A stretch of 64,000 nucleotides of DNA, from the NCBI GenBank assembly GCA_025350695.1, contig JANXXI010000188.1:1-64000 (forward strand), read 5' to 3'. The stretch's first letter is position 1; each line of letters opens with the position of its first letter. A program made the translations under genes and the position numbers. Below, one piece after another: positions 1-64,000 of the stretch. This DNA comes from Acidobacteriota bacterium. Its GTDB lineage: Bacteria; Acidobacteriota; Terriglobia; Bryobacterales; Bryobacteraceae. The notes beneath the pieces are model-generated. The model ran no database searches. It saw nothing but the letters and a program-made list of their open reading frames with translations, and was not told where the DNA came from.

Positions 1-1
1 G

Positions 2-199
2 GATGGCTCGAGGACATATCGGGATGCCGGCTTGGCCGAAATGTCCTTAGCGAAATTTGAACGAACGGTGAAAGAGTCTGGGCTTCTTTTCGAGCTGAAG
101 CGCTATGATTGCAGCCGCGGGTTGGATTGGCTGCAGTCAACTCCGTTGCGGGAACTTTTCGTGAACCGGGTCAGTTGTATTATGGTGCATCCCAAGTAG
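2..199 (+). CDS. C-terminal fragment, probable SAM-dependent methyltransferase
   Basis: Only the last 65 codons are in the window; the reading frame is open from base 2 to a TAG at 197-199. The residues RGLDWLQSTPLRELF followed by a hydrophobic end resemble the tail of class I methyltransferases common in soil Acidobacteria, but no SAM-binding motif is present in this piece. The family call is inference from the tail alone. The next gene starts 136 bases downstream on the same strand; the gap holds nothing recognisable apart from a short GAACT/GAAAT-type direct repetition near 275-290. Confidence 0.45.
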   Translation, partial: DGSRTYRDAGLAEMSLAKFERTVKESGLLFELKRYDCSRGLDWLQSTPLRELFVNRVSCIMVHPK

Positions 200-335
200 A
201 TCCAGGAAATAGTAATAGGTTGGTTCCTGTTGTCTGAAAACTTGCGATGAAAGATCCAAAGGGTGTCTAATGAACTGAACTGAAATGAAATGATCCGTCC
301 CTTAAGGCCGCCATCTTCAAGGAAATCGACCTCGA

Positions 336-1526
336 ATGCACCTAAAGTCTCTTAGCATCAAAAACTTCAAATCGCTACAAAACGTGCATTTGAGAGATGT
401 GCCTGGTTTCATGGTTCTGGTCGGCGCAAACGGAACTGGAAAATCCGCGCTATTCGATGTTTTTGGGTTTCTTCGCGATGCGCTTAATGGAAACGTAAGG
501 CAGGCGCTTGACTCCCGTGGGAGATTTTCGGAGGTCGTGACTAGAGGTCATGCCGGCGAATCCATTGTTTTGGAACTGCAAGTTCAGCTTGATTTATCGG
601 GCACGTCAAGAACGGTCACTTATCACTTGGAGATTGGCCAGGAAGAGGATCGGCCCATTATTCTTCATGAGTTCTTGCGCTATAAGCGAGCTCGATACGG
701 TGCCCCTTACTACTTTCTGAATTTCCAGAAAGGCAAGGGATTCGCGATCACGAACGAGGAAAATTTCAAGGGTAAGGATGAGGAGTTGAAGCGCGAGGAG
801 CAACAACTCGAATCCCCCGACATTTTAGCAATCAAAGGGTTAGGCCAATTTCAAAGATTTAAAGCAGCCAGCGCGTTGCGTCAACTACTAGAGAATTGGC
901 ATGTTTCGGATTTTCATATCAGTGCCGCTCGTGGGAGGAAGGAAGCTGTCGGAATGGTGGAACATCTTTCTGTCACCGGTGAGAACCTGCCTAGGGTTGC
1001 CCAATACCTTCATGATAACCATCCGGAAACTTTCAAACTCATTTTGGAAAGAATGAGCCAGCGCGTACCGGGAGTCAAAGGCGTTCTCCCAGAATTAACT
1101 CAAGATGGCTACCTAATTCTTCGCTTCGAAGATGGCTCCTTCGCGACGCCATTTCTGGATCGGTATGTTTCCGACGGAACAATTAAAATGTTCGCCTATC
1201 TGGTGCTGCTTCACGATCCAAAGCCTCACCCCCTCCTCTGCATTGAAGAACCAGAGAATCAACTTTATCCGACCTTGATGGGAGAGCTTGCCGAGGAGTT
1301 CAGAGATTACTCAAGGCGCGGGGGCCAGGTAATGGTATCAACGCATTCCCCTGACTTGCTCAATGCGATTCGTTTAGAAGAAGTTTTTTGGTTGGTCAAA
1401 AACAAGGGTCTCACCGAAGTCCGCCGAGCCCAGGATGATCGTCAAGTCAGGAAATACATGGAGGATGGGGACAGGATGGGATACTTGTGGAAGCAAGGGT
1501 TCTTTACCGGGGCCGATCCAAAATGA
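336..1526 (+). CDS. AAA ATPase (AAA_21/OLD-like), predicted defence sensor-motor subunit
   Basis: 396-residue SMC/ABC-like ATPase. The N-terminus SIKNFKSL leads into a Walker A motif GANGTGKS at residues 30-37. A Walker B stretch LLCIEEPENQLYP lies near residue 300 and an H-loop STHSPDLL near 335, with a coiled, charged insert between them (about 130-200). This is the standard arrangement of AAA_21/AAA_15 ATPases in restriction-like and abortive systems. The stop codon overlaps the ATG of the next gene by four bases (ATGA), so the two products are probably translationally coupled and work together. ATP hydrolysis is well supported; the defence role is inferred from the partner. It could also be an uncharacterised housekeeping RecF-like ATPase, but the pairing argues against that. 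Confidence 0.8.
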   Translation: MHLKSLSIKNFKSLQNVHLRDVPGFMVLVGANGTGKSALFDVFGFLRDALNGNVRQALDSRGRFSEVVTRGHAGESIVLELQVQLDLSGTSRTVTYHLEIGQEEDRPIILHEFLRYKRARYGAPYYFLNFQKGKGFAITNEENFKGKDEELKREEQQLESPDILAIKGLGQFQRFKAASALRQLLENWHVSDFHISAARGRKEAVGMVEHLSVTGENLPRVAQYLHDNHPETFKLILERMSQRVPGVKGVLPELTQDGYLILRFEDGSFATPFLDRYVSDGTIKMFAYLVLLHDPKPHPLLCIEEPENQLYPTLMGELAEEFRDYSRRGGQVMVSTHSPDLLNAIRLEEVFWLVKNKGLTEVRRAQDDRQVRKYMEDGDRMGYLWKQGFFTGADPK

Positions 1527-2077
1527 CGGAGATCGTTTTCTTCTTGGAGGAAGAATCAGCCAAAGCATTGTTGGAAACCCTGTGGTCTAGAATCGCCGGC
1601 GAAACAATTCATCCAAGGTTTGTCGTCTTCGAAGGTAAACAAGACCTGCATCGGGGGTTGGAAAAGAAGCTTCGCGGCTACCTTAATCCCGCAGCCCGTT
1701 TCATTGTGATCCGGGATCAGGATAATGATGATTGCAAGAAAGTGAAGAGTTCATTAAGATCGATTTGTCACAAGGCTGGCCATCCCAGGGCTCTTGTGCG
1801 AATTGCCTGCCGTGAATTAGAGGCTTTCTATCTCGGGGATCTTAAGGCTGTTGAATTGGGGTTGGAGATAAAGGGAGTGGCTGCCAAGCAATCAAAAGCC
1901 AAATTTCGCAAGCCGGACGAACTACGCGCTCCCTACAAAGAACTTAGCGTCCTCACGGGTAATCGCTACCAGAAGATCGCGGGATCCCGTTTAATCGCCC
2001 GCCACCTGGACATTCAAAATCCGCGATCGGATAGTTTCCGTAATCTTCTCCTAGCCATCCGCAAATGCATTGGTTAA
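1523..2077 (+). CDS. DUF4276/RloB-like TOPRIM-fold protein, predicted nuclease partner of the ATPase
   Basis: 184 residues when started at the ATG that overlaps the ATPase stop; an earlier in-frame ATG at 1487 would lie deep inside the ATPase and is not preferred. The sequence carries an acidic cluster FLEEES at residues 7-12, RDQDND near 62 (a DxD pair), and RELEAFYLGD near 98. This glutamate/DxD layout is expected of TOPRIM-like DUF4276 domains, which act as metal-dependent nucleases or regulators. Pairs of AAA_21-type ATPases with TOPRIM or DUF4276 proteins are known or predicted anti-phage modules (compare PARIS AriA/AriB, which uses a different TOPRIM family). Catalytic activity and defence function are inference. 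Confidence 0.72.
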   Translation: MTEIVFFLEEESAKALLETLWSRIAGETIHPRFVVFEGKQDLHRGLEKKLRGYLNPAARFIVIRDQDNDDCKKVKSSLRSICHKAGHPRALVRIACRELEAFYLGDLKAVELGLEIKGVAAKQSKAKFRKPDELRAPYKELSVLTGNRYQKIAGSRLIARHLDIQNPRSDSFRNLLLAIRKCIG

Positions 2078-2100
2078 GACTCTCCCCACCGCACCAATGC
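2067..2100 (+). terminator. 8-bp hairpin between the ATPase/DUF4276 cassette and ileS
   Basis: GCATTGGT (2067-2074) and ACCAATGC (2093-2100) are perfect inverted complements with an 18-base loop that includes the end of the preceding gene. No U-run follows, so it is a weak terminator candidate. It could instead be a 5' leader structure of ileS, whose ATG is 17 bases downstream. Confidence 0.3.
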
Positions 2101-2117
2101 GATAATAGTAAGTTCCC

Positions 2118-4937
2118 ATGCAATCTGAACCCTTTGACCTAAAGAAGACCGTCAACCTCCCTAAGACGGACTTCGGCATGAAGGCCAACCTCCCGCTCAT
2201 GGAGCCGCGCCTCCTCGAGCAGTGGCAAAAGTCCGATCTCTACGGCCAAATCCGCACCGCCCGCGCCAGCCGCCCCCGCTACGTTCTCCACGACGGCCCC
2301 CCCTACGCCAACGGCAACATCCACCTCGGCCACGCCCTCAACAAACTCCTGAAGGACTTCATCGTCAAGTCCAAAACCATGGCCGGGTTCGATTCGCCCT
2401 ACATCCCCGGCTGGGATTGCCACGGCCTCCCCATCGAAATCAAAGTGGATGGACAACTCGGCTCAAAGAAGGCGCAAATGTCCGTCGCGCAGATCCGCAA
2501 AGCCTGCCGCGAGTATGCGCAAAAATACGTCGACCTGCAGCGCAAGGACTTCGAGCGTCTCGGTGTCCTCGGCCGTTGGGACAAGCCTTACCTCACCATG
2601 AGCCCGGCCTACCAAGCGGTCATCGCGCGCGCCTTCGTCGATTTTTTTGAACAAGGTTACGTTTATAAAGGATTGAAGCCGGTGAACTGGTGCATCAGTT
2701 GCCGCACCGCGCTCGCCGAAGCTGAGGTGGAGTACGCCAATCACTCCAGCCCCTCCATTTTCGTCCGCTTCAAACTGACTACACCGCCCGAAGCGATTGA
2801 CCCCGCGCTCGCCGGAAAGAATGTCTACTGCCTCATCTGGACCACCACGCCCTGGACCATTCCGGCAAACATGGCCATCGCCTACAATCCGAAATATCAG
2901 TACGTCGCGGCCGAAGTCGGCGACGCCGTTTACCTCGTCGCCGAAGGTCTTCTCGAAGAAACTACTAAGAACGTTGGCTGGTCCGATGTTGCCCAACTCG
3001 CCAAATTCGAAGGCGCGAAAATCGAAGGCGCCGTCTTCCGCCATCCCTTCATTGACCGCGATTCGAAAGGCATCCTGGGTGACCATGTCACGCTGGAACA
3101 GGGCACAGGCGCGGTCCACACAGCCCCCGGCCATGGCGCGGAAGATTACGTCGCCAGCCTGCAATACGGCATCCCTGTCTACTGCCCGGTTGACGGCGCG
3201 GGCCGCATGTACCACACCGAAAATGAACCGGGCGCGCTGCCTGAAGAGTTGATCGGCAAGACCGTATGGGAAGCGAACCCCGCTGTCATCGCGCTTCTCG
3301 AACAACACGGCGCGCTGCTCGCCCAAAAGAAAATCGACCACAGCTATCCCCATTGCTGGCGCTGCCACAAGCCCACCATCTTCCGCGCCACCGAACAGTG
3401 GTTCATCGGCATGGATCGCAACAACCTCCGCCAGCGCGCGCTTGAAGCCATCAAGAACGTGAAGTGGATGCCGGCGTGGGGCGAAGAGCGCATCTCCAAC
3501 ATGATCGCCACGCGGCCCGATTGGTGTATCTCGCGCCAACGCATCTGGGGCGTGCCCATCATCGCATTCCATTGCAATCCTTGCGGCAAATTGCTGGAAG
3601 ACGTGCCTGCCATGCGCGCCATCGCCGCCTCATTTGTCGAGCACAGCGCCGACATCTGGTACGAAAAGACTTCCGCCGAACTCCTTGGCCCCGCCGTGAA
3701 ATGCGCCAAATGCGGGGCCAGCGATTTCCGTAAGGAAAACGACATTCTCGACGTCTGGTTCGATTCCGGTTCCAGTCACCTCTCCGTGCTTACGCCCGAA
3801 AACGATATCCAGTGGCCTTCCGACATGTACCTTGAAGGCGGCGATCAATACCGCGGTTGGTTCCACAGTTCGTTACTCATCGGCGTCGGCCTCAAAGGCA
3901 CCGCACCGTATCGCGAAACCGCCACTAACGGCTGGACGCTCGACGAACACGGCAAGGCCATGTCGAAGTCCTCCGGCAATGGCATCGAGCCTGAAAAAAT
4001 CATCAAGCAGTTCGGCGCCGATATCCTGCGCCTATGGGTCGCTTCGGTCGAATTCGTGGAGGACGTGGTTCTCTCCGATACCATTCTCGCGCGCCTTACC
4101 GAAGCTTACCGCAAGCTTCGCAACACATTCCGTTATGCCCTGGGCAACTTGGCCGATTTCGATCCCGCCAAGCACGCCGTCCCCTTTGAGCAGATGGAAG
4201 AGATCGACCAATACATCCTCGTTCGCGCCGACGAAGTCTTCGCCAAATGCCTCGGCTTCTACAAGGAATACGCCTTTCATCGCGTGTACCAGGCTCTCTA
4301 CAACTTCGCGGTCATTGATCTAAGCTCGCTCTATTTCGATGTCTCGAAGGACAAGCTGTACACGGCCGCCACGGGTTCCAAAATCCGCCGTAGTGCGCAG
4401 TCTGCTCTCTACCAAGTCACCGATCAATTTGTTCGCCTCATCGCTCCCTTCTTAAGCTATACCGCCGAAGAAGTTTGGAAGAGCCTGAATAAATCGGAAA
4501 CAAGCGTTCACCTTGCGCTCTTCCCCGAAGCCGGCCAACTCTCGTCCCAGCTTACAGCCCAACAAAAGCAACGCTTCGACGACCTATCCAAGCTCATCGA
4601 CCTTCGCGAGCCGGTCCTCAAATCTCTCGAAACCGCCCGTCAGGCAAAGCTGATCGGCGCGCCTCTCGAAGCCAAGGTCACACTGAAAGCCAGCGGCGAA
4701 CAACTTGCGTTGCTACAGTCACGACAAGTCGAACTGCCGGCGCTCTTCATTGTTTCTCAAGTCACGGTGGAACCCGGCGCCGGTGAACTTGAAATCCAAG
4801 TGGACCGCGCTGAAGGTGTGAAATGCGAACGCTGCTGGAAGTACACGCTTGACGTCGGCTCCGATAAAGACTTCCCGACCTGCTGCGTCCCGTGCTCTGA
4901 CGCCGTGCGGCATTGGCGTAAAGATGGAGAAGCATGA
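2118..4937 (+). CDS. ileS: isoleucyl-tRNA synthetase
   Basis: 939-residue class Ia aminoacyl-tRNA synthetase that charges tRNA-Ile in the cytoplasm. The HIGH-type motif is within PYANGNIHLGHA at about residues 61-73. The editing (CP1) domain contains TTTPWTIPANMAIAYNP, and the KMSKS-type loop reads GKAMSKSSGN near 612-621. A C-terminal zinc finger has CERCW near 902 and a second cysteine pair CCVPC about 20 residues later, as in bacterial-type IleRS. Length and domain order are normal. The stop codon overlaps the start of lspA, giving the common ileS-lspA operon. Codon use is strongly C-ending, unlike the upstream ATPase cassette, which is less biased. Confidence 0.98.
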   Translation: MQSEPFDLKKTVNLPKTDFGMKANLPLMEPRLLEQWQKSDLYGQIRTARASRPRYVLHDGPPYANGNIHLGHALNKLLKDFIVKSKTMAGFDSPYIPGWDCHGLPIEIKVDGQLGSKKAQMSVAQIRKACREYAQKYVDLQRKDFERLGVLGRWDKPYLTMSPAYQAVIARAFVDFFEQGYVYKGLKPVNWCISCRTALAEAEVEYANHSSPSIFVRFKLTTPPEAIDPALAGKNVYCLIWTTTPWTIPANMAIAYNPKYQYVAAEVGDAVYLVAEGLLEETTKNVGWSDVAQLAKFEGAKIEGAVFRHPFIDRDSKGILGDHVTLEQGTGAVHTAPGHGAEDYVASLQYGIPVYCPVDGAGRMYHTENEPGALPEELIGKTVWEANPAVIALLEQHGALLAQKKIDHSYPHCWRCHKPTIFRATEQWFIGMDRNNLRQRALEAIKNVKWMPAWGEERISNMIATRPDWCISRQRIWGVPIIAFHCNPCGKLLEDVPAMRAIAASFVEHSADIWYEKTSAELLGPAVKCAKCGASDFRKENDILDVWFDSGSSHLSVLTPENDIQWPSDMYLEGGDQYRGWFHSSLLIGVGLKGTAPYRETATNGWTLDEHGKAMSKSSGNGIEPEKIIKQFGADILRLWVASVEFVEDVVLSDTILARLTEAYRKLRNTFRYALGNLADFDPAKHAVPFEQMEEIDQYILVRADEVFAKCLGFYKEYAFHRVYQALYNFAVIDLSSLYFDVSKDKLYTAATGSKIRRSAQSALYQVTDQFVRLIAPFLSYTAEEVWKSLNKSETSVHLALFPEAGQLSSQLTAQQKQRFDDLSKLIDLREPVLKSLETARQAKLIGAPLEAKVTLKASGEQLALLQSRQVELPALFIVSQVTVEPGAGELEIQVDRAEGVKCERCWKYTLDVGSDKDFPTCCVPCSDAVRHWRKDGEA

Positions 4938-5461
4938 CCCCGCGCTACGCCATCACTCTAATCTCCCCGCTGATCTTCCTGCTCGATCGGGCGACTAAGT
5001 ACCTAATCGAAACCCGCGTCAGCCTGTGGGACACCCATTCGGTCATCGCGGGCTTCTTCAGTATCATTCACACCCAAAACAAGGGCGCCGCGTTCAGCTT
5101 GTTGCAGGATGCGCCCGACTGGGTTAGGGCAGTTGTTCTAATCGGCGTCTCTTCTCTGGTGGCCCTCGTAGTGGCCTTTATGCTGGTTCGCGCGCTCAAG
5201 CCAAGCGATACGCAAGGCAATTTCGTTCGTGTCGCCCTAGCGCTTGTCCTCGGTGGCGCCTGCGGCAATCTGTATGACCGCATCTTTCACGGCGCCGTCA
5301 CGGACTTTCTGATGTTTTACTGGCGTGACTATCAATTTCCTTCCTTCAACGTGGCCGATAGCTCCATTTTTATCGGCGCCTGCCTGCTGCTGCTCGACAT
5401 GAACCGAAGCGCCAACAAGCCTGAAGAGAAGACCCCCGAACCCGCCCTGCCCGCCAACTAA
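4934..5461 (+). CDS. lspA: lipoprotein signal peptidase (signal peptidase II)
   Basis: 175-residue integral inner-membrane aspartyl peptidase that cleaves prolipoprotein signal peptides after diacylglyceryl transfer. The conserved blocks are visible: NKGAAFSLL, then GNLYDRI with the first catalytic Asp, then FNVADSSIF with the second. Four hydrophobic segments fit the known topology. The start overlaps the ileS stop by four bases and lgt begins three bases after its stop, so the enzymes for two successive steps of lipoprotein maturation are co-transcribed. The C-terminal tail is Pro/Glu-rich and probably disordered. Confidence 0.97.
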   Translation: MTPRYAITLISPLIFLLDRATKYLIETRVSLWDTHSVIAGFFSIIHTQNKGAAFSLLQDAPDWVRAVVLIGVSSLVALVVAFMLVRALKPSDTQGNFVRVALALVLGGACGNLYDRIFHGAVTDFLMFYWRDYQFPSFNVADSSIFIGACLLLLDMNRSANKPEEKTPEPALPAN

Positions 5462-5464
5462 AAC

Positions 5465-6250
5465 ATGTTCCCCAAAATTATCTCCATCGACGATTTCTTT
5501 CTGCCTACCTATGGCGCCCTGGTTGCCCTGGCCTTTCTGGTTGCGCTGTGGATAACCACCAGGATCGCCAAGGAAAAGGGACTGAATCCCGATATCGTTA
5601 CGAACCTCGCAGTCTATTGTGCATTCGCCGGTATCATTGGCGCGAAGCTCGCCATGTACATGTTCGATTGGCGCTACTACGCAACGCACCTTGAGGAGAT
5701 TCTCGCCTTCAGCACGCTGCAAGCCGCCGGTGTTTATCAAGGTGGATTGATCCTGGCGATCATGGTCGCCTACTGGTACATGAAGAAAAACGGATTGCCG
5801 TTTCTGGCGACGGCCGACCTTTTCACACCAGGCCTTGCCATCGCCCATGCGATTGGCCGAATCGGTTGCTTTGCCGCCGGCTGCTGCTACGGCGAAAGGT
5901 GCGATCTTCCTTGGGCCGTGACATTCACTGATCCCGAAGCCGCCCGGCGCGTTGGAGTGCCCTTGGGTTTGCCTTTACATCCAACTCAAATTTACGAAGC
6001 CATGGGCAACTTGGTTATTTTCGCCATCCTCTGGAGGAAGTACCGCAGCGGCTACCGCCCGGGCGAGCTGCTTGGTTACTACCTGATTCTTTACTCGGTC
6101 CTCCGCTTCGGTGTCGAATTCTTCCGCCATCATGAACAGGCCCTGCCGTTCGGCCTGCCTTTCTCTTTGACGCAATGGATTTCCGTGGCGTTGCTTGGGC
6201 TCGGCATTTTCGTGCTCATGAACAAGCCCAAGTTACCCACCCTTGACTAA
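5465..6250 (+). CDS. lgt: prolipoprotein diacylglyceryl transferase
   Basis: 261-residue polytopic membrane enzyme that transfers diacylglycerol from phosphatidylglycerol to the lipobox cysteine. The signature HAIGRIGCFAAGCCYG lies near residues 128-143, and LPLHPTQIYEA and GVEFFRHH follow, all typical of Lgt. About seven hydrophobic segments are present. It is the last gene of the ileS-lspA-lgt operon, and an inverted-repeat element begins 10 bases after its stop codon and may serve as the transcription end. Confidence 0.97.
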   Translation: MFPKIISIDDFFLPTYGALVALAFLVALWITTRIAKEKGLNPDIVTNLAVYCAFAGIIGAKLAMYMFDWRYYATHLEEILAFSTLQAAGVYQGGLILAIMVAYWYMKKNGLPFLATADLFTPGLAIAHAIGRIGCFAAGCCYGERCDLPWAVTFTDPEAARRVGVPLGLPLHPTQIYEAMGNLVIFAILWRKYRSGYRPGELLGYYLILYSVLRFGVEFFRHHEQALPFGLPFSLTQWISVALLGLGIFVLMNKPKLPTLD

Positions 6251-6260
6251 GTTAGAGTTT

Positions 6261-6371
6261 GAAAAAGGGGACTGACGGAACTGACACCTTTTTTCGCTAT
6301 CGAAAGGGATTGATTGTTCTGAAAGTCAGTTTGCGAAAAAAAGGCTGTCTGTTCCGTCAGTCCCCTTTTTC
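6261..6371 (+). repeat. Inverted-repeat (REP/RAYT-like or MITE-like) element
   Basis: The left arm 6261-6297 and right arm 6333-6371 are near-perfect inverted complements (37 and 39 bases), starting with GAAAAAGGGGACTGACGGAA on the outside and ending in TTTTTTCGC on the inside, around a 35-base loop. The two arms differ only by a 1-2 base length change in the T-run and a few mismatches. It directly follows lgt and could act as a bidirectional terminator. The long arms and the GGGGACTGACGG core look more like a non-autonomous mobile hairpin than an ordinary terminator. No transposase is nearby. Confidence 0.7.
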
Positions 6372-6653
6372 CTTCAGTCGTAACCTACCTAAGCCAATCC
6401 AAATTTTTGCTCGGTTTCCCGCCTTCTGCGTGAGCTAGGCCGAGGCGTTTCCCCGTTCCCCCATCCGTCTACAAGAACATTTCCCTTGTATTGAATAACT
6501 TAGCATCCTTCGAAATCGAATACCTCCCACCGTCTCCTCTACTCTTGAATCAGAAAATCACCAGCAAAAGCCGGTGGTATTGGGGGAAATCATGGAAATT
6601 ATCATCATCATCATCGAACTGCAATAGTTCAAATACTTTACATCTGTTTTACT

Positions 6654-6721
6654 CATGCGACACAGACGCATGTCTTACTTAATGAACTCTATAAAAAGGG
6701 TTAACAAACATATAGTTTGTT
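6654..6721 (+). promoter_or_regulatory. Palindromes in the AT-rich leader of the CHAT gene
   Basis: The 451 bases between the inverted-repeat element and the CHAT gene (6372-6822) hold no gene and are noticeably more AT-rich than the flanks, with a short ATC triplet run near 6600-6614. Two perfect palindromes lie here: CATGCG/CGCATG (6654-6659 and 6667-6672) and AACAAAC/GTTTGTT (6703-6709 and 6715-6721, loop ATATA). They are plausible operator or transcript-hairpin sites for the CHAT-sigma-anti-sigma operon, but no promoter could be assigned with confidence. Confidence 0.3.
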
Positions 6722-6822
6722 TGATATCATCCTATGGAGTATTCCTGCTAAGGGTACTCCTAGGACTTATCGCCGAATCAAGTCCCTTCGTAAGATTCTG
6801 ATTGCTGTTGAAAGGAACTCCT

Positions 6823-9252
6823 TTGAAGACTAAAAACGGTGCCGCACATCCCATACTGCTTATTACTCCGTTACTGGTCTCGCTGCTAACCAGTTCTTCC
6901 CGTCCTACGCGTCTTTCCCCTTCGACAACCGAACAGAATTCCACTCTTTGGAACGGCCCCGAATTTCAAGCCATCAAGAATAGGGCTAAAGCGTTCGTCA
7001 AGGATGGCCGCTTAAGGGAGGCCGCTACCCTTTATGAATCGGGCTTCGAACAAGCGCGATCGAGCGGTGACAGGGTTTCCCAGGCGCGATTCCTTAGCAA
7101 TCTCGGGTCGATTCGTTTAGGCATACTCGATTTCCGGTCCGCCGCCGAAACTTATATCAAGGCTCTCGAAGCCGCTGATTCGGTCCAGGACGAGAGAACG
7201 CGCTACGCGACCCTAATAATGTTATCTTCCCTTTATCTCAATCATGGGGATCTCGATTCGGCCGCGACTACCGCCGCCAAAGCGGTAGCGACTTTTAGCG
7301 ATCAGGAGCCTGCTCACTTTACTTCCTACGTGTATGCCCAGTTAGGTCAACTAGAGTTTCGCAAGAACAACACCGCAAAGGCCGAGTCCTATTTCAACAA
7401 AGCGATTTCCTTAGCGGCCAAAGAAAAGGATCTTGACACCGAAACCTTCGTCATGAATCAATACGGCTTTGAACTGACAAGATACGGCGACCTCCAGAAA
7501 GCGGAGCAGGTCCTGAGTCAAGCCTACCAGCTGCGGAAAAATAGTAAGGGCGCCGATCTTTGCCCTTCCTTCAGCAACATTGGAGTGTTGCGATTCAAGC
7601 AAGGCCAATTCAAAGTTGCGGTCGATTGGCTCAACTCCGCTGCTGCTTGCAAAAGCTTCACACCCATACAAACCAGGCAGATGCTGCACTATCGCGGATT
7701 GGCCCATCACGCCATGGGGAACAACCGCTTGGCTCTGCTTGACCTGACTGCCGCCCTCGATCAAATTCGACTTTGGAAGTTGCAGGCCATTCCCGTTGAC
7801 GGCTTGCGAGCAAAGGCCGAAGAAGAATTACAGGAAGTCTACGATTCCTATCTTTCCGTAGTCGCCGACGAGACATCACTTCGCTCCAACCCCGATCTGG
7901 TATGGGAAAGTCTTTTCCTCGCCCAGGAAAATCATGCCTGGAGCTTCCGCGAGTTACGACGGCAGGCCAATCAAGCTTATCTCCCAACTGAGTATTTTGA
8001 AGTGATGGACCAATTAAGGCACACCGAAAGCTCGATTGCTTCCACCGGACACTCGTTAGATCTAACCAAACGAGCAGCTTCCCTCAAGCTCAGATTGCGC
8101 GAACTGGTACTAAAACAAGGGTTCGCCCAGCTTGATCTTTCTCCCACTGCTTCCTTTGCCTTCAAGGCAAAACTCCTCAATTCGCTCCGTCCCGACGAAG
8201 CTTTGATCAGTTTCCATATCTCTGCCGAAGGGTCCATGGTTTGGGCCGTAACAAAGGAAGGTATCACCCTCCGGCGTTTGGCCGCTCAGAAAGAAATCCG
8301 AACGCAAGTGGAACAGTTTGTGCTTTCGGTGAGAGAGGATAAAGGGTTGGAGGATGCCGGCCGCCAACTGTTTTCGTCTCTATTTGGCCAGATCCACTCG
8401 AAAGTGGAAGGGAAAAAGCACTGGCTCTTGATTCTCGATCGCGACCTTTTTTCCGTTCCGTTCGCCGGGCTCTCCCTTCCCGGCCCCGCTAGATTCCTAG
8501 CCGAAGACCACTCCCTGCGCATTATGCCAGGTGTCTTTCTTCAACAAGAAGACACCGCCTCAGCCCCTCCCTCCGATGGATTCCTCGGAGTTGCCGACGC
8601 CATCTACAATCGGGCCGACTCCCGCTTCCAAAACAGGAACTCCACCTTCGCCAAGGTCGAATATCCACTGCCTCGCCTTCCGGCCACGGCGGTGGAAATA
8701 TCGAAATGTGCCCTGAAATTTAGGCCCACCGGAACGATCGATCTTCTGACAGGCGAGCAGGCGACCCCCAACAGCCTTCGTGCCGCTTTGTCTCGTAATC
8801 CAACTGTGATCCACATCGCAGCTCATTTCGTAATGGAAAATCTGCCCGGCGCCGAGCCGTCTCTCGCCCTCGGAGTTAACCCCCAAGGTATTCCTGAACT
8901 GCTATCTCCTAACGAGACGGCGACACTAAACACTCACGCTAGGTTAGTCGTGCTCAATGGGTGCAATTCAGGGAACGGCCCAGGCCGCCGCGGCAGTGGA
9001 TTAATGGGACTCACCCGAGCCTGGCTCGCCGCCGGAGCCCAGACGACAATTGCTAGTCTTTGGCCAACACCGGACGATACGGGCGAATTGTTCTCTGGGC
9101 TTTATGAACGTATTTCCGATCAAAAGGAAAATCTAAATCCCCTCCAAATTGCCGAAGCACTCCGCCAGTCACAGTTAAGCTGTTTGCGTTCAAACTCGTT
9201 TCGAAACAAACCCAAATATTGGTCCGCGTTTTTTGTTGTTGGGAAAGGATAA
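6823..9252 (+). CDS. Secreted/anchored TPR-CHAT caspase-like protease
   Basis: 809 residues from the TTG at 6823, which has AAAGGAAC five to six bases upstream; a TTG at 6802 is the alternative. The N-terminus has a Lys-rich start and a hydrophobic stretch PILLITPLLVSLL, a signal peptide or anchor. Residues about 50-350 form TPR repeats (for example RAKAFVKDGRLREAATLYE). The C-terminal CHAT domain (about 470-809) carries the caspase-like dyad: His in HIAAHF near residue 668 and Cys in LNGCNSG near 714, followed by IASLWPTPD. CHAT proteases cleave specific protein partners. The next two genes encode an ECF sigma factor and a membrane zinc-finger anti-sigma factor, so a target in that signalling circuit is an attractive inference. 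Confidence 0.85.
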   Translation: MKTKNGAAHPILLITPLLVSLLTSSSRPTRLSPSTTEQNSTLWNGPEFQAIKNRAKAFVKDGRLREAATLYESGFEQARSSGDRVSQARFLSNLGSIRLGILDFRSAAETYIKALEAADSVQDERTRYATLIMLSSLYLNHGDLDSAATTAAKAVATFSDQEPAHFTSYVYAQLGQLEFRKNNTAKAESYFNKAISLAAKEKDLDTETFVMNQYGFELTRYGDLQKAEQVLSQAYQLRKNSKGADLCPSFSNIGVLRFKQGQFKVAVDWLNSAAACKSFTPIQTRQMLHYRGLAHHAMGNNRLALLDLTAALDQIRLWKLQAIPVDGLRAKAEEELQEVYDSYLSVVADETSLRSNPDLVWESLFLAQENHAWSFRELRRQANQAYLPTEYFEVMDQLRHTESSIASTGHSLDLTKRAASLKLRLRELVLKQGFAQLDLSPTASFAFKAKLLNSLRPDEALISFHISAEGSMVWAVTKEGITLRRLAAQKEIRTQVEQFVLSVREDKGLEDAGRQLFSSLFGQIHSKVEGKKHWLLILDRDLFSVPFAGLSLPGPARFLAEDHSLRIMPGVFLQQEDTASAPPSDGFLGVADAIYNRADSRFQNRNSTFAKVEYPLPRLPATAVEISKCALKFRPTGTIDLLTGEQATPNSLRAALSRNPTVIHIAAHFVMENLPGAEPSLALGVNPQGIPELLSPNETATLNTHARLVVLNGCNSGNGPGRRGSGLMGLTRAWLAAGAQTTIASLWPTPDDTGELFSGLYERISDQKENLNPLQIAEALRQSQLSCLRSNSFRNKPKYWSAFFVVGKG

Positions 9253-9259
9253 GATAAGG

Positions 9260-9952
9260 ATGCCTTTGATGCTTGAAATCGGAAACGATACCTCCGACAC
9301 GGTAGATCACCCGGAACCCAATCGAACAGAAGCGGAAACACAAGTTTCCAACGTCGATTGGTCGAAGCTGGTTGAGAAAATCCGCGAGGACGATCCATCG
9401 GGTATGGAAGAACTGTACTCCATGTTTTCCAGGGGAATTAGGCTCTACCTTTGCAGGCAGCTCGGTTTGCAGGAACTCGATGACAAGGTCCACGATACTT
9501 TCCTTATCGTAATCAACGCCATCAAGAAAGGGGAACTTCGCGAGCCCGAACGGCTAATGGGGTTTGTTCGAACGGTCGTCCGGCGCCAAGTGGCCTCCCA
9601 CATCGATCAGATCGTAAACCTTCGTAACAACCACCTGGATATTCAGAACGGAGTCCGCATTGTCGACGGCCGCCGCAATCCCGAATCGCAGATTCTTGAT
9701 GAGGAGAAGGTCTCGATTATGGAGGAGGTTCTAGCGGGTATCTCCCGAAGAGACAGGGAAATTCTCATTCGATTCTACTTGCATGAACAGCCGCAAGAGC
9801 AGATCTGTGAAGAAATGGCCTTAACAGATACCCAGTTTCGGCTCCTAAAGTCCCGCGCCAAAGCCCGCTTTGGGGTATTGGGCCGGAAAAGGTTGGGTAG
9901 GAAAAATCCTGAAAACAAAAGTATGAGAGCTTCTGCCTCCTCATCCGACTAA
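9260..9952 (+). CDS. ECF-family RNA polymerase sigma factor
   Basis: About 230 residues from ATG 9260 (AAAGGA 10 bases upstream); ATG 9269 with TAAGGA eight bases upstream is equally likely. Region sigma-2 spans about residues 40-115 (DPSGMEELYSMFSRGIRLYL, then DDKVHDTFLIV, then RLMGFVRTVVRRQV). Region sigma-4 spans about 155-210 (LAGISRRDREILIRFYLHEQ, QICEEMALTDTQFRLLKSRA), a helix-turn-helix for -35 recognition. The gene begins within a few bases of the CHAT stop codon, so the two are co-transcribed. The basic C-terminal tail GRKRLGRKNPENK is unusual. It probably drives a stress-type regulon controlled by the anti-sigma factor downstream. Confidence 0.88.
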   Translation: MPLMLEIGNDTSDTVDHPEPNRTEAETQVSNVDWSKLVEKIREDDPSGMEELYSMFSRGIRLYLCRQLGLQELDDKVHDTFLIVINAIKKGELREPERLMGFVRTVVRRQVASHIDQIVNLRNNHLDIQNGVRIVDGRRNPESQILDEEKVSIMEEVLAGISRRDREILIRFYLHEQPQEQICEEMALTDTQFRLLKSRAKARFGVLGRKRLGRKNPENKSMRASASSSD

Positions 9953-10034
9953 TACATTGAGGGTCTCGGAAATACAAGTAATTATGAGAAGGCCCCAGGT
10001 AGTCTTTGGATCAAAACTTGAGGAGAATGGACAA

Positions 10035-10655
10035 ATGGTCGCTGGTGCGCACTTAACCGAAGAACAAATTGAGCAATATGCAATGGGGAAGCTCTCCCCT
10101 AACTGTTGCGAAGACTTAGAAGAACACCTTCTCATCTGTGAAAGCTGTCAACTTTCGCTTGAGGAAACCGATACCTATTTGGTCCACATGAAAGCGGCTT
10201 CCGCTCGTGTCTTAGAAGCGAAGGAGCAACCTTCAGTGTGGGACAACATTAGGGGCGGACTGTCTCAATGGATGGCCAAGCCCCTGCCTGTCTTCGCCGG
10301 TTTGGCATGCGCCGCGGCGATTGCTATCGTGTTGATCGCTCCACGCCCTTCCCCCGAGTCGCCACAACAGGTGACGTTGGAATCGTTGCGCGGCGGACAG
10401 GCTGAGGCGCCTTTCGTCGAGGCCAAAAGGGCCATACAATTTTCACTCGATGCAACCGGCTTGCCCGAGTCGCCTTCCTACACGGCGAACATCGTCGACG
10501 AATCCGGGAAGTTAGTACACGAAGCCCCGGCAACCCGCTCTAACGAGACGGTCGCCGTTCGTTCCGCAGCCGGTTTGCCGGCCGGAAAATTCATGATCCG
10601 CATTCTCGATTCGAAACTCGAACTCTTGCGCGAATACGCTATTTCCGTTAAGTAG
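10035..10655 (+). CDS. Zinc-finger (zf-HC2) membrane anti-sigma factor
   Basis: 206 residues from ATG 10035, preceded by AGGAG nine bases upstream; the frame stays open back to a TTG at 9957, but the domain starts here. EEHLLICESC provides the HxxxCxxC zinc motif of anti-sigma domains at about residues 31-41. A single membrane helix lies near 80-98 (PVFAGLACAAAIAIVLIAP) and an extracytoplasmic beta-rich domain follows. The order sigma factor then anti-sigma factor is standard for ECF pairs. The extracytoplasmic part would sense the signal or be a protease target. Its possible cleavage by the upstream CHAT protease is inference. Confidence 0.82.
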   Translation: MVAGAHLTEEQIEQYAMGKLSPNCCEDLEEHLLICESCQLSLEETDTYLVHMKAASARVLEAKEQPSVWDNIRGGLSQWMAKPLPVFAGLACAAAIAIVLIAPRPSPESPQQVTLESLRGGQAEAPFVEAKRAIQFSLDATGLPESPSYTANIVDESGKLVHEAPATRSNETVAVRSAAGLPAGKFMIRILDSKLELLREYAISVK

Positions 10656-10733
10656 GCCATAAAAACCGTAGAGCGTAAAGTCTGCGCGACCAATCGCAAC
10701 CTGTTGGTAACCCTTGACCGACCAGGATTATGG

Positions 10734-10748
10734 AATAACATTGTTATT
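10734..10748 (+). promoter_or_regulatory. Operator-like palindrome upstream of mazE
   Basis: AATAACA (10734-10740), one spacer base, TGTTATT (10742-10748): a perfect 7-bp-arm palindrome ending 12 bases before the GTG start of the antitoxin. Toxin-antitoxin operons of this class are normally autoregulated by the antitoxin binding a palindrome in this position, so it is a good candidate operator. Confidence 0.5.
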
Positions 10749-10760
10749 ACGACGTGGGCC

Positions 10761-11015
10761 GTGCACGTAAACATTCGACAGATCGGGAACTCCCCCGGAG
10801 TCGTCATTCCGAAACCGTTACTTGCGCAACTGGGTTTGGACCCAAAGGCTGGAGTGGAAATGACGATCGAGGATGGCGCATTGGTGCTGCGGAGGCCCGC
10901 AAGTCCTGTTCGGAGAGGTTGGGCCGAGGCTGCCAGGATTATCGCGGCATCTGGCGAAGATGAACTCGTGTTGGGAGAATTTGGTAATGCGGAGGATTCG
11001 GAGTTAGTCTGGTGA
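10761..11015 (+). CDS. mazE: MazE-type antitoxin (AbrB/SpoVT fold)
   Basis: 84 residues from GTG 10761. The swapped-hairpin DNA-binding signature is clear at the start: VNIRQIGNSPGVVIPKPLLA, followed by LGLDPKAGVEMTIEDGALVLR. The acidic C-terminal tail GEDELVLGEFGNAEDSELVW would wrap around the toxin. The stop overlaps the mazF GTG by four bases. A longer frame to a TTG at 10704 would run through the palindromic operator and is rejected. It neutralises MazF and represses the operon. Confidence 0.85.
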   Translation: MHVNIRQIGNSPGVVIPKPLLAQLGLDPKAGVEMTIEDGALVLRRPASPVRRGWAEAARIIAASGEDELVLGEFGNAEDSELVW

Positions 11016-11329
11016 CGCGTGGAGAGATTTGGTTGGTGAATTTTGATTCAACTGTCGGGAGCGAAATCAGGAAGACACGTCCGTGCGTTGTTGTGTCTCC
11101 CGCCGAAATGCACGATCAACTGCGCACCGTACTCGTCGCCCCCATGACTACGGCAGGGCGCGAGGCGCCGTTCCGAATTGGTGTCAATCATGGTGGCCGG
11201 AAAGGTCTAATCCTGCTCGATCAGGTTCGTGCAGTAGACAAGACCCAGCTGTCGAAAAAACTTGGAATAGTCACCGCAAAGAGGCTCGCCGCCACATTGA
11301 GAACGCTGCAAGCGGTATTCGCGGAATAA
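11012..11329 (+). CDS. mazF: MazF-type mRNA interferase toxin
   Basis: 105 residues with GTG start overlapping the mazE stop (GTGA). It begins TRGEIWLVNFDSTVGSEI, then RPCVVVSPAEMHD, VAPMTT and LILLDQVRAVDKTQL, the conserved blocks of the PemK/MazF endoribonuclease fold; the Arg after GEI/STVG..KTRP contacts RNA in the family. Full length. It would cleave mRNA at short sequence motifs when MazE is degraded. Confidence 0.9.
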   Translation: MTRGEIWLVNFDSTVGSEIRKTRPCVVVSPAEMHDQLRTVLVAPMTTAGREAPFRIGVNHGGRKGLILLDQVRAVDKTQLSKKLGIVTAKRLAATLRTLQAVFAE

Positions 11330-11387
11330 GCTCATTCAAGGCGTGTCCCTCCCCAGCTCAATCCCATTGCCCCTTTGGAGTAGACAC

Positions 11388-11582
11388 ATGTTGAAAGATA
11401 TCGTCTCTGTGAATCCGATTGGCGGCCACCGTTTGCACCTATGCTTTGAAGATGGTGTCGAGGGTGTCGTCGATCTCGGATCAGTCATCAGATTCCGGGA
11501 ATCTTTGCCCCCCACGACCTTGTATCCCGCCAATGCCTCATCGGCCCGCCCGGGGGCAACAGAATTCAAGCCACTGGAATAA
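11388..11582 (+). CDS. DUF2442-type small protein, possibly frameshifted
   Basis: 64 residues from ATG 11388 (GGAG seven bases upstream). The first 40 residues (DIVSVNPIGGHRLHLCFEDG, then VVDLGSVIRF) match the start of DUF2442 proteins, which often accompany DUF4160 in toxin-antitoxin-like pairs. No DUF4160 gene is adjacent. The remaining residues are unlike the family. After the C-run at 11508-11513 another frame continues open to a stop just before the next gene, so a one-base slip is possible. Function unknown. Confidence 0.5.
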   Translation: MLKDIVSVNPIGGHRLHLCFEDGVEGVVDLGSVIRFRESLPPTTLYPANASSARPGATEFKPLE

Positions 11583-11634
11583 CGATTCAAAATGAGCGTG
11601 GCATCGACCCTGTTGCATAATAGAGATTAAACCT

Positions 11635-11949
11635 ATGAGCCAGACGCTCCAACTCGGCGACACGCTGATCGACCGTGCATCGCTCGCTAAAATTTGTCTC
11701 CATTACGGAATCAAAGAGCTTTCCCTATTCGGGTCCGCAGTTCGGGGGGAGATGAATTCGGAAAGCGACATCGACATAATGGTGGAATTCGAGCCGGCTG
11801 CCCGGATCGGTTTGATAAAATTCGAATCGCTCGTCGAGGAGTTGGAATCTCTGGCCGGACGAAGGGTCGATCTGGTTACCAAGCGCGGGCTGAAGCCTTG
11901 GGTACGCCCCCAGGTCCTCAAGGATGCCCTTGTCATCTATGCGGCATGA
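11635..11949 (+). CDS. MNT-domain nucleotidyltransferase (MntA-like antitoxin), HEPN partner absent
   Basis: 104 residues. The nucleotidyltransferase signature LFGSAVRGEMNSESDIDIMV at about 32-51 contains GS and the DxD metal ligands, and a third acidic residue lies in RRVDLVT near 79. Such minimal nucleotidyltransferases normally sit upstream of a HEPN RNase toxin and AMPylate it. Here no HEPN reading frame follows in any frame before the converging gene at 12159, so the gene appears orphaned. Preceded within 50 bases by the DUF2442 gene, making a small toxin-antitoxin-rich patch with mazEF. Confidence 0.8.
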   Translation: MSQTLQLGDTLIDRASLAKICLHYGIKELSLFGSAVRGEMNSESDIDIMVEFEPAARIGLIKFESLVEELESLAGRRVDLVTKRGLKPWVRPQVLKDALVIYAA

Positions 11950-12158
11950 GAGGCTGAAAAGACGCACGATTCCCTGGGATTTGCCTCCTGTAAATTCCAC
12001 AATGACTGGATTGCCTTCCTCACTGGTGGGGAATTCAGCGTGGCGGAAGTAGAGTTGGAGACACTACGAAATTCAATGATCCTCGTTTCGACACTTTACT
12101 CCTCTGCGCTTCACTTCCCCCAGCCAAGTGAACACTCTTGATTCCTGCGAAATAACCA

Positions 12159-12815
12159 CTAAAAAACCCGCCGCTTTAGCTTCTCAATTGTGAACTTAGC
12201 CGTGTCGGCAACAGCCATCACGGCCATCACCCCAGCCTGCACAGGGTCGGTAACCACCAGATCCGCCGCATCGGGCACACTTCCCGCCATATTCAGACTG
12301 ATAACCAAAAGCCCGCGCTCTCTCACTTCCCGAACGGCCAGCTCAATCTGTCCGCCCATCAACGAGCCGGCCAACACCAGCGCCTTTGCCCTAGGCAACC
12401 TGCTAACCGCACGCACGGCTTCCGCCAATGGCGTCTCACCAACTAGCGGAATCGTATCCACCGAAATCTTTTCTCCACGGATATTGTGCCGATCCGCCTC
12501 GGAAATAGCGCCGATCGCCACTTGCCCAACCTGCGCCCCGCCACCCATGATGATGATCCGCTTGCCATAGATCTTCTGCATCGTCTCGAAGCGTTCAACC
12601 ACACTGACGATTTCCAGCTTTCGCAATTCTTCGAACATGCCTTCCGGGTCGCCCGGCGTCGTAACCTCGAAATAGACGCGTGATTCCGGTTGGCTTTCGA
12701 GTATCGCCACTTGGGATATGTCGCCCTTATGCGCGGCAATGACGCCGGTCAGTTGATGCAGCACACCGGTGCCGTTCCGGCCACGGACAACGAAGGCAAT
12801 GGTTTCCAGTTCCAT
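12159..12815 (-). CDS. ACT-domain protein of the DUF5612 type
   Basis: 218 residues. The N-terminal ACT domain (about 1-75: IAFVVRGRNGTGVLHQLTGV, then GDISQVAILES) is a ligand-binding regulatory fold. The C-terminal part (about 85-218) has IIIMGGGAQVGQVAIGAI and KALVLAGSLMGGQIELAVRE, a Rossmann-like DUF5612 domain. The biochemical role is unknown; ACT domains generally bind amino acids. It starts six bases after the kdsC stop and is co-transcribed with it. Convergent with the MNT gene; the 209 bases between them show no gene. Confidence 0.75.
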   Translation of the reverse strand: MELETIAFVVRGRNGTGVLHQLTGVIAAHKGDISQVAILESQPESRVYFEVTTPGDPEGMFEELRKLEIVSVVERFETMQKIYGKRIIIMGGGAQVGQVAIGAISEADRHNIRGEKISVDTIPLVGETPLAEAVRAVSRLPRAKALVLAGSLMGGQIELAVREVRERGLLVISLNMAGSVPDAADLVVTDPVQAGVMAVMAVADTAKFTIEKLKRRVF

Positions 12816-12821
12816 GATGAT

Positions 12822-13361
12822 TTACCGGATCACTTCATACTTCTTCAGCAATTCATCCCAATGGCCCTTAGACTTCAGAATCAGCTCCGCCACCTCACGT
12901 AACACGCCATGGCCGCCCCCGCCTTGCGTCACAAGATTGGCAATCTGTTTCACCTCAGGCCGAGCATCCGCTGGGCAAACCGAAAACCCTACTCGACGCA
13001 TGATGGTGACATCGGTTAAGTCATCGCCGACGTACACCACCTCATCAGGCGTCACCCCGGCCTTCGCCATGATCTCTTCGTAGATCGGAATCTTTTCGAT
13101 ATGCCCCTGGTAAATGTATTTAAATTTACACTGCTTCGCGCGTTCCTCGGTCGCCGGAGAAACACGGCCGCTAATCAAGCCGCAATCGATGCCATACCAT
13201 CCAAGCCACTGCAGCGAAATACCGTCCTGGGCGTCAAACCCTTTCGTTTCCCACATCTTTCCGTCAGGTCCCGGAACGTTGTACAATTTTCCGTCAGTCA
13301 TGACGCCGTCCACATCAGTTAGGAGCAGACGCACACGCGCCGCGCGTTGTTCAAGTGTCAA
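12822..13361 (-). CDS. kdsC: KDO-8-phosphate phosphatase (HAD family)
   Basis: 179-residue HAD hydrolase of the KdsC (C0) type, which lacks a cap domain and works as a tetramer. Motif I LLTDVDGVMTDG near residues 13-24 holds the nucleophile Asp; GLISGRVSPA is motif II; KAGVTPDEVVYVGDDLTDV gives the conserved Lys region and motif IV. The product removes phosphate from KDO-8-P in lipid A core synthesis, consistent with a Gram-negative envelope. A related specificity (for example N-acylneuraminate-9-phosphatase) cannot be excluded. Divergent from tilS. Confidence 0.85.
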   Translation of the reverse strand: MTLEQRAARVRLLLTDVDGVMTDGKLYNVPGPDGKMWETKGFDAQDGISLQWLGWYGIDCGLISGRVSPATEERAKQCKFKYIYQGHIEKIPIYEEIMAKAGVTPDEVVYVGDDLTDVTIMRRVGFSVCPADARPEVKQIANLVTQGGGGHGVLREVAELILKSKGHWDELLKKYEVIR

Positions 13362-13437
13362 TTTACGTATTTCTCCTGGTGGTCAAAGGATTCCGTCATC
13401 ATTCCGATCGCCGGAGGATTACAATTGAAGTAGCCTC

Positions 13438-14796
13438 GTGGACGTCCTCGACAAAGTCGCCGAATCCATCTCTCGTTATAACATGATTCCCGCCAACTGC
13501 CGCGTGGGGGTCGCTGTTTCCGGTGGAGCGGATTCTACCTTCCTCCTCCAGGCGCTTTGGCAGCTTGGTCATCGCCCTTTAATAGTGCTTCACATCAATC
13601 ATCACCTTCGTGGGAATGAGTCGGCTGCAGACGAAAGTCGTGTTCGCCAAATGGCAAGGCAACAGGGCCTTGAATTCCTCTCCCTCGATTGGTGGTACGG
13701 CCAGCAAAGCAATCTTGAGCAGGCAGCTCGCGATGCCCGCCGCGATTGGTTTACCGAATTAATCGCAACAGACCAAATCGATCGCGTCGCCACCGGACAC
13801 ACAAAGTCCGATCAGGCCGAGACGGTGCTTTTCCGGTTGCTTCGCGGCTCTGGATCACGGGGCCTTGCTGGAGTACTCTCAACCACGCGAGAGGGCATCA
13901 TCCGTCCCCTCATTAATGTGGAACGAGTGGAAATCGAGGATTGGCTCGAAGGTAAGGGTATCGATTGGAGCGAAGACGCCTCCAACCGCGACACGACTCT
14001 AGTCCGCAACCGCATCCGCCACGAACTGCTGCCGCATTTGCGAGACGAATGGAATCCCTCAATCGTGGACGCCCTTAGTCAACTCGCCGAACTCTCCGCC
14101 AGCGAAGAAATCTATTGGCAGGAAGAAATCAACCAAATCCTTCCCAGCGTCTGGAGAAAAATAGGCGGAACCTATGTTGCCACCATCGAACCGCTCGTAA
14201 GTAAGCCGCTCCCAGTGCAACGCCGCTTGCTGCGCGCCATGATCGAGAAGGCCAAAGGCGATCTTCGCCAAATTGACTTCTCTCATATTGAAAATGTCTT
14301 GCTGCTTTTGAACAGTTCGGAAGGTTCGGGCCGGATTCAGATTCCCGGATTAGATGTGTTCCGCTCCTTCGATTGGGTTCGCTTCGCCGAGCCTGGATCG
14401 GATACGCTTGAAGGGCGCGATTATCAGATGCAGGTTCAACTTCCCGGTGAAATGGAGATTCCAAACGGGGCCGGAGTGATTTGCACGGAACTGGTGGACC
14501 TGGAATCCGTCTATACTGAAGGTAGTACTTTAATTGATTTGCAACATGCCGTCAATTCTTTGGTAGTACGGAATTGGAGGCCCGGAGACAGGTATCATCC
14601 AGAGAGTTTTACCGATGAGGTTAAGTTAAAAAACCTCTTTCAAGATCATAGGATCCCCTTATGGGATCGGCGTCATTGGCCGATGATATGCGTGGGCGAA
14701 CAAATCCTTTGGGCCGAACGCTTCGGCGTGGCTAAGGGGTACACCCCTCAGCCGGGATCAAAGCTTGCCATAAAAGTAAGCGTGGTCCGAAAATAG
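13438..14796 (+). CDS. tilS: tRNA(Ile)-lysidine synthase
   Basis: 452 residues, GTG start. The PP-loop SGGADS (residues 28-33) followed by RPLIVLHINHHLRG marks the N-type ATP pyrophosphatase domain, and GHTKSDQAETVLFRLLRGSG is the second TilS signature. A C-terminal TilS domain is present (about 370-452: NWRPGDRYHP, LKNLFQDHRIPLWDR). The enzyme modifies C34 of tRNA-Ile(CAU) to lysidine so it reads AUA. Located just upstream of ftsH, a widespread gene order. Confidence 0.95.
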   Translation: MDVLDKVAESISRYNMIPANCRVGVAVSGGADSTFLLQALWQLGHRPLIVLHINHHLRGNESAADESRVRQMARQQGLEFLSLDWWYGQQSNLEQAARDARRDWFTELIATDQIDRVATGHTKSDQAETVLFRLLRGSGSRGLAGVLSTTREGIIRPLINVERVEIEDWLEGKGIDWSEDASNRDTTLVRNRIRHELLPHLRDEWNPSIVDALSQLAELSASEEIYWQEEINQILPSVWRKIGGTYVATIEPLVSKPLPVQRRLLRAMIEKAKGDLRQIDFSHIENVLLLLNSSEGSGRIQIPGLDVFRSFDWVRFAEPGSDTLEGRDYQMQVQLPGEMEIPNGAGVICTELVDLESVYTEGSTLIDLQHAVNSLVVRNWRPGDRYHPESFTDEVKLKNLFQDHRIPLWDRRHWPMICVGEQILWAERFGVAKGYTPQPGSKLAIKVSVVRK

Positions 14797-14891
14797 GCAA
14801 GTTTTTGGGTAGCAGGTAAACAGTACTGGTGTTTTCAGGACTGGATTGAATCGGTTAGGGACTGTGTGGCGTCTCTATTATTGAGGAACAA

Positions 14892-16804
<1,913 letters not shown>

Positions 16805-16808
<4 letters not shown>

Positions 16809-17443
16809 GCATCCCGCGATTTAATGTGTATATCTTTGATGTCGACGGAACGCTGACAGACAGCGCCGTCGACATTTGCGGTTCTGTCGCGCTGGTTCTG
16901 GAAAAGCACAATCTCCCACCCCAGTCCTTCGAATTTCTTCGCTCCTATATCGGCCGCCATCTTGAGGCGTTGTTTCGCGATCTCGACGCGGACTTGACTC
17001 CCGAAAAGAACGAAGCCATGATCGCCGACTACCGCACCATTTATCACGGCCGTCAGCACACGCTGACTCGCGTTTATCACGGCGTTCCGGAAATGCTTGC
17101 GGGTTTGCCGGGACGCAAGTCTACCGGTACTACAAAGGGTACTCCTGCGACGCGGATCATTCTTGAGAAGTTCGGCTTGCTCCAGCACTTCGAGCATGTG
17201 CAAGGGACCGACGGATTTCCCGCCAAGCCCGAGCCTGATGTGATCTTGAAGACGATCGATCTGTTTGGCGTGAAGCCGGAAGATTGCCTGTATATCGGCG
17301 ATGCATCGGCGGATATGGAAGCAGGCAAACGAGCTGGTGTGGTCGTTTGCGGAGCCGGCTACGGTTACGGCAACCACGAGCACATGCGGAGCTTTGGGCC
17401 AGACTACTGGATCAATTCGCCGCTGGAACTACTTCCGCGCTAG
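16805..17443 (+). CDS. HAD-family phosphatase (phosphoglycolate-phosphatase-like)
   Basis: 212 residues, GTG start overlapping the ftsH stop (GTGA). Motif [14 protein letters not shown] near residues 11-23, a helical cap, a Ser/Thr motif II near 101 ([12 protein letters not shown]), KPEPDVI near 140 and [14 protein letters not shown] near 162 place it with Gph/PpaX-type phosphatases. Likely substrates are 2-phosphoglycolate or pyrophosphate, but specificity cannot be read from sequence. Co-transcribed with ftsH. Its end overlaps the degenerate reading frame on the other strand. Confidence 0.8.
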
Positions 17444-17771
17444 TAGATTTTTCAACTCCCGCTCCAACTCTGATTCCGCCAACCCGCCTTTTCAATCTCC
17501 GCCTGTTCTTCTTCCTCGGTCGTGTCGGAACCACTACCTCCGAGCTTCGGTCCGTGGTATTGGCCGCAATCCGGCTCATGGAAGACGGTTCCAAAGACAG
17601 AGCAGCGCCACCTGCCTTTCAGCTTCCCCAAAATACCCTCCACATCCGGTGCGGGCCTGTTTGAGTTGCGTAGTGCAGCGCCGTCTCCGGCCGTTAGTTT
17701 CCTCCGACGTCCTGCAGGGCCGGGGCCGCGGCAAGTGACAGCCAAAGAAACGCAGAAAAGAGTTTTCTCAC
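17429..17771 (-). pseudogene. Degenerate small secreted protein downstream of hisA
   Basis: The 324 bases between the HAD gene and hisA hold no intact gene. On the minus strand a GTG overlapping the hisA stop opens a signal-peptide-like start ([19 protein letters not shown]), then stops. A second frame continues with RPAPDVEGILGKLKGRWRCS and an acidic EEEEQAEIEK stretch, and a third finishes with [15 protein letters not shown]. The three pieces read as one secreted or periplasmic protein with a C-terminal coiled coil, broken by two indels. The reconstruction is by eye and function is unknown. It would have been the last gene of the his operon. Confidence 0.35.
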
Positions 17772-18466
17772 CTGACCATGGTAGCGAGTTCAGAGAGCGA
17801 TAGCCGCCCTGTATAAATTGCCATCCCCAACGCCGCGTGAATGTCCATCGCAAGCAGCGCCTTCACATCGTCCATCGTGGTAACTCCACCGGCTGCGGTA
17901 ATCTCGTGCTTCGTAGCGGCACGCAGGCGCGCGAACCATTCAAGATCTGTACCTTGCATCATGCCTTCCTTGTCCACGTAAGTGCACAGAAAGCCGCCGC
18001 AGTATGGCTCCAGCTCGCCAATGACATCTTCGGCCGCGAGCGAGGTGGCTTCTTGCCAGCCCTTCACAACGATGCGCCCGCCTTTTGAATCGAGCGCAAG
18101 AAGGATGCGTTCCGGTCCCACTTCCGCCGCGATACATTTCAGCAACTCATGATTCACTCCGGTCTTGGTGAAGGCGCTTGTACCGACAATGACGCGGCTC
18201 GCCCCTTGCTCCACCAATCTTCGGGCGCGTTCCGGAGTCCGCACGCCGCCACCCACACGAGTCGTCGCACGAGACGCCAGCAGTTCCACGATCTCGTCAT
18301 TCGTCCCGCGGCCCAGCGCCGCATCGAGGTCGATCACTTGAATCACGGGAAATGCCGAGAACTTTTCCAACATCACGAGGGGCGCTTCACCCTCCAGCGC
18401 TTTCTCTTTGCCTTGGACCAACTGCACCACTTTTCCGTCCATCAAATCAATACAGGGAATGATCAC
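17768..18466 (-). CDS. hisA: ProFAR isomerase
   Basis: 232-residue (beta/alpha)8 barrel. Begins [19 protein letters not shown] with the N-terminal catalytic Asp, and has [35 protein letters not shown] with the second catalytic Asp region, and [16 protein letters not shown]. It converts ProFAR to PRFAR. Final intact gene of the leftward his operon; its ATG overlaps the hisF stop by four bases. Confidence 0.95.
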
Positions 18467-19227
18467 GCCGTCTTCCTCACCACAATGCCGTATTTGTACA
18501 AAAATTCTTTCAAGTCGTTCACCGTGTAAGTTCCATAGTGGAAGATGCTTGCCGCCAGCGCCGCATCGGCTCGACCTTCGGTGAGCACTTCAAGGAAATG
18601 CTCTGGCGTGCCGCCGCCGCCTGAGGCGATCACTGGAATCAGGGTTGCTCGCGAGACCGCCGCCGTAAGGTGGCAATCAAAGCCCTGCTTGACACCGTCG
18701 GAATCCATCGACGTCAGCAGGATCTCGCCCGCCCCCAACTGTTGCCCGTGCGCCGCCCACTCCACTGCGTCAATCCCTTCGTCCACGCGCCCGCCTTTTG
18801 TGAAAACATTCCAGCGGCCATCGGGCCTCCGTCTCGCATCAATAGCGAGCACAACCGCTTGTGCGCCAAACTCACGGCTCAGTTCGCTGATCAGTTCCGG
18901 CCTTCGCACAGCCGATGTATTCACGCTCACTTTATCGGCGCCGGCCATCAGGATCTTCCGTGCATCGACGATGCTACGAATCCCACCTCCCACCGTAAGG
19001 GGAATGAAAACCTTGCGGGCTGTGCGGGCCACCACATCCACCATTGTGTTGCGATCGTCGCTCGAAGCGGTGATATCCAGGAACACCAGTTCATCCGCCG
19101 ATTGGTCGTTGTAGCGCGTTGCCAATTCCACCGGGTCGCCGGCATCGCGTAGATTGACAAAGTTGATGCCCTTCACCACGCGTCCGCCGGTGACGTCAAG
19201 GCACGGAATAATTCGTTTCGCTAGCAT
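18463..19227 (-). CDS. hisF: Imidazole glycerol phosphate synthase, cyclase subunit
   Basis: 254 residues starting at [20 protein letters not shown], 22 bases after hisH; a 16-residue upstream extension would overlap hisH and is not preferred. Contains catalytic Asp-11 (CLDV) and the second Asp in [10 protein letters not shown], plus [10 protein letters not shown] and [17 protein letters not shown] phosphate-binding loops. With HisH it converts PRFAR and ammonia to IGP and AICAR. Confidence 0.97.
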
Positions 19228-19249
19228 GCTGTCATAGGTCCAGGAGGTA

Positions 19250-19843
19250 TCAGAGTTCAATGAAGTTTTTGACAATTTTCAATCCTAGAGGGCCGGATTT
19301 TTCGGGATGAAATTGCACGCCAAAAACATTGGTTGCTTCAAGGGCCGCGGTGAACGGCTCGGCATACTGGCACGTGGCCGCTGCCTGCGGAATCACTGGT
19401 GCATAATAGCTATGGGCAAAGTATAGATAAGGCCGCTCGCCCATGTTGGCGAACAAGCGCGAACCTTTCTTCGCGTCCACTTCGTTCCACCCCATGTGGG
19501 GCACGCGCGCATCTTCCGGGAACCGCTTCACCATGCCGGGGAACAGGCCGAGACCGGCAACGCCAGGGGCTTCTTCGCTTCCTTCAAACATCGCCTGCAG
19601 CCCGATGCAAATTCCAAGGAACGGTATGCCGCCCTTGGCGCGATTGATCAACGTTTCCCGCACGCGCATCGCATCGAGCGACCGCAACATCTGCCCAAAA
19701 TGCCCCACCCCCGGAAGGATAATTTTGGTGGCTTTCTCCAACCCTTCCGCATCGTCGACGAGGGTATAGGTTGCGCCGATTTCAGCCAGCGTATTCAGTA
19801 CGCTCCGCAGATTGCCGGCGCCGTAATCGAATACGGCAATCAT
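19250..19843 (-). CDS. hisH: Imidazole glycerol phosphate synthase, glutaminase subunit
   Basis: 197 residues from [15 protein letters not shown], whose ATG overlaps the hisB stop (ATGA). The class I glutamine amidotransferase triad is visible: Cys in [12 protein letters not shown] near residue 80, and His/Glu in [11 protein letters not shown] near 178-180. Supplies ammonia to HisF. Confidence 0.96.
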
Positions 19844-20433
19844 AAAAGACCCTTGGTGGAAGGTAGTTGGTCTTTCAGCCTGGCATCTTTCGAGCAGGCG
19901 AACTTCATGGCTCGGGCAAAGCATTTGAAGATGCCTTCAATCTTGTGATGGTTAGAGCGGCCATAAAGAATCTTAGCGTGCAGGTTGCCGCCAACGTGCA
20001 CGGTAAAGCCATCGAAGAAGTCATGCAGCAGTTCCGTTTGCAAGTCGCCCACCAACACTACCTTCACTTTGTCTTCGTACACCAGCGCGGGCCGGCCGCC
20101 GAGATCCACAGCGACCACGGCAAGTGTCTCATCCATCGGCAGCACAAAATAGCCAGCGCGATTAATGCCCTTACGGTCGCCTAACGCCTTCGCGAAAAGC
20201 TGCCCTAGAACGATTCCCACGTCTTCGACGGTATGGTGCTGATCCACGTCCAGGTCGCCCTTTGCGTCCAGCGTCAAATCGAAACCGCCATGTTTGGTGA
20301 ACAGCTCCAGCATATGATCCAGAAAGCGAATGCCGGTTTGGACGTTGTATTTACCCTTACCTTCAATCTTCAGCGAACCGGTGATTTGGGTTTCTTTGGT
20401 GATCCGTTTCACTGCGGCAGTTCTTACTGGCAT
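19840..20433 (-). CDS. hisB: Imidazoleglycerol-phosphate dehydratase
   Basis: 197-residue monofunctional IGPD. The two manganese-binding repeats are present: [17 protein letters not shown] with [11 protein letters not shown] near 65-75, and [19 protein letters not shown] near 148-166. There is no N-terminal phosphatase domain, so the following pathway step (histidinol-phosphate phosphatase) must come from elsewhere; the preceding HAD gene is the candidate. Ten-base overlap with that gene. Confidence 0.97.
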
Positions 20434-21116
20434 AGAAAATTCTCCAGTTGGTTGATGTCGTCAAGTACGGCAATCGCGCCTTCGTCCCACAACAGTTTTG
20501 TAGTCGTTTCCGATTGCAGTCCACCGGGATGACTGATCCCGATGAAGGGCACTCCCGCCACCGACGCAGAGCGCGCATCATCTATCGTGTCGCCAATGTA
20601 GAAATATTCCACGTCAGGGATTTGCCTTTGTATCAGTTCCAGGCCATCTGGTGCGGGCTTGCCGTTTTTGACTTCGTCCGCTCCAATCAATGGCAGAAAG
20701 TTCATATTGGGGACGAAACGATCAAGCGTAATTCGCGCTTCTTCTTTTGTACGTCCTGTAAAGATTGAAAAACGGAATCTGCGGTTCAGCTTTTCCAGCA
20801 CGCCTTCGTTGGCAATCCATCGTTCGCGCCACATCAAGCCTTCTTCCGGTGTGGGCCCGAAGAAAACCTTCTGAAAGTAATCGACAACAACATCGTATTC
20901 AAGTTGAGTTCCGAGGTCCGCGGCAATCTTCCGCGAAAGCATCCAATCGTTATTCCAGCCTCCTTGATTCTTGTAATCCTGTACTAAATCTTTAGTGATC
21001 TGCTTGCCGGTGAAGTGCTCTACCGTAACTAGAATCGCGGAACGATAGGATTCGCGCACATCCACTAGCACGCCGTCCATATCGAAAATGATCAGGTCGC
21101 TCGCAGACTTTACCAT
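20424..21116 (-). CDS. HAD-IA hydrolase in the his operon, candidate histidinol-phosphate phosphatase
   Basis: 230 residues from the ATG that overlaps the hisC stop by seven bases. Motif [18 protein letters not shown] near residues 8-24, motif [13 protein letters not shown], motif [15 protein letters not shown] and motif [14 protein letters not shown] are complete, so the catalytic machinery is intact. The sequence resembles the small HAD-IA group whose members are associated or fused with HisB in some lineages. Translational overlaps on both sides (hisC before, hisB after) put it exactly where the histidinol-phosphate phosphatase step is needed, since HisB here lacks that domain. Activity is inferred from context. 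An alternative is a general sugar-phosphate phosphatase. Confidence 0.8.
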
Positions 21117-22168
21117 ATGGCTGCTAACTCCTCCAAAAAGAGCCGGATCTGATCGCGCGTCCCTACCGTTACGCGGACACAACCAGGCAGTTCATAGCTA
21201 CGATCCCGAATCAAAATACTTTTCGCCCGCAACGCATCGCGAACTGGAATGGCGCGATCCCCAGCATGGATCAGCACGAAATTGGCTTGGCTTTGGAAGT
21301 ATGGGATCTTCAAGTTTTCAAGGCCAACATACAGCAACTCGCGGGCCGCCAGCACCTCCGTGACGTATTTTCGAATGTACCCCTGATCCCGAACCGCGGC
21401 GCGTGCGGCCAGCGCCGCCAACGAATTCACACTGTAAGGCGACTGTGCTTTATGCATCCATTTGATGTTCGACGCGCGCGAAAATAGACATCCGAAGCGC
21501 ATACCCGCCATGCCATACACTTTGGAAAACGTCCGGCTGACAAACAGATTCGGATACTCTTCAATCAGCGGCAGGGCGGTGATGCCGCAAAATTCGTAGT
21601 AGGCTTCGTCGATTAAAACGGCTGCATTCGGAGCCTTTTTTAGGATGCGTTCAATCCCTTCAAGATTCGTTCCCGTGCCTGTTGGATTATTGGGATTGGC
21701 GATCAAAATAGCGCGCGTCGATGGGGTGATGGCTCCCAGTAGTTCCTGTAAGGGGAACTCCAGCTTCGCAACGCGATAGTCAATTTCGCGCACAACGGCC
21801 CCGGCCACTTCCGAATAAAATTTGTACATCGCATAACTGGGGCGCAGCAGCAGCACCTCGTCTTCGTCGTCCACGTATGTATTCACCAGCACCTGAATTG
21901 CTTCGTCGGTACCGTTGGTGAACAACATTTCGTCTTCGGGGACTTGAAAGAACTCGGACAGTTCCCGGCGCGCGTCCGTATATTCCGGATAGACAGCCAG
22001 ATCATTCTCTGTTAAATTTTCCGCGATGAACTGCGTCACCCGAGGCGAGCAGCCAATCGTATTCTCGTTGAAATCAAGGCGAAGCATATCGGCGCGACCG
22101 CCTGTGGGAGGCGAATATGGAGCCATCCGTTCGACCGCTGGTCGCGGCCGCAGTTCTTCTTTCGGCAC
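21110..22168 (-). CDS. hisC: Histidinol-phosphate aminotransferase
   Basis: 352 residues from GTG 22168, four bases after the hisD stop; the frame extends further upstream into hisD but without need. Class I/II PLP fold: LDFNENTIGCSP near residue 29, NPNNPTGTG, VLIDEAYYEF with the PLP Asp and Tyr, and SRTFSKVYGMAGMRFG with the PLP-binding Lys. C-terminal RVTVGTRDQIRLFL carries the carboxylate-binding Arg. Converts imidazole-acetol phosphate to histidinol phosphate. Confidence 0.95.
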   Translation of the reverse strand: MPKEELRPRPAVERMAPYSPPTGGRADMLRLDFNENTIGCSPRVTQFIAENLTENDLAVYPEYTDARRELSEFFQVPEDEMLFTNGTDEAIQVLVNTYVDDEDEVLLLRPSYAMYKFYSEVAGAVVREIDYRVAKLEFPLQELLGAITPSTRAILIANPNNPTGTGTNLEGIERILKKAPNAAVLIDEAYYEFCGITALPLIEEYPNLFVSRTFSKVYGMAGMRFGCLFSRASNIKWMHKAQSPYSVNSLAALAARAAVRDQGYIRKYVTEVLAARELLYVGLENLKIPYFQSQANFVLIHAGDRAIPVRDALRAKSILIRDRSYELPGCVRVTVGTRDQIRLFLEELAAIW

Positions 22169-22172
22169 TGGC

Positions 22173-23429
22173 CTATTTCTCCCTCTTTGACAGCAATCGA
22201 ACTTCCACGCTACGCGCATGCGCCTCAAGCCCTTCAGCGCGCGCCAGAGTCGTTATGGCCGGCGCCAACGTCCGCAGTGCAGCGGTGGAAAGCTGCTGGG
22301 TCGAAATGATCTTTACGTAATCCGCTGACGATAACCCTCCGCGCAGCCGCGCCGCACCGGAGGTGGGCAGTACATGGTTCGGCCCGGAGGAATAGTCGCC
22401 GGCAGCTTCCGGGCTCGACGCGCCAATGAAAATGCTGCCCGCATGGCGGATCGTTGGAACAAGGCTTGCATCTGGAATGCTCAGGTGTTCAGGCGCAAAT
22501 TGGTTTGAGATATCCACCGCTTGTGCAAGGGACTTCACTAGAATGATCGCGCTGTTGTTGTCGATCGCCACGCGCGCCGTTTCCGCCGTGGATAAAGTGG
22601 CAAGCTGCTTTTCGATCTCGTTCGAGACGGCCGCAGCTAGTGATTTCGATGTGGTCAGCAGCACCGCGGACGCGTCGGTGTCGTGTTCGGCCTGCGCCAA
22701 CATATCCGCGGCAATCCACGCAGGATTACCCTCGGCGGCAATGATCAAAATTTCCGTGGGGCCAGCGATGAAGTCGATGCCTACTTCGCCGGCAAGCAGC
22801 TTCTTGGCGGCCGCTACGTAAATATTGCCGGGTCCGACAATGCGGTCTGCACGGGGAACAATTTCCGTACCATAAGCAAATGCGGCAATCGCCTGCGCTC
22901 CACCCATTTGAAAAACATTCTTCACGCCTAACAAGGAAGCTGTGCCGAAGATCTCTGTCACAGGTCTCGGCGATGCCACGCAGACGTTGGGTACGCCAGC
23001 CACTTGCGCCGGAATCACCGTCATCAACAAAGTGGAGGGCAGGGGATAACGCCCGGACGGAATGTAGGCTGCCACGGTATCGAGCGGGCGAACGACCTGT
23101 CCGAGTTTCAATCCAGGTGCGACTGTTTTCTGCTTCGCCTCAGGCAACTGCAGTTCGGCAAAGGCGCGAATGTTCACCGACGAAACTTTCACCGCTTCGC
23201 GAAACGCCTTCGATAGCTTCTTTTCCGCCGCCTTCAACTCCGCGCGCGGGACGGCCACGCTGGGCCGGTCCAGCTTGTCAAACTTGCGAGCATACTCAAG
23301 CAACGCTTTGTCCCCGCGCGTTCGCACCGCGACAAGAATAGGCCGCACAATCGCTTCGGCCTCTTCAAACCGCGCGGCCTTGCGCGAGAGAATGGCGGCT
23401 ACTTGTTTGCTGTCTACAATTCGAATCAT
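22173..23429 (-). CDS. hisD: Histidinol dehydrogenase
   Basis: 418 residues, normal length. Conserved blocks: YIPSGRYPLPSTLLM, GPGNIYVAAAKKLLAGEVGID, AGPTEILI, AEHDTDASAVLLT (zinc and catalytic region) and FAPEHLSI, TGxx-like AAGDYSSGPNHVLPT. Performs the two final NAD-dependent oxidations to histidine. Starts four bases after hisG. Confidence 0.97.
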   Translation of the reverse strand: MIRIVDSKQVAAILSRKAARFEEAEAIVRPILVAVRTRGDKALLEYARKFDKLDRPSVAVPRAELKAAEKKLSKAFREAVKVSSVNIRAFAELQLPEAKQKTVAPGLKLGQVVRPLDTVAAYIPSGRYPLPSTLLMTVIPAQVAGVPNVCVASPRPVTEIFGTASLLGVKNVFQMGGAQAIAAFAYGTEIVPRADRIVGPGNIYVAAAKKLLAGEVGIDFIAGPTEILIIAAEGNPAWIAADMLAQAEHDTDASAVLLTTSKSLAAAVSNEIEKQLATLSTAETARVAIDNNSAIILVKSLAQAVDISNQFAPEHLSIPDASLVPTIRHAGSIFIGASSPEAAGDYSSGPNHVLPTSGAARLRGGLSSADYVKIISTQQLSTAALRTLAPAITTLARAEGLEAHARSVEVRLLSKREK

Positions 23430-23433
23430 AGGC

Positions 23434-24303
23434 TTACATCACAATCTTGTTCAACGGATATTCAACAATGCCTTGCGCCCCAGCTTCTTTTAAACGGGGA
23501 ATAATAACGCGCACAGTGGCTTCTTCAATAATGGTATTCAAGGCCAACCAGTTGTCATCGCTTAGGTGGGAAATGGTCGGCTTCTTCAGCGCCGGCAGAA
23601 CGCCTAACACACGATCCAGATTTTGCTTCTCCACATTGAGCATTAATCCAACCTTCCCTAGCGCGGCGATGGCCCCATCCAGCAGCATTTTCATATCACC
23701 CAGCTTGCGCCGCTTCCATTCGTCCGCCCAGGCGGTTTTATTGGCGATTAGCTGTGTATTTGACTCCATGATGGTCTCAACGATGCGCAATTTATTTGCC
23801 CGCAAGGATGAGCCGGTCTCCGTGACCTCGACGATAGCATCGGCCAGAACCGGCGGCTTCACTTCGGTTGCGCCCCAACTGAACTCCACTTTCGCCTTCA
23901 CGCCGTTGCGCTCCAGATAGCGCTTGGTGGCGTTCACCAATTCGGTGGCGATCACCTTGCCTTCCAGATCCTTCACTGTTTTCACCGGCGCGTCTTCGGG
24001 CACAGCCAGCACCCATCGGACCTTTCCAAAACTCTGTTTGGCATAGACCAGATCGGCCACCACTTCCACGTCGGCTTCGTTCTCCACCACCCAGTCGTAA
24101 CCCGTCAGCCCTGCGTCCAGCACGCCGTCTTGAACGTAGCGGGCCATCTCCTGCGCACGAATCAGCATGCATTCAATTTCCGGATCGTCGATCGCCGGAA
24201 AATAAGAACGGCTGGAAATATTGATGTTAAATCCAGCGCGGCGGAACAGATCCACGGTTGCGGTTTCAAGACTTCCCTTGGGTATGCCTAGTTTCAGTTT
24301 CAT
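23434..24303 (-). CDS. hisG: ATP phosphoribosyltransferase, long form
   Basis: 289 residues from [13 protein letters not shown]; upstream extension lacks family residues. Contains the periplasmic-binding-like catalytic lobes ([40 protein letters not shown], the PRPP loop) and a C-terminal ACT-like HisG_C domain (about 215-289: [20 protein letters not shown]) that binds histidine. The long form needs no HisZ and is feedback-inhibited directly. Commits ATP and PRPP to histidine synthesis. Confidence 0.96.
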
Positions 24304-24311
24304 GTTGTCCC

Positions 24312-24686
24312 TTACTTGTTGTAAACCGAATTCGGGTCGTAAGTGCGCTCTTCGGTGATCACCCATTGGCCATCGCGCAACGTGCGGTAGAAGCAGCTTT
24401 GGTAGCCATCGTGGCAAACGCCCGGGCCCAGTTCCTCACCTTGAATCAGCACCGCGTCTTTATCACAGTCGGTCTGAATTGACTTCACGGCGATCTTATG
24501 GCCGGAGGTTTCCCCTTTCAGCCAAAGCTTCTTCCGCGAGCGGCTGTAGAAGCACGCAAAGCCCGTGTCCATGGTGATTTTGAACGATTCCTCGTTCATG
24601 TAGCCGACCATGAGCACGCGTCCGGTTTTGTGATCCTGAATGACGGCAGTCACAAGGCCGTCGAGTTTTGAAAAGTCTAGGTCCAT
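24312..24686 (-). CDS. hisI: Phosphoribosyl-AMP cyclohydrolase
   Basis: 124 residues. Signature [37 protein letters not shown], the metal-binding DCDKDAVLI and the zinc cysteines in [12 protein letters not shown]. It lacks a fused HisE (phosphoribosyl-ATP pyrophosphatase) domain and no hisE gene was found in the window, so that step must be encoded elsewhere. First structural gene of the operon, 97 bases after the leader-peptide stop and immediately after the attenuator terminator. Confidence 0.96.
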
Positions 24687-24712
24687 CGGTTAATCCAGTT
24701 TAAGTCTGCTGC

Positions 24713-24756
24713 AAAAATGAGAACGCCCGCCGATTGCTCTGCGGGCGCTTACTCTC
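24713..24756 (-). terminator. his attenuator terminator (segments 3:4)
   Basis: On the minus strand the arm at 24741-24756 (containing GCGCCCGC) pairs with 24719-24730 (GCGGGCGTTCTC): nine pairs including a G-U, a small internal bulge, then three more, followed by a run of five U. It lies between hisL and hisI. Segment 3 can also pair with segment 2 (24793-24799, GCGGGCC on the transcript), giving the antiterminator. Confidence 0.85.
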
Positions 24757-24783
24757 GAAAAATTTCATGGGTATGAAACAGGT

Positions 24784-24864
24784 TCAAGAACAGGCCCGCG
24801 CGCACGTATGGCTTGCATGGTGATGCGGGCCGTGGTGGAGAGCGGGGATGGTGAACAGCTTCAT
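24784..24864 (-). CDS. hisL: his operon leader peptide
   Basis: 26-codon reading frame, ATG at 24864 and TGA at 24784-24786. The peptide has six histidines in residues 10-19 (HHGPHHHASH), as in classical his attenuator leaders. The codons GGC-CCG-C (24831-24825 on the transcript, segment 1) overlap the His codons and are perfectly complementary to GCGGGCC in the last codons (24799-24793, segment 2). A ribosome stalled for want of His-tRNA would free segment 2 to pair with segment 3 and prevent termination. The start codon lies only nine bases after a -10 hexamer, so the message is probably leaderless. Confidence 0.88.
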   Translation of the reverse strand: MKLFTIPALHHGPHHHASHTCARACS

Positions 24865-24873
24865 GAAAAGATC

Positions 24874-24901
24874 AGTATAGCATGGGTGGGCGGAGTTACA
24901 A
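24874..24901 (-). promoter_or_regulatory. Predicted his operon promoter
   Basis: On the minus strand: -35 TTGTAA (24901-24896), 16-base spacer, -10 TATACT (24879-24874). A start point 6-8 bases downstream falls zero to three bases before the hisL ATG. It overlaps the start of the divergent Uma2 gene, so that gene's own promoter must lie further inside the his leader. Confidence 0.6.
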
Positions 24902-24908
24902 TACAGCT

Positions 24909-25514
24909 ATGGGTAGCGCGTTAGCACATCCGAAAATGACGGTCGAGGAGTATCTCGTTTATGACCGCGCCTCTGAGTGCCGGAACGAATACCACGATGG
25001 GGAGATTTTTCCTATCGAAGCGGCCAGTATGCGCCACGGACGGATTTCGATTAGTTTAGGGCGAAAGCTGGATGAGCGATTAGAAGCTACTCCTTGTTCT
25101 GTGACAAGGGAAATCCGGGTCCGAGTAAACGCTAGAAAATTTCTCTATCCCGATTTGCTTGTGTATTGCGGAGAACCTCAATTGACTGATGAGGTCGAAG
25201 ATACAATCATTAACCCCAAAGTCATCGTTGAAATCCTCTCCCCCTCAACGGCAGACTACGACCTAGGCCGTAAGTTCCGTCTTTATCAGAGCCTCTCCTC
25301 ATTTGAAGAGTACGTACTTGTATCTCAGGATGAGCCTCGGGTCGAGGTATCTCGCAGAATGTCGAACGGCAGCTGGCTCACCACGGCCTATGAAGGACTA
25401 GATACCAGCTTTCCCATCGAATCGATTGGCATCACATTGCCGCTCTCCGAGATTTACGCCAAATTACCCAACCCAAATGTCTCAACAGGGGAACAACTTG
25501 CTAAACTCAGCTGA
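24909..25514 (+). CDS. Uma2-family PD-(D/E)XK nuclease-like protein
   Basis: 201 residues from ATG 24909. Conserved features of Uma2 (DUF820): MTVEEYLVYDRASECRNEYHDGEIF at the start with the conserved E and D, LYPDLLVYC near 85 (PD motif), NPKVIVEILSPSTADYD near 100-116 (E-x-L/I-S-P-S-T), and FEEYVLVSQDEPRVEVSRR. The catalytic carboxylates look complete. Uma2 proteins are abundant in Cyanobacteria and Acidobacteriota; their role is unknown, perhaps mobile or defensive nucleases. Divergent from the his operon. Confidence 0.85.
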   Translation: MGSALAHPKMTVEEYLVYDRASECRNEYHDGEIFPIEAASMRHGRISISLGRKLDERLEATPCSVTREIRVRVNARKFLYPDLLVYCGEPQLTDEVEDTIINPKVIVEILSPSTADYDLGRKFRLYQSLSSFEEYVLVSQDEPRVEVSRRMSNGSWLTTAYEGLDTSFPIESIGITLPLSEIYAKLPNPNVSTGEQLAKLS

Positions 25515-25841
25515 AAAACCAATGACGGGACCAAAATAACTGGCCGCAAGTGAACGCGAAGAACGCGAGTGGGAACAAAGACAAGTTTTTCAATGCTTGA
25601 TTGTTACCTGGTTGACTGGGGCGGCAACCATCGAGAGGATTTTCCACAATTCGAACGAATTCATGCGTTCCGTCACCGAACTCAACTGAATACAGAATGG
25701 TTCCCGGCGGGAATGAAATAATTCTGATTTCCCGGCAGTTTGAATCGGCGTAATTCCGACGATTTCGCACGCACGGCAGATTGCCGCTCCATACTCATTC
25801 TCCACGATTTTATGAACCGAGTCTCCAAATCTGAACAGCAA
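25507..25841 (-). pseudogene. Frameshifted small protein downstream of a serine hydrolase
   Basis: The 351-base gap after the Uma2 gene holds two minus-strand reading frames that join into one protein-like sequence. Frame one reads FRFGDSVHKIVENEYGAA then VGITPIQTAG; frame two reads FPPGTILYSVEFGDGTHEF then VRIVENPL. The pattern, with FGD near the start and VEFGDGT near the end, looks like one small beta-rich domain of about 75-80 residues broken by one indel near 25715. It follows the serine hydrolase on the same strand. Function unknown; reconstruction by eye. Confidence 0.35.
25541..25560 (+). repeat. Dispersed short repeat, copy 1
   Basis: TGGCCGCAAGTGAACGCGAA, identical at 19 of 20 positions to 59085-59104, and followed by another GAACGCGA unit. 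See copy 2. Confidence 0.55.
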
Positions 25842-25865
25842 TTCCTGAAGGATGTATCACCTGCA

Positions 25866-27083
25866 TCACCCCTTCAATTGCCCATACACCGCCCGCTCAA
25901 AATCCCCCAACATCCCCACGGCCTCCTTGTCCACGAACGGCAGAAACTGCATCATAATCACCGCGCACAAGTCCCGCGCCGGATCGATCCAATAAAAAGT
26001 GTTATACAGCCCAGCCCAAGCCAAACTCCCCGCCGACCGACCGCCGTCATACTTCGTCGTATTCAACAGAAACGCAAGGCTCCATTTCTCCCTGTGGCCC
26101 GGCTGAATGTCCACATCGCTGGATTGCGCGGGCGTAAAGCTCTTCATCTTACCCGCCGTCAACCCACCGATCTGATTCGCGCTCATCGCCTTCACCGTCG
26201 CTGCCGAAACTATGCGAGCGCCATTCACTCCGCGCCCGCCGCCTAAGATCATTTGCATAAATCGCACATAATCGGCGGTGGTGGAATAGAGTCCTCCACC
26301 CCCGTTGTAAGATTTTGGCGCAACGGGTTGCTTCCGTTGGTTTGGAAGCAATGCTCCGGCCGCATCGCGCTCAGATCTCGTTACCCACCTCTCAAATTTG
26401 AACTCCGGCAAAATGAAGCTGGTGTCGGCCATTTCCAGTGGCCGCAGAATCTTCGATTGGAAATAATCCTCCAAGCTCATGCCGCTCACCACTTCCACTA
26501 GCCGGCCTGCCCAATCGATGCTTTGCCCATATTGCCAGCGGCTTCCCGGCTCAAACATCAACGGTCCAACGCCGCCTGCAGCCACGGAGTTCTTGCCTTG
26601 CCACTCCGAAAAAGCGAACATTCCCTCATCCCACCGGTCGTAACAGAAGCCGGAAGTGTGGGTCAATAAATGTTTCAAGGTTACTTGCGTTTTGGCTGGC
26701 CGAAATTGCGGCCAATGCTTTTCGTCGAATCCCGTAAACACTTTCAAGCCGCTCAGTTGAGGCAAGTACTTCGCCGCATCCCCGTCCAGGTGAACCTTGC
26801 CTTGTTCCACCAACTGCAGCGCCGCCACGCTGGTGATCGCCTTGGTCATGGATGCGATCGCGAAAATGGAATCTGTCTTCACCGGAACGCCAGACGCATC
26901 GCGAGTCCCGAACGCCCCCGTATACAGTGTCGACTTTCCATTCGCGACCGCAGCCACCGCGCAAGGTATCTTTCGCGCTGCGACGCCTTTTCGCAACGTC
27001 TCATCAATCTTCGATTCCGCGGCCTTGGCGCTAGCGGCGCTTATAATGGCTCCCGCAAATGTTCGACGGCTTAAATCCTTCAT
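25866..27083 (-). CDS. Beta-lactamase-related serine hydrolase (class C/esterase type)
   Basis: 405 residues. Twin-arginine-like export signal KDLSRRTFAGAIISAASA at the N-terminus. The active-site SxxK is SMTK at residues 78-81, with AITSVAALQLVEQGK after it; LKHLLTHTSGF and WQYGQSIDWAGRLVE (second motif region, Tyr) follow, then GGGGLYSTTADYVRFMQMIL. This is the beta-lactamase/D-Ala-D-Ala carboxypeptidase/esterase family, and the substrate cannot be predicted. Divergent from miaE. Confidence 0.85.
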   Translation of the reverse strand: MKDLSRRTFAGAIISAASAKAAESKIDETLRKGVAARKIPCAVAAVANGKSTLYTGAFGTRDASGVPVKTDSIFAIASMTKAITSVAALQLVEQGKVHLDGDAAKYLPQLSGLKVFTGFDEKHWPQFRPAKTQVTLKHLLTHTSGFCYDRWDEGMFAFSEWQGKNSVAAGGVGPLMFEPGSRWQYGQSIDWAGRLVEVVSGMSLEDYFQSKILRPLEMADTSFILPEFKFERWVTRSERDAAGALLPNQRKQPVAPKSYNGGGGLYSTTADYVRFMQMILGGGRGVNGARIVSAATVKAMSANQIGGLTAGKMKSFTPAQSSDVDIQPGHREKWSLAFLLNTTKYDGGRSAGSLAWAGLYNTFYWIDPARDLCAVIMMQFLPFVDKEAVGMLGDFERAVYGQLKG

Positions 27084-27109
27084 GTCCTTAATTCTACTAA
27101 CATGAAAAG

Positions 27110-27745
27110 GTGCCTCTAGTCCTCAGCGAAAAAGCCGATTCGCTTCCCCTGCTCTCCAGAACACCTCACGCGTGGGGCCACGCTGTCTTGGCGGACCCCA
27201 TCGCCCTACTCATTGACCATGCTTTCCTTGAAAAGAAAGCGGCGTTCAACGCCATGGAGTTGATGACGCGCTGGCCCGGCGAATGGGTGCCGGGTTGGGT
27301 GGAGATCATGACTCGCGTCGCCCGCGACGAGGCTGCGCACCTCGCCCAAGTCGTAAAGATTCTTGTCAGCCGTGGCGGACACCTCGGTCGCCTCCACAAA
27401 TGCCAATATGCAACCGACCTGCGGGAACTGGTGCGAAAAGGCGAAACCGGCGACACCCTGGACCGGCTGCTGGTCTCCGCCCTTATCGAAGCGCGCTCCT
27501 GCGAACGTTTCTCCGTCCTCGCTGAAGTTGCGCGGGAACTGAACGATCCAGAACTGGCCGCCTTCTACAAAGCGCTCTTTTCTTCCGAACACGGTCACTA
27601 CAAAGTATTCCTCCGCTTGGGCTACAAGACCATGGATAAAGCCGCTGTCGACCGCCGTTGGAATCAATTGCTGATTGCCGAGGCCAAGGTGCTGGCCAAT
27701 CAAACCCCCGGCTCGCGCATCCACTCGGGCTATTCTCAACCCTAA
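27110..27745 (+). CDS. miaE: tRNA-(2-methylthio-N6-isopentenyl/hydroxy) adenosine hydroxylase MiaE
   Basis: 211 residues, GTG start. Di-iron ferritin-like fold: DHAFLEKKAAFNAMELMTRW near 32-52, RDEAAHLAQVV near 70, ALIEARSCERFSVLAEVA near 125-142 and SSEHGHYKVFLRLG near 160 provide the Glu/His ligands of the two ExxH motifs. Hydroxylates the ms2i6A37 side chain of tRNAs in aerobic bacteria. Normal length. Confidence 0.93.
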   Translation: MPLVLSEKADSLPLLSRTPHAWGHAVLADPIALLIDHAFLEKKAAFNAMELMTRWPGEWVPGWVEIMTRVARDEAAHLAQVVKILVSRGGHLGRLHKCQYATDLRELVRKGETGDTLDRLLVSALIEARSCERFSVLAEVARELNDPELAAFYKALFSSEHGHYKVFLRLGYKTMDKAAVDRRWNQLLIAEAKVLANQTPGSRIHSGYSQP

Positions 27746-27750
27746 GGTGG

Positions 27751-27779
27751 TTGCACTCTAAGGTATATTCCCGTATATT
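27751..27779 (+). promoter_or_regulatory. Sigma-70-type promoter for the small secreted protein
   Basis: TTGCAC (27751-27756), 17-base spacer, TATATT (27774-27779). The best consensus match in the window, about 55 bases upstream of the transcript start region's gene at 27841, which also has a strong GGGAGGA ribosome site. Confidence 0.65.
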
Positions 27780-27840
27780 GAAAGTTGCTAGTGGCAGGTC
27801 CAGTTCTGATGGACCTATTAATTTGGGAGGATCCTTAGGA

Positions 27841-28143
27841 ATGAAGAAAGTTACATTGGTGTTTTCATTGTTTGCAATATCCGCCTTTGGCGCAAGCTGG
27901 GAAGGCGTAATTTCCGATGCCAAGTGCGCGGAAAAACACGGTGGCGAAAAGCTGAACGCTGGTTGCGTGAAGACCTGCATCAAGGGCGGCCAGGCAGCTG
28001 TGTTCGTAACCAAAGACGGCAAAGTACTGAAGATTCACAACCCAGACGGTTTGGGTGGTGAGGAAAACCTCGGTGTTCGTGTGAAGGTCGACGGCAAGCT
28101 CGACGGCGATTCACTGCACGTTGACAGTGTTACCAAGCTCTAG
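27841..28143 (+). CDS. Small secreted cysteine-containing protein
   Basis: 100 residues from ATG 27841, preceded by GGAGGATCCTTAGGA. Signal peptide KKVTLVFSLFAISAFGASWE, then GVISDAKCAEKHGGEKLNA, CVKTCIKGGQAAVFVTKDGK and a beta-rich end KVDGKLDGDSLHVDSVTKL. The ISD-x-CxxxH start and three cysteines recall a small exported family common in Acidobacteriota, whose function is unknown. Own promoter and terminator, so it is a monocistronic, probably well-expressed gene. Confidence 0.8.
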   Translation: MKKVTLVFSLFAISAFGASWEGVISDAKCAEKHGGEKLNAGCVKTCIKGGQAAVFVTKDGKVLKIHNPDGLGGEENLGVRVKVDGKLDGDSLHVDSVTKL

Positions 28144-28161
28144 GGCTAAAGATACGAGTAG

Positions 28162-28187
28162 ACGGACGTCGAAAGGCGTCCGTTTTC
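28162..28187 (+). terminator. Rho-independent terminator
   Basis: ACGGACG (28162-28168) and CGTCCGT (28177-28183) form a 7-bp stem around TCGAAAGG, with TTTTCT directly after. Terminates the small secreted protein gene and touches the stop codon of the converging PLP enzyme gene. Confidence 0.75.
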
Positions 28188-29272
28188 TATTGCAATTTAC
28201 CTCGCGCCGCCACTGGCCACATCCGTTCCACCGTTTCCCCACGCACGCCATAAACCTGCTCATGTAAATTCATTGCCACGCAAATGTGGTTGGGCAACAC
28301 ATTCACCCTATCGCCAACTTTGAACCGGCTCCGAGCCTCGGGCAATTCAACGTAGCCGTGCTCCTCGTTCATCCTTGCGAAGTGGGCGTCTTTGGCCTGC
28401 ATCACAATTCCATGTCCAGGTTCAGCCGATTTGTCGGATGAAAATGTCTTCGACCCGCCGTCGATGATGAATTGTCCATCGACGCTAGTCGAAACAACGG
28501 TCGCAAGAATAGTCGCCGCGCAGTCGTCAATGCCGCAAGCCCCGCACAAAATCGTGTTACGGTCGTTAAATATATAGGTCCCTGGGCGCACCTCAGTCAT
28601 GCCGTGAACTTCATGGGCATGCCATTCGGTGGGGGTCGATCCGCCGCTTACCACGCGTACTTCAAGACCGGCAGCCTTCAGTTGATCGACGGTCGATGAA
28701 ACCGTCTCCGACAATGCCGCCATCTTCGCCTTGCCATCGGCAGACCAATCTTTCAGATGGCCCGGATAAAAGGCCAGGCCTTCGAGGTCAACGCCGTCCA
28801 GTTTGTCGATGGCCGCCGCCAGCGCCACGGCGTCCGCGCCAGGCTTTACGCCAACACGGCCCAGGCCAACGTCCATTTCCACCAGCAAGTGGATCTTCAC
28901 GCCCGCCTTGTCCGCCGCCGCGGCTATCCACTGTGCCGCTTCCAAACTATCTACCGAAATCGTCAGCCGCGTCTTCTTCGCCACTTCTACCACACGCGCC
29001 AGTTTTGGCGCACCGATCACCGGATAGGCAATTAGCAAATCTTCGACGCCCGATTCCAGCATCACTTCCGCCTCGCTCACTTTCGCAACGGTAAGCCCCA
29101 CGGCGCCTAGCGCGAGTTGCCGCGAACCCAGCGCAGGGATCTTGTGCGTCTTCGTGTGTGGCCGCAACCTCAGCCCGTGCAGCTTGGTGTATTCAGCCAT
29201 GCGGAGCAGATTGCGCTCCATGATGTCCAGATCGATGACGATCGCTGGCGTGTCGAGTTCGGAAATGTGCAT
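28187..29272 (-). CDS. DSD1/D-threonine aldolase-like PLP enzyme (alanine-racemase fold)
   Basis: 361 residues. Starts SELDTPAIVIDLDIMERNL; the PLP-lysine region RLRPHTKTHKIPALG is at 35-49. VDVGLGR-like EMDVGLGRVGVKPG near 133 and AFYPGHLKDW follow; VSGGSTPTEWH near 205 is the phosphate-binding loop; and EVRPGTYIFND and the C-terminal metal-binding PNHICVAMN near 333 match the D-threonine aldolase/D-serine dehydratase-like group. It would cleave or dehydrate D-hydroxyamino acids. Exact substrate unknown. Confidence 0.85.
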   Translation of the reverse strand: MHISELDTPAIVIDLDIMERNLLRMAEYTKLHGLRLRPHTKTHKIPALGSRQLALGAVGLTVAKVSEAEVMLESGVEDLLIAYPVIGAPKLARVVEVAKKTRLTISVDSLEAAQWIAAAADKAGVKIHLLVEMDVGLGRVGVKPGADAVALAAAIDKLDGVDLEGLAFYPGHLKDWSADGKAKMAALSETVSSTVDQLKAAGLEVRVVSGGSTPTEWHAHEVHGMTEVRPGTYIFNDRNTILCGACGIDDCAATILATVVSTSVDGQFIIDGGSKTFSSDKSAEPGHGIVMQAKDAHFARMNEEHGYVELPEARSRFKVGDRVNVLPNHICVAMNLHEQVYGVRGETVERMWPVAARGKLQ

Positions 29273-29284
29273 TATCGTATAAGT

Positions 29285-29938
29285 TTATTTCACAGCAAAG
29301 GTGATCATCAATTTACCTTGCTGCGGGTTCTTGTAGTAGAGCTCAATGTCCTTCGCCTTCTGCTTGCCTTCCACCGGGAAGTACAGCAAGCCGGTCACAA
29401 CATCGCTAGTCTCTTTTTCCTGAAGCACGTGCTGCTTCAGCGTTTCAAGTAACGGTGTTGTTTTGGTCTTTGAGCCGTCTTCCACTTTCGCTTCCGCCGA
29501 TTCCATCGATGCCGTGTTGCCGGCGCCGCCCCCATTGCCGGGCAAAGTGGAACCGCGACCGCCTAATCCGCCCCATGTTGGTCCGTTGCCAACCGAACTC
29601 GCGCCACCGTTGCTGTAAGTGGTCCGCACGATCAGCTTCGAATTGCCCGCAATCTGGCTCGGTTGAAATGGAGTCGCCTTTACGCCCGCCTTTGAGTTCA
29701 GCAGTGTGAAGTCGTCCAACCAAATTTTGATTGGTCCATCCTTGGGCGTCACCTTCACTTTCACCACCACAATGCTGCCGCCCAGGTCGTCGCCTAAAAG
29801 AGACTTGATCTCTTCCTTATCGACGATAACAACAGCTTCCACGTCCAGTTTTTCATTGCCGCTACGCCCCGGCAACGGTTTCTTTTCCGCGGCTAGAACT
29901 GTCATGCCCGCTAGTAGTAGGACGATCACCCTGTGCAT
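29285..29938 (-). CDS. Secreted protein of unknown function
   Basis: 217 residues from MHRVIVLLLAGMTVLAAEKK, a signal peptide. The middle (about 40-110) is a beta-rich segment VVIVDKEEIKSLLGDDLGG, then VVKVKVTPKDGPIKIWLDDF, resembling a small extracellular beta-sandwich. A Gly/Asn/Ser-rich low-complexity linker (GGASSVGNGPTWGGLGGRGS) separates it from a C-terminal helix/strand part. Conserved-hypothetical by appearance; no domain recognised. It follows the PLP enzyme gene on the minus strand, with a gap of 12 bases. Confidence 0.65.
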   Translation of the reverse strand: MHRVIVLLLAGMTVLAAEKKPLPGRSGNEKLDVEAVVIVDKEEIKSLLGDDLGGSIVVVKVKVTPKDGPIKIWLDDFTLLNSKAGVKATPFQPSQIAGNSKLIVRTTYSNGGASSVGNGPTWGGLGGRGSTLPGNGGGAGNTASMESAEAKVEDGSKTKTTPLLETLKQHVLQEKETSDVVTGLLYFPVEGKQKAKDIELYYKNPQQGKLMITFAVK

Positions 29939-29998
29939 GTCGAAATTATACCCCCTATCACCGTAAACTTCTTCAACCTTTCGCCTTCCTGCCCCGAT

Positions 29999-30325
29999 AT
30001 GGAGCACGTGAGTAGGCTGCTGGACAACGCGAACAAAATATTAGACGCAGCGGAATCAATGCGCGTTGCCGGTCATACGGGGACGGATTGGAGCATAATG
30101 ATTGGCTCCGAAGGGCAAATTAATATGGTGGCCGCAAGCAACTGGCCGCTGGAATCGCTACGCGCGGAGCATGGGGCTAGTCAGGCTTACCGGGTACACG
30201 AACAAGGAGGCCGCATTCAAGTGCAGGGAAAAGATGAAAGCCGGGACCTGTTGATTTTCTCTGCGCATCCGAGCCAATTGCTGCGCCGCCTCCTGCCGGA
30301 ACGGCGCGATTACGGCATGGTCTAG
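29999..30325 (+). CDS. Small conserved-looking protein of unknown function
   Basis: 108 residues from ATG 29999 with MEHVSRLLDNANKILDAAES, GHTGTDWSIMIGSEGQINMV and a helical C-terminus. No signal peptide or membrane segment. The last bases overlap the convergent membrane-protein gene by four. Function not recognised; a genuine gene judging by codon bias and the start just after the divergent gene's leader. Confidence 0.6.
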   Translation: MEHVSRLLDNANKILDAAESMRVAGHTGTDWSIMIGSEGQINMVAASNWPLESLRAEHGASQAYRVHEQGGRIQVQGKDESRDLLIFSAHPSQLLRRLLPERRDYGMV

Positions 30326-31092
30326 AACCGTTTTAACCCCTGTAACATTGCCTTGCTATCGCCCTTCGCCGGATTCGTCACGGTATGAATGGGCCGCCAC
30401 GCCTCATTCATCGCTCCCAGGTATTGCATTCTTTTCCGGTCTGGTCCCATTAGAATTACGGTCATCTTCCGGTCGGGGTAAGCCAGCGCTCGATATTCCA
30501 TCTCAATAGCAGGTTCCTTCCACCGATCCGAAGCCGGTTGCCCCAACTTGCGAACGACAGCGAAATAATCGTCATTTGCCGTAAGCCCTAAATCTTCCTG
30601 CATCACCGTCGTGTACTCGATCCGCGTGCGGCTGAAGAAGCTCACCACCAGGAAGCAACCAAGGACGCCAAGAATCAAAACAGCGCCAACCACCATTGCG
30701 ATCTTCGATTCGTTTCCCGAATTGCTGCGAATCCCGATTACTTCAGCCCTCGTCGGCTTGCGCATTTCAACAGGCGGATCGTTTGGGCTGGGGCCAACTG
30801 GCCGCGGCATCTCGATCACCCGCCGCTCCGTTGGCCACAACTGGCCACCTTTCAATTCGAACTCTTTCGTCAGGCCTACAATCATCGTCGGCTCATCCAC
30901 TTTCGACACAGCTCCAAGAAAGCGGCGGGGTACCCACACTTCGTCTTCACTCTTGGTGTTGCGTACCAGAACCTCCGACCACGTAGCACGGCGGAACACC
31001 CACTCGTTATGCTCCACTCCGACGATGGGTGGATAAAACGAAAATGGGCGGTCGCCTAGCTGTTCGAGATGTGGCGCGCCGGAGGATGACAT
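30322..31092 (-). CDS. Single-pass membrane protein of unknown function
   Basis: 256 residues. A cytoplasmic N-terminal region (about 1-130) has VGVEHNEWVFRRATWSEVLV and Pro-rich linkers (PRPVGPSPNDPPVEMRKP), one transmembrane helix KIAMVVGAVLILGVLGCFLV near 131-150, and an external beta-rich domain. No known domain recognised. Probably signals across the membrane or anchors a surface function. Confidence 0.6.
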   Translation of the reverse strand: MSSSGAPHLEQLGDRPFSFYPPIVGVEHNEWVFRRATWSEVLVRNTKSEDEVWVPRRFLGAVSKVDEPTMIVGLTKEFELKGGQLWPTERRVIEMPRPVGPSPNDPPVEMRKPTRAEVIGIRSNSGNESKIAMVVGAVLILGVLGCFLVVSFFSRTRIEYTTVMQEDLGLTANDDYFAVVRKLGQPASDRWKEPAIEMEYRALAYPDRKMTVILMGPDRKRMQYLGAMNEAWRPIHTVTNPAKGDSKAMLQGLKRF

Positions 31093-31141
31093 ACAACCCT
31101 TCCAGTGTAGTTGGTTTGAAGGCCTTTACCGCGGAAAGTCT

Positions 31142-31744
31142 CTACTTCTTGTCCGGGGTTATCACCCGCATCCGCAGATTGCGGTAATAGGTTACGCTTT
31201 TCGGATCATGCGCCTGTAATGCCAGGTAGCCTTTCGTGTAGGTGTTCTTATCTTCAATGTAGTCCACCACAACTTTGCCGTTAACCTTGATCACAACGTG
31301 ATTGCCCACCACCCGAATGTTCTGCGTAAACCAAACATCGTCGTCCACCAGATGGTCCATTACGTTCTTGAAATTGTACAGGCTGCCCGTTCGCTTTGGG
31401 TCGGTATGCGAATTGTTTACTTGAGCCTCATAGCCTTTGGGAAACCCTTCATTCAGAAATTCCGCACGGAAATACATGCCGGAGTTTGAACCCTTGGTCG
31501 TCTTTGCCTGCGCTTCAAATTCGCAATCCACGCATTCCTGCGTCATGAAGAATAAATGGCTGCGGGAGCCCTGCGCAACAATGGTTCCATTTTCCACTTT
31601 CCATTGCTCCGGCTTCTCGCTAGCCTTCCAGCCCTTTAGGTCTTTCCCGTTAAACATCTTGATCCACTTGCCGTCTTTTGCCGAGGCCATGGGCGACAGA
31701 GCCAAACACAGCGCCAATACAGGCGCAAGATTTATGATTTGCAT
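31142..31744 (-). CDS. DUF1080 (3-keto-disaccharide hydrolase-like) secreted protein
   Basis: 200 residues from MQIINLAPVLALCLALSPMASA, a signal peptide. WIKMFNGKDLKGWK, then FFMTQECVDCEFEAQAKTTK, SNSGMYFRAEF and LQAHDPKSVTYYRNLRMR form the jelly-roll DUF1080 domain found in glucosidase-like and 3-keto-glycoside hydrolases. One full copy. Divergent from the CehA-type hydrolase; both fit a polysaccharide or glycoside utilisation role. Confidence 0.85.
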   Translation of the reverse strand: MQIINLAPVLALCLALSPMASAKDGKWIKMFNGKDLKGWKASEKPEQWKVENGTIVAQGSRSHLFFMTQECVDCEFEAQAKTTKGSNSGMYFRAEFLNEGFPKGYEAQVNNSHTDPKRTGSLYNFKNVMDHLVDDDVWFTQNIRVVGNHVVIKVNGKVVVDYIEDKNTYTKGYLALQAHDPKSVTYYRNLRMRVITPDKK

Positions 31745-31762
31745 TCCACTAGAATATCTTGC

Positions 31763-33967
31763 ATGACCCGGACAACCCAAATTTGCATTGCGTTTATTTT
31801 CGCCCTCGCTGCTTTAGCATCGGCTGCGAAACTCCCCATGGTCGAAAAAGTGGACTTCCAACCGCTCTCGGCAAGTGTTGCCCGGGTGATTGAAGCACTT
31901 GAAATGGTGGGTGAGCCGCTGCCCGCTGCCGAAGCCGTCGAACTGCGCACCACTCGCTCCCTCCAACGCATCCAGGAAATTCTCGATTCCCATTGTCTCG
32001 TCGCCGTCCAAATCAATCCTGAAAGCCGGGTTAAGGTTGTGGAGGCCCAAGGGAAGCACGAACTGATGGAGCAGGGCTGGCGAACATTTTTGGTCAAAGT
32101 CGCCAACGAATCCGGCGCCACGCCCGTGCTTGCCGTTACCAGTCCGCAAGCCGACAGACTGTTCAACTCTCCTCCCGGCGCGGTGGCGGGCAGATGGATC
32201 GATTTACAGATGGTCAATCGCCAACCGATGAAGGAACGGCTCAGTGGATTAGAACTCGAATACCGCATTCTGCAAATTTTCTCGCGCGATAAGGGCAAGC
32301 GCGAAGCCAGGCTCTCGTTCAACGTTGGACAAGGAACCCAGGACCTCGGCTTCCGCAGCGACTCAGACATCCTTTTCGACGCCCGCTCAGCGGCCAAAGT
32401 CACGCTCCGCGTTTTTGATACAGACGGCAAACCCACCACTGCCTCATTCGTTGTGCGCGACGCCATGGGCCGCGTCTATCCGTCACAGGCCAAACGCCTC
32501 GCCCCAGACTTCGCCTTTCACCCGCAGGTCTACCGCGCCGACAAGGAAAGCATCCTGCTGCCGCCCGGCGACTTTACGGTCACATATACGCGCGGCCCGG
32601 AATACCGCCGCAAGACTCAGAAGATCCACATAACCGGCCAGCCGGCGGAGCTTACCTTCCGCTTGGAGCGGTGGGTCGACCCCGCCAAAATCGGCTGGTA
32701 TTCCGGCGATCATCACATCCACGCCGCCGGTTGTTCCCACTACGAAAAGCCAACCGAAGGCGTATATCCCGAAGACATGATGCGCCACATCCTGGGCGAG
32801 GATTTGAAGGTTGGCTCCGTGTTGACCTGGGGCCCGGGCTGGTATTTTCAGAAGACATTCTTCGAAGGGAAAGACAATAAGCTTTCCACCGATGCCTACA
32901 AAATGCGTTACGACGTGGAGGTCTCCGGCTTCCCTTCAAGCCATACCGGGCACATCTGCCTGCTCCGTTTGAAGGAACAAGATTACCCCGGCTCGAAGCG
33001 CATTGACGATTGGCCTAGCTGGGGCATTCCCATTTTTCGTTGGGCGAAAGCGCAAGGCGCCATCACTGGTTTTGCTCATTCCGGCTGGGGCCTCATGCAA
33101 ACCTCGGACAAAGTCCCTAACGACGAAGTACCGCCTTTCGACGGGATCGGCGCCAACGAATTCATAGTAGGAGTGACGCACGATCTGGTGGACTTCATCT
33201 CCACGGTGGATACGCCGTTTCCCAATGAACTAAACATCTGGTACCACACGCTAAACACCGGCTACCGGACACGCATCAGCGGCGAAACCGATTTTCCCTG
33301 CATCTACGGCGACCGTGTTGGCTTGGGCCGCAGTTACGTCCGTCAGGACAAGGCGTTCACTTATGACGATTGGACTGTGGGTATCCGCGACGGCCGCAAC
33401 TATGTTAGTGACGGCAAGAGCCATCTGATCGATTTTCGGGTGAACAACGTACGCATGGGCGATGGCGCAAGCGAACTCAATTTATCGAAGCCTGGGAAGG
33501 TGTCGGTAACTGTGGACGTAGCCGCGTTGCTTGATGAGACTCCCGATGAAAAGGTCCGCAAGGCCCGTTTCGACGTGAAGCCCTACTGGGAGCTTGAGCG
33601 TAGCCGCATCGGTAACGGGCGCAGGGTACCCGTTGAGTTGATCGTCAATGGCGAACCGGTCGCGCGTCAGGAAATCGATGCCGACGGAACGACGCGCAAG
33701 CTAAAGTTCGACGCCCAAATAGACATCAGTAGCTGGGTGACTGTTCGTATTCTCCCGTCGTCGCATACGAATCCGATATGGGTGTTGGTGGACGGCAAGC
33801 CGGTACGCGCCTCAAGGAAGAGCGCCGAATGGTGCCTGACGGCAGTAGAAAAGTGTAGAGCCCAGAAGATGCCACGCATCCGATTGGAAGAGCGCGGCGA
33901 AGCGGAGCGCGCTTATGATTTCGCAAAGAGCGCGTTCACGCAACGGTTGAAGGAAAGCGTGCGGTAA
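31763..33967 (+). CDS. CehA/McbA-family (PHP-domain) metallohydrolase, secreted
   Basis: 734 residues from ATG 31763 with a signal peptide TTQICIAFIFALAALASA. A variable N-terminal beta region (about 30-300) precedes the metal-binding block GWYSGDHHIHAAGC near 315-328 (HxH), with GVYPEDMMRHILGEDLK and later AHSGWGL and GETDFPCIYGDR residues that complete a PHP-type metal site. CehA/McbA proteins hydrolyse carbaryl-like esters or sugar phosphates; here the substrate is unknown. Monocistronic, divergent from DUF1080. Confidence 0.8.
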   Translation: MTRTTQICIAFIFALAALASAAKLPMVEKVDFQPLSASVARVIEALEMVGEPLPAAEAVELRTTRSLQRIQEILDSHCLVAVQINPESRVKVVEAQGKHELMEQGWRTFLVKVANESGATPVLAVTSPQADRLFNSPPGAVAGRWIDLQMVNRQPMKERLSGLELEYRILQIFSRDKGKREARLSFNVGQGTQDLGFRSDSDILFDARSAAKVTLRVFDTDGKPTTASFVVRDAMGRVYPSQAKRLAPDFAFHPQVYRADKESILLPPGDFTVTYTRGPEYRRKTQKIHITGQPAELTFRLERWVDPAKIGWYSGDHHIHAAGCSHYEKPTEGVYPEDMMRHILGEDLKVGSVLTWGPGWYFQKTFFEGKDNKLSTDAYKMRYDVEVSGFPSSHTGHICLLRLKEQDYPGSKRIDDWPSWGIPIFRWAKAQGAITGFAHSGWGLMQTSDKVPNDEVPPFDGIGANEFIVGVTHDLVDFISTVDTPFPNELNIWYHTLNTGYRTRISGETDFPCIYGDRVGLGRSYVRQDKAFTYDDWTVGIRDGRNYVSDGKSHLIDFRVNNVRMGDGASELNLSKPGKVSVTVDVAALLDETPDEKVRKARFDVKPYWELERSRIGNGRRVPVELIVNGEPVARQEIDADGTTRKLKFDAQIDISSWVTVRILPSSHTNPIWVLVDGKPVRASRKSAEWCLTAVEKCRAQKMPRIRLEERGEAERAYDFAKSAFTQRLKESVR

Positions 33968-33982
33968 ATCGACGATAAAAGA

Positions 33983-34008
33983 AAAGGCAGAAGATTACGC
34001 CTGCCTTT
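33983..34008 (-). terminator. Terminator of the STAS gene
   Basis: AAAGGCAG (33983-33990) and CTGCCTTT (34001-34008) form an 8-bp stem; on the minus strand it is followed by TTCTTTTATC, a U-rich tail. It lies 30 bases after the STAS stop codon and may also serve the hydrolase on the plus strand. Confidence 0.6.
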
Positions 34009-34038
34009 CCACGGCCTTTTCATTTGTTCCGCTACAAG

Positions 34039-34386
34039 CTAAGCGTGGAAACTTTTTACGCCGCTCACTTCGCTATCGAATACTTCAAACACTGTATACA
34101 GCTTGGTGATCTGCAGCAGATCATGGACTCGCTTCGTCAAATTGAGCAGCTTCAAGGCCCCACCAGCATTCGAAACTGTGGTGAAGGCGCTGACCAATTC
34201 GCCGATGCCGGAGCTGTCGATGTAGTTAACATCGCCAAGATTGATAAGAATCTTTTTCACGCCACTGGCGTTTAGATCCTTTACCTTGTCGCGAAGTGCA
34301 CTGGACCCGTCGCCCAGCGTAATCTTTCCAGCCACATCCATGATGGTCACATCTCCATCTAGGCGTGTTGTAATTTGAACACTCAT
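34039..34386 (-). CDS. STAS-domain anti-anti-sigma factor
   Basis: 115 residues. VTIMDVAGKITLGDGSSALR, then KKILINLGDVNYIDSSGIGEL (near 42-63) with the phosphorylatable Ser of SpoIIAA/RsbV-type domains, and LLNLTKRVHDLLQITKLYTVF. Such proteins bind and regulate anti-sigma factor kinases in a partner-switch. The kinase is not in the window. Confidence 0.9.
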   Translation of the reverse strand: MSVQITTRLDGDVTIMDVAGKITLGDGSSALRDKVKDLNASGVKKILINLGDVNYIDSSGIGELVSAFTTVSNAGGALKLLNLTKRVHDLLQITKLYTVFEVFDSEVSGVKSFHA

Positions 34387-34518
34387 TTACTTCCTCCATG
34401 CGTTAGCAACGGCCGGGGTGATGGGTGTACCGCCTTGTCCACACGCCTTTGCTCCGAAATCTGTATCTATCGAGTATACAAAGCTAATGGCGTTTGTGGG
34501 CGGGACTATTCCCGTTCG

Positions 34519-35685
34519 CTACTTTTTCTCCACCATGGCCTTGAGTTGCCAGTATACCGATTCTTCGTACTCTTCCTTCAAACGTTCCAGGCCTTCGGTT
34601 GAGGCGTCCCCCGGCCGCTGTCCCTGTTTCTTATCCGATTTGGCTAGCAGTTGTTTGGCTTCCTGATCGTCAGGGAACCGGTCCAGCACAGCTCGAAACC
34701 TTTCCGACGCGGCCAGGAAGTCGCCTCTGCGCCACAGCGCATAGCCAAGATTGAACTGATAGTCAACGTCAGCATCATCGGCTTCAACAGCCTTTTTTAG
34801 GTTTTCAATCGCATCGGGCGAGTTGGTGCGCATCTGGGCCAATCCCAAGTTGCAGATCACTTCGTTCACGGGCACTTGCGTCATCACAAACGAAAACGCA
34901 CGCAGCGCGCCCTGAAAATCGGCTGACCAGTAGCGGCTCAGACCAAGCATGAACTGCGCCCGGCGATGACGCGGATCATTGCTTTTCACCCGTGCAAACC
35001 AATCCGCCGCCACCCGGTAATTTTCTTTTTCGTATTGCATCATGCCTAACTGAAAGCACGGCTGCGAATAGTCTGCGTCAAGCCGCGCTGCTTGCGTCAA
35101 TAGGTGATGCTTCTGTTCCAGGTTGGTGGCCAGCAACCCGCGAATGTAATTTTCTTTCGCGTCTACACGCGCCCGAGGATGCCTTGCCACAAATTCACTT
35201 TGCGTCACCTTTGTTGTTGGCGAAAGAAACTTCAAGGCCTGCCAGCCAAGATGGATCTCCAGAACCGCCAAATCGTCAAGGGACCCAGTCTCAAAGAATT
35301 CAGTGCTCTGCTTGCGCCCCCGCATGTCGATCATGCGAGCCGTCAGCTTCACTCCCGGCCGTTGCCCCGCCGGTTTCTCCTCCAGTTCAAAGGTTCCGAA
35401 CACCAGCCAGCGCGCGTCCAACTCATCGCCAATCCTCACCATCGTGGCCTTCGATATCTGCACATAGGGCTTGACGCTCAACCTGCGATAAGCCTCCTGG
35501 CGCGCATCGCGATCCAGAACCAGCATGCCCTCGCCGTACAAAGCTTCTTGAATCGAATCGGCGACACTCTCGCCAATCCAATTCAAATTCAAGTTCTGTG
35601 TCAGGTTGACGAAGGGCAACACCACGACGGATTCGGCGGCTGCGGGAATGGAAAAAAGCAGCAGGGCCGCCAGAATGTGCTTCAT
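34519..35685 (-). CDS. Exported TPR protein with TolB/FlgO-like N-terminal domain
   Basis: 388 residues. A signal peptide HILAALLLFSIPAAAES is followed by a FlgO/TolB-N-like domain (ESVVVLPFVNLTQNLNLNWI, then ALYGEGMLVLDRDARQEAYR), and the C-terminal half contains several TPR units (GMMQYEKENYRVAADWFARV and others). Probably a scaffold at the cell envelope. The region 34387-34518 upstream of the STAS gene holds nothing recognisable. Confidence 0.75.
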   Translation of the reverse strand: MKHILAALLLFSIPAAAESVVVLPFVNLTQNLNLNWIGESVADSIQEALYGEGMLVLDRDARQEAYRRLSVKPYVQISKATMVRIGDELDARWLVFGTFELEEKPAGQRPGVKLTARMIDMRGRKQSTEFFETGSLDDLAVLEIHLGWQALKFLSPTTKVTQSEFVARHPRARVDAKENYIRGLLATNLEQKHHLLTQAARLDADYSQPCFQLGMMQYEKENYRVAADWFARVKSNDPRHRRAQFMLGLSRYWSADFQGALRAFSFVMTQVPVNEVICNLGLAQMRTNSPDAIENLKKAVEADDADVDYQFNLGYALWRRGDFLAASERFRAVLDRFPDDQEAKQLLAKSDKKQGQRPGDASTEGLERLKEEYEESVYWQLKAMVEKK

Positions 35686-35742
35686 CTTTCAATTCTACCA
35701 AGTCCGTGCAATTGGCTTGTTGCATTCTCGGAGGTCGTGAGA

Positions 35743-37122
35743 ATGTATCGAGCTAACTCACGAGTAAAGCGAGTGGGTTAACGACATTCACTCCCAACTG
35801 AATCGAACGCACGTTTCGTCCGTGCTGCGACCGGATTCCCCTGCTGAACTCGCCAGAGCCATTACAGGTTCTCCGCGCCTATATCGCCGGTGGCCGTCAC
35901 GCCATGGGCGGCCAGCAATTCGGCGCGGAAACCACTTTGATTGACATGCGCGCCATGAATCGGATTCTTAACCTTGATGTTGCGCGCGGCGTCATTGAAG
36001 TCGAGGCCGGCATACTTTGGCCGCAACTGCTCGACTACCTTTGGAAAGGACCTCATGGATGGGGAATTTTTCAAAAACAAACCGGCGCCGATCGTCTTTC
36101 GATTGGTGGAGCACTCGATCCACGGTCGCGGTCTGGCTCTCAAGCCCATCATTGATCAAATTGAGTCTTTCAACATACTCATGGCCGACGGTCAACCGCA
36201 ACTCTGTTCGCGCACCCGGAATGCGGAGCTGTTCCGTCTAGCCATTGGCGGCCACGGGTTGTTTGGAATTATCACTGCAGTTCAATTACGCCTCTTCCGC
36301 CGTAGAAAAGTCGAGCGTGTGGTGGAGCGGCGCCAAATTGACGAAATGCCGGATCTGTTTGCACAACGCGTCAAGCACGGTTACCTTTATGGCGACTTCC
36401 AATTCGCCACCGACAGCAAGCGCGATAGCTTCTTGCGGCAGGGCTTGTTCCCTTCCTATCGGCCCGTTGCGGATTCCACTCCTTTGACGGCCAATCCAAC
36501 CCGCTTTAATCCTGAGGAGTGGGAACGCCTTACCTACTGGTCGCATAAGAATCGCAGACTCGCCTTTAAGGTTTATTCAAGCCGGTATTTGGCGACTTCG
36601 GGCCAAATCTATTGGTCGGATTTCCAACTATCGGCAGCCTACATTGACAATTACCATCAAGCGCTGGATCGTAAGTTGCACGCCCGTCACCCGGCCACGG
36701 AGATGATTTCGGAGCTTTATGTGCCTCGCCCGAAGCTACCGGCATTTATGAATGATGCCCGGCGATTGCTCAAGGAACGCAAGGCCAACGTTGTCTACGG
36801 AACAGTGCGCATTATCGAAGCGGATACGGAGAGCTTTCTCGCTTGGGCGCGGAAAGATTGGGCGTGCATCGTGGTTAACATTCACATCGAACACACTCCT
36901 GAGGCGATTGCTCATGAAGCCGCAACTTTTCGTGGACTCATCGATCTGGCCCTAGCGCTGGGCGGTTCGTTTTACTTGACCTACCATCGCTGGGCGACAT
37001 GGCAACAGATTAATTCCGCCTACCCCCAGATGAACGAATTTCTCGAGCTCAAACGCAAATACGATCCGCAAGGACGTTTCCAAAGTGACTGGTATACCAG
37101 TTTAGAGTCCGCTCGCGGCTAA
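35743..37122 (+). pseudogene. FAD-linked oxidase (FAD_binding_4) pseudogene
   Basis: A complete-length FAD-binding oxidoreductase can be reconstructed across three frames. ATG 35743 (GGAGG seven bases upstream) starts the first; VNDIHSQLNRTHVSSVLRPD (35777 on) is in a second; the FAD-binding block AGGRHAMGGQQFGAETTLID, VEVEAGILWPQLLDYLW and QTGADRLSIGGAL is in a third; and HGRGLALKPIIDQ to the C-terminal LKRKYDPQGRFQSDW is in the first frame again (382-residue open piece from 35974). Breaks lie near 35776, 35850-35890 and 36120, the last equivalent to an eight-base deletion before HGRG. Would be about 455 residues intact. Probably inactive. Confidence 0.75.
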
Positions 37123-37181
37123 CGTAATCGAGTCGGTATACTCCACCCTGGAATATTTTTCTGCCGAGCCCTCCACAAGGC

Positions 37182-37205
37182 TTGACAGCCGATCTTTTGT
37201 ATAAT
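37182..37205 (+). promoter_or_regulatory. -10 element of the ArsR/SRPBCC operon
   Basis: A perfect TATAAT at 37200-37205 sits 12 bases before the ArsR ATG, predicting a transcript with a leader of about five bases. A consensus TTGACA at 37182-37187 is only 12 bases upstream of it, too close for ordinary sigma-70 use; a MerR-like or ArsR-type arrangement or coincidence is possible. Confidence 0.4.
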
Positions 37206-37216
37206 ACCATTCGGTT

Positions 37217-37603
37217 ATGCAACCAAGTGGTTATGGACAAACGCCGACCGGTCTGAACGCCACATTCGCCGCGCTGGCCGATCCGACTCGTCGCGCGATC
37301 CTCGCCCGGCTCGCATCCGGACAGGCATCGGTGTCCGAACTAGCCGGACCCTTTGCAATGACTCAGCCTGCCATTTCAAAGCATCTCAAAGTGCTTCAGC
37401 GTGCCGGTCTAATAACGCGCGACCGCGACGCACAACGGCGGCTGAGCCGGCTTGAGGCCAAGCCGATGGCGGCAGCAAGTCGCTGGCTACAGGAGTATCG
37501 CCAATTCTGGGAGACTTCGTTCGTTCGACTTGATGACCTACTCGTCGAATTACAATCCGCGCCAAAAAAACTTGCGAAGAAAAAAATGAACGAGAAGAAA
37601 TAA
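37217..37603 (+). CDS. ArsR-family winged-helix regulator
   Basis: 128 residues. FAALADPTRRAILARLASGQ near 18-37, SVSELAGPFAMTQPAISKHLKVL near 38-60 (recognition helix), and RAGLITRDRDAQRRLSRLE wing: typical ArsR fold. It lacks the metal-binding cysteine motif ELCVCDL, so it probably senses a non-metal signal. Lysine-rich tail. First gene of a three-gene cassette with an SRPBCC protein and a GyrI-like protein. Confidence 0.9.
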   Translation: MQPSGYGQTPTGLNATFAALADPTRRAILARLASGQASVSELAGPFAMTQPAISKHLKVLQRAGLITRDRDAQRRLSRLEAKPMAAASRWLQEYRQFWETSFVRLDDLLVELQSAPKKLAKKKMNEKK

Positions 37604-37615
37604 AAGGAGCAATAT

Positions 37616-38122
37616 ATGCAATATCTCAACAGCTTTCGTATGACGATGCTTAATGATTGCGAAATAGAGATCACCCGCGATTTCGATGCGCCGCGGCAAC
37701 TGGTGTTCGACGCCTTCACCAAACCGGAATTGGTGCGGCAGTGGTTGCTTGGCCCGCCCGGGTGGACAATGCCTGTTTGCGAAATCAATTTGACTGTTGA
37801 TGGAGCCTATCGTTATGTGTGGAGCAAAACTGGCGTCAAGGATATGGGCATGGGTGGGGTCTTCCGCGAAGTTGCATCGCCCACCCGCTTGGTGGCCACT
37901 GAAAAGTTCGACGAGTCCTGGTATCCCGGCGAAGCACTGAACACAACCGTCTTCGTCGAGGAAGGCGCTGTCACCAAAACCAAAATCACGGTACTCTATA
38001 AATCGAAAGAAGCCCGCGACATGGCCGCCAAGTCCGGCATGGAACATGGCATGGCGGTAGGCTACAATCGGCTAGAGGAACTGCTGTCTTCGATGACCCC
38101 GCAAGGAGCCGCCCGCACATGA
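37616..38122 (+). CDS. SRPBCC/AHSA1-family protein
   Basis: 168 residues, AAGGAG before ATG. IEITRDFDAPRQLVFDAFTK, PELVRQWLLGPPGWTMPVCE and GYNRLEELLSSM define the Aha1-C/SRPBCC hydrophobic cavity fold. ArsR plus AHSA1 pairs are common in soil bacteria, and ligand and role are unknown. Overlaps the next gene by four bases. Confidence 0.88.
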   Translation: MQYLNSFRMTMLNDCEIEITRDFDAPRQLVFDAFTKPELVRQWLLGPPGWTMPVCEINLTVDGAYRYVWSKTGVKDMGMGGVFREVASPTRLVATEKFDESWYPGEALNTTVFVEEGAVTKTKITVLYKSKEARDMAAKSGMEHGMAVGYNRLEELLSSMTPQGAART

Positions 38123-38583
38123 TCGATCTACCACAGATTACACAGACTACGGCGCAGCCGTTCGCGGCCATCCGGCTCACCATCCCGCGTAGCGAGATTC
38201 AATCGGTAATGGGTCCCGGCATCACCGAGGTGATGGCGGCGATCAAGGCCCAGAGCGCCAGCCCAACCGGGCCATGGTTCACGCATCATTTTCGAATGGA
38301 TCCGGCGACGTTCGACTTTGAAATCTGCGTCCCTATCGCCGGTCCTATCGCCGTTACGGGCCGCGTCTTTTGCGGAGAGAAACCGTCCTTAAGAGTTGCC
38401 CGCTTGGTCTATCAAGGACCCTATGAAGGCCTTGGCGCCGCCTGGGGTGAATTCGGCGACTGGATCGCAACCAATAAATATGTCGCTGGTCCAGATCTTT
38501 ATGAATGCTATTTGGCGGGGCCGGAATCCGGTCCCGATCCAACCCAATGGCGCACGGAACTCAGCCGCCCGCTAATCGGCTAG
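38119..38583 (+). CDS. GyrI-like small-molecule-binding protein
   Basis: 154 residues. AAIRLTIPRSEIQSVMGPGI, FDFEICVPIAGPIAVTGRVF and RVARLVYQGPYEGLGAAWGE are consistent with the GyrI/effector-binding (AraC_E_bind) fold, here without a DNA-binding domain. Ends the ArsR cassette. About 157 bases follow before the next gene, with one hairpin at 38655-38672. Confidence 0.72.
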   Translation: MIDLPQITQTTAQPFAAIRLTIPRSEIQSVMGPGITEVMAAIKAQSASPTGPWFTHHFRMDPATFDFEICVPIAGPIAVTGRVFCGEKPSLRVARLVYQGPYEGLGAAWGEFGDWIATNKYVAGPDLYECYLAGPESGPDPTQWRTELSRPLIG

Positions 38584-38654
38584 GCCCAACACGGTTCACT
38601 TAAAATCCATCGAGGATCCCCCGAACCCTGTCCGCCGATGGGACGCCGAACAAT

Positions 38655-38672
38655 CCCCGATTTTCATCGGGG
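38655..38672 (+). terminator. Hairpin after the ArsR cassette
   Basis: CCCCGAT (38655-38661) and ATCGGGG (38666-38672) form a perfect 7-bp stem with a TTTC loop. No U-run follows, so factor-independent termination is uncertain. Confidence 0.4.
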
Positions 38673-38740
38673 GCGAGTCAAAATGCTCCGGTTAGACAGC
38701 AGCGCTAGTAGTTAGTCACCAACCTAAATCTGCAGCAGTC

Positions 38741-39313
38741 ATGGGCGCGGAAAGATCGAAGCCTGTACAATTCAAAACAGACCCTGGAGTTAACGCGATA
38801 GCTAAAAGGATATCCAAAAGGTCGGCGAAGGTCGCAAACAAAGCCAATCGGTTCGCTGCCAAGGCGGCCAAACCGCGCAAGGCGGCGCCCAAGCCACAGC
38901 CCGGCAAGATGGCAAAGCCGACCCTGCTCGCAGGCGGCAACCCTCAGATCGCGAAGGCTGACGGCGATTCCCCCGTACAGGCTTACATCGCGGCCATGCC
39001 GGACTGGAAGGGCGACATCGGGCGCCGCCTTGACGCGCTCATCGCGCTCACCGTCCCCGGCGTACACAAGGCAGTCAAATGGAACTCGCCGATGTACGGC
39101 GTCGAGGGCCAGGGTTGGTTCCTCGGCGTCCATTGCTTGACGAAGTACGTTAGGGTGGCTTTCTTCCGCGGCGCGTCGCTGCGTCCTGTGCCCCCCGGCG
39201 AGTCCAAGAGTAAGGACACGCGTTACCTCGACATCCATGAGGGCCAGTTCGACGAAGCTCAGCTAGCTGCTTGGGTAAAGCAAGCCAGCCAATTGCCAGG
39301 CGAACGAATGTGA
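38741..39313 (+). CDS. DUF1801 protein with a Lys/Ala-rich H1-like N-terminal tail
   Basis: 190 residues from ATG 38741. Residues about 1-60 are strongly basic and Ala-rich (ISKRSAKVANKANRFAAKAA, KPRKAAPKPQPGK), resembling bacterial histone H1-like tails. The DUF1801 domain follows (SPVQAYIAAMPDWKGDIGRR, VPGVHKAVKWNSPMYG). If the true start is ATG 38909 the tail is untranslated, but its codon use looks coding. DUF1801 proteins are small cytosolic proteins of unknown function. Confidence 0.72.
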   Translation: MGAERSKPVQFKTDPGVNAIAKRISKRSAKVANKANRFAAKAAKPRKAAPKPQPGKMAKPTLLAGGNPQIAKADGDSPVQAYIAAMPDWKGDIGRRLDALIALTVPGVHKAVKWNSPMYGVEGQGWFLGVHCLTKYVRVAFFRGASLRPVPPGESKSKDTRYLDIHEGQFDEAQLAAWVKQASQLPGERM

Positions 39314-39338
39314 GCGGCCAGTAGGAGAGACAACAACC

Positions 39339-39785
39339 ATGAAGAAAGAGACAACTACCATGAAGAAGAGCACCTCGAAGGAAGCAAAAGGAGCAGACTC
39401 TCCCTCTCTGCTGATAGATGGGAGAATTAAGGAACTGAGCGATTGGCGCGGCGAGACGCTGGCTCGGGTCCGTCTTCTTATTAAGCAGGCAGACCCCGAA
39501 GTAGTAGAGGAGTGGAAGTGGAGAGGGGTTCCGGTATGGTCGCACGCCGGAATTATCTGTACCGGTGAGACGTACAAGAGTGTCGTGAAGCTGACCTTCG
39601 CCAAGGGCGCCTCGATCGAGGACCCTGCCGGCCTTTTCAACTCAAGTCTCGAGGGGAACACGCGCCGAGCCATCGACATTCGCGGTGGCGAACAGCTCAA
39701 CGAGGCCTCCTTCAAGAAATTGATCCGGTCCGCGGTGGCCGCCAACTCCGCCGCTCGGGCTCAACGCGCATCCCCGAAGAAGTAG
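39339..39785 (+). CDS. DUF1801 protein
   Basis: 148 residues with a Lys-rich start (KKETTTMKKSTSKEAK). The DUF1801 pattern is present: RIKELSDWRGETLARVRLLI, VEEWKWRGVPVWSHAGIICT, and KLTFAKGASIEDPAGLFN. It follows the previous DUF1801 gene by 25 bases and is probably co-transcribed, suggesting tandem duplication and divergence. Confidence 0.8.
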   Translation: MKKETTTMKKSTSKEAKGADSPSLLIDGRIKELSDWRGETLARVRLLIKQADPEVVEEWKWRGVPVWSHAGIICTGETYKSVVKLTFAKGASIEDPAGLFNSSLEGNTRRAIDIRGGEQLNEASFKKLIRSAVAANSAARAQRASPKK

Positions 39786-39825
39786 CACGGACGCCCTTTC
39801 GCACCAGAACGTTACAGGAACACGA

Positions 39826-40608
39826 TTACGTTGAGTAAAAAATCCGGTTGAGCTGCTTTTCCCAGGCGTCCCGCTCGGCCTCATTCATCGTTACGACTGC
39901 GGGGTTCGTATCGAATAAATGTTTGGCGGTTGGGGTCAGCGCCTCAGCAGCTTCGCCCTTCAGAAACATGTCGAAAAAGGTTCTAAATCCGCGGATCGCT
40001 CCTTCATCATCCCAGAGGTTTTGAAGCATCAGAATTGCATGCCACGGACGCCCTTGCGACCAGGCATGCCGCTTTTCCATCCACCCTTGAAAGTCATCCA
40101 ACAACGTCGCTGTGGCCGACACCCCAGAAGCGGCCATTTCGGAGGCAATCCAGCCATTCAAGAATGCGATAACACAACCCATTTTATCGCGGTTGCCAAA
40201 GTACATCACTGAGTGTTTGGAAAGCGTTTCCAGCCAAATTGCCAGCTTGCCACCCGTGGGAGCCGCGAGAAGCGCGACCTTTGATTCCGTTGAGGTGTGG
40301 TCTCGCTCGATCAGCTCTGCATAACGATCAAACGCATCCGCTTGCGTGGGACCGAGGAACTCAAGGTAGAATCCACTTTGGCGTTGTACGGCCAACGCTC
40401 CGGTGTAGGGATTTGCGACCGAACCAAATTTTCAAAATCCACGCGCCTCACAAAAGAGAAAGGCTGGCCCGGCGGAAGGGCGTTCCAGTACGCCGGGACA
40501 AATGCATTAATTAAGACGACTGATCGACTTGTCGCCGAGCAGCGCAATCGGCGCCGCTGCAATCATGCGAAGGACATCGAGGTCCGTTTGTGGGAGAGGC
40601 CGACTCAT
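39826..40608 (-). pseudogene. Frameshifted protein of unknown function (TTAATTAA scar plus A-run slip)
   Basis: Starts at ATG 40608 (MSRPLPQTDLDVLRM, then IAAAPIALLGDKSISRLN) and stops at a TTAATTAA (40507-40514). Deleting one TTAA copy continues in frame as AFVPAYWNALPPGQPFSF, then VRRVDFE, until the A-run at 40429-40432. Adding one base there gives KFGSVANPYTGALAVQRQSG, then FYLEFLGPTQADAFDRYAE, and the rest of the open frame to 39826. The restored protein has 259 residues. No domain recognised. Two independent lesions indicate a true pseudogene or two assembly errors. Confidence 0.65.
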
Positions 40609-40804
40609 AGGGTGCTGCCAGAGATTCTATAGCTGTTCGAATGCCCAGATTGGTCTCGATAGGTCCGATTGAGGCCTGTCTTAACCCTGTTGATGTGCCC
40701 CTTTTTGTGTCGCGAGAGGTAAGAGACTGAGTACACACCAATAGAATCGGGCATCCGCGGGTCCGCCCTCACAATGAAACCAACTCGACGTTACCGGAAT
40801 AACG

Positions 40805-40841
40805 AACCCAATCTATAAATTCGAACAAACTCAATTGGGTT
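40805..40841 (+). terminator. 8-bp hairpin in the gene-free 40.6-41.5 kb stretch
   Basis: AACCCAAT (40805-40812) and ATTGGGTT (40834-40841) pair perfectly around a 21-base AT-rich loop, with TTTAC after. The 196 bases before it, back to the pseudogene start, and the stretch up to 41022 hold nothing recognisable and are AT-rich for this genome. Confidence 0.3.
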
Positions 40842-41022
40842 TTACTCGAGTTCCTTTGCGGACAATAATCTCGCGCAGACGAACCGATTAAGCCATCTAC
40901 CTTCACCGCAAATTCCCCTAGTCACACCGCTTTCAAACTTTCTCGCATTCAAAACAAACCACTTATCAAACCCGCCCATTAACTTCTCCGCCCCGCCATG
41001 CTACTTTTAACCAGAAGGTAAA

Positions 41023-41304
41023 TTGCTGGCCAGCAAGTCTTCTACGGAAAAGTCCGCGCGGTATCCAAATTTATTGAGTAACCGGTCGCGAAGTACGAAA
41101 GACCCGAAGCGTTCCACGGATTGGGGAATCTGTGGAACGAGCCTTCCAAAAGAAGGCAATGCCGTTATGCTTGGCGGCATCCAGGGATAAGGACTAAGCG
41201 ACCGGAAAGCTTCTTCAACTCGCCGGAGGTATAAGTGTCTTTCGACGCGCGGCTTTGCTTTTAGGTAGCGTCGCTAAGGGCGGCAGTTCTTGCCAACCGC
41301 CTGG
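41023..41304 (+). other. Gene-free stretch with a series of strong hairpins (candidate structured RNA)
   Basis: No intact gene lies between 40609 and 41491. Between 41023 and 41304 there is a run of inverted repeats: TTGCTGG/CCAGCAA (41023-41036), GTTCCACGGATT/AATCTGTGGAAC (41111-41122 and 41127-41138, one G-U, GGGG loop), GCCTTC/GAAGGC (41141-41157), ATGCCG/CGGCAT (41159-41181 region) and GGCGG/CCGCC (about 41280-41303). Open frames here are short. It could be a structured RNA, a relic mobile element or decayed coding sequence. No family match was recognised. Confidence 0.35.
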
Positions 41305-41491
41305 GCTTCCGTGACCAAATCACTACAGAGCATGTCCCAGACACTCTCGATGCCATATGCGATACCGAAGACCGCTAGGTTGACTCGAATGCGATGCGCC
41401 GATCCTATCCAAGCGGCTCTAGGAGCAGCCGACCGTGCTCGCCGCCGCAACAAGCATCCTAAGGCCTCCCCATGATTGATAGAATCTACGA

Positions 41492-43420
41492 ATGCTCTTG
41501 AAGACCAGTTGCCTTCTATCCCTCCTGTTCCCCGCTCTGCTTACCGCGCAAAACGCAGTTGTTGCCGGGCGGTTTAACGTTGAGCCCTCCACCCTTATTA
41601 ACCTCGGTTTCGATTGGTCCATCACCGGCGATGCCAATCGTAACGCAACTGTCGAAGTGCAGTACCGCGAGACCGGCGCATCCCAATGGAAGGATGCTTT
41701 GCCCTTGCTGCGAATCGGTGGAGAGAAGATTTACCGTCAACGGGAAAACCTGGAATACATGGTTCCGCACGGTTTCGCCGGCAGTATCCTTAACCTCAAG
41801 CCTGGGACGGAATACGAATGCCGCTTGACGATGAAGGATCCCGACGGAGTTAGTGGACAGTCCGTACAGACCGTTAAAGTCAGAACGCGGAACGAACCCA
41901 AAGCCTATACTGGCGGGCGTACCCTGCACGTTTATCCTCCAGGCTGGACCGGCGCGAAATTGGAGCCATCCTTCACCGGCCTGTTGCAAGCCTATTATGG
42001 CGCCGGGCTGGGCGATTGGAGTGTAGTGTGGGAACGGCGCGCCCAACCGGGCGACATCATTTTGATTCACGCCGGGTTATACAAGTCGGATCGAATGAAC
42101 TATATTGACCCCTTGATGGCCCCGTTTGATGGCAGCTACTCGCTTACGCTGAAGGGCACGCCGGAAAAGCCGATCACCATTCGCGGAGCCGGTGATGGCG
42201 AAGCGATTTTTGATGGCGACGGTGTCGGCCGCCTGTTCGATGTTATGGCGTCGGAGAATCATATCTTTGAAAATCTGACCATTCGCAATGTGGACTACGC
42301 GATTTTCGCTGGCCAAAAAGAAGTGATGGGCGCCAAGGGTCTCACCGTTCGCAACTGCCGTTTTGAAGACGTGGGCTTCGGTGTCACTACGGAATTCGCC
42401 GGCTCGCGCGACTTTTTTATTATGGACAACATTATGCTGGGCCGCCTCGATCGCTACCGCTTGATTGGCTGGAGCAACCCCGGCGTCTACGGCATGCACG
42501 CCATGCGCAGCTATTACGGGGTGAAGGTTTACGGGCAAGGCCACGTGGTGGCGCACAACTCCATCGCCTATTTTCACGATGCCATTGGCATCTCTACTTA
42601 TGGCACGCCCGACCCAACGCAACTTCCGGTCGCCATCGATATTTACAATAACGACATGCACATGTCCGGCGACGACTTCATTGAAACCGATGGCGCAGCC
42701 TACAACGTTCGTGTGATGAATAATCGCGGGACGAATGCCGCCCACGGCGGGTTGAGCTCGCAACCTGTTTTCGGTGGCCCAATCTACTTTATCCGTAACA
42801 TCATGTATCACGTTGCAAGCGGAGTCAGCTTCAAATTTAGCGCCAAACCCGCCGGTATGCTTGTGTATCACAACACCGTGATCAGCGAACATGTCATGCG
42901 GGATCCGCACTCAAACACCCATTTCCGCAACAATCTTTTCCTTGGTTCCGACGCGCCGGACCGAGGCATTTTGACTCTGGCCAACGCTACTGCTTATTCC
43001 GATTACGACTACGACGGCTTCCGCCCGAATCGAAAAGGAGGAGATCAATATAATTGGCTTTCGCCCGCCAACCCGTCGCAGCGTTTGTACGAACCGAAGC
43101 CCGGGGATTGGAAAACGTTCTCCACGCTTGGCGCCATGCAAAAGGTCACGGGGCAGGAACAGCACGGCATGGAAGTGGACTACGACATTTTCGAGAACCT
43201 TCAAGGTCCGGACGGTTCAAAGCGTCACGCCGTTTATCATTCCATGGATCTCAACTTTCGTCTGAAGCAAGGGGCGAAGGTGATTGACGCCGGCGTGCGT
43301 CTGCCAACCGTGAACGACGATTTCGCGGGCCGCGCACCCGATCTTGGCGCACTCGAATTCGGTAAGCCCGAGCCCATTTACGGCCCGCGTTCCGGAGTGA
43401 AACAACCGTTCTATAGGTAA
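41492..43420 (+). CDS. Secreted right-handed parallel beta-helix protein
   Basis: 642 residues, signal peptide LLKTSCLLSLLFPALLTAQN. An N-terminal FN3-like domain (about 25-130: NVEPSTLINLGFDWSITGDA, ILNLKPGTEYECRLTMKDPD) precedes parallel beta-helix repeats (about 230-470: HIFENLTIRNVDYAIFAG, LTVRNCRFEDVGFGV, VYHNTVISEHVM). Resembles pectate-lyase-like polysaccharide-degrading or binding proteins. Catalytic residues cannot be assigned. A serine hydrolase follows 13 bases later. Confidence 0.8.
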   Translation: MLLKTSCLLSLLFPALLTAQNAVVAGRFNVEPSTLINLGFDWSITGDANRNATVEVQYRETGASQWKDALPLLRIGGEKIYRQRENLEYMVPHGFAGSILNLKPGTEYECRLTMKDPDGVSGQSVQTVKVRTRNEPKAYTGGRTLHVYPPGWTGAKLEPSFTGLLQAYYGAGLGDWSVVWERRAQPGDIILIHAGLYKSDRMNYIDPLMAPFDGSYSLTLKGTPEKPITIRGAGDGEAIFDGDGVGRLFDVMASENHIFENLTIRNVDYAIFAGQKEVMGAKGLTVRNCRFEDVGFGVTTEFAGSRDFFIMDNIMLGRLDRYRLIGWSNPGVYGMHAMRSYYGVKVYGQGHVVAHNSIAYFHDAIGISTYGTPDPTQLPVAIDIYNNDMHMSGDDFIETDGAAYNVRVMNNRGTNAAHGGLSSQPVFGGPIYFIRNIMYHVASGVSFKFSAKPAGMLVYHNTVISEHVMRDPHSNTHFRNNLFLGSDAPDRGILTLANATAYSDYDYDGFRPNRKGGDQYNWLSPANPSQRLYEPKPGDWKTFSTLGAMQKVTGQEQHGMEVDYDIFENLQGPDGSKRHAVYHSMDLNFRLKQGAKVIDAGVRLPTVNDDFAGRAPDLGALEFGKPEPIYGPRSGVKQPFYR

Positions 43421-43433
43421 GGAATTTCTAACT

Positions 43434-44654
43434 ATGCGCTTGCTCATATCTTTGGTCGTTGCCGCCTCAGTGGCGTTTCCCGCTGAGCCATACTTCCCTC
43501 CGCCCGATTCACAAGGCGGCTGGCGAACACTCAAATCGGCTGCGGAGATTCGCAATACCGGCGGTCTTGATATCGACCGTCTGGATCAAGCTTTCCGTTA
43601 CGCCCAAATGACCAGCCAGCACGGCGGCATTGTGGTCGTCCGCCATGGATACTTGGTTTATGAAAAGTACTTCGGCAAGGCGCACCGTGAATCGCACCCC
43701 GATATGGCGTCCATCGGCAAAGCTTACGCCAGCATAGCTGTGGGTATCGCCCTCGCCGAAAAGAAGTCTGCCATACCGGACGGCCTGGAACAGAAGGTGT
43801 TCAATGCAACCTATCTGCCTGAAGCACTGCCGTTAGCCGATCCGCGCAAGGCTGATATCAAGCTGGGTCACTTGCTTTCGATGAGTTCAGGCATGCGTGA
43901 ATCCGGCAGCCAAACGTTCGTGCGCGGCGTGGTAGTGCCGACGGACGCTCCGCCGCGTCCAACTCAGCGCCAAGACCAGGATCAAGCAGCGCTGACGACT
44001 CCATTGTGGACCAGTCCCGGCGAAGGCTACACCTATTCGTCGCAATCCACCCACGTTGCAACCATCGTGCTGCGCCACTTGGTCGGCATGGAATTGCAGC
44101 GGTACCTCGACGAGAAATTGGCCAAGCCCATGGGTTACGGCGTGTGGGGCTATGCGCTGCACCGCAACGGAACCACACTTCCGCACACGCCCGGCGGCGG
44201 TAGCATTGCCGTCCGCGCCACTGACGCTGTAAGGTTCGCCTATTTGCTGTTGCACAACGGACGCTGGGGTAAACAGCAACTTGTTCCCACCGATTACATC
44301 GCCATGTGCGCCAAGCCATCGTCCTATAATCCGCATTCTCCTTTCAGCCTGATGTTCGAGGTGAATCAGGACGGCCACGTCATCGGTGCGCCGAAAGATG
44401 CGTTCTTCAAATCAGGCGCAGGCGGGTCTGCGTTGTATGTCGTGCCGTCGCTTGATCTAGCAATCTACAAAATGGCCTCAAGCGATGCGCAACTCGCGCC
44501 GGAACTCACGGGCTTGCCAATCACCTATCCGGTAAATGGTTCACGCGACGATTGGAAGCCCGGACCCCATACGCAATTTCACGATGGGCCGATCGGCGGG
44601 GATGACGGCGTCCGGAGGCTTCTGGAGATGGTTGTTGCCGCGGTTGTGAAATAG
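43434..44654 (+). CDS. Beta-lactamase-related serine hydrolase
   Basis: 406 residues, signal peptide RLLISLVVAASVAFPAEP. SxxK is SIGK at residues 93-96, preceded by HPDMA; LGHLLSMSSGMRESGS and the Tyr motif YTYSSQSTHVAT follow, and a C-terminal SGAGGSALYVVPSLD. Same broad family as the minus-strand enzyme at 25866-27083 but only distantly related. Co-transcribed with the beta-helix gene. Confidence 0.85.
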   Translation: MRLLISLVVAASVAFPAEPYFPPPDSQGGWRTLKSAAEIRNTGGLDIDRLDQAFRYAQMTSQHGGIVVVRHGYLVYEKYFGKAHRESHPDMASIGKAYASIAVGIALAEKKSAIPDGLEQKVFNATYLPEALPLADPRKADIKLGHLLSMSSGMRESGSQTFVRGVVVPTDAPPRPTQRQDQDQAALTTPLWTSPGEGYTYSSQSTHVATIVLRHLVGMELQRYLDEKLAKPMGYGVWGYALHRNGTTLPHTPGGGSIAVRATDAVRFAYLLLHNGRWGKQQLVPTDYIAMCAKPSSYNPHSPFSLMFEVNQDGHVIGAPKDAFFKSGAGGSALYVVPSLDLAIYKMASSDAQLAPELTGLPITYPVNGSRDDWKPGPHTQFHDGPIGGDDGVRRLLEMVVAAVVK

Positions 44655-44730
44655 CCGCTGAGGTATGATCGGTTTATGGCTCTGACAATAGCTTGAAGAA
44701 AATCTTCCCGCGTCTTTTTGGGCTGAGCCA

Positions 44731-45277
44731 ATGAGTGACGAAGCGTTTATAGGACTCTGCGCGCAATATCCGGATTACTTTCTCGAGATGACTTCAGACG
44801 GGGAAGTGATTGTCATGCCACCCAAGTTGTTTTGGGCTGCCATGGTGAGCGGTGAGATTGTTGCTCAGCTCGGAAATTGGGCTGTGGCCGATAACAGAGG
44901 AGTTACTTGGTTGCGGGCGGCTTCGTCCTGCCCAGTGGAGCCCGTCGAGCGGCGGATGTATCCTGGATATCCCGTAAGCAGTTAGTCGCGATTGGTTCGG
45001 ATAAGGTTGAGCTCTGGTGGCGCGGTTGTCCTGAATTTGTGGTTGAAGTTCGCTCCCCGTATGACCGCACCCGAACAGTCAGGGCGAGGATGTTGGAATG
45101 GGTCGAGATCGGAGCGCAAGTGGCTTGGCTAGTCGATCCAAAAACCAAAAGCATCGAGATTTTCACACCGCACAGCGAGCCTCAAACCATCAGCGAAGCC
45201 TTTCGATTTCAGGTCAATCGCCGATCAATGGTTTTGTTCTCGATCTCGCGCGAGTGTGGAACCCGATTACAAGCTGA
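44731..45277 (+). pseudogene. Frameshifted Uma2-family protein
   Basis: The N-terminal part (MSDEAFIGLCAQYPDYFLEM, DGEVIVMPP) is in one frame to about 44905. VAGGFVLPSGARRAADVSWI, then PEFVVEVRSPYDRTRTVRAR and WLVDPKTKSIEIFTP, are in a second. The C-terminal SGQSPINGFVLDLARVWNP ends in a third frame at TGA 45275-45277. Each shift corresponds to one lost base. The catalytic E-x-R-S-P block survives, but the gene is broken twice. The end overlaps the symporter gene by 11 bases. Confidence 0.75.
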
Positions 45278-46889
45278 AGTACTTGTCGATGGTTTCCCTC
45301 GACGGCTTCGGCGTAACTAGAGAAACGCCCCAAACCAGCAGAGCGGAAATGATAGTCATTGGCACGACTGGAGAAAATCCAAAGACCGCGGTCCCCCCTG
45401 GCGTGCGCGCCAAAACATCCCAGCCGTTCCACTGCATCACAACTGTGGGCGGTCCAGGCGCTGGGGCAGGGAATGCGCCTTGAAAGAATGCCACACCCAA
45501 CACCGCGCTTGTCACCCATATGGTAGATGCGAGTGCGCCCCACTTCGTGCTGCCGCGCCAAAACAATGCTGCTACCAGTAATGGGCTCAATGCCGAATAG
45601 CCGGCGAAGGCAAACTGAATCGCCAAGTCAAAAATATTTGCCTTCACCACTAAGGCAATGGCATAAGCGACGGCTGTGATAAAGACGATGAACGCGCGCC
45701 CAACCACCACCGCGCTCTGTTCCCCGTAACGTTTCGTGCCTCCGTAGTAGGCGAAAAAATCCTCGGTGAACATCGTCGATAGCGCCAAGATCTGCGAGTC
45801 GCTTGCCATCACCGCCGCCATGATCCCGGCCCCAAGCAGGCCTGCCAGCCACGTCGGCGCATAGCGATCCAACAGCAGCAGCATGACGTCGTCGGCATTT
45901 GTTTTGCTCCGTAAATCGTCACGCTCCTCGGGGCTCATCGTTGCGCCTTTCGAGGCCAGCAACCCTCGTGCTTCCTGCTTGGCTTTGATCGCCGGAATGT
46001 CGCTCGACCGGTTCGCCGCTACTCCCAGGAACACGCATGGCAACCAGATCAGCAGAATGCACAACGGGTAAAGGATGACCGTCTTTTTGAACTGCGCCAT
46101 GTGCTTGGCAGTCAAGCAGAAAATAGAAATATGAGGGAACGCAATGGCCGAAAGTGGATTGAATGTGTAGCTAAGAAAGAACAGCGGGGAGACGCGCTCG
46201 CGAGTAAGTAGCGGCGCCGTCCGAACATTCGACGCCAGCGCATTGACCGTCTCGGTGAACCCACCCATCCCCGCGCCAATCACTATTACGGCAATCGTTC
46301 CGAAGCCCAGAAACAGTGTTGTCTGAAACGTATTTACCCAAGCCGTGCCGCGCATGCCGCCGAAGAAGACGTAGCTCATCACCACGCATGCCACCACCAA
46401 GCCGCCCAGCCAATACGGCACCAATCCGCCGCTGATTACGTTCAGCGTGGTGCCTCCGCCGATGACTCCAATAATGATGTACGGAACTAGCAACGCAGCC
46501 TGCAGCAGGAAAATGAGCGTGCCGATGTGGCCGCACTCCCAACGGTCGCGGAAAATTTGCACCGGCGTAAAATGGCCGAACTTCTTACCTACAGCCCACA
46601 GTCTTGTGCCGATAAAGAGCAACAAGAGGGGGACGATTAATGCCGAAGACGAAGCCATCAAGCCGAACGTCACAATACCGTTGTTGAACGAAAAGCCGCT
46701 GCTGCCCAGAATGGCGAAAGCCGTCATGTGTGTACCAAACAGGCTTAGCAAAAACACGTATGGTCCTAGGGAGCGGCCGGCAAGAAAGTAATCTTCAGCC
46801 GCGCCGCCAGCCGGTTTTCGGCGGAACGCAAAGATGCCGATGTAGAGTACGGCCGCAAGATACACCGCTACGAACAATGTCGGGATCAT
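45267..46889 (-). CDS. SSS-family sodium:solute symporter
   Basis: 540 residues with about 13 hydrophobic segments. [10 protein letters not shown]-type start [20 protein letters not shown] near 31-50, [40 protein letters not shown] and the Na2-site-type region [20 protein letters not shown] all fit the SSS (SLC5) family. Substrate unknown; paired DUF3311 genes usually mark a small organic acid or pantothenate-like transporter. ATGA overlap with DUF3311. Confidence 0.9.
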
Positions 46890-47116
46890 CGGTCGTTTTC
46901 CTCTTCCGGATCAACCGAGTTTTCCAAGTGGCTAGGCCATGCGATTTGAATTAAGAGCCATAGCAGTGCGCTGCAACCCAGCGTATACAAGGCGTGATAC
47001 CAAAGCCCAACCGGGAGAAATCCAAATGCCAAGGGCTGCGTTGTGCGCCAATTCCAGAAGTCCTGGTGTAGAACGTAGAAGGCAAGTATTAGAGCCGAGA
47101 GTCCTAATGTTTTCAT
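46886..47116 (-). CDS. DUF3311 small membrane protein
   Basis: 76 residues, two hydrophobic segments ([20 protein letters not shown] and [20 protein letters not shown]), acidic C-terminus. DUF3311 proteins accompany SSS symporters and are presumed accessory subunits. Overlaps both neighbours by four bases, so the propeller-DUF3311-symporter genes form one leftward operon. Confidence 0.8.
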
Positions 47117-48414
47117 TTCCTGATCGCGAACAAATGTTTTTGGCCGCGCAGGTAAATCCGTCCGCCAGCGATGGCTACCGATGCGTACACCGGCTCACCC
47201 ACTGAATTCACAGCCAGAATTTCGTGCTCGGGGCCAGCTTTGATGATATACGTATCGCCATCCTCGCTGGTAATCAGGATCTTTCCGTCGGCCGCCACAG
47301 GCGACCCGGAGAACGTCGCTGGCTTCGACGGGCGCTTACCTTCATACTTCACTTCGCCTGTTTTGGCATCGAAGCATGTGAGGAGCCCCTTGTCGGACAT
47401 GATGTAGTAGTAGTCGCCCACCAGAATCGGCGACGGCACATAGGCAGTGCCTTTGTCGTAAGACCAGACGGGCTTCGCCTCGCCATCTCCACCTAGTTTC
47501 ACGGCATATGTATACTTCACCGGATACCCCGCCGCCAGGAACGCCATGCCATGTCCAATCACAGGCGTGGCAATCGCGTTCCCTTTCACTCCAGGTCCAC
47601 GCCAAAGTTCCTTGCCCGTTGCCGGATCGTAGGCCACCACGGCTTCGATGGAAGTTGTGATCAACTCCTTCCTGCCCTTGGCCTGGGCAACTACCGGCGT
47701 TGACCAACTGACTGCCAGATCCTTACGCTCCGTTCGCCAAACACGTTTGCCGGTGCGCTTATCGACGGCCACGATGTGCGATCCGTGTGCCTCGCCATCG
47801 TCGCTTTGAAGAATCAGGAGGTCGCCTTCAAGCACCGGTGAGGTTCCCGGCCCCATGCCGATCATCTTTACTTTTTCGGTCTGGTAGTTCCAAAGATGCT
47901 TGCCGCTGAAGTCGAATGCATAGAGACCTTCATTGCCGAAGTAGGCGTAAACTGCCTTACCGTCAACCACTGGAGTCGGCGCCGCATAGCTCCCTTTTTT
48001 GTGCCGGTAATCGAACACCGTTCCCTCGTAAGCCGTCTTTTGCCATACAATTTTCCCACTATCCCGATCGAGCGCAATCACCGAAAACCGGTGAAGCTTG
48101 TTCACTCCGACGCTATCGGGATGGAGGAACACATCCCCCTTGATGTGATGGATCGGGGCCTTATGCGTGGCCGGCGCATCGCCCGAATCCACCTCCGCTG
48201 TAAGGAATATGCGGTTCCCCCAAATGACAGGCTGCGAGTTACCGCGGCCTGGCAGTTCCGTCTTCCAAGCGACGTTCTTGGTTTCGCTCCACTCCATCGG
48301 CAAGGTGGTTTCCGCGGAAACGCCGCTTGCCTCCGGCCCGCGCCATTGCGGCCAGTTTGCCCCAAAGAGGGAAATAAGGCCAAGCGCGTGGATCACTGAT
48401 TTGATGGCGGTCAT
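47113..48414 (-). CDS. PQQ-like beta-propeller protein, exported
   Basis: 433 residues from MTAIKSVIHALGLISLFGAN (signal peptide). Repeated blades such as VIALDRDSGKIVWQKTAYEG, YAFDFSGKHLWNYQTEKVK, VVAYDPATGKELWRGPG and TCFDAKTGEVKYEGKRPSKP form a PQQ-type propeller, with WPQWRGPEASG at the N-terminus. No PQQ-binding His/Cys cluster is evident, so an enzymatic role is uncertain. First gene of the leftward symporter operon. Confidence 0.85.
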   Translation of the reverse strand: MTAIKSVIHALGLISLFGANWPQWRGPEASGVSAETTLPMEWSETKNVAWKTELPGRGNSQPVIWGNRIFLTAEVDSGDAPATHKAPIHHIKGDVFLHPDSVGVNKLHRFSVIALDRDSGKIVWQKTAYEGTVFDYRHKKGSYAAPTPVVDGKAVYAYFGNEGLYAFDFSGKHLWNYQTEKVKMIGMGPGTSPVLEGDLLILQSDDGEAHGSHIVAVDKRTGKRVWRTERKDLAVSWSTPVVAQAKGRKELITTSIEAVVAYDPATGKELWRGPGVKGNAIATPVIGHGMAFLAAGYPVKYTYAVKLGGDGEAKPVWSYDKGTAYVPSPILVGDYYYIMSDKGLLTCFDAKTGEVKYEGKRPSKPATFSGSPVAADGKILITSEDGDTYIIKAGPEHEILAVNSVGEPVYASVAIAGGRIYLRGQKHLFAIRK

Positions 48415-48481
48415 TATTCCTATAATACGGGGAAGCCTCGAAATAGTTTGGCTTATCCGCTGCCGTCCGTGAGATTCTGTA

Positions 48482-48808
48482 ATGACCTCCGATTCCATGA
48501 GCCATACACGAGTCCCTCTTGCCAGGGTGGAAATTCAATACTGCACACAATGCCGCTGGATGCTTCGCGCCGCGTGGATGGCTCAGGAACTATTAACCAC
48601 TTTCGAGAACGAGATTGAAGAGGTGGCTTTGCGTCCAGGTTCCGGAGGCATGTTCACCGTTTTCGCGGCCGGAGAACTGGTTTGGTCGCGAGCCATTGAA
48701 GGCCGTTTTCCGGAAATCAAAGAACTGAAACAGAGAGTCCGTGACAAGATTGCACCCGAAAAAGCTCTCGGCCATTCTGATAAGAAGCAAGGTGATGATG
48801 CCGTTTAA
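48482..48808 (+). CDS. SelW/SelT/SelH (Rdx)-family redox protein, Cys version
   Basis: 108 residues. RVEIQYCTQCRWMLRAAWMA near 14-33 carries the CxxC of Rdx proteins, followed by LLTTFENEIEEVALRPGSGG and VFAAGELVWSRAIEGRFPEI. Here both positions are Cys, with no selenocysteine. Likely thioredoxin-like redox function. Overlaps the next gene by 11 bases. Confidence 0.9.
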   Translation: MTSDSMSHTRVPLARVEIQYCTQCRWMLRAAWMAQELLTTFENEIEEVALRPGSGGMFTVFAAGELVWSRAIEGRFPEIKELKQRVRDKIAPEKALGHSDKKQGDDAV

Positions 48809-50702
48809 CAAGAGCCGGGAAGAGATCAAATTCCGGTTGCGTCAGGAAAGCTCGAATCTCAAAAACTATCTAAAGCCTCCGCAGGCGTTGCCGGTTGTGA
48901 TGCGTCCGTTGCTTCCAGTCGCAAAGGACGTTGTGGAGGCCTTGCGGCAGACTAAATTTGAAAAACAGATTATGCCGATCGCCGATCAAATCCTGGAGCA
49001 TCGTTTTCCACTTCTTGGCGGCATCGTTGAAACTGGGCCGGAGATTCAGTGGCGCAAGGATTACGCGAGCGCGATCGAAACCGGCACCGGATACTTTCGA
49101 CTTGTTCCGTATCTTGATCCAGTCCGCGCCGGCGATCACAAAAACATTTTTGAACTGAACCGTCATCAGCATTTGGTTTTGTTGGCGCAGGCGGGACTGT
49201 TTAGCGGCACTGACAAGTATTGGAACGAACTCAACGCGCAACTGAACAGTTGGTTTGAGCAGAACCCCTACGGCCGCGGCATTAACTGGGCCAATTCGCT
49301 GGAAGTCGCTTTTCGGTCGATAAGTTGGCTCTGGTTACTGCATCTTGGGCGTGATCACTTCAACGCGGAAACCAAGAAGAAATTAACTCAAGGCCTGTTT
49401 CAGCACGGCATCCATTTGGAAAACAATCTCTCGCTTTACGCGGATCCGAGCCTTCACCTGCTGGGCGAGGCGGTTGCGCTGCACGCGATTGGAACGCTGT
49501 TTCCGGCTTGGACGGAATCTGCTCGCTGGTCCGGTGTGGGAGGCCGCGTGGTGGCGCAAGAAGTTCAGCGGCAGATTTATTCCGATGGGGCACACTTCGA
49601 GAATTCAACCTACCTGCACCTCTACGCGCTGGACATGTTGTTGTTTCATGCCGTACTTTGTGATTCGAACCCGTACAAGGCGAAGCTTGCGAAGATGGCT
49701 GAATACTTGGAATCGGTTCTTGGTCCGGCGAGGCGCCTTACCTATTTCGGTGATGACGATGGTGGTCGATTGTTTCATCCTTTCGGACGTCAGGACCAAT
49801 ACGGGAGCGCCACTCTCGCCACTTGCGCGCAACTGCTGAAAATGGATTTTGTTCATGACTATGAGGACCTGATGGAGCAAGCCGCGTGGTGGCTGGGTCC
49901 GAAGGCGTTGGCGCGACCGGCGGCGACCGGGGGCCGCGGATCCCGATTGTTTCGAGACGTGGGGATGGCTTCGCTGGTATCGGGTAGCACGCATATTCTA
50001 ATGAACGCCGGTCCATTCGGATTGCCCACTGGCGCCCATAGTCATGCCGACTCGCTGAGCATAACTCTTCGAAATGGAACGGAAGAAATTCTCATTGATT
50101 CCGGCACATTCACCTATGTCGGCGATATGGCTGAGAGGGACTACTTTCGAGGGACAGGCGCACACAACACGATTCGGATCGACCATCAGAATCAGGCGAC
50201 ACCAAGCGGGCTATTCGGTTGGGCGGATCAGCCTGAGGTAAGGATCATCGGCTTTGAATCGACTGACGCTGAGGACTATGTAGTTGCCGAGTGTCTCTAT
50301 CGCGGATTCCGTCATCGCCGCCGTCTGTTGTTCCGCAAACGCGAAGGCTTGATCTTGCTTTGTGATTTGGTCGACGGACCCGGCGGCGGGGAGCACGAGG
50401 TGGAGCAGATTTGGCGAACGGGCGAGGCGGTGAAGTTGTTGCAGCCTGGCGTATTCCAAATCGGCGAGTCGACCACGCTTTTGCTTCCGGGGAACACGGA
50501 ATTTTCCTTCGATGGCTGGCGGTCGCGCGAGTTCGCCACGAAGGAACAAATTCCGGTTGTTCGGCAAATTCGGCGAGGAGCATTTCCGGTTGTCCTGCCG
50601 GCGGCGATTAGTTTGTTAGGAAAGATAGAGGTTACTTTTAACGCGGACGGGGAAAACGCTGAGTTCCTATTCGACGGCGTAAAGTTCCGCTTAGGTAGCT
50701 AA
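48798..50702 (+). CDS. Heparinase II/III-like polysaccharide lyase or associated protein
   Basis: 634 residues from ATG 48798 (AAGG five bases upstream; ATG 48795 is an alternative). The N-terminal alpha/alpha toroid has NPYGRGINWANSLEVAFRSI, LENNLSLYADPSLHLLGEAV and SDGAHFENSTYLHLYALDML; the C-terminal beta-sandwich begins LPTGAHSHADSLSITLRNG. These are the Hepar_II_III domain and lyase-like conserved residues. No signal peptide: like many such proteins it may act in cytosolic or exported polysaccharide synthesis. The substrate is unknown. Confidence 0.85.
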   Translation: MPFNKSREEIKFRLRQESSNLKNYLKPPQALPVVMRPLLPVAKDVVEALRQTKFEKQIMPIADQILEHRFPLLGGIVETGPEIQWRKDYASAIETGTGYFRLVPYLDPVRAGDHKNIFELNRHQHLVLLAQAGLFSGTDKYWNELNAQLNSWFEQNPYGRGINWANSLEVAFRSISWLWLLHLGRDHFNAETKKKLTQGLFQHGIHLENNLSLYADPSLHLLGEAVALHAIGTLFPAWTESARWSGVGGRVVAQEVQRQIYSDGAHFENSTYLHLYALDMLLFHAVLCDSNPYKAKLAKMAEYLESVLGPARRLTYFGDDDGGRLFHPFGRQDQYGSATLATCAQLLKMDFVHDYEDLMEQAAWWLGPKALARPAATGGRGSRLFRDVGMASLVSGSTHILMNAGPFGLPTGAHSHADSLSITLRNGTEEILIDSGTFTYVGDMAERDYFRGTGAHNTIRIDHQNQATPSGLFGWADQPEVRIIGFESTDAEDYVVAECLYRGFRHRRRLLFRKREGLILLCDLVDGPGGGEHEVEQIWRTGEAVKLLQPGVFQIGESTTLLLPGNTEFSFDGWRSREFATKEQIPVVRQIRRGAFPVVLPAAISLLGKIEVTFNADGENAEFLFDGVKFRLGS

Positions 50703-50730
50703 ACCCCGTAAGCTTTCCGGTTCCTGAACA

Positions 50731-50792
50731 GCGCGACTTCGAGTCGCGCACCAGCCACGGGCCGGCCCAACTTCCTAGGCAAATTTGCCTAG
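50731..50792 (+). terminator. Hairpins between convergent heparinase-like gene and ribA
   Basis: GCGCGACT/AGTCGCGC (50731-50738, 50742-50749, loop TCG) and the perfect 18-base palindrome CTAGGCAAATTTGCCTAG (50775-50792), which contains the ribA stop. GGGCCGGCCC lies between. Likely bidirectional termination region; no clear U-run. Confidence 0.45.
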
Positions 50793-51400
50793 CCTAGCAG
50801 GTGGCCCATCTTTTCTTTTTTCGTGCGCAGGTAAAGGCCGGTATGCTCTTGGGGTTCGATGATGCATGGCACGCGTTCGGTCACCTCAATGCCGGCTTTG
50901 GTGATGGCGTCGATCTTTTCCGGATTGTTGGACAGCAGCTTTAGGCGAGTTACGCCGAGGGCCTTTAGGATTGCGGTGGGCAACTGGTAATCGCGCAGGT
51001 CGGCATCAAAGCCAAGCATATTATTGGCTTCAACCGTGTCTGCTCCGGCATCCTGCAATTCGTAAGCTTTCAATTTATTCATCAGGCCGATGCCGCGGCC
51101 TTCCTTGTGTTCGTAAATCAGCAAGCCGTGGCCACTGGAGGCGATCATTTCAAGCGCCATTTCCAGTTGCGCGCGGCAATCGCAGCGAAGGCTGTGGAAC
51201 ACATCGCCGGTGAGGCATTGGGAATGGATGCGGACCAGCGGCGGTTCCGCGCCGTCCACTTGGCCCATGCTTAGCACAACAGAGTCTTCTGTCTTGTCGC
51301 CTGTGCGGCCGATGAAACCGTAAATGCGGAATTGGCCGAACTGAGTTGGAAAGTTGGCTTCCGCCGCTTTCTCCAACGTAAAAGCTTCAGATTTTGTCAT
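50789..51400 (-). CDS. ribA: GTP cyclohydrolase II
   Basis: 203 residues. Zinc-binding and catalytic blocks: VRIHSQCLTGDVFHSLRCDC near 56-75 (three zinc Cys), LLIYEHKEGRGIGLMNKLKA, DFDADLRDY-like NNMLGFDADLRDYQLPTAIL and LLSNNPEKIDAI. Monofunctional RibA that makes 2,5-diamino-6-ribosylamino-4-pyrimidinone phosphate for riboflavin. Not fused to RibB. Confidence 0.96.
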   Translation of the reverse strand: MTKSEAFTLEKAAEANFPTQFGQFRIYGFIGRTGDKTEDSVVLSMGQVDGAEPPLVRIHSQCLTGDVFHSLRCDCRAQLEMALEMIASSGHGLLIYEHKEGRGIGLMNKLKAYELQDAGADTVEANNMLGFDADLRDYQLPTAILKALGVTRLKLLSNNPEKIDAITKAGIEVTERVPCIIEPQEHTGLYLRTKKEKMGHLLG

Positions 51401-51463
51401 TAGAAGATTGGGACCGAATGTTGGGCGCCGAATTTAGAACAGTCTCCAAGCGCCTTGAACCAT

Positions 51464-51469
51464 TATAAT
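51464..51469 (+). promoter_or_regulatory. Candidate -10 element before the sensor kinase
   Basis: A perfect TATAAT ends 15 bases before the kinase ATG at 51485, implying a leader of about eight bases. No good -35 hexamer is seen at 17 bases. Confidence 0.35.
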
Positions 51470-51484
51470 GTTCGCTAGCGGCTG

Positions 51485-52798
51485 ATGCTTGAACAACACC
51501 TTGTCACATTGCTATTGAAGCTTGCCGTCTCCGCTTCCTTAGCGAGCATTTTGCTCCGCTCCAGCATGTTTGCGCGGATGTTGTTGCGCGAGCAACGGAC
51601 AGTAAAACAGCGCATGCAGATGGCGTTGGCATTCGCTACGATCTTCGGAGCGGGGGTGGCCGCGCGCATCGCGACGAGCAATAACTATCAAGCGGCGGAC
51701 CTGAGTTTGGAAGGCAGTTTGTTGGCCGGAGCGCTAGGTGGCTACGTCACTGGGCTTGCTGGAGGCGTGCTGATTTCGTTACCGGCAATGTACAACGGCG
51801 AGTACCTGACAATGGTGCTGCTGGCTGGCGTGGGCGTGCTGGGCGGCTTCATGCGGGACGTTGCGCCTAATTCCGATGAGATCTGGCGATTTTCACCATT
51901 TTTCGACGTGACCCTTTACCGTCTGGTGCGCCGCAAAGCGGAAAGCGGCAGCACCGTCTTTCAGCTTTTCATGGCCTTGACGATTTTGTTCGCGGAGTTT
52001 CTTCGTTCGACGCTTGGCCTGGGCGCAACCCATCTTCTGTTCAGCATTCAGGGGACGTGGCCGGCGAGCGATTGGGTTTCGACACTGGCGCTCTATGTCT
52101 GCACGGTGTTTTGTGTTGGGCTGCCTTTGAAGATTTGGAACAACACCCGGAACGAAATGAATCTGGAGTTGCAGAGCCGGTTGCTTAATGAAAGCCGGTT
52201 GCGGGCGTTGACCAGCCAGATAAATCCGCACTTTTTGTTTAACACCTTAAATTCAATTTCTTCTCTGGTTCGAACCAATCCAGAGCAGGCTCGTACTACA
52301 ATCTTGAGGTTGTCTAGTATTTTGCGGCGGCTTTTGAGAAAAAATGACAATGTTACGCCGTTGCGCGATGAGCTTACTTTCATAGATGATTATCTTTCGA
52401 TAGAGATGGTGCGATTTGGGGATAAGCTGCGGTTTATCAAAGAGATAGATCCGGCGAGTCTGGACCGTCTGGTGCCCAGTATGTTGTTGCAGCCGATAGT
52501 TGAGAACTCGATAAAGCATGGGCTGGCGAAAAAAGTGGATGGCGGAACGATACGGTTGCGAAGTAGGCTAGTGGATGGGAATTTAGAAATAGTAATTGAA
52601 GACGATGGCGTTGGCATCGAGGAATCGAAGCTTGAGAACCTCTTTGAGCAAGGCATTGGCGTGAATAATGTCAATGAGCGGTTGAAGGTTTTGTTTGGCG
52701 ATGGGTACAGAATGTACATCGATAGCCGCCCCGGAGAAGGAACCCGGACGCAGCTTGAGATTCCTGACCTTTCCCAAAGTTGGGCTGTAAGATCGTAA
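51485..52798 (+). CDS. LytS/YehU-type sensor histidine kinase
   Basis: 437 residues. Several N-terminal membrane helices (about 5-200) of the 5TM-5TMR_LYT type, then the His_kinase domain with phosphoacceptor in LRALTSQINPHFLFNTLNSI near 238-257, N-box PSMLLQPIVENSIKHGLAKK near 340 and G-boxes EDDGVGIEE and GIGVNNVNERLKVLFG. No response regulator (LytR-type) gene is adjacent. Divergent from ribA. Confidence 0.9.
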   Translation: MLEQHLVTLLLKLAVSASLASILLRSSMFARMLLREQRTVKQRMQMALAFATIFGAGVAARIATSNNYQAADLSLEGSLLAGALGGYVTGLAGGVLISLPAMYNGEYLTMVLLAGVGVLGGFMRDVAPNSDEIWRFSPFFDVTLYRLVRRKAESGSTVFQLFMALTILFAEFLRSTLGLGATHLLFSIQGTWPASDWVSTLALYVCTVFCVGLPLKIWNNTRNEMNLELQSRLLNESRLRALTSQINPHFLFNTLNSISSLVRTNPEQARTTILRLSSILRRLLRKNDNVTPLRDELTFIDDYLSIEMVRFGDKLRFIKEIDPASLDRLVPSMLLQPIVENSIKHGLAKKVDGGTIRLRSRLVDGNLEIVIEDDGVGIEESKLENLFEQGIGVNNVNERLKVLFGDGYRMYIDSRPGEGTRTQLEIPDLSQSWAVRS

Positions 52799-52828
52799 AC
52801 TGTTTAATTGACCCGAAGGAGTTCGCGT

Positions 52829-53515
52829 TTGAACCGAGTTGATTTTCCAACATTGGCTCTTAGAGCCGAAGTTTTTCCAAAGACGATTGCCGACCGCACC
52901 CGCAAGGTCTATGACCGGGTGTCGTTTATTTATCCAGCATCGACCTTCTTTTTTCATTCAAATGCGCACAAGTATGTCATGGAGGAGTCGGGGATTCAAG
53001 ATGGTTCCCGTGTTCTTGAAGTGGCGTGTGGGTCTGGGGAAATGTTCCGTCGCCTAGTTCATAAGAACCGGCGTGGGGAAACGATTGGGGTAGACATTTC
53101 GCCGAACATGGCGGCGAAGACCCAACGAGAAGCCCGCCGGGATTTCCCGGGGCAAAAGACGTACTGCCAGGCGGTGGACGCGCGGGCATTACCGTTTCGC
53201 GATGAATCCTTCGACTCGGTGGTTGTTTGCTATCTACTCGAACTGCTGGGGCAGGACGATGTTGTTTCCGTGCTCGAAGAGTTGCACCGTGTGTTGAAGC
53301 CGAAGTGCAAGTTGTCACTGGTGCTGATTGGGCAAAACACGGAACTATTTAATCGGGCTTACCGCGTGGCTGGTTCGGTTGCTCCGGCGTTTTGGGGCCG
53401 GCAAGTGGAGCAGAGCGTGCCAGGTCTAATCCGGGATTTGGATTTCCGAATTCTCAAGGACCGGGTACTGCGGCAAGGGTTTTATCCTTCGCGTGTTTTG
53501 ATCGCTCAAAAATAG
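52829..53515 (+). CDS. Class I SAM-dependent methyltransferase
   Basis: 228 residues from TTG 52829, with AAGGAG seven bases before; an earlier TTG 52808 lacks a good ribosome site. SAM motif I RVLEVACGSGEMFRRLV near 63-79, ETIGVDISPNMAAKTQREAR, DARALPFRDESFDSVVVCYL and ELHRVLKPKCKLSLVLIG near 160 are typical of Methyltransf_11/UbiE-like enzymes. Substrate unknown; a UbiE-like quinone methylase is possible but not proven. Confidence 0.88.
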   Translation: MNRVDFPTLALRAEVFPKTIADRTRKVYDRVSFIYPASTFFFHSNAHKYVMEESGIQDGSRVLEVACGSGEMFRRLVHKNRRGETIGVDISPNMAAKTQREARRDFPGQKTYCQAVDARALPFRDESFDSVVVCYLLELLGQDDVVSVLEELHRVLKPKCKLSLVLIGQNTELFNRAYRVAGSVAPAFWGRQVEQSVPGLIRDLDFRILKDRVLRQGFYPSRVLIAQK

Positions 53516-53528
53516 GCGGAAGAAAGCG

Positions 53529-53560
53529 TAGGGACGCCGCGACATCGACGCCCCTAGGGG
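53529..53560 (+). terminator. Hairpin between convergent genes
   Basis: TAGGGACG (53529-53536) and CGCCCCTA (53549-53556) pair with one mismatch; the right arm overlaps the perfect palindrome CCCCTAGGGG (53551-53560). Weak termination candidate, no U-run. Confidence 0.3.
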
Positions 53561-53569
53561 TTGATGATC

Positions 53570-56500
53570 CTATTGACAGGCGCGAACGGAACGGGTTGCC
53601 GAGGCGCCTGTTCGGTTTGTGACTACAACCGTCAACGAGTCCACTTTGACGGATGTGCTTGCAATCGTAACTGGCGCGGAAATTAAGAATGCTCCTCCGG
53701 TGCGAATCGAAAGCGGGCCTGAGTAGTAGTCACCCGCCAGTTCCGCCAGAGAGAGGGCCGGCAGTTTGGTTCCGTTCAGAGTTAAGTTTGCTACCGCCAG
53801 GTCGCGAGTTGTGCTGAAACCCGTCAAATCGAGTTGGAGACCGGGTGAGCCCACGCGATAGCAAGCGTCACTTAAGACCGGAGCTTGGGTTAGGACCCGG
53901 ATCAGCCCGGGGGACGGCAGAAGCGGTAACGCTTGACCACCAACAACCAATTTAGTTACGGCCAATCTGGTTTGGCTAGCCACAGTTCCAGTGGAATTCA
54001 GGTTCAATGGGACTCTTCGCACGCCGGCTGGAATTGTAATGACGGTTGATCTGGATCCGCTTGTGAAGCGTACGGCTGGATCGGGCTGATTGGTTTCACT
54101 GGATACCGAGCCTGTTTCCGCGCTGGCCTTGATTTCAACAGTTGCCTCAATTGGCAGCGAGTAGGCCTCGGATACCTCAAGAGTGACGGGCACGGGGCTG
54201 AGAGCTGGAGCAACCGTCCCAGTGGAACCGCTGAAAGTAATTTGAGGCATGGGCGGCAATTTTGGATTGAGCGTGCATGTTTCGGCCGCCAGACGGTACT
54301 GTGCGTCACGAACCAAAATATCAAAATCGGCGGAACCTGCCCGTGAAGGCGTTCCCGCTAAGGTCCCGTTTTTCCCCAGGCTGATGCCAACCGGCAAAGT
54401 TCCATTCACGCTCCAACTGTACGGAGCTATTCCGCCAGTCACCAGAGGCTCGAACGAGAAAGCATCTCCGACCGTCGGTTGAGCGGTTGGGCATGCGCGG
54501 CTTAATTTGATCGGGTTGGGCGCAATGGTGAAAGAGCAATCCTGCGAAGCAGAGAGTCCTGAAGCGTCCCGCACGTTGAGGCCGAACCTAAAATCACCGG
54601 CTTCCGTGGGAACGCCGCTCAGCAATCCTTGGCTGGATACATAGAGTCCGGCTGGCATACGGCCTGAGGAACTCCACAGCAACGGACCGGCTCCGCCAAC
54701 CACGGTCAAGGATTGACTGTAGGCGGCGTTGACCCTACCGGGCGCCAGTGGGCAGGCGTTGATGCTTAAATCGGCGCGGGAAACGCTGAGGCTACAGGGA
54801 ACGGAAACTTTTCGTCCCGAGGCATCTTCGGCTTGCAGCCGGAATTGGTAAGCGCCTCCATCATTCGGGCGGCCTGTTATCGAACCGTCGGGGGCAATGG
54901 ACAACCCCGCGGGGAAATTGCCGAGAGTTGTCCAAGCGTAGGGCGCTTGTCCCCCGCTTGCCGCAACCTTTTGGTTGTAACTTGCTCCGGTCACGCCGCT
55001 TGGAAGAGGGCATGCGGTTGTAAGGTTGATGGATGGCTTGGAAGCGGTTATAGAGCAGTTCTTGGAGAACGTTTTTTCCTGCTGATCTCTTAAAGCCAAC
55101 GAAAAGGGGAAGCTTCCGTCACTTTGCGGAATACCTGCAATTATTCCCGAAGGGTTCACGGTAAGCCCGGAAGGAAGGGTTCCGCTTGCCGACCACAAAT
55201 AGGGACCGTTTCCACCAGCGGCTTGCAGGAGTTCGTTGACGGGGACGCCGACCGTTACCGATCCGGCCGGGCATGCCATGATGGCTGGATCCGGCAAGGA
55301 GGGTTGAACGGTTAATTAAGGCGCACTGACGGCTTGCCGGTTCGGCGGCTCCAGCTTTTGCGGAGGCAACACGAAGGTCGAAGAGATAGTTGCCGGCGCG
55401 CGACGGGGTACCGGAAATGATTCCAGCTTCAGAAAGAGTAAGCCCCGGAATAGGAGAGTTGTTCCCCCAACTCCAGACAAACGGGCCCGCGCCACCGGTC
55501 GCGGCGAGTGTGGCTCTAAAGGCCGAACCGGCGACGGCGACCGGAAGCGGGCAACTTCTTTCAGAGATAAGAAGGGAGGGAGGAACTACGGTGAGCGAAG
55601 CACGTTGCACATCGGTGAATTCGATGTCGTCAATCTTGCTGGTTACGCTAAGGGTGAAATCATAAACACCCGTAGCCGGTGGGATACCGGTGAGGATACC
55701 GCCCGGCGTCAAAGACAACCAGGGTATGTTCTGGCCCGGATCGGTGAGCATGGTCCAGCGGTAAGTCGTTCCTCCGATGGCTAGCAGAGGAATGGCTACG
55801 GGATCCCCGACTGTTACTGGCCCGAGTGGTCCTGCCGACACAATCGACATGCCTTGCAAAAGAACTCCATTGCGGGCGCGGAAACCAAATCTACCAGCGG
55901 GGATACCGACCACGTTGCGATACTGCCTACGGTTAACAAGGGATTGGGGGCCGTTGCCGAGGAACGATCCAAGCACTAGAGATCCAGGCAATTCAAAAGA
56001 TGTGCCGGGGAGTCCAGTTCCATTGGACCAGCCAACCGCCGCGGACACGCCACCAACGCCGCCAACACCGCCGCTTGCGGCCCCAGTTTCCCACGAGATA
56101 GCTGCGTAGTTGAATTCCAAGTCGAAGTTGCCGGGACCTAAATCGGAACGATCGATTAAGACCAGTTGAAACGAGTTCAACTTGTCGTCCTTGGTATTGA
56201 AATAGCCCACGTTGATATAGTTCACGCCGAAGGCAAGATGGCCGTTTACAGTATCGTTGCCATAGGTAACGAGGCTGGAACGGGGCGCCCGCGTGTCGAC
56301 ATCGGCAAAGAACGCGGCGATGATTTCCTTGTGCACGGAATCCAAACCGAACGGGGTGAACGAAGGCAGGGCGCTATCGAAAGTAATATTGCCGTTGTTG
56401 TTGACGTAGCAGGAAGTACGGGTTTGCCCGAAGAAATTGATAGTGAATCCCAGCGGGACTAAAGGGCTCGACCCGTCGTCATTAGCGGGGATGCTGCCGA

Positions 56501-56603
56501 GCTTGAATCCAGGGTTGGTTCGAATGGACTGGGCCGATGCCGGCGCAACCCAGAGCGAGGCGAGAGCGGAAAATGCGAGCGTCGTTTTAAACAGCTTAAT
56601 CAT
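53570..56603 (-). pseudogene. Secreted NIDO/Ig-repeat giant protein with a 4-base TTAA duplication
   Basis: Reads from ATG 56603 (signal peptide IKLFKTTLAFSALASLWVAP) through a NIDO-like domain (about 30-230: NFFGQTRTSCYVNNNGNITF, IIAAFFADVDTRAPRSSLV), then Ig-like repeats of the pattern ACPxG..GG..PYxWS..G.LP.GL. At TTAATTAA (55312-55319) the frame breaks; removing one TTAA joins ASRQCAL to TVQPSLPDPAIMACP exactly in register with the other repeats (compare CSFTIAPNPIKLSRACP). The restored protein has 1009 residues, with about six Ig-like repeats and a C-terminal beta domain. Nidogen-plus-Ig surface proteins may be adhesins. Probably disrupted in this strain. Confidence 0.8.
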
Positions 56604-57636
56604 TTGAAATCTCCTGGCCCGCCACTGTGACAAGCCTCGGCTCCTCAGCATCCCCATCGAGCATTGAGTTGGTTGCCTTGGCGGAAGTAGTCAGTTGAAA
56701 GACGGCATTGCCATTGGCTCTAAAAATGCCGTTCGGCGTGGTTCGAGTTTCAAACACGGCTTTGGCCCGTCCATCGGAGGAGGTGAACAGCCGAATCTGG
56801 CCGCCGGTATCCGTTGATGATGCGGTTGCGATAAATGCGTTGTCGCCGCTGAAGCCGACACCAGCCAACCTTTCCGGTTGCGTGGATTCCCACTGGATTT
56901 CGACGTTAGAACGGCCCGGCAAGGAATCAAATAAAAGAACGGCATTGCTGTTTTCCGGTCCCAATACGAAGGAGTGAGAATTATGCGCGAAGCTCATGGC
57001 TCCGAATGACTCCGTTTCGGCGATTGTGGCGGCGGATTGAGCACCGGCCTGCATGACAACCACGCGACCCAGAAGGGCGGCTGCGACCAATTCTCCGTCA
57101 TCTGAGATTGCTAGAGAAGACGGGTTGTTCTCCGAGTTGAGATTCGCGCGCCAAAGCCGGGTGAGTCCAGCGGCGCCGATACGCCAAGATTCAAGACCGC
57201 CATTTGCGAATAAGCCAAAGGCCTTGCCAGACGGCGAAATTGCAGCTACAGGTGCGCCTTCGAACTTCAGATCCTCTGCTTGAAGGATTTGTAGTGAACC
57301 GTTCCAATCGATCACAGCCAACCCGGACTGTCCAACGAAACGCATCAATGCCCGTTTGGCTTGTGGAACGATCCACGCCTGTTCGATGGGCGTCCCAGCG
57401 GTAATCACCCCGCCGAGCGCTGCAGATCCTGGGATGCCCTCCACTAGACGTAATTGCTTCGATTGTTCATCGAGGACACTTCCCAAACGGGGATTTGCGA
57501 TGGCTAGTCCGTTATCGGCTGAGTGGAGCGACGTAGCTATGATGGCGGAAAAAATAGACAGGTGCCTGATTTGGCGGAAAGCAGGCTGGTATAGGCGTAG
57601 AATTCCCATGCCCGGCAATCGGAGGAATTTGCACAA
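56596..57636 (-). CDS. Exported beta-propeller-like protein upstream of the NIDO/Ig gene
   Basis: 346 residues from TTG 57636, preceded by AAAAGG (seven bases); ATG 57609 is the alternative. A hydrophobic export segment RHLSIFSAIIATSLHSADNG is followed by WD40/YncE-type propeller strands (AISDDGELVAAALLGRVVV, MSFAHNSHSFVLGPENSNA, GFSGDNAFIATASSTDTGGQ). The end overlaps the ATG of the NIDO/Ig gene by eight bases, so they are an operon. No enzymatic motif. Confidence 0.7.
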   Translation of the reverse strand: MCKFLRLPGMGILRLYQPAFRQIRHLSIFSAIIATSLHSADNGLAIANPRLGSVLDEQSKQLRLVEGIPGSAALGGVITAGTPIEQAWIVPQAKRALMRFVGQSGLAVIDWNGSLQILQAEDLKFEGAPVAAISPSGKAFGLFANGGLESWRIGAAGLTRLWRANLNSENNPSSLAISDDGELVAAALLGRVVVMQAGAQSAATIAETESFGAMSFAHNSHSFVLGPENSNAVLLFDSLPGRSNVEIQWESTQPERLAGVGFSGDNAFIATASSTDTGGQIRLFTSSDGRAKAVFETRTTPNGIFRANGNAVFQLTTSAKATNSMLDGDAEEPRLVTVAGQEISND

Positions 57637-57742
57637 AACTTTACCTTTTCACTTTTGAGCAAGGTTGCGTATAATGATTCAGTAACCTAACGGGCGTGTT
57701 TTTCGCCCTTGATATCAGCGACTTTGAGAAAAGCGAGCGGAC

Positions 57743-59074
57743 ATGTCGGCCATCATTAACCCAATCCCTTCACCGTCACCCACTCCTGCGCCAGCGCATG
57801 GATCACCTAAACTTGTCCAGTCCCCGGCTCCACCGGAGAAGGGAAGATCGTACAAACTGTGGGGGGCTTTGGCTGCGGTTGTGATTGCATTGGGGGCTTG
57901 GTATGCCTCATCGAAGCAGGCCCAGACAAAGCCGGAAACGGTAGTGGTGATTCCTACCGTGAGGGCTCAGAAAGGCTCGATCGATCAAGTGGTTCGGGTT
58001 GCGGGGCAGACAGCGGCCAGGCAATACGCCAACATCGCCGCGCCAAGGATCATGGGGCCGGAAGGCAGTCGTCCTTTGGTGCTTTTGAAGCTAGCTCCTT
58101 CCGGCGTACACATTACGAAGGGAACGTTGATCGCCTCGATTGATGGACAGGGATTGCAGGACCACATTGAGGACTTGACCGATACTGTTGAGGCGGCAGA
58201 AGCAGACGTTCGTAAGCGCGAAGCGGAATTGCTGCTGGATATGGAAACACTTCGCCAGAGCATCCTGGCGGCGAAGGCGGAAGCGGATAAGGCGAAGATT
58301 GAAGCGTCTGCATCGGAAGTTCGCACCGAAGTTGAACGGCAACTGCTGGCTTTATCGGCCGACGAAACCGCCGCCCGATATAAGCAGTTGGAAACCGACA
58401 TTAACAACAAGAAGATATCGAACGCCTCCAATCTTGCAATCTTGAAGTTCACTCTCGAAAGGCACAAGCGGCATATTGGGCGGCACAAAGTGGACATTGA
58501 GAAATTCTCTATCCGCGCTCCCATTGATGGTCTTCTGGTATATTCCTCAGTGTGGGGCGGAAGCAGTATGCGTCAAATTGAGGTTGGCGATCCGATCTCC
58601 CCCGGTCAGCCATTCATGAAAATTGTTAACACCAATACCATGATGGTTGAGGCCAAAATCAATCAGTCGGAATCGGAGCAATTCCGCATTGGCCAATCGG
58701 CCAAGGTCAGCCTGGACGCATTCAGCGGCAAGAGCTTCCCCGCTAAAGTTTATTCGATCACGCCGATGGCGGTGGGCTCCTACAGGACCAACTTCTTCAT
58801 TCGGAACATTCCGCTCAGGATTCAGATCAACGGTTCTGATTCTCAACTAATTCCTGATTTGTCGGCTTCGGCTGACATCGTGCTTGGCCAGCAGTCTGAT
58901 AAGGTTGTTGTTCCGTTATCGGCAGTAAAAACGGAAAATGGCAAGGCATTGGTGGGGGTTAAGACCGCCACCGGATTCGAAAATCGGACGGTGGAACTGG
59001 GCATGCGGAATAACACGCACGTTGCGGTTTTGTCCGGTATAACGGATGGCCAAGAGATTCGGGCTAGCTTCTAA
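57743..59074 (+). CDS. HlyD/RND-type periplasmic adaptor subunit
   Basis: 443 residues. A Pro-rich cytoplasmic start, one membrane anchor LWGALAAVVIALGAWYASSK near 38-57, a lipoyl-like hairpin interrupted by a long coiled coil (about 130-240: DLTDTVEAAEADVRKREAEL and similar), a barrel domain (FSIRAPIDGLLVYSSVWGGS, GDPISPGQPFMKIVNTNTMM) and a C-terminal membrane-proximal domain. No ATPase or RND pump gene is adjacent in the window; one could lie elsewhere. A TATAAT at 57670-57675 is a possible -10. Confidence 0.85.
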   Translation: MSAIINPIPSPSPTPAPAHGSPKLVQSPAPPEKGRSYKLWGALAAVVIALGAWYASSKQAQTKPETVVVIPTVRAQKGSIDQVVRVAGQTAARQYANIAAPRIMGPEGSRPLVLLKLAPSGVHITKGTLIASIDGQGLQDHIEDLTDTVEAAEADVRKREAELLLDMETLRQSILAAKAEADKAKIEASASEVRTEVERQLLALSADETAARYKQLETDINNKKISNASNLAILKFTLERHKRHIGRHKVDIEKFSIRAPIDGLLVYSSVWGGSSMRQIEVGDPISPGQPFMKIVNTNTMMVEAKINQSESEQFRIGQSAKVSLDAFSGKSFPAKVYSITPMAVGSYRTNFFIRNIPLRIQINGSDSQLIPDLSASADIVLGQQSDKVVVPLSAVKTENGKALVGVKTATGFENRTVELGMRNNTHVAVLSGITDGQEIRASF

Positions 59075-59084
59075 CTACGATTAT

Positions 59085-59104
59085 TGGCCGCGAGTGAACG
59101 CGAA
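59085..59104 (+). repeat. Dispersed short repeat, copy 2
   Basis: TGGCCGCGAGTGAACGCGAA, followed by another GAACCCGAAT unit; 19 of 20 bases match 25541-25560 in the same orientation. In this copy the last base is the A of the ATG of the next gene, so the repeat supplies the start codon context. Similar short GAACGCGAAT-type units recur in other Acidobacteriota by recollection; not verified here. Confidence 0.55.
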
Positions 59105-60120
59105 TGAACCCGAATAAGAAACCCAACGGCTACCATTCTACAGCGCTTATCGCGGTTTTCCTTACGCTTCCATTGCTGGCGGAGAGACCGTCGGTTGTCC
59201 TTGACTCCGGCGCCGCTCACCTTACCATCGACCTTCTTGGTGGCGGAATTGTTGGCTTCGAGCTGACGGATCTGCCGCTTAATCCATTTACCTGGGAACA
59301 GAAGGGTGGGGAGCAAGAGGCTCGACCACGGGGGCACTTTCTATGCCTGGATCGATGGGGGGCTCCCTCTGATGCTGAGAAAGCTAATGGGATGCCGTTC
59401 CATGGCGAGGCGTCGAAGGTTGTCTGGAAAGTAGCCAAGCAATCGGCCCTTGAGGTGGAAATGTCGGCGGAGTTGCCGATGGCGAAATTGAGGATTGTGC
59501 GGCGGGTGAGGATGGAGCCAGGAGCGGCGGTGGCTGAGGTCTCGGAAACCGTCACGAATTTGAATCCATTGGGACGGATTTACAATTGGGTGCAGCATCC
59601 TTCGATTGCTCCGCCATTCTTGGATGAATCCACTATTTTGAGTTCCAATGCTGGGGTGGGATTTCCTCAGTCGGATCCGGGGAGCGAAATGCGTTGGCCA
59701 TGGGCTTCGAAGAACGACATGCGGGTTGATGTCAGCAGGCTGGGGGGCGATCCTGATCCCAACGTGGTGTCCTTCGTGGTGGATTCCGATGAGGGTTGGG
59801 TTACGGCGGCGAATCCGGCAAAGAAATTGCTTGTCGGCTATTTGTGGAGGACCGAGGATTATCCGTGGTTGAACATTTGGCGTCACTCTGAAAATGGCAA
59901 ACCGGCGGCGCGGGGTTTGGAATTCGGTACAACCGGATTGCATCAACCGTTTCCTGTATTGGTCAAGAAGGGTACGATGCTGGGGCGGCCCCTGTATGCT
60001 TTCCTTGATGCCGGAGAATCGCAGACGCGCGGTTATTGGATGTTTCTCACACGCGTGCCGCAGGGCTTTGCGGGGGCGTCGAGCGTGACTCGAGGTCGGA
60101 ACAAGATCAGCGTCCAGTGA
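59104..60120 (+). CDS. PmoA/DUF6807-like secreted beta-sandwich protein
   Basis: 338 residues from the ATG inside the dispersed repeat. Signal-like STALIAVFLTLPLLAERPS, then a galactose-mutarotase-like supersandwich: HLTIDLLGGGIVGFELTDLP, RIVRRVRMEPGAAVAEVSET and YNWVQHPSIAPPFLDESTI. Known mutarotase-like aldose epimerases share the fold, so a sugar-binding or epimerase role is possible. Overlaps the Nudix gene by 14 bases on the other strand. Confidence 0.7.
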   Translation: MNPNKKPNGYHSTALIAVFLTLPLLAERPSVVLDSGAAHLTIDLLGGGIVGFELTDLPLNPFTWEQKGGEQEARPRGHFLCLDRWGAPSDAEKANGMPFHGEASKVVWKVAKQSALEVEMSAELPMAKLRIVRRVRMEPGAAVAEVSETVTNLNPLGRIYNWVQHPSIAPPFLDESTILSSNAGVGFPQSDPGSEMRWPWASKNDMRVDVSRLGGDPDPNVVSFVVDSDEGWVTAANPAKKLLVGYLWRTEDYPWLNIWRHSENGKPAARGLEFGTTGLHQPFPVLVKKGTMLGRPLYAFLDAGESQTRGYWMFLTRVPQGFAGASSVTRGRNKISVQ

Positions 60121-60619
60121 CCTTGCTTAGGTAATAGCGCAAGGCTTCGATTGAATCGGGCGCGATGCTTTCACCGGCCTCGACTTTTTGGAATACTTCC
60201 TCAAGTGTCATGAAGGTTCCGTCCACCACTTCTTCGGGCTGAAAGCGCATGGGGCCATCCCACCGGCAGGAATAAATGCCACCAAAAACGCGTGACTGCT
60301 TATCTTCGAAATAGAGGACTCCGTGGCTGGTCAGCGGGGTTCCGGTTACACCCAGCTCTTCTTGTAGTTCGCGGGAGGCTCCCTCGTCGTAGCTTTCTCC
60401 GGCGGCTATGACTCCTCCCGCGGCCAGGTCGAGGTAGCCGGGATAGATATCTTTGATGAGTGTTCTGGTTTGAACGAACAATTGGCCCGCAGAGTTGAAG
60501 ACCAACACGTAGGTGCAGCGGTGGAGCAGGCGCTGGCTTCGCATTTCGTGGCGTGGGGCAACGGCTACTTCGCGATTTTGATCGTCGACAATTTGGACTA
60601 ACTCGTTGGATGGGGACAT
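60107..60619 (-). CDS. Nudix hydrolase (YfcD-like)
   Basis: 170 residues. Nudix box GGVIAAGESYDEGASRELQE at about 68-87 continues as ELG, matching the GX5EX7REUXEEXGU consensus, with RCTYVLVFNSAGQLFVQTRT before it and LYFEDKQSRVFGGIYSCRWD after. Likely hydrolyses a nucleoside diphosphate-linked compound. YfcD-like proteins are of uncertain specificity. Confidence 0.9.
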   Translation of the reverse strand: MSPSNELVQIVDDQNREVAVAPRHEMRSQRLLHRCTYVLVFNSAGQLFVQTRTLIKDIYPGYLDLAAGGVIAAGESYDEGASRELQEELGVTGTPLTSHGVLYFEDKQSRVFGGIYSCRWDGPMRFQPEEVVDGTFMTLEEVFQKVEAGESIAPDSIEALRYYLSKVTGR

Positions 60620-60675
60620 TGGGTTAAGCCCTGGATTTTGTTCAGATACTCAACAGGCTGGCAAGGGGGCCATCC

Positions 60676-60793
60676 GCAGACGAGGGCGTCTGCCCCAGTG
60701 TACCCAGCATGGCAAAGATGTAGCAACTTGCTGGGTTCAACCGCCGGATGCGGAAAACCGCACTCCGGTGGTGTAAAATCCCCGTCACTCGAC
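60676..60793 (+). mobile_element. 3' relic of a group II intron (class C-like): domain V hairpin and truncated domain VI
   Basis: The hairpin 60741-60771 (CCGCCGGATGCGG, AAAA loop, CCGCA, bulge, TCCGGTGG) has the domain V layout. The CGC triad at 60742-60744 is paired with a G-U at the expected position, the lower and upper stems are complete, and a one-base bulge (C60763) stands where two bases are normal. It is followed by TGTAAAATCCCCGTCACTCGAC, like the end of domain VI with its 5' arm shortened. Upstream are GCAGACG/CGTCTGC (60676-60693) and ACCCAGCA/TGCTGGGT (60702-60736). No intron-encoded protein is present, so this is a dead remnant between two minus-strand genes. No other features were seen in 60620-60799. 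Confidence 0.6.
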
Positions 60794-60799
60794 CGGATC

Positions 60800-61918
60800 C
60801 TAGACTTTTTTTACTACTGCGGCTACTGGTTTTGAACCTACTGGGATCAGGTTGAATAGCGGGGCGAGTTTGGCGCGGTTCCTGGTGATGGACTTTACGC
60901 GGATTACCGCCATGTCTCCGGAGTCCTGATTCAAGACGAGTACGAATTCATTGTCTGGGGTGGGCATCAGGAAGCCGGGATTCTTCCCGACCGCCACGAC
61001 GGCGATCACCTTGTGGTTGGCGATGTTCATTATAGTCACGTCGCCCGATTGGGGGCTAGCTACAAACAGGTAGTCGACGTCGGGGGTGGTGACGGTTGTC
61101 ATGCCGCGAGGGGCGCGTCCGGCGAGAATTGTTTCGGCGACTTCGGTCCGGTATGGATAAATAATGGCGACTGTGCCGGAACCCTCGCCGGCTAGGAAGA
61201 GTTGTCCTCCGTCATTCTTGAAGCACCAGTAATCGGGGCGAACGGCAAGGGAGAGGTGGCTGACGACCCGGCCTTCGGGTATGGAAAAGATTGTCAGCAG
61301 TTTGCGATCCGGATCTCCGGCCATGATGGCTTTGCTGTTGGATTGAAATCGGGCAATGGAGTATTGGCCATCGCCGGTCAGTTTCGCGATCACTTTAGCT
61401 TGCCGCAGATCGATTAGGACCGGTGAGGCCGTGGGGCCGAAACTTACCACGGCAAAGTCCAATTCTCCGGCCAAATCGAAGTCTACGGATGTGGCGGGAA
61501 GAGGTACGGTCCGAGAGACTTTCCAATCGGGCAGGCGGAGTTCGAGGAGACGATTGGGGTTCTTGGCGAGTGTCCAAATTGTGTGGCCGTCGGCGGAGAG
61601 TCGAATGTGGGTAAGGCTCTGTCCGGCCTTCCAGACTCTGCTGAATTTGAGATTGGCGGAGTCGATTTCGTGGATGGCTCCGTTTTCCGGGGTGAGGGCG
61701 AAGACCTTTTGTTCGGTGGGATGAGCCAGGATTTCACTGGGTCGGCCATCGACTGGGATGTGCCTAGCTACGGCAAAGGCGGAAAGATCGACTGCGGCGA
61801 TGGCTTTTCCTTCTTGGTTGGCTACGAAGGCGTAGCCGGGGAAGCCGGAAACCTTTGTTTTGGAGCAGCTTTCGAGGCTGGCGGCGGCTGACAGGGCGAG
61901 GAATTGGCGTCGGCGCAT
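60800..61918 (-). CDS. YncE-like 7-bladed beta-propeller, lipid-anchored or Tat-exported
   Basis: 372 residues from ATG 61918 (RRRQFLALSAAASLESC; the frame also starts at ATG 61924). The basic RRR start and Cys near residue 17 suggest Tat export and possible lipidation. Repeats of the YncE type: GYAFVANQEGKAIAAVDLSA, IRLSADGHTIWTLAKNPNRL, DYLFVASPQSGDVTIMNIAN. Function unknown; YncE-like proteins bind nucleic acid or act as stress-related periplasmic proteins. Confidence 0.8.
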   Translation of the reverse strand: MRRRQFLALSAAASLESCSKTKVSGFPGYAFVANQEGKAIAAVDLSAFAVARHIPVDGRPSEILAHPTEQKVFALTPENGAIHEIDSANLKFSRVWKAGQSLTHIRLSADGHTIWTLAKNPNRLLELRLPDWKVSRTVPLPATSVDFDLAGELDFAVVSFGPTASPVLIDLRQAKVIAKLTGDGQYSIARFQSNSKAIMAGDPDRKLLTIFSIPEGRVVSHLSLAVRPDYWCFKNDGGQLFLAGEGSGTVAIIYPYRTEVAETILAGRAPRGMTTVTTPDVDYLFVASPQSGDVTIMNIANHKVIAVVAVGKNPGFLMPTPDNEFVLVLNQDSGDMAVIRVKSITRNRAKLAPLFNLIPVGSKPVAAVVKKV

Positions 61919-62028
61919 GAACATCTTATTGTAACGTTGGGGGTGGGCGGAATTTCGGAGCGGGTCCGATACCTGGGCAGGCCGTCCTGGGGTCGGTCCA
62001 ACTATTCGTTTTAGGAGATTTTTCGGGT

Positions 62029-62823
62029 ATGCTCGGAGGAGTGCTTTTATTGGCGCAGATTTTGAGCCTCACTGGATTGGTTGGGGATTGGGCGGCCGAT
62101 ATTGAGCGGCTCACCCAATCGAAGATCATTGTGATGCGCCTAAGCCCTGGAGAGTTGCCTGCCGATGAGCCGCATCGATCAGTGGCGCGGAAGCATTTTT
62201 CAGATCCGGTTTTTCTCCAGATGTTTTCCGCGGCGCAAGCGCTTAGTTTGAATCCCAACGGTCCGGCGGGTCCGTTCCAGTATATTTTCCTGAATGCAAA
62301 ATTGGCTCCTCAGGATCAAGGGGCTTTGAATGGTCTTCTAGGGCATGAGTTAGGGCATCTTTGGATTCGGGCTCTGGGGTATCCAACGCCGCGGTATGCC
62401 ACCGGTGAGGCGGGGTGTTTGTCGGTTGCCACGGGGGACGCTTTGCAGCACATTCTGATGCGCGGGGAAATGGACCGGCGGGGGATAGAATGGCGCAGCG
62501 GGTCTGTAAATCAGCTAGAGCTTGCGCTGGCGAAGATGAAAGAGCCTTTACCTAAGGAGCCGGTTAAAACACCTCGCTGTCAAATGCTAGCTCAGATTTC
62601 CTTGTGGCTGGATGTGGACCTGGGCCTCAAGGAAAAAGATTGGAGCCATCGTGAGGAGTTTTTGCAGTTGCTGGGGAAACGTTTTCCGGCAGTGGCTGAG
62701 CAGGGTCGCATTTTGTCAAAGGAATTGGCGGAGGTGAATCTCGCGGACAAAGACGTGCATCGCAGGGAGTTGCAACGGGTTTTCACGCAGTTGAAGGGGT
62801 TCGCCGTTACACAGGTCAATTGA
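62029..62823 (+). CDS. HExxH putative zinc metallopeptidase, exported
   Basis: 264 residues; hydrophobic start LGGVLLLAQILSLTGLVGDW. HELGH at residues 106-110 in LLGHELGHLWIRALGY gives the zinc-binding HExxH. Downstream acidic residues that would supply the third ligand are not obvious by eye. Length and location unlike known families I can name. Possibly a minor, orphan protease. Confidence 0.65.
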   Translation: MLGGVLLLAQILSLTGLVGDWAADIERLTQSKIIVMRLSPGELPADEPHRSVARKHFSDPVFLQMFSAAQALSLNPNGPAGPFQYIFLNAKLAPQDQGALNGLLGHELGHLWIRALGYPTPRYATGEAGCLSVATGDALQHILMRGEMDRRGIEWRSGSVNQLELALAKMKEPLPKEPVKTPRCQMLAQISLWLDVDLGLKEKDWSHREEFLQLLGKRFPAVAEQGRILSKELAEVNLADKDVHRRELQRVFTQLKGFAVTQVN

Positions 62824-62854
62824 TTTGGGTTTTTATTTAACAAGTTGAATGCAA

Positions 62855-62883
62855 TTGTGTTGCCCGTCCTAGTGTCCTATGCT
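62855..62883 (+). promoter_or_regulatory. Candidate mreB promoter
   Basis: TTGTGT (62855-62860), 17-base spacer, TATGCT (62878-62883), about 165 bases before the mreB ATG. The leader between them (62884-63050) contains no other gene. Confidence 0.4.
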
Positions 62884-63002
62884 ACAGTTCAGATTGGTCC
62901 GACATACGCCGTTCTCCACCAACTCCTCAACAATTCATTGTGTTGATGTTTGCAGGGGGAATCGATCACATGCTGGTTTTGATCGCACCGGCCGGACAGT
63001 AA

Positions 63003-64000
<998 letters not shown>

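Follow-up and report, generated by a model that had tools for sequence, protein, structure and literature searches.

A predicted histidine attenuator with a probably leaderless leader peptide before the his operon of Acidobacteriota

The DNA before hisI in an Acidobacteriota bacterium raises the question of whether a short, histidine-rich open reading frame (ORF), hisL, and the hairpin that follows it act together as a switch for the histidine operon, and where the message of such a switch would begin. The window, which is the whole stretch of 64,000 nucleotides (64 kb) analysed here, carries the following features at this locus.

24896 to 24901, minus strand: -35 hexamer TTGTAA, a consensus match only
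24874 to 24879, minus strand: -10 hexamer TATACT with TG upstream, a consensus match whose spacing is kept in relatives
24784 to 24864, minus strand: leader ORF hisL, MKLFTIPALHHGPHHHASHTCARACS, 26 codons plus TGA, by direct reading, with His-rich leaders in relatives
24825 to 24831, minus strand: strand 1, GGCCCGC, within the His-codon stretch, partner of strand 2
24793 to 24799, minus strand: strand 2, GCGGGCC, close to the end of hisL, partner of strand 1 or 3
24741 to 24748, minus strand: strand 3, GCGCCCGC, antiterminator with strand 2, terminator with strand 4
24724 to 24730, minus strand: strand 4, GCGGGCG, the 3′ arm of the terminator
24713 to 24718, minus strand: terminator U-run, ATTTTT
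24312 to 24686, minus strand: hisI, phosphoribosyl-AMP cyclohydrolase, the first structural gene, with its ATG at 24686 (NCBIfam NF000768 above cut-off)
17768 to 24417, minus strand: rest of the his operon, namely hisG, hisD, hisC, a HAD hydrolase gene, hisB, hisH, hisF, and hisA

A first-pass annotation, made from the letters of the DNA, had described a 26-codon His-rich peptide on the minus strand between promoter and hisI, three mutually exclusive pairings, and a terminator with a U-run. All of these are present: the peptide by direct reading, the pairings as cores of 7, 6, and 7 bp, and the terminator as a folded hairpin of -20.5 kcal/mol plus ATTTTT. The hisL segment HHGPHHHASH contains six His in ten residues, encoded in order by CAC CAC CAT CAC CAT CAT, and hisL is the sole ORF of 9-60 aa in the 64 kb with at least five His in ten residues. 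In ten 64-kb sequences simulated with a Markov-1 model, such ORFs numbered 0.1 on average, and none had at least six His. The folding of the window leader also surpasses that of 200 out of 200 dinucleotide shuffles (z -3.62). The promoter is sigma70-like in matching 9 of 12 consensus positions, no more; by direct reading, a 16-nt spacer separates TTGTAA from TATACT, a TG precedes the -10, and nine nt lie between TATACT and the hisL ATG (24864). A generic terminator scan reported no terminator at the window leader, probably because that scan allows loops of up to 8 nt and the loop here has 10. A hairpin-plus-U-run search with folding was used in its place, and it finds a terminator with a U-run in 76 of the 82 leaders compared below, three of the 76 being doubtful.

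As hisI is the first of nine co-directional genes, the leader precedes a nearly complete his operon. Six of the genes (hisG, hisD, hisC, hisB, hisH, and hisF) score above curated cut-offs, while hisA matches TIGR00007 below cut-off and the HAD gene has its best match in TIGR01548, also below cut-off. This HAD-family hydrolase gene (20424-21182, minus strand) lies between hisC and hisB, has a related gene in 11 of the 20 class loci examined, and is a candidate histidinol-phosphatase. Alone of the his set, hisE was not found in searches of the operon and its own genome. The only PRA-PH matches in that genome are two modest ones in one 297-aa frame (G000:C77:34023-34586), and their tandem layout suggests a MazG-like protein. 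A divergent gene of the Uma2 family (PF05685; 24882-25514, plus strand) lies on the other side of the leader, and its longest ORF begins inside the hisL promoter.

Of 415 hisI matches in named genomes, the best 80 were kept; the best relatives among them are labelled Acidobacteria, Bryobacterales, Terriglobia, or Solibacter, and the assignment of the DNA to Acidobacteriota fits these labels. Together with 55 loci from L004-L059, from which L059 was left out for want of upstream DNA, the window makes up a closest set of 56 Acidobacteriota loci among these best 80 of 415 matches. A leader before hisI is found in 53 of the 56, window included, and is absent in L022, L042, and L055. In L022, a deletion has fused the leader ATG in frame to hisI (MRLQAKPAVFPAGFAIPTFENTK-MDL...), and in L042 the leader ORF is gone while promoter and terminator remain. 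From their sequences, both read as natural losses of the leader, with an assembly error possible in either. Two further sets were hand-picked for spread over families, so that their fractions are not unbiased frequencies: set B, with 20 loci from elsewhere in the class, the sister family included, and set C, with 38 loci from other families of the phylum. Set B has a clear leader in 13 of 20 loci, a doubtful one in L093, and none in six; L091 and L055 are apparently one contig, and that negative is counted in both sets. Five of the six loci without a leader are L084-L088, which are all the genomes analysed from one sister genus and are also without hisG beside hisI in the fetched stretch; L089 has no such hisG and keeps the leader. 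Set C has a leader with a terminator in 9 of 38 loci, a leader in L133 whose terminator lies as far as 158 nt downstream, and a His-rich leader for which the scan found no U-tailed terminator in five further loci; the remaining loci have no leader or a contig that ends short of the operon start. As several set C loci are short of the operon start, absence there is no evidence. Among 24 hisI loci labelled as other groups, in which hisI is perhaps not the first gene, no ORF with five His in ten was found. The element is thus carried by nearly all close relatives, common within the class, and patchy elsewhere in the phylum. Its occurrence in an Acidobacteriota-like genome, which the first-pass annotation had singled out as noteworthy, is real, but it is no isolated oddity.

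Some set C loci show other layouts. The five loci without a detected U-tailed terminator (L117, L126, L129, L130, and L132) have His-rich ORFs before his genes, and some of them show a GC hairpin without a U-run and are possibly translational or Rho-dependent variants. L127 has two tandem His-rich ORFs (MVTATLSRLHHHHHPIIGPGTGAHAV and ...APFHAHHHHHFHLPSG), roughly 300 and 110-150 nt before hisG and each followed by a U-tailed hairpin, which may constitute a double his attenuator.

Upstream regions were available from 115 loci, L112, L137, and L141 having yielded none. Of these regions, 27 held no ORF with three His in ten, and six candidates judged spurious or duplicate were removed by hand (L042, L109, L119, L127_hisC, L140, and L003, the last a duplicate of L049, whose leader was re-chosen by hand), which left 82 leaders. 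Their His codons are mixed, with 263 CAT and 189 CAC. Leaving out six leaders without a terminator (L053, L117, L126, L129, L130, and L132) and three doubtful ones (L093, L127, and L133) gave 73; L019, with a mis-assigned terminator, and then L052, whose leader repeats that of L033, were removed to give 72 and 71.

Very probably, the element is a transcription attenuator in which the ribosome on a leaderless hisL acts as the sensor of charged His-tRNA. We infer where transcription begins, that hisL is translated, that a ribosome stalls on it, and that the operon responds to histidine, as follows. RNA polymerase would start at most about 3 nt from the hisL AUG, so that a ribosome would load at the 5′ end with no need of a Shine-Dalgarno sequence. 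With His-tRNA charged, this ribosome would reach the UGA and cover strand 2, so that the 3:4 terminator forms and transcription stops before hisI. When His-tRNA is scarce, the ribosome would stall on the His codons and cover strand 1, and strand 2, being left free, would capture the emerging strand 3, so that no terminator forms and the operon is transcribed. As far as the sequence can tell, this is ordinary his attenuation that would work like the enteric his attenuator. The translation coupling that had been proposed for the locus finds support in the anatomy, ribosome-position folding, shuffle controls, and covariation.

The place at which the message begins could be addressed by the spacing of the promoter. 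The -10 ends 5-11 nt upstream of the leader start in 71 of the 82 leaders (50/53 in the closest set and 21/29 from other families), a spacing that occurs in 7.6% of mononucleotide-shuffled upstream sequences, and it ends at 8 or 9 nt in 61 of the 82, including 16 of the 29 from other families. Among the eleven leaders outside the 5-11 nt range, several appear by eye to have a mis-called -10 or a second start codon, and L135, L097, and L133 may have a short UTR; in L135, the best -10 sits 35 nt before the chosen start. In the closest set, pyrimidines occupy positions -3, -2, and -1 of the ATG in 98, 98, and 89% of leaders (n=53), which makes the A of the ATG the first purine near the expected start, whereas the tract is weak outside this set (59, 79, and 76%; n=29). 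At the internal his promoters described for C. glutamicum, the -10 sits 7 +/- 1 nt before the transcription start (PMC3896937), and this distance applied to hisL predicts a start 0-3 nt before the AUG. In the three Acidobacteria genomes of one survey, leaderless genes have a predicted share of 13.3% on average (PMC3160421). Since 61 of the 82 leaders share the 8- or 9-nt spacing, the hisL message is probably leaderless, with about 0-3 nt before the AUG. The first-pass annotation had guessed as much from one sequence, and the 5-11 nt spacing in 71 leaders lends it comparative backing. A Shine-Dalgarno-like word precedes hisL in 1/53 leaders of the closest set and 3/29 of the others. By the same crude test, 8/53 hisI genes of the closest set have such a word and 45/53 are without it; since hisI starts mostly lack the word too, its absence before hisL says little about the start. 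Shine-Dalgarno-independent starts may be common in this lineage.

A wider reading, possible but tentative, is that leaderless initiation is part of the switch and that attenuation is old and general in the amino acid operons of the phylum. The promoter would be locked 8-9 nt before the hisL AUG, the ribosome would engage the 5′ end as it leaves the polymerase, and the fixed layout would set the timing between transcription and translation. In enteric his leaders, this timing is set by a pause site. If the wider reading holds, attenuation would cover his and, in the window's family, ilvB/leuA, and it would have been missed since no RNA model covers it.

It is unlikely that the attenuator is real and its message not leaderless, transcription coming from another upstream promoter and the ribosome initiating at an internal AUG without a Shine-Dalgarno sequence. 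Such an arrangement would suit the poor -35 of the window (TTGTAA), the distant -10 of L135, and the apparent want of a Shine-Dalgarno sequence before hisI in most relatives, which makes internal initiation of this kind plausible in the lineage. It would leave unexplained the spacing of 8 or 9 nt that extends to more than half of the leaders from other families, the pyrimidine tract of the closest set that reaches the A of the ATG, and the L022 deletion, in which hisI has become joined in frame to this very ATG, as a translation start at that codon would predict.

For the leaderless attenuator, the predicted response to ribosome position was modelled by folding the RNA left free downstream of the ribosome, codon by codon, with a footprint offset of 12 nt. 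In the window, the terminator probability is 0.01-0.12 with the A-site at His10, 11, 14, 15, and 16, whereas it is 0.69 on the sixth His (His19; 0.39 at an offset of 10 nt) and 0.76-0.87 from codon 23 through the stop, with 0.76 at the stop itself. At offsets of 10 and 14 nt, the first five His give 0.01-0.12 and 0.00-0.31, respectively, and the stop gives 0.80 and 0.82. With the ribosome near the start and the leader almost wholly free, the value is 0.69. The modelled pattern is that of a classical attenuator with default termination, which would sense mainly the first five His codons. In the simulation, the passage from antiterminator at a His stall to terminator at the stop is clear in the window for five of the six His codons; in the relatives, it is clear for strand 3 capture and ambiguous at full equilibrium. 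In 70 of the 72 leaders, upstream RNA captures strand 3 more strongly when the ribosome sits on His than when it has reached the stop, which is partly an effect of more RNA being free. This capture also lies above the average for dinucleotide shuffles of that stretch in 69/72 (p<=0.05 in 29/72). At full equilibrium with the ribosome on His, the mean terminator probability over the 72 is 0.70, and the terminator still wins in many relatives; the value falls below the shuffle mean in only 40/72, with averages of 0.71 against 0.91 for the shuffles. It could be deduced that the switch of these relatives needs the 2:3 pairing to form ahead of strand 4 synthesis. Because the equilibrium terminator probability fails to discriminate in many relatives, it was not relied on alone.

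These folding results bear on the idea of a hairpin that merely terminates transcription intrinsically or marks a processing site, with an incidental His-rich ORF and termination uncoupled from leader translation. The hairpin is indeed strong and forms while the His codons are free of a ribosome (0.69 with the ribosome near the start), and in many relatives it wins at equilibrium at any ribosome position. Uncoupled termination is nevertheless very improbable, because the His-rich ORF is kept in 53 of the 56 closest loci in mixed CAT and CAC codons, has no counterpart with five His in ten at the 24 hisI loci labelled as other groups, and contains strands 1 and 2, which co-vary with their partners.

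The pairings of the attenuator were further examined with shuffle controls and with comparison between families. With strand 2 dinucleotide-shuffled as control, the 2:3 duplex reaches p<0.05 in 34 of the 73 leaders (19/52 close and 15/21 others), and with strand 1 shuffled instead, the 1:2 duplex does so in 27/73, where about 4/73 are expected by chance in each test. In the window, the corresponding values are about 0.05 for 2:3, whose core is short at 6 GC pairs, and about 0.04 for 1:2. A MAFFT alignment of 50 leaders showed strands 3 and 4 to be almost invariant within the closest set, so that column covariation says little there, and a partner-swap test was used instead. Strand 3 differs between families (CCCGCCGG, CCCGCTGAC, CCCTCCGG, CCCGGC, CCCCGCC, and others), and strands 2 and 4 follow it. 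Swapping partners between relatives weakens the 1:2, 2:3, and 3:4 pairings, with p = 0.0002 for each, which is the floor of 5000 permutations. This holds in all three sets, comprising 22 sequences from 16 families, the 50 of the closest set, and all 71; the statistic ignores kinship, against which the 22 sequences, drawn from 16 families, offer the better protection. A lack of covariation had been named beforehand as an outcome that would tell against the attenuator, and all three pairings co-vary between families. The leader ORF, the pairings, their covariation, and the promoter spacing can be read from the sequences and their comparison.

The same comparison makes it scarcely probable, slightly less so even than uncoupled termination, that the peptide has a function of its own, by binding metal through its many His residues or by acting in trans, with or without attenuation. 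A trans role is on record for one leader peptide, peTrpL of Sinorhizobium, in the report on that system (PMC7298713). For hisL, however, the peptide sequence and length outside the His stretch differ between families while the pairings are kept; the search for His-rich leaders covered regions upstream of his genes only.

An Rfam search of the window at gathering and permissive thresholds (E up to 10) matched no family. The His_leader family RF00514 (gathering score 49 bits) was above cut-off in 0 of the 151 class genomes, under filters stricter than would keep weak matches. One sub-threshold RF00514 match in L215 was rejected, being on another contig than hisI and having no ORF with four His in ten. 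Control of hisI by a T-box or metabolite riboswitch is hardly credible: alternative structures before an amino-acid operon would fit it in general, but no Rfam family lies in the region even at E up to 10 and the alternative pairings run through the ORF. The functional marks of a his attenuator could be recognised in the sequence: a short, His-codon-rich ORF lying downstream of the promoter and upstream of the his operon, exclusive 1:2, 2:3, and 3:4 pairings, and a U-run terminator before the first structural gene. The leader has these sequence-testable features, yet it lies outside the Rfam His_leader sequence family.

Other amino acid operons were scanned as well. A first scan for a leader with a -10 before leuA and trpE genes gave no candidates, and the leaders before ilvB and one leuA surfaced once the -10 requirement was dropped. 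ORF ends rich in Ile, Val, and Leu occur before ilvB (L172-L176, L177 from the own genome, L178, L179, and L185) and leuA (L163), and are followed by GC-rich hairpins with T-rich tails; that of L177 ends in IIPVIIPIVGVTVVGYPA, with its upstream part cut by the contig end. These ilvB leaders and the leuA leader of L163 are probable branched-chain attenuators with putative start codons. Before trpEG, no leader was judged convincing in the scan without the -10 requirement. In L200-L204 and L206-L209, the chorismate-binding (anthranilate synthase-like) gene of the window's family is one frame of 716-828 aa, probably a TrpE-TrpG fusion, and no convincing Trp leader was found upstream of it; in the own genome, no match to the TrpE N-terminal model PF04715 was found.

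No description of an Acidobacteria his attenuator was recognised in the literature searched, an earlier mention being possible. In a 2010 account, almost none of the attenuators predicted in the Acidobacteria phylum had an associated function (PMC2965389), and the present leader suggests one. It would also extend his attenuation beyond the groups of its usual description, and the diverse, co-varying set of leaders could seed an RNA family model. In addition, the near-fixed distance between promoter and AUG provides a testable case for leaderless translation that synchronises ribosome and polymerase. Compared to the his attenuator of E. coli and Salmonella (RF00514), which belongs to another phylum and has seven His in a row, the leader described here has an interrupted His stretch, is followed by hisI as the first gene, and is probably leaderless. 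The bacilli hisS/hisZ leader peptides are likewise His-codon stretches outside Proteobacteria with predicted attenuation, but they are from Firmicutes and control genes of the tRNA-synthetase family, as that account describes them (PMC2965389). One statement of an Actinobacteria survey is that no conserved RNA structures occur upstream of histidine genes (PMC1262725). The leaders reported from Streptomyces lividans (LeuL, TrpL, IlvL, and others) are likewise attenuator ORFs without a 5′ UTR; they are actinobacterial, with no His leader among the eight listed, and several are without a clear terminator (PMC8079986). The Sinorhizobium meliloti rnTrpL likewise begins at the ATG of its leader ORF and arises by attenuation, but trpL/peTrpL concerns Trp rather than His, belongs to Alphaproteobacteria, and has known trans functions (PMC7298713). 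Leaderless leader peptides for other amino acids are already on record, in these reports, for Streptomyces and Sinorhizobium. What is new, as far as searched, is the lineage, the breadth of occurrence, and the conserved, near-fixed leaderless promoter layout, whereas the mechanism is classical.
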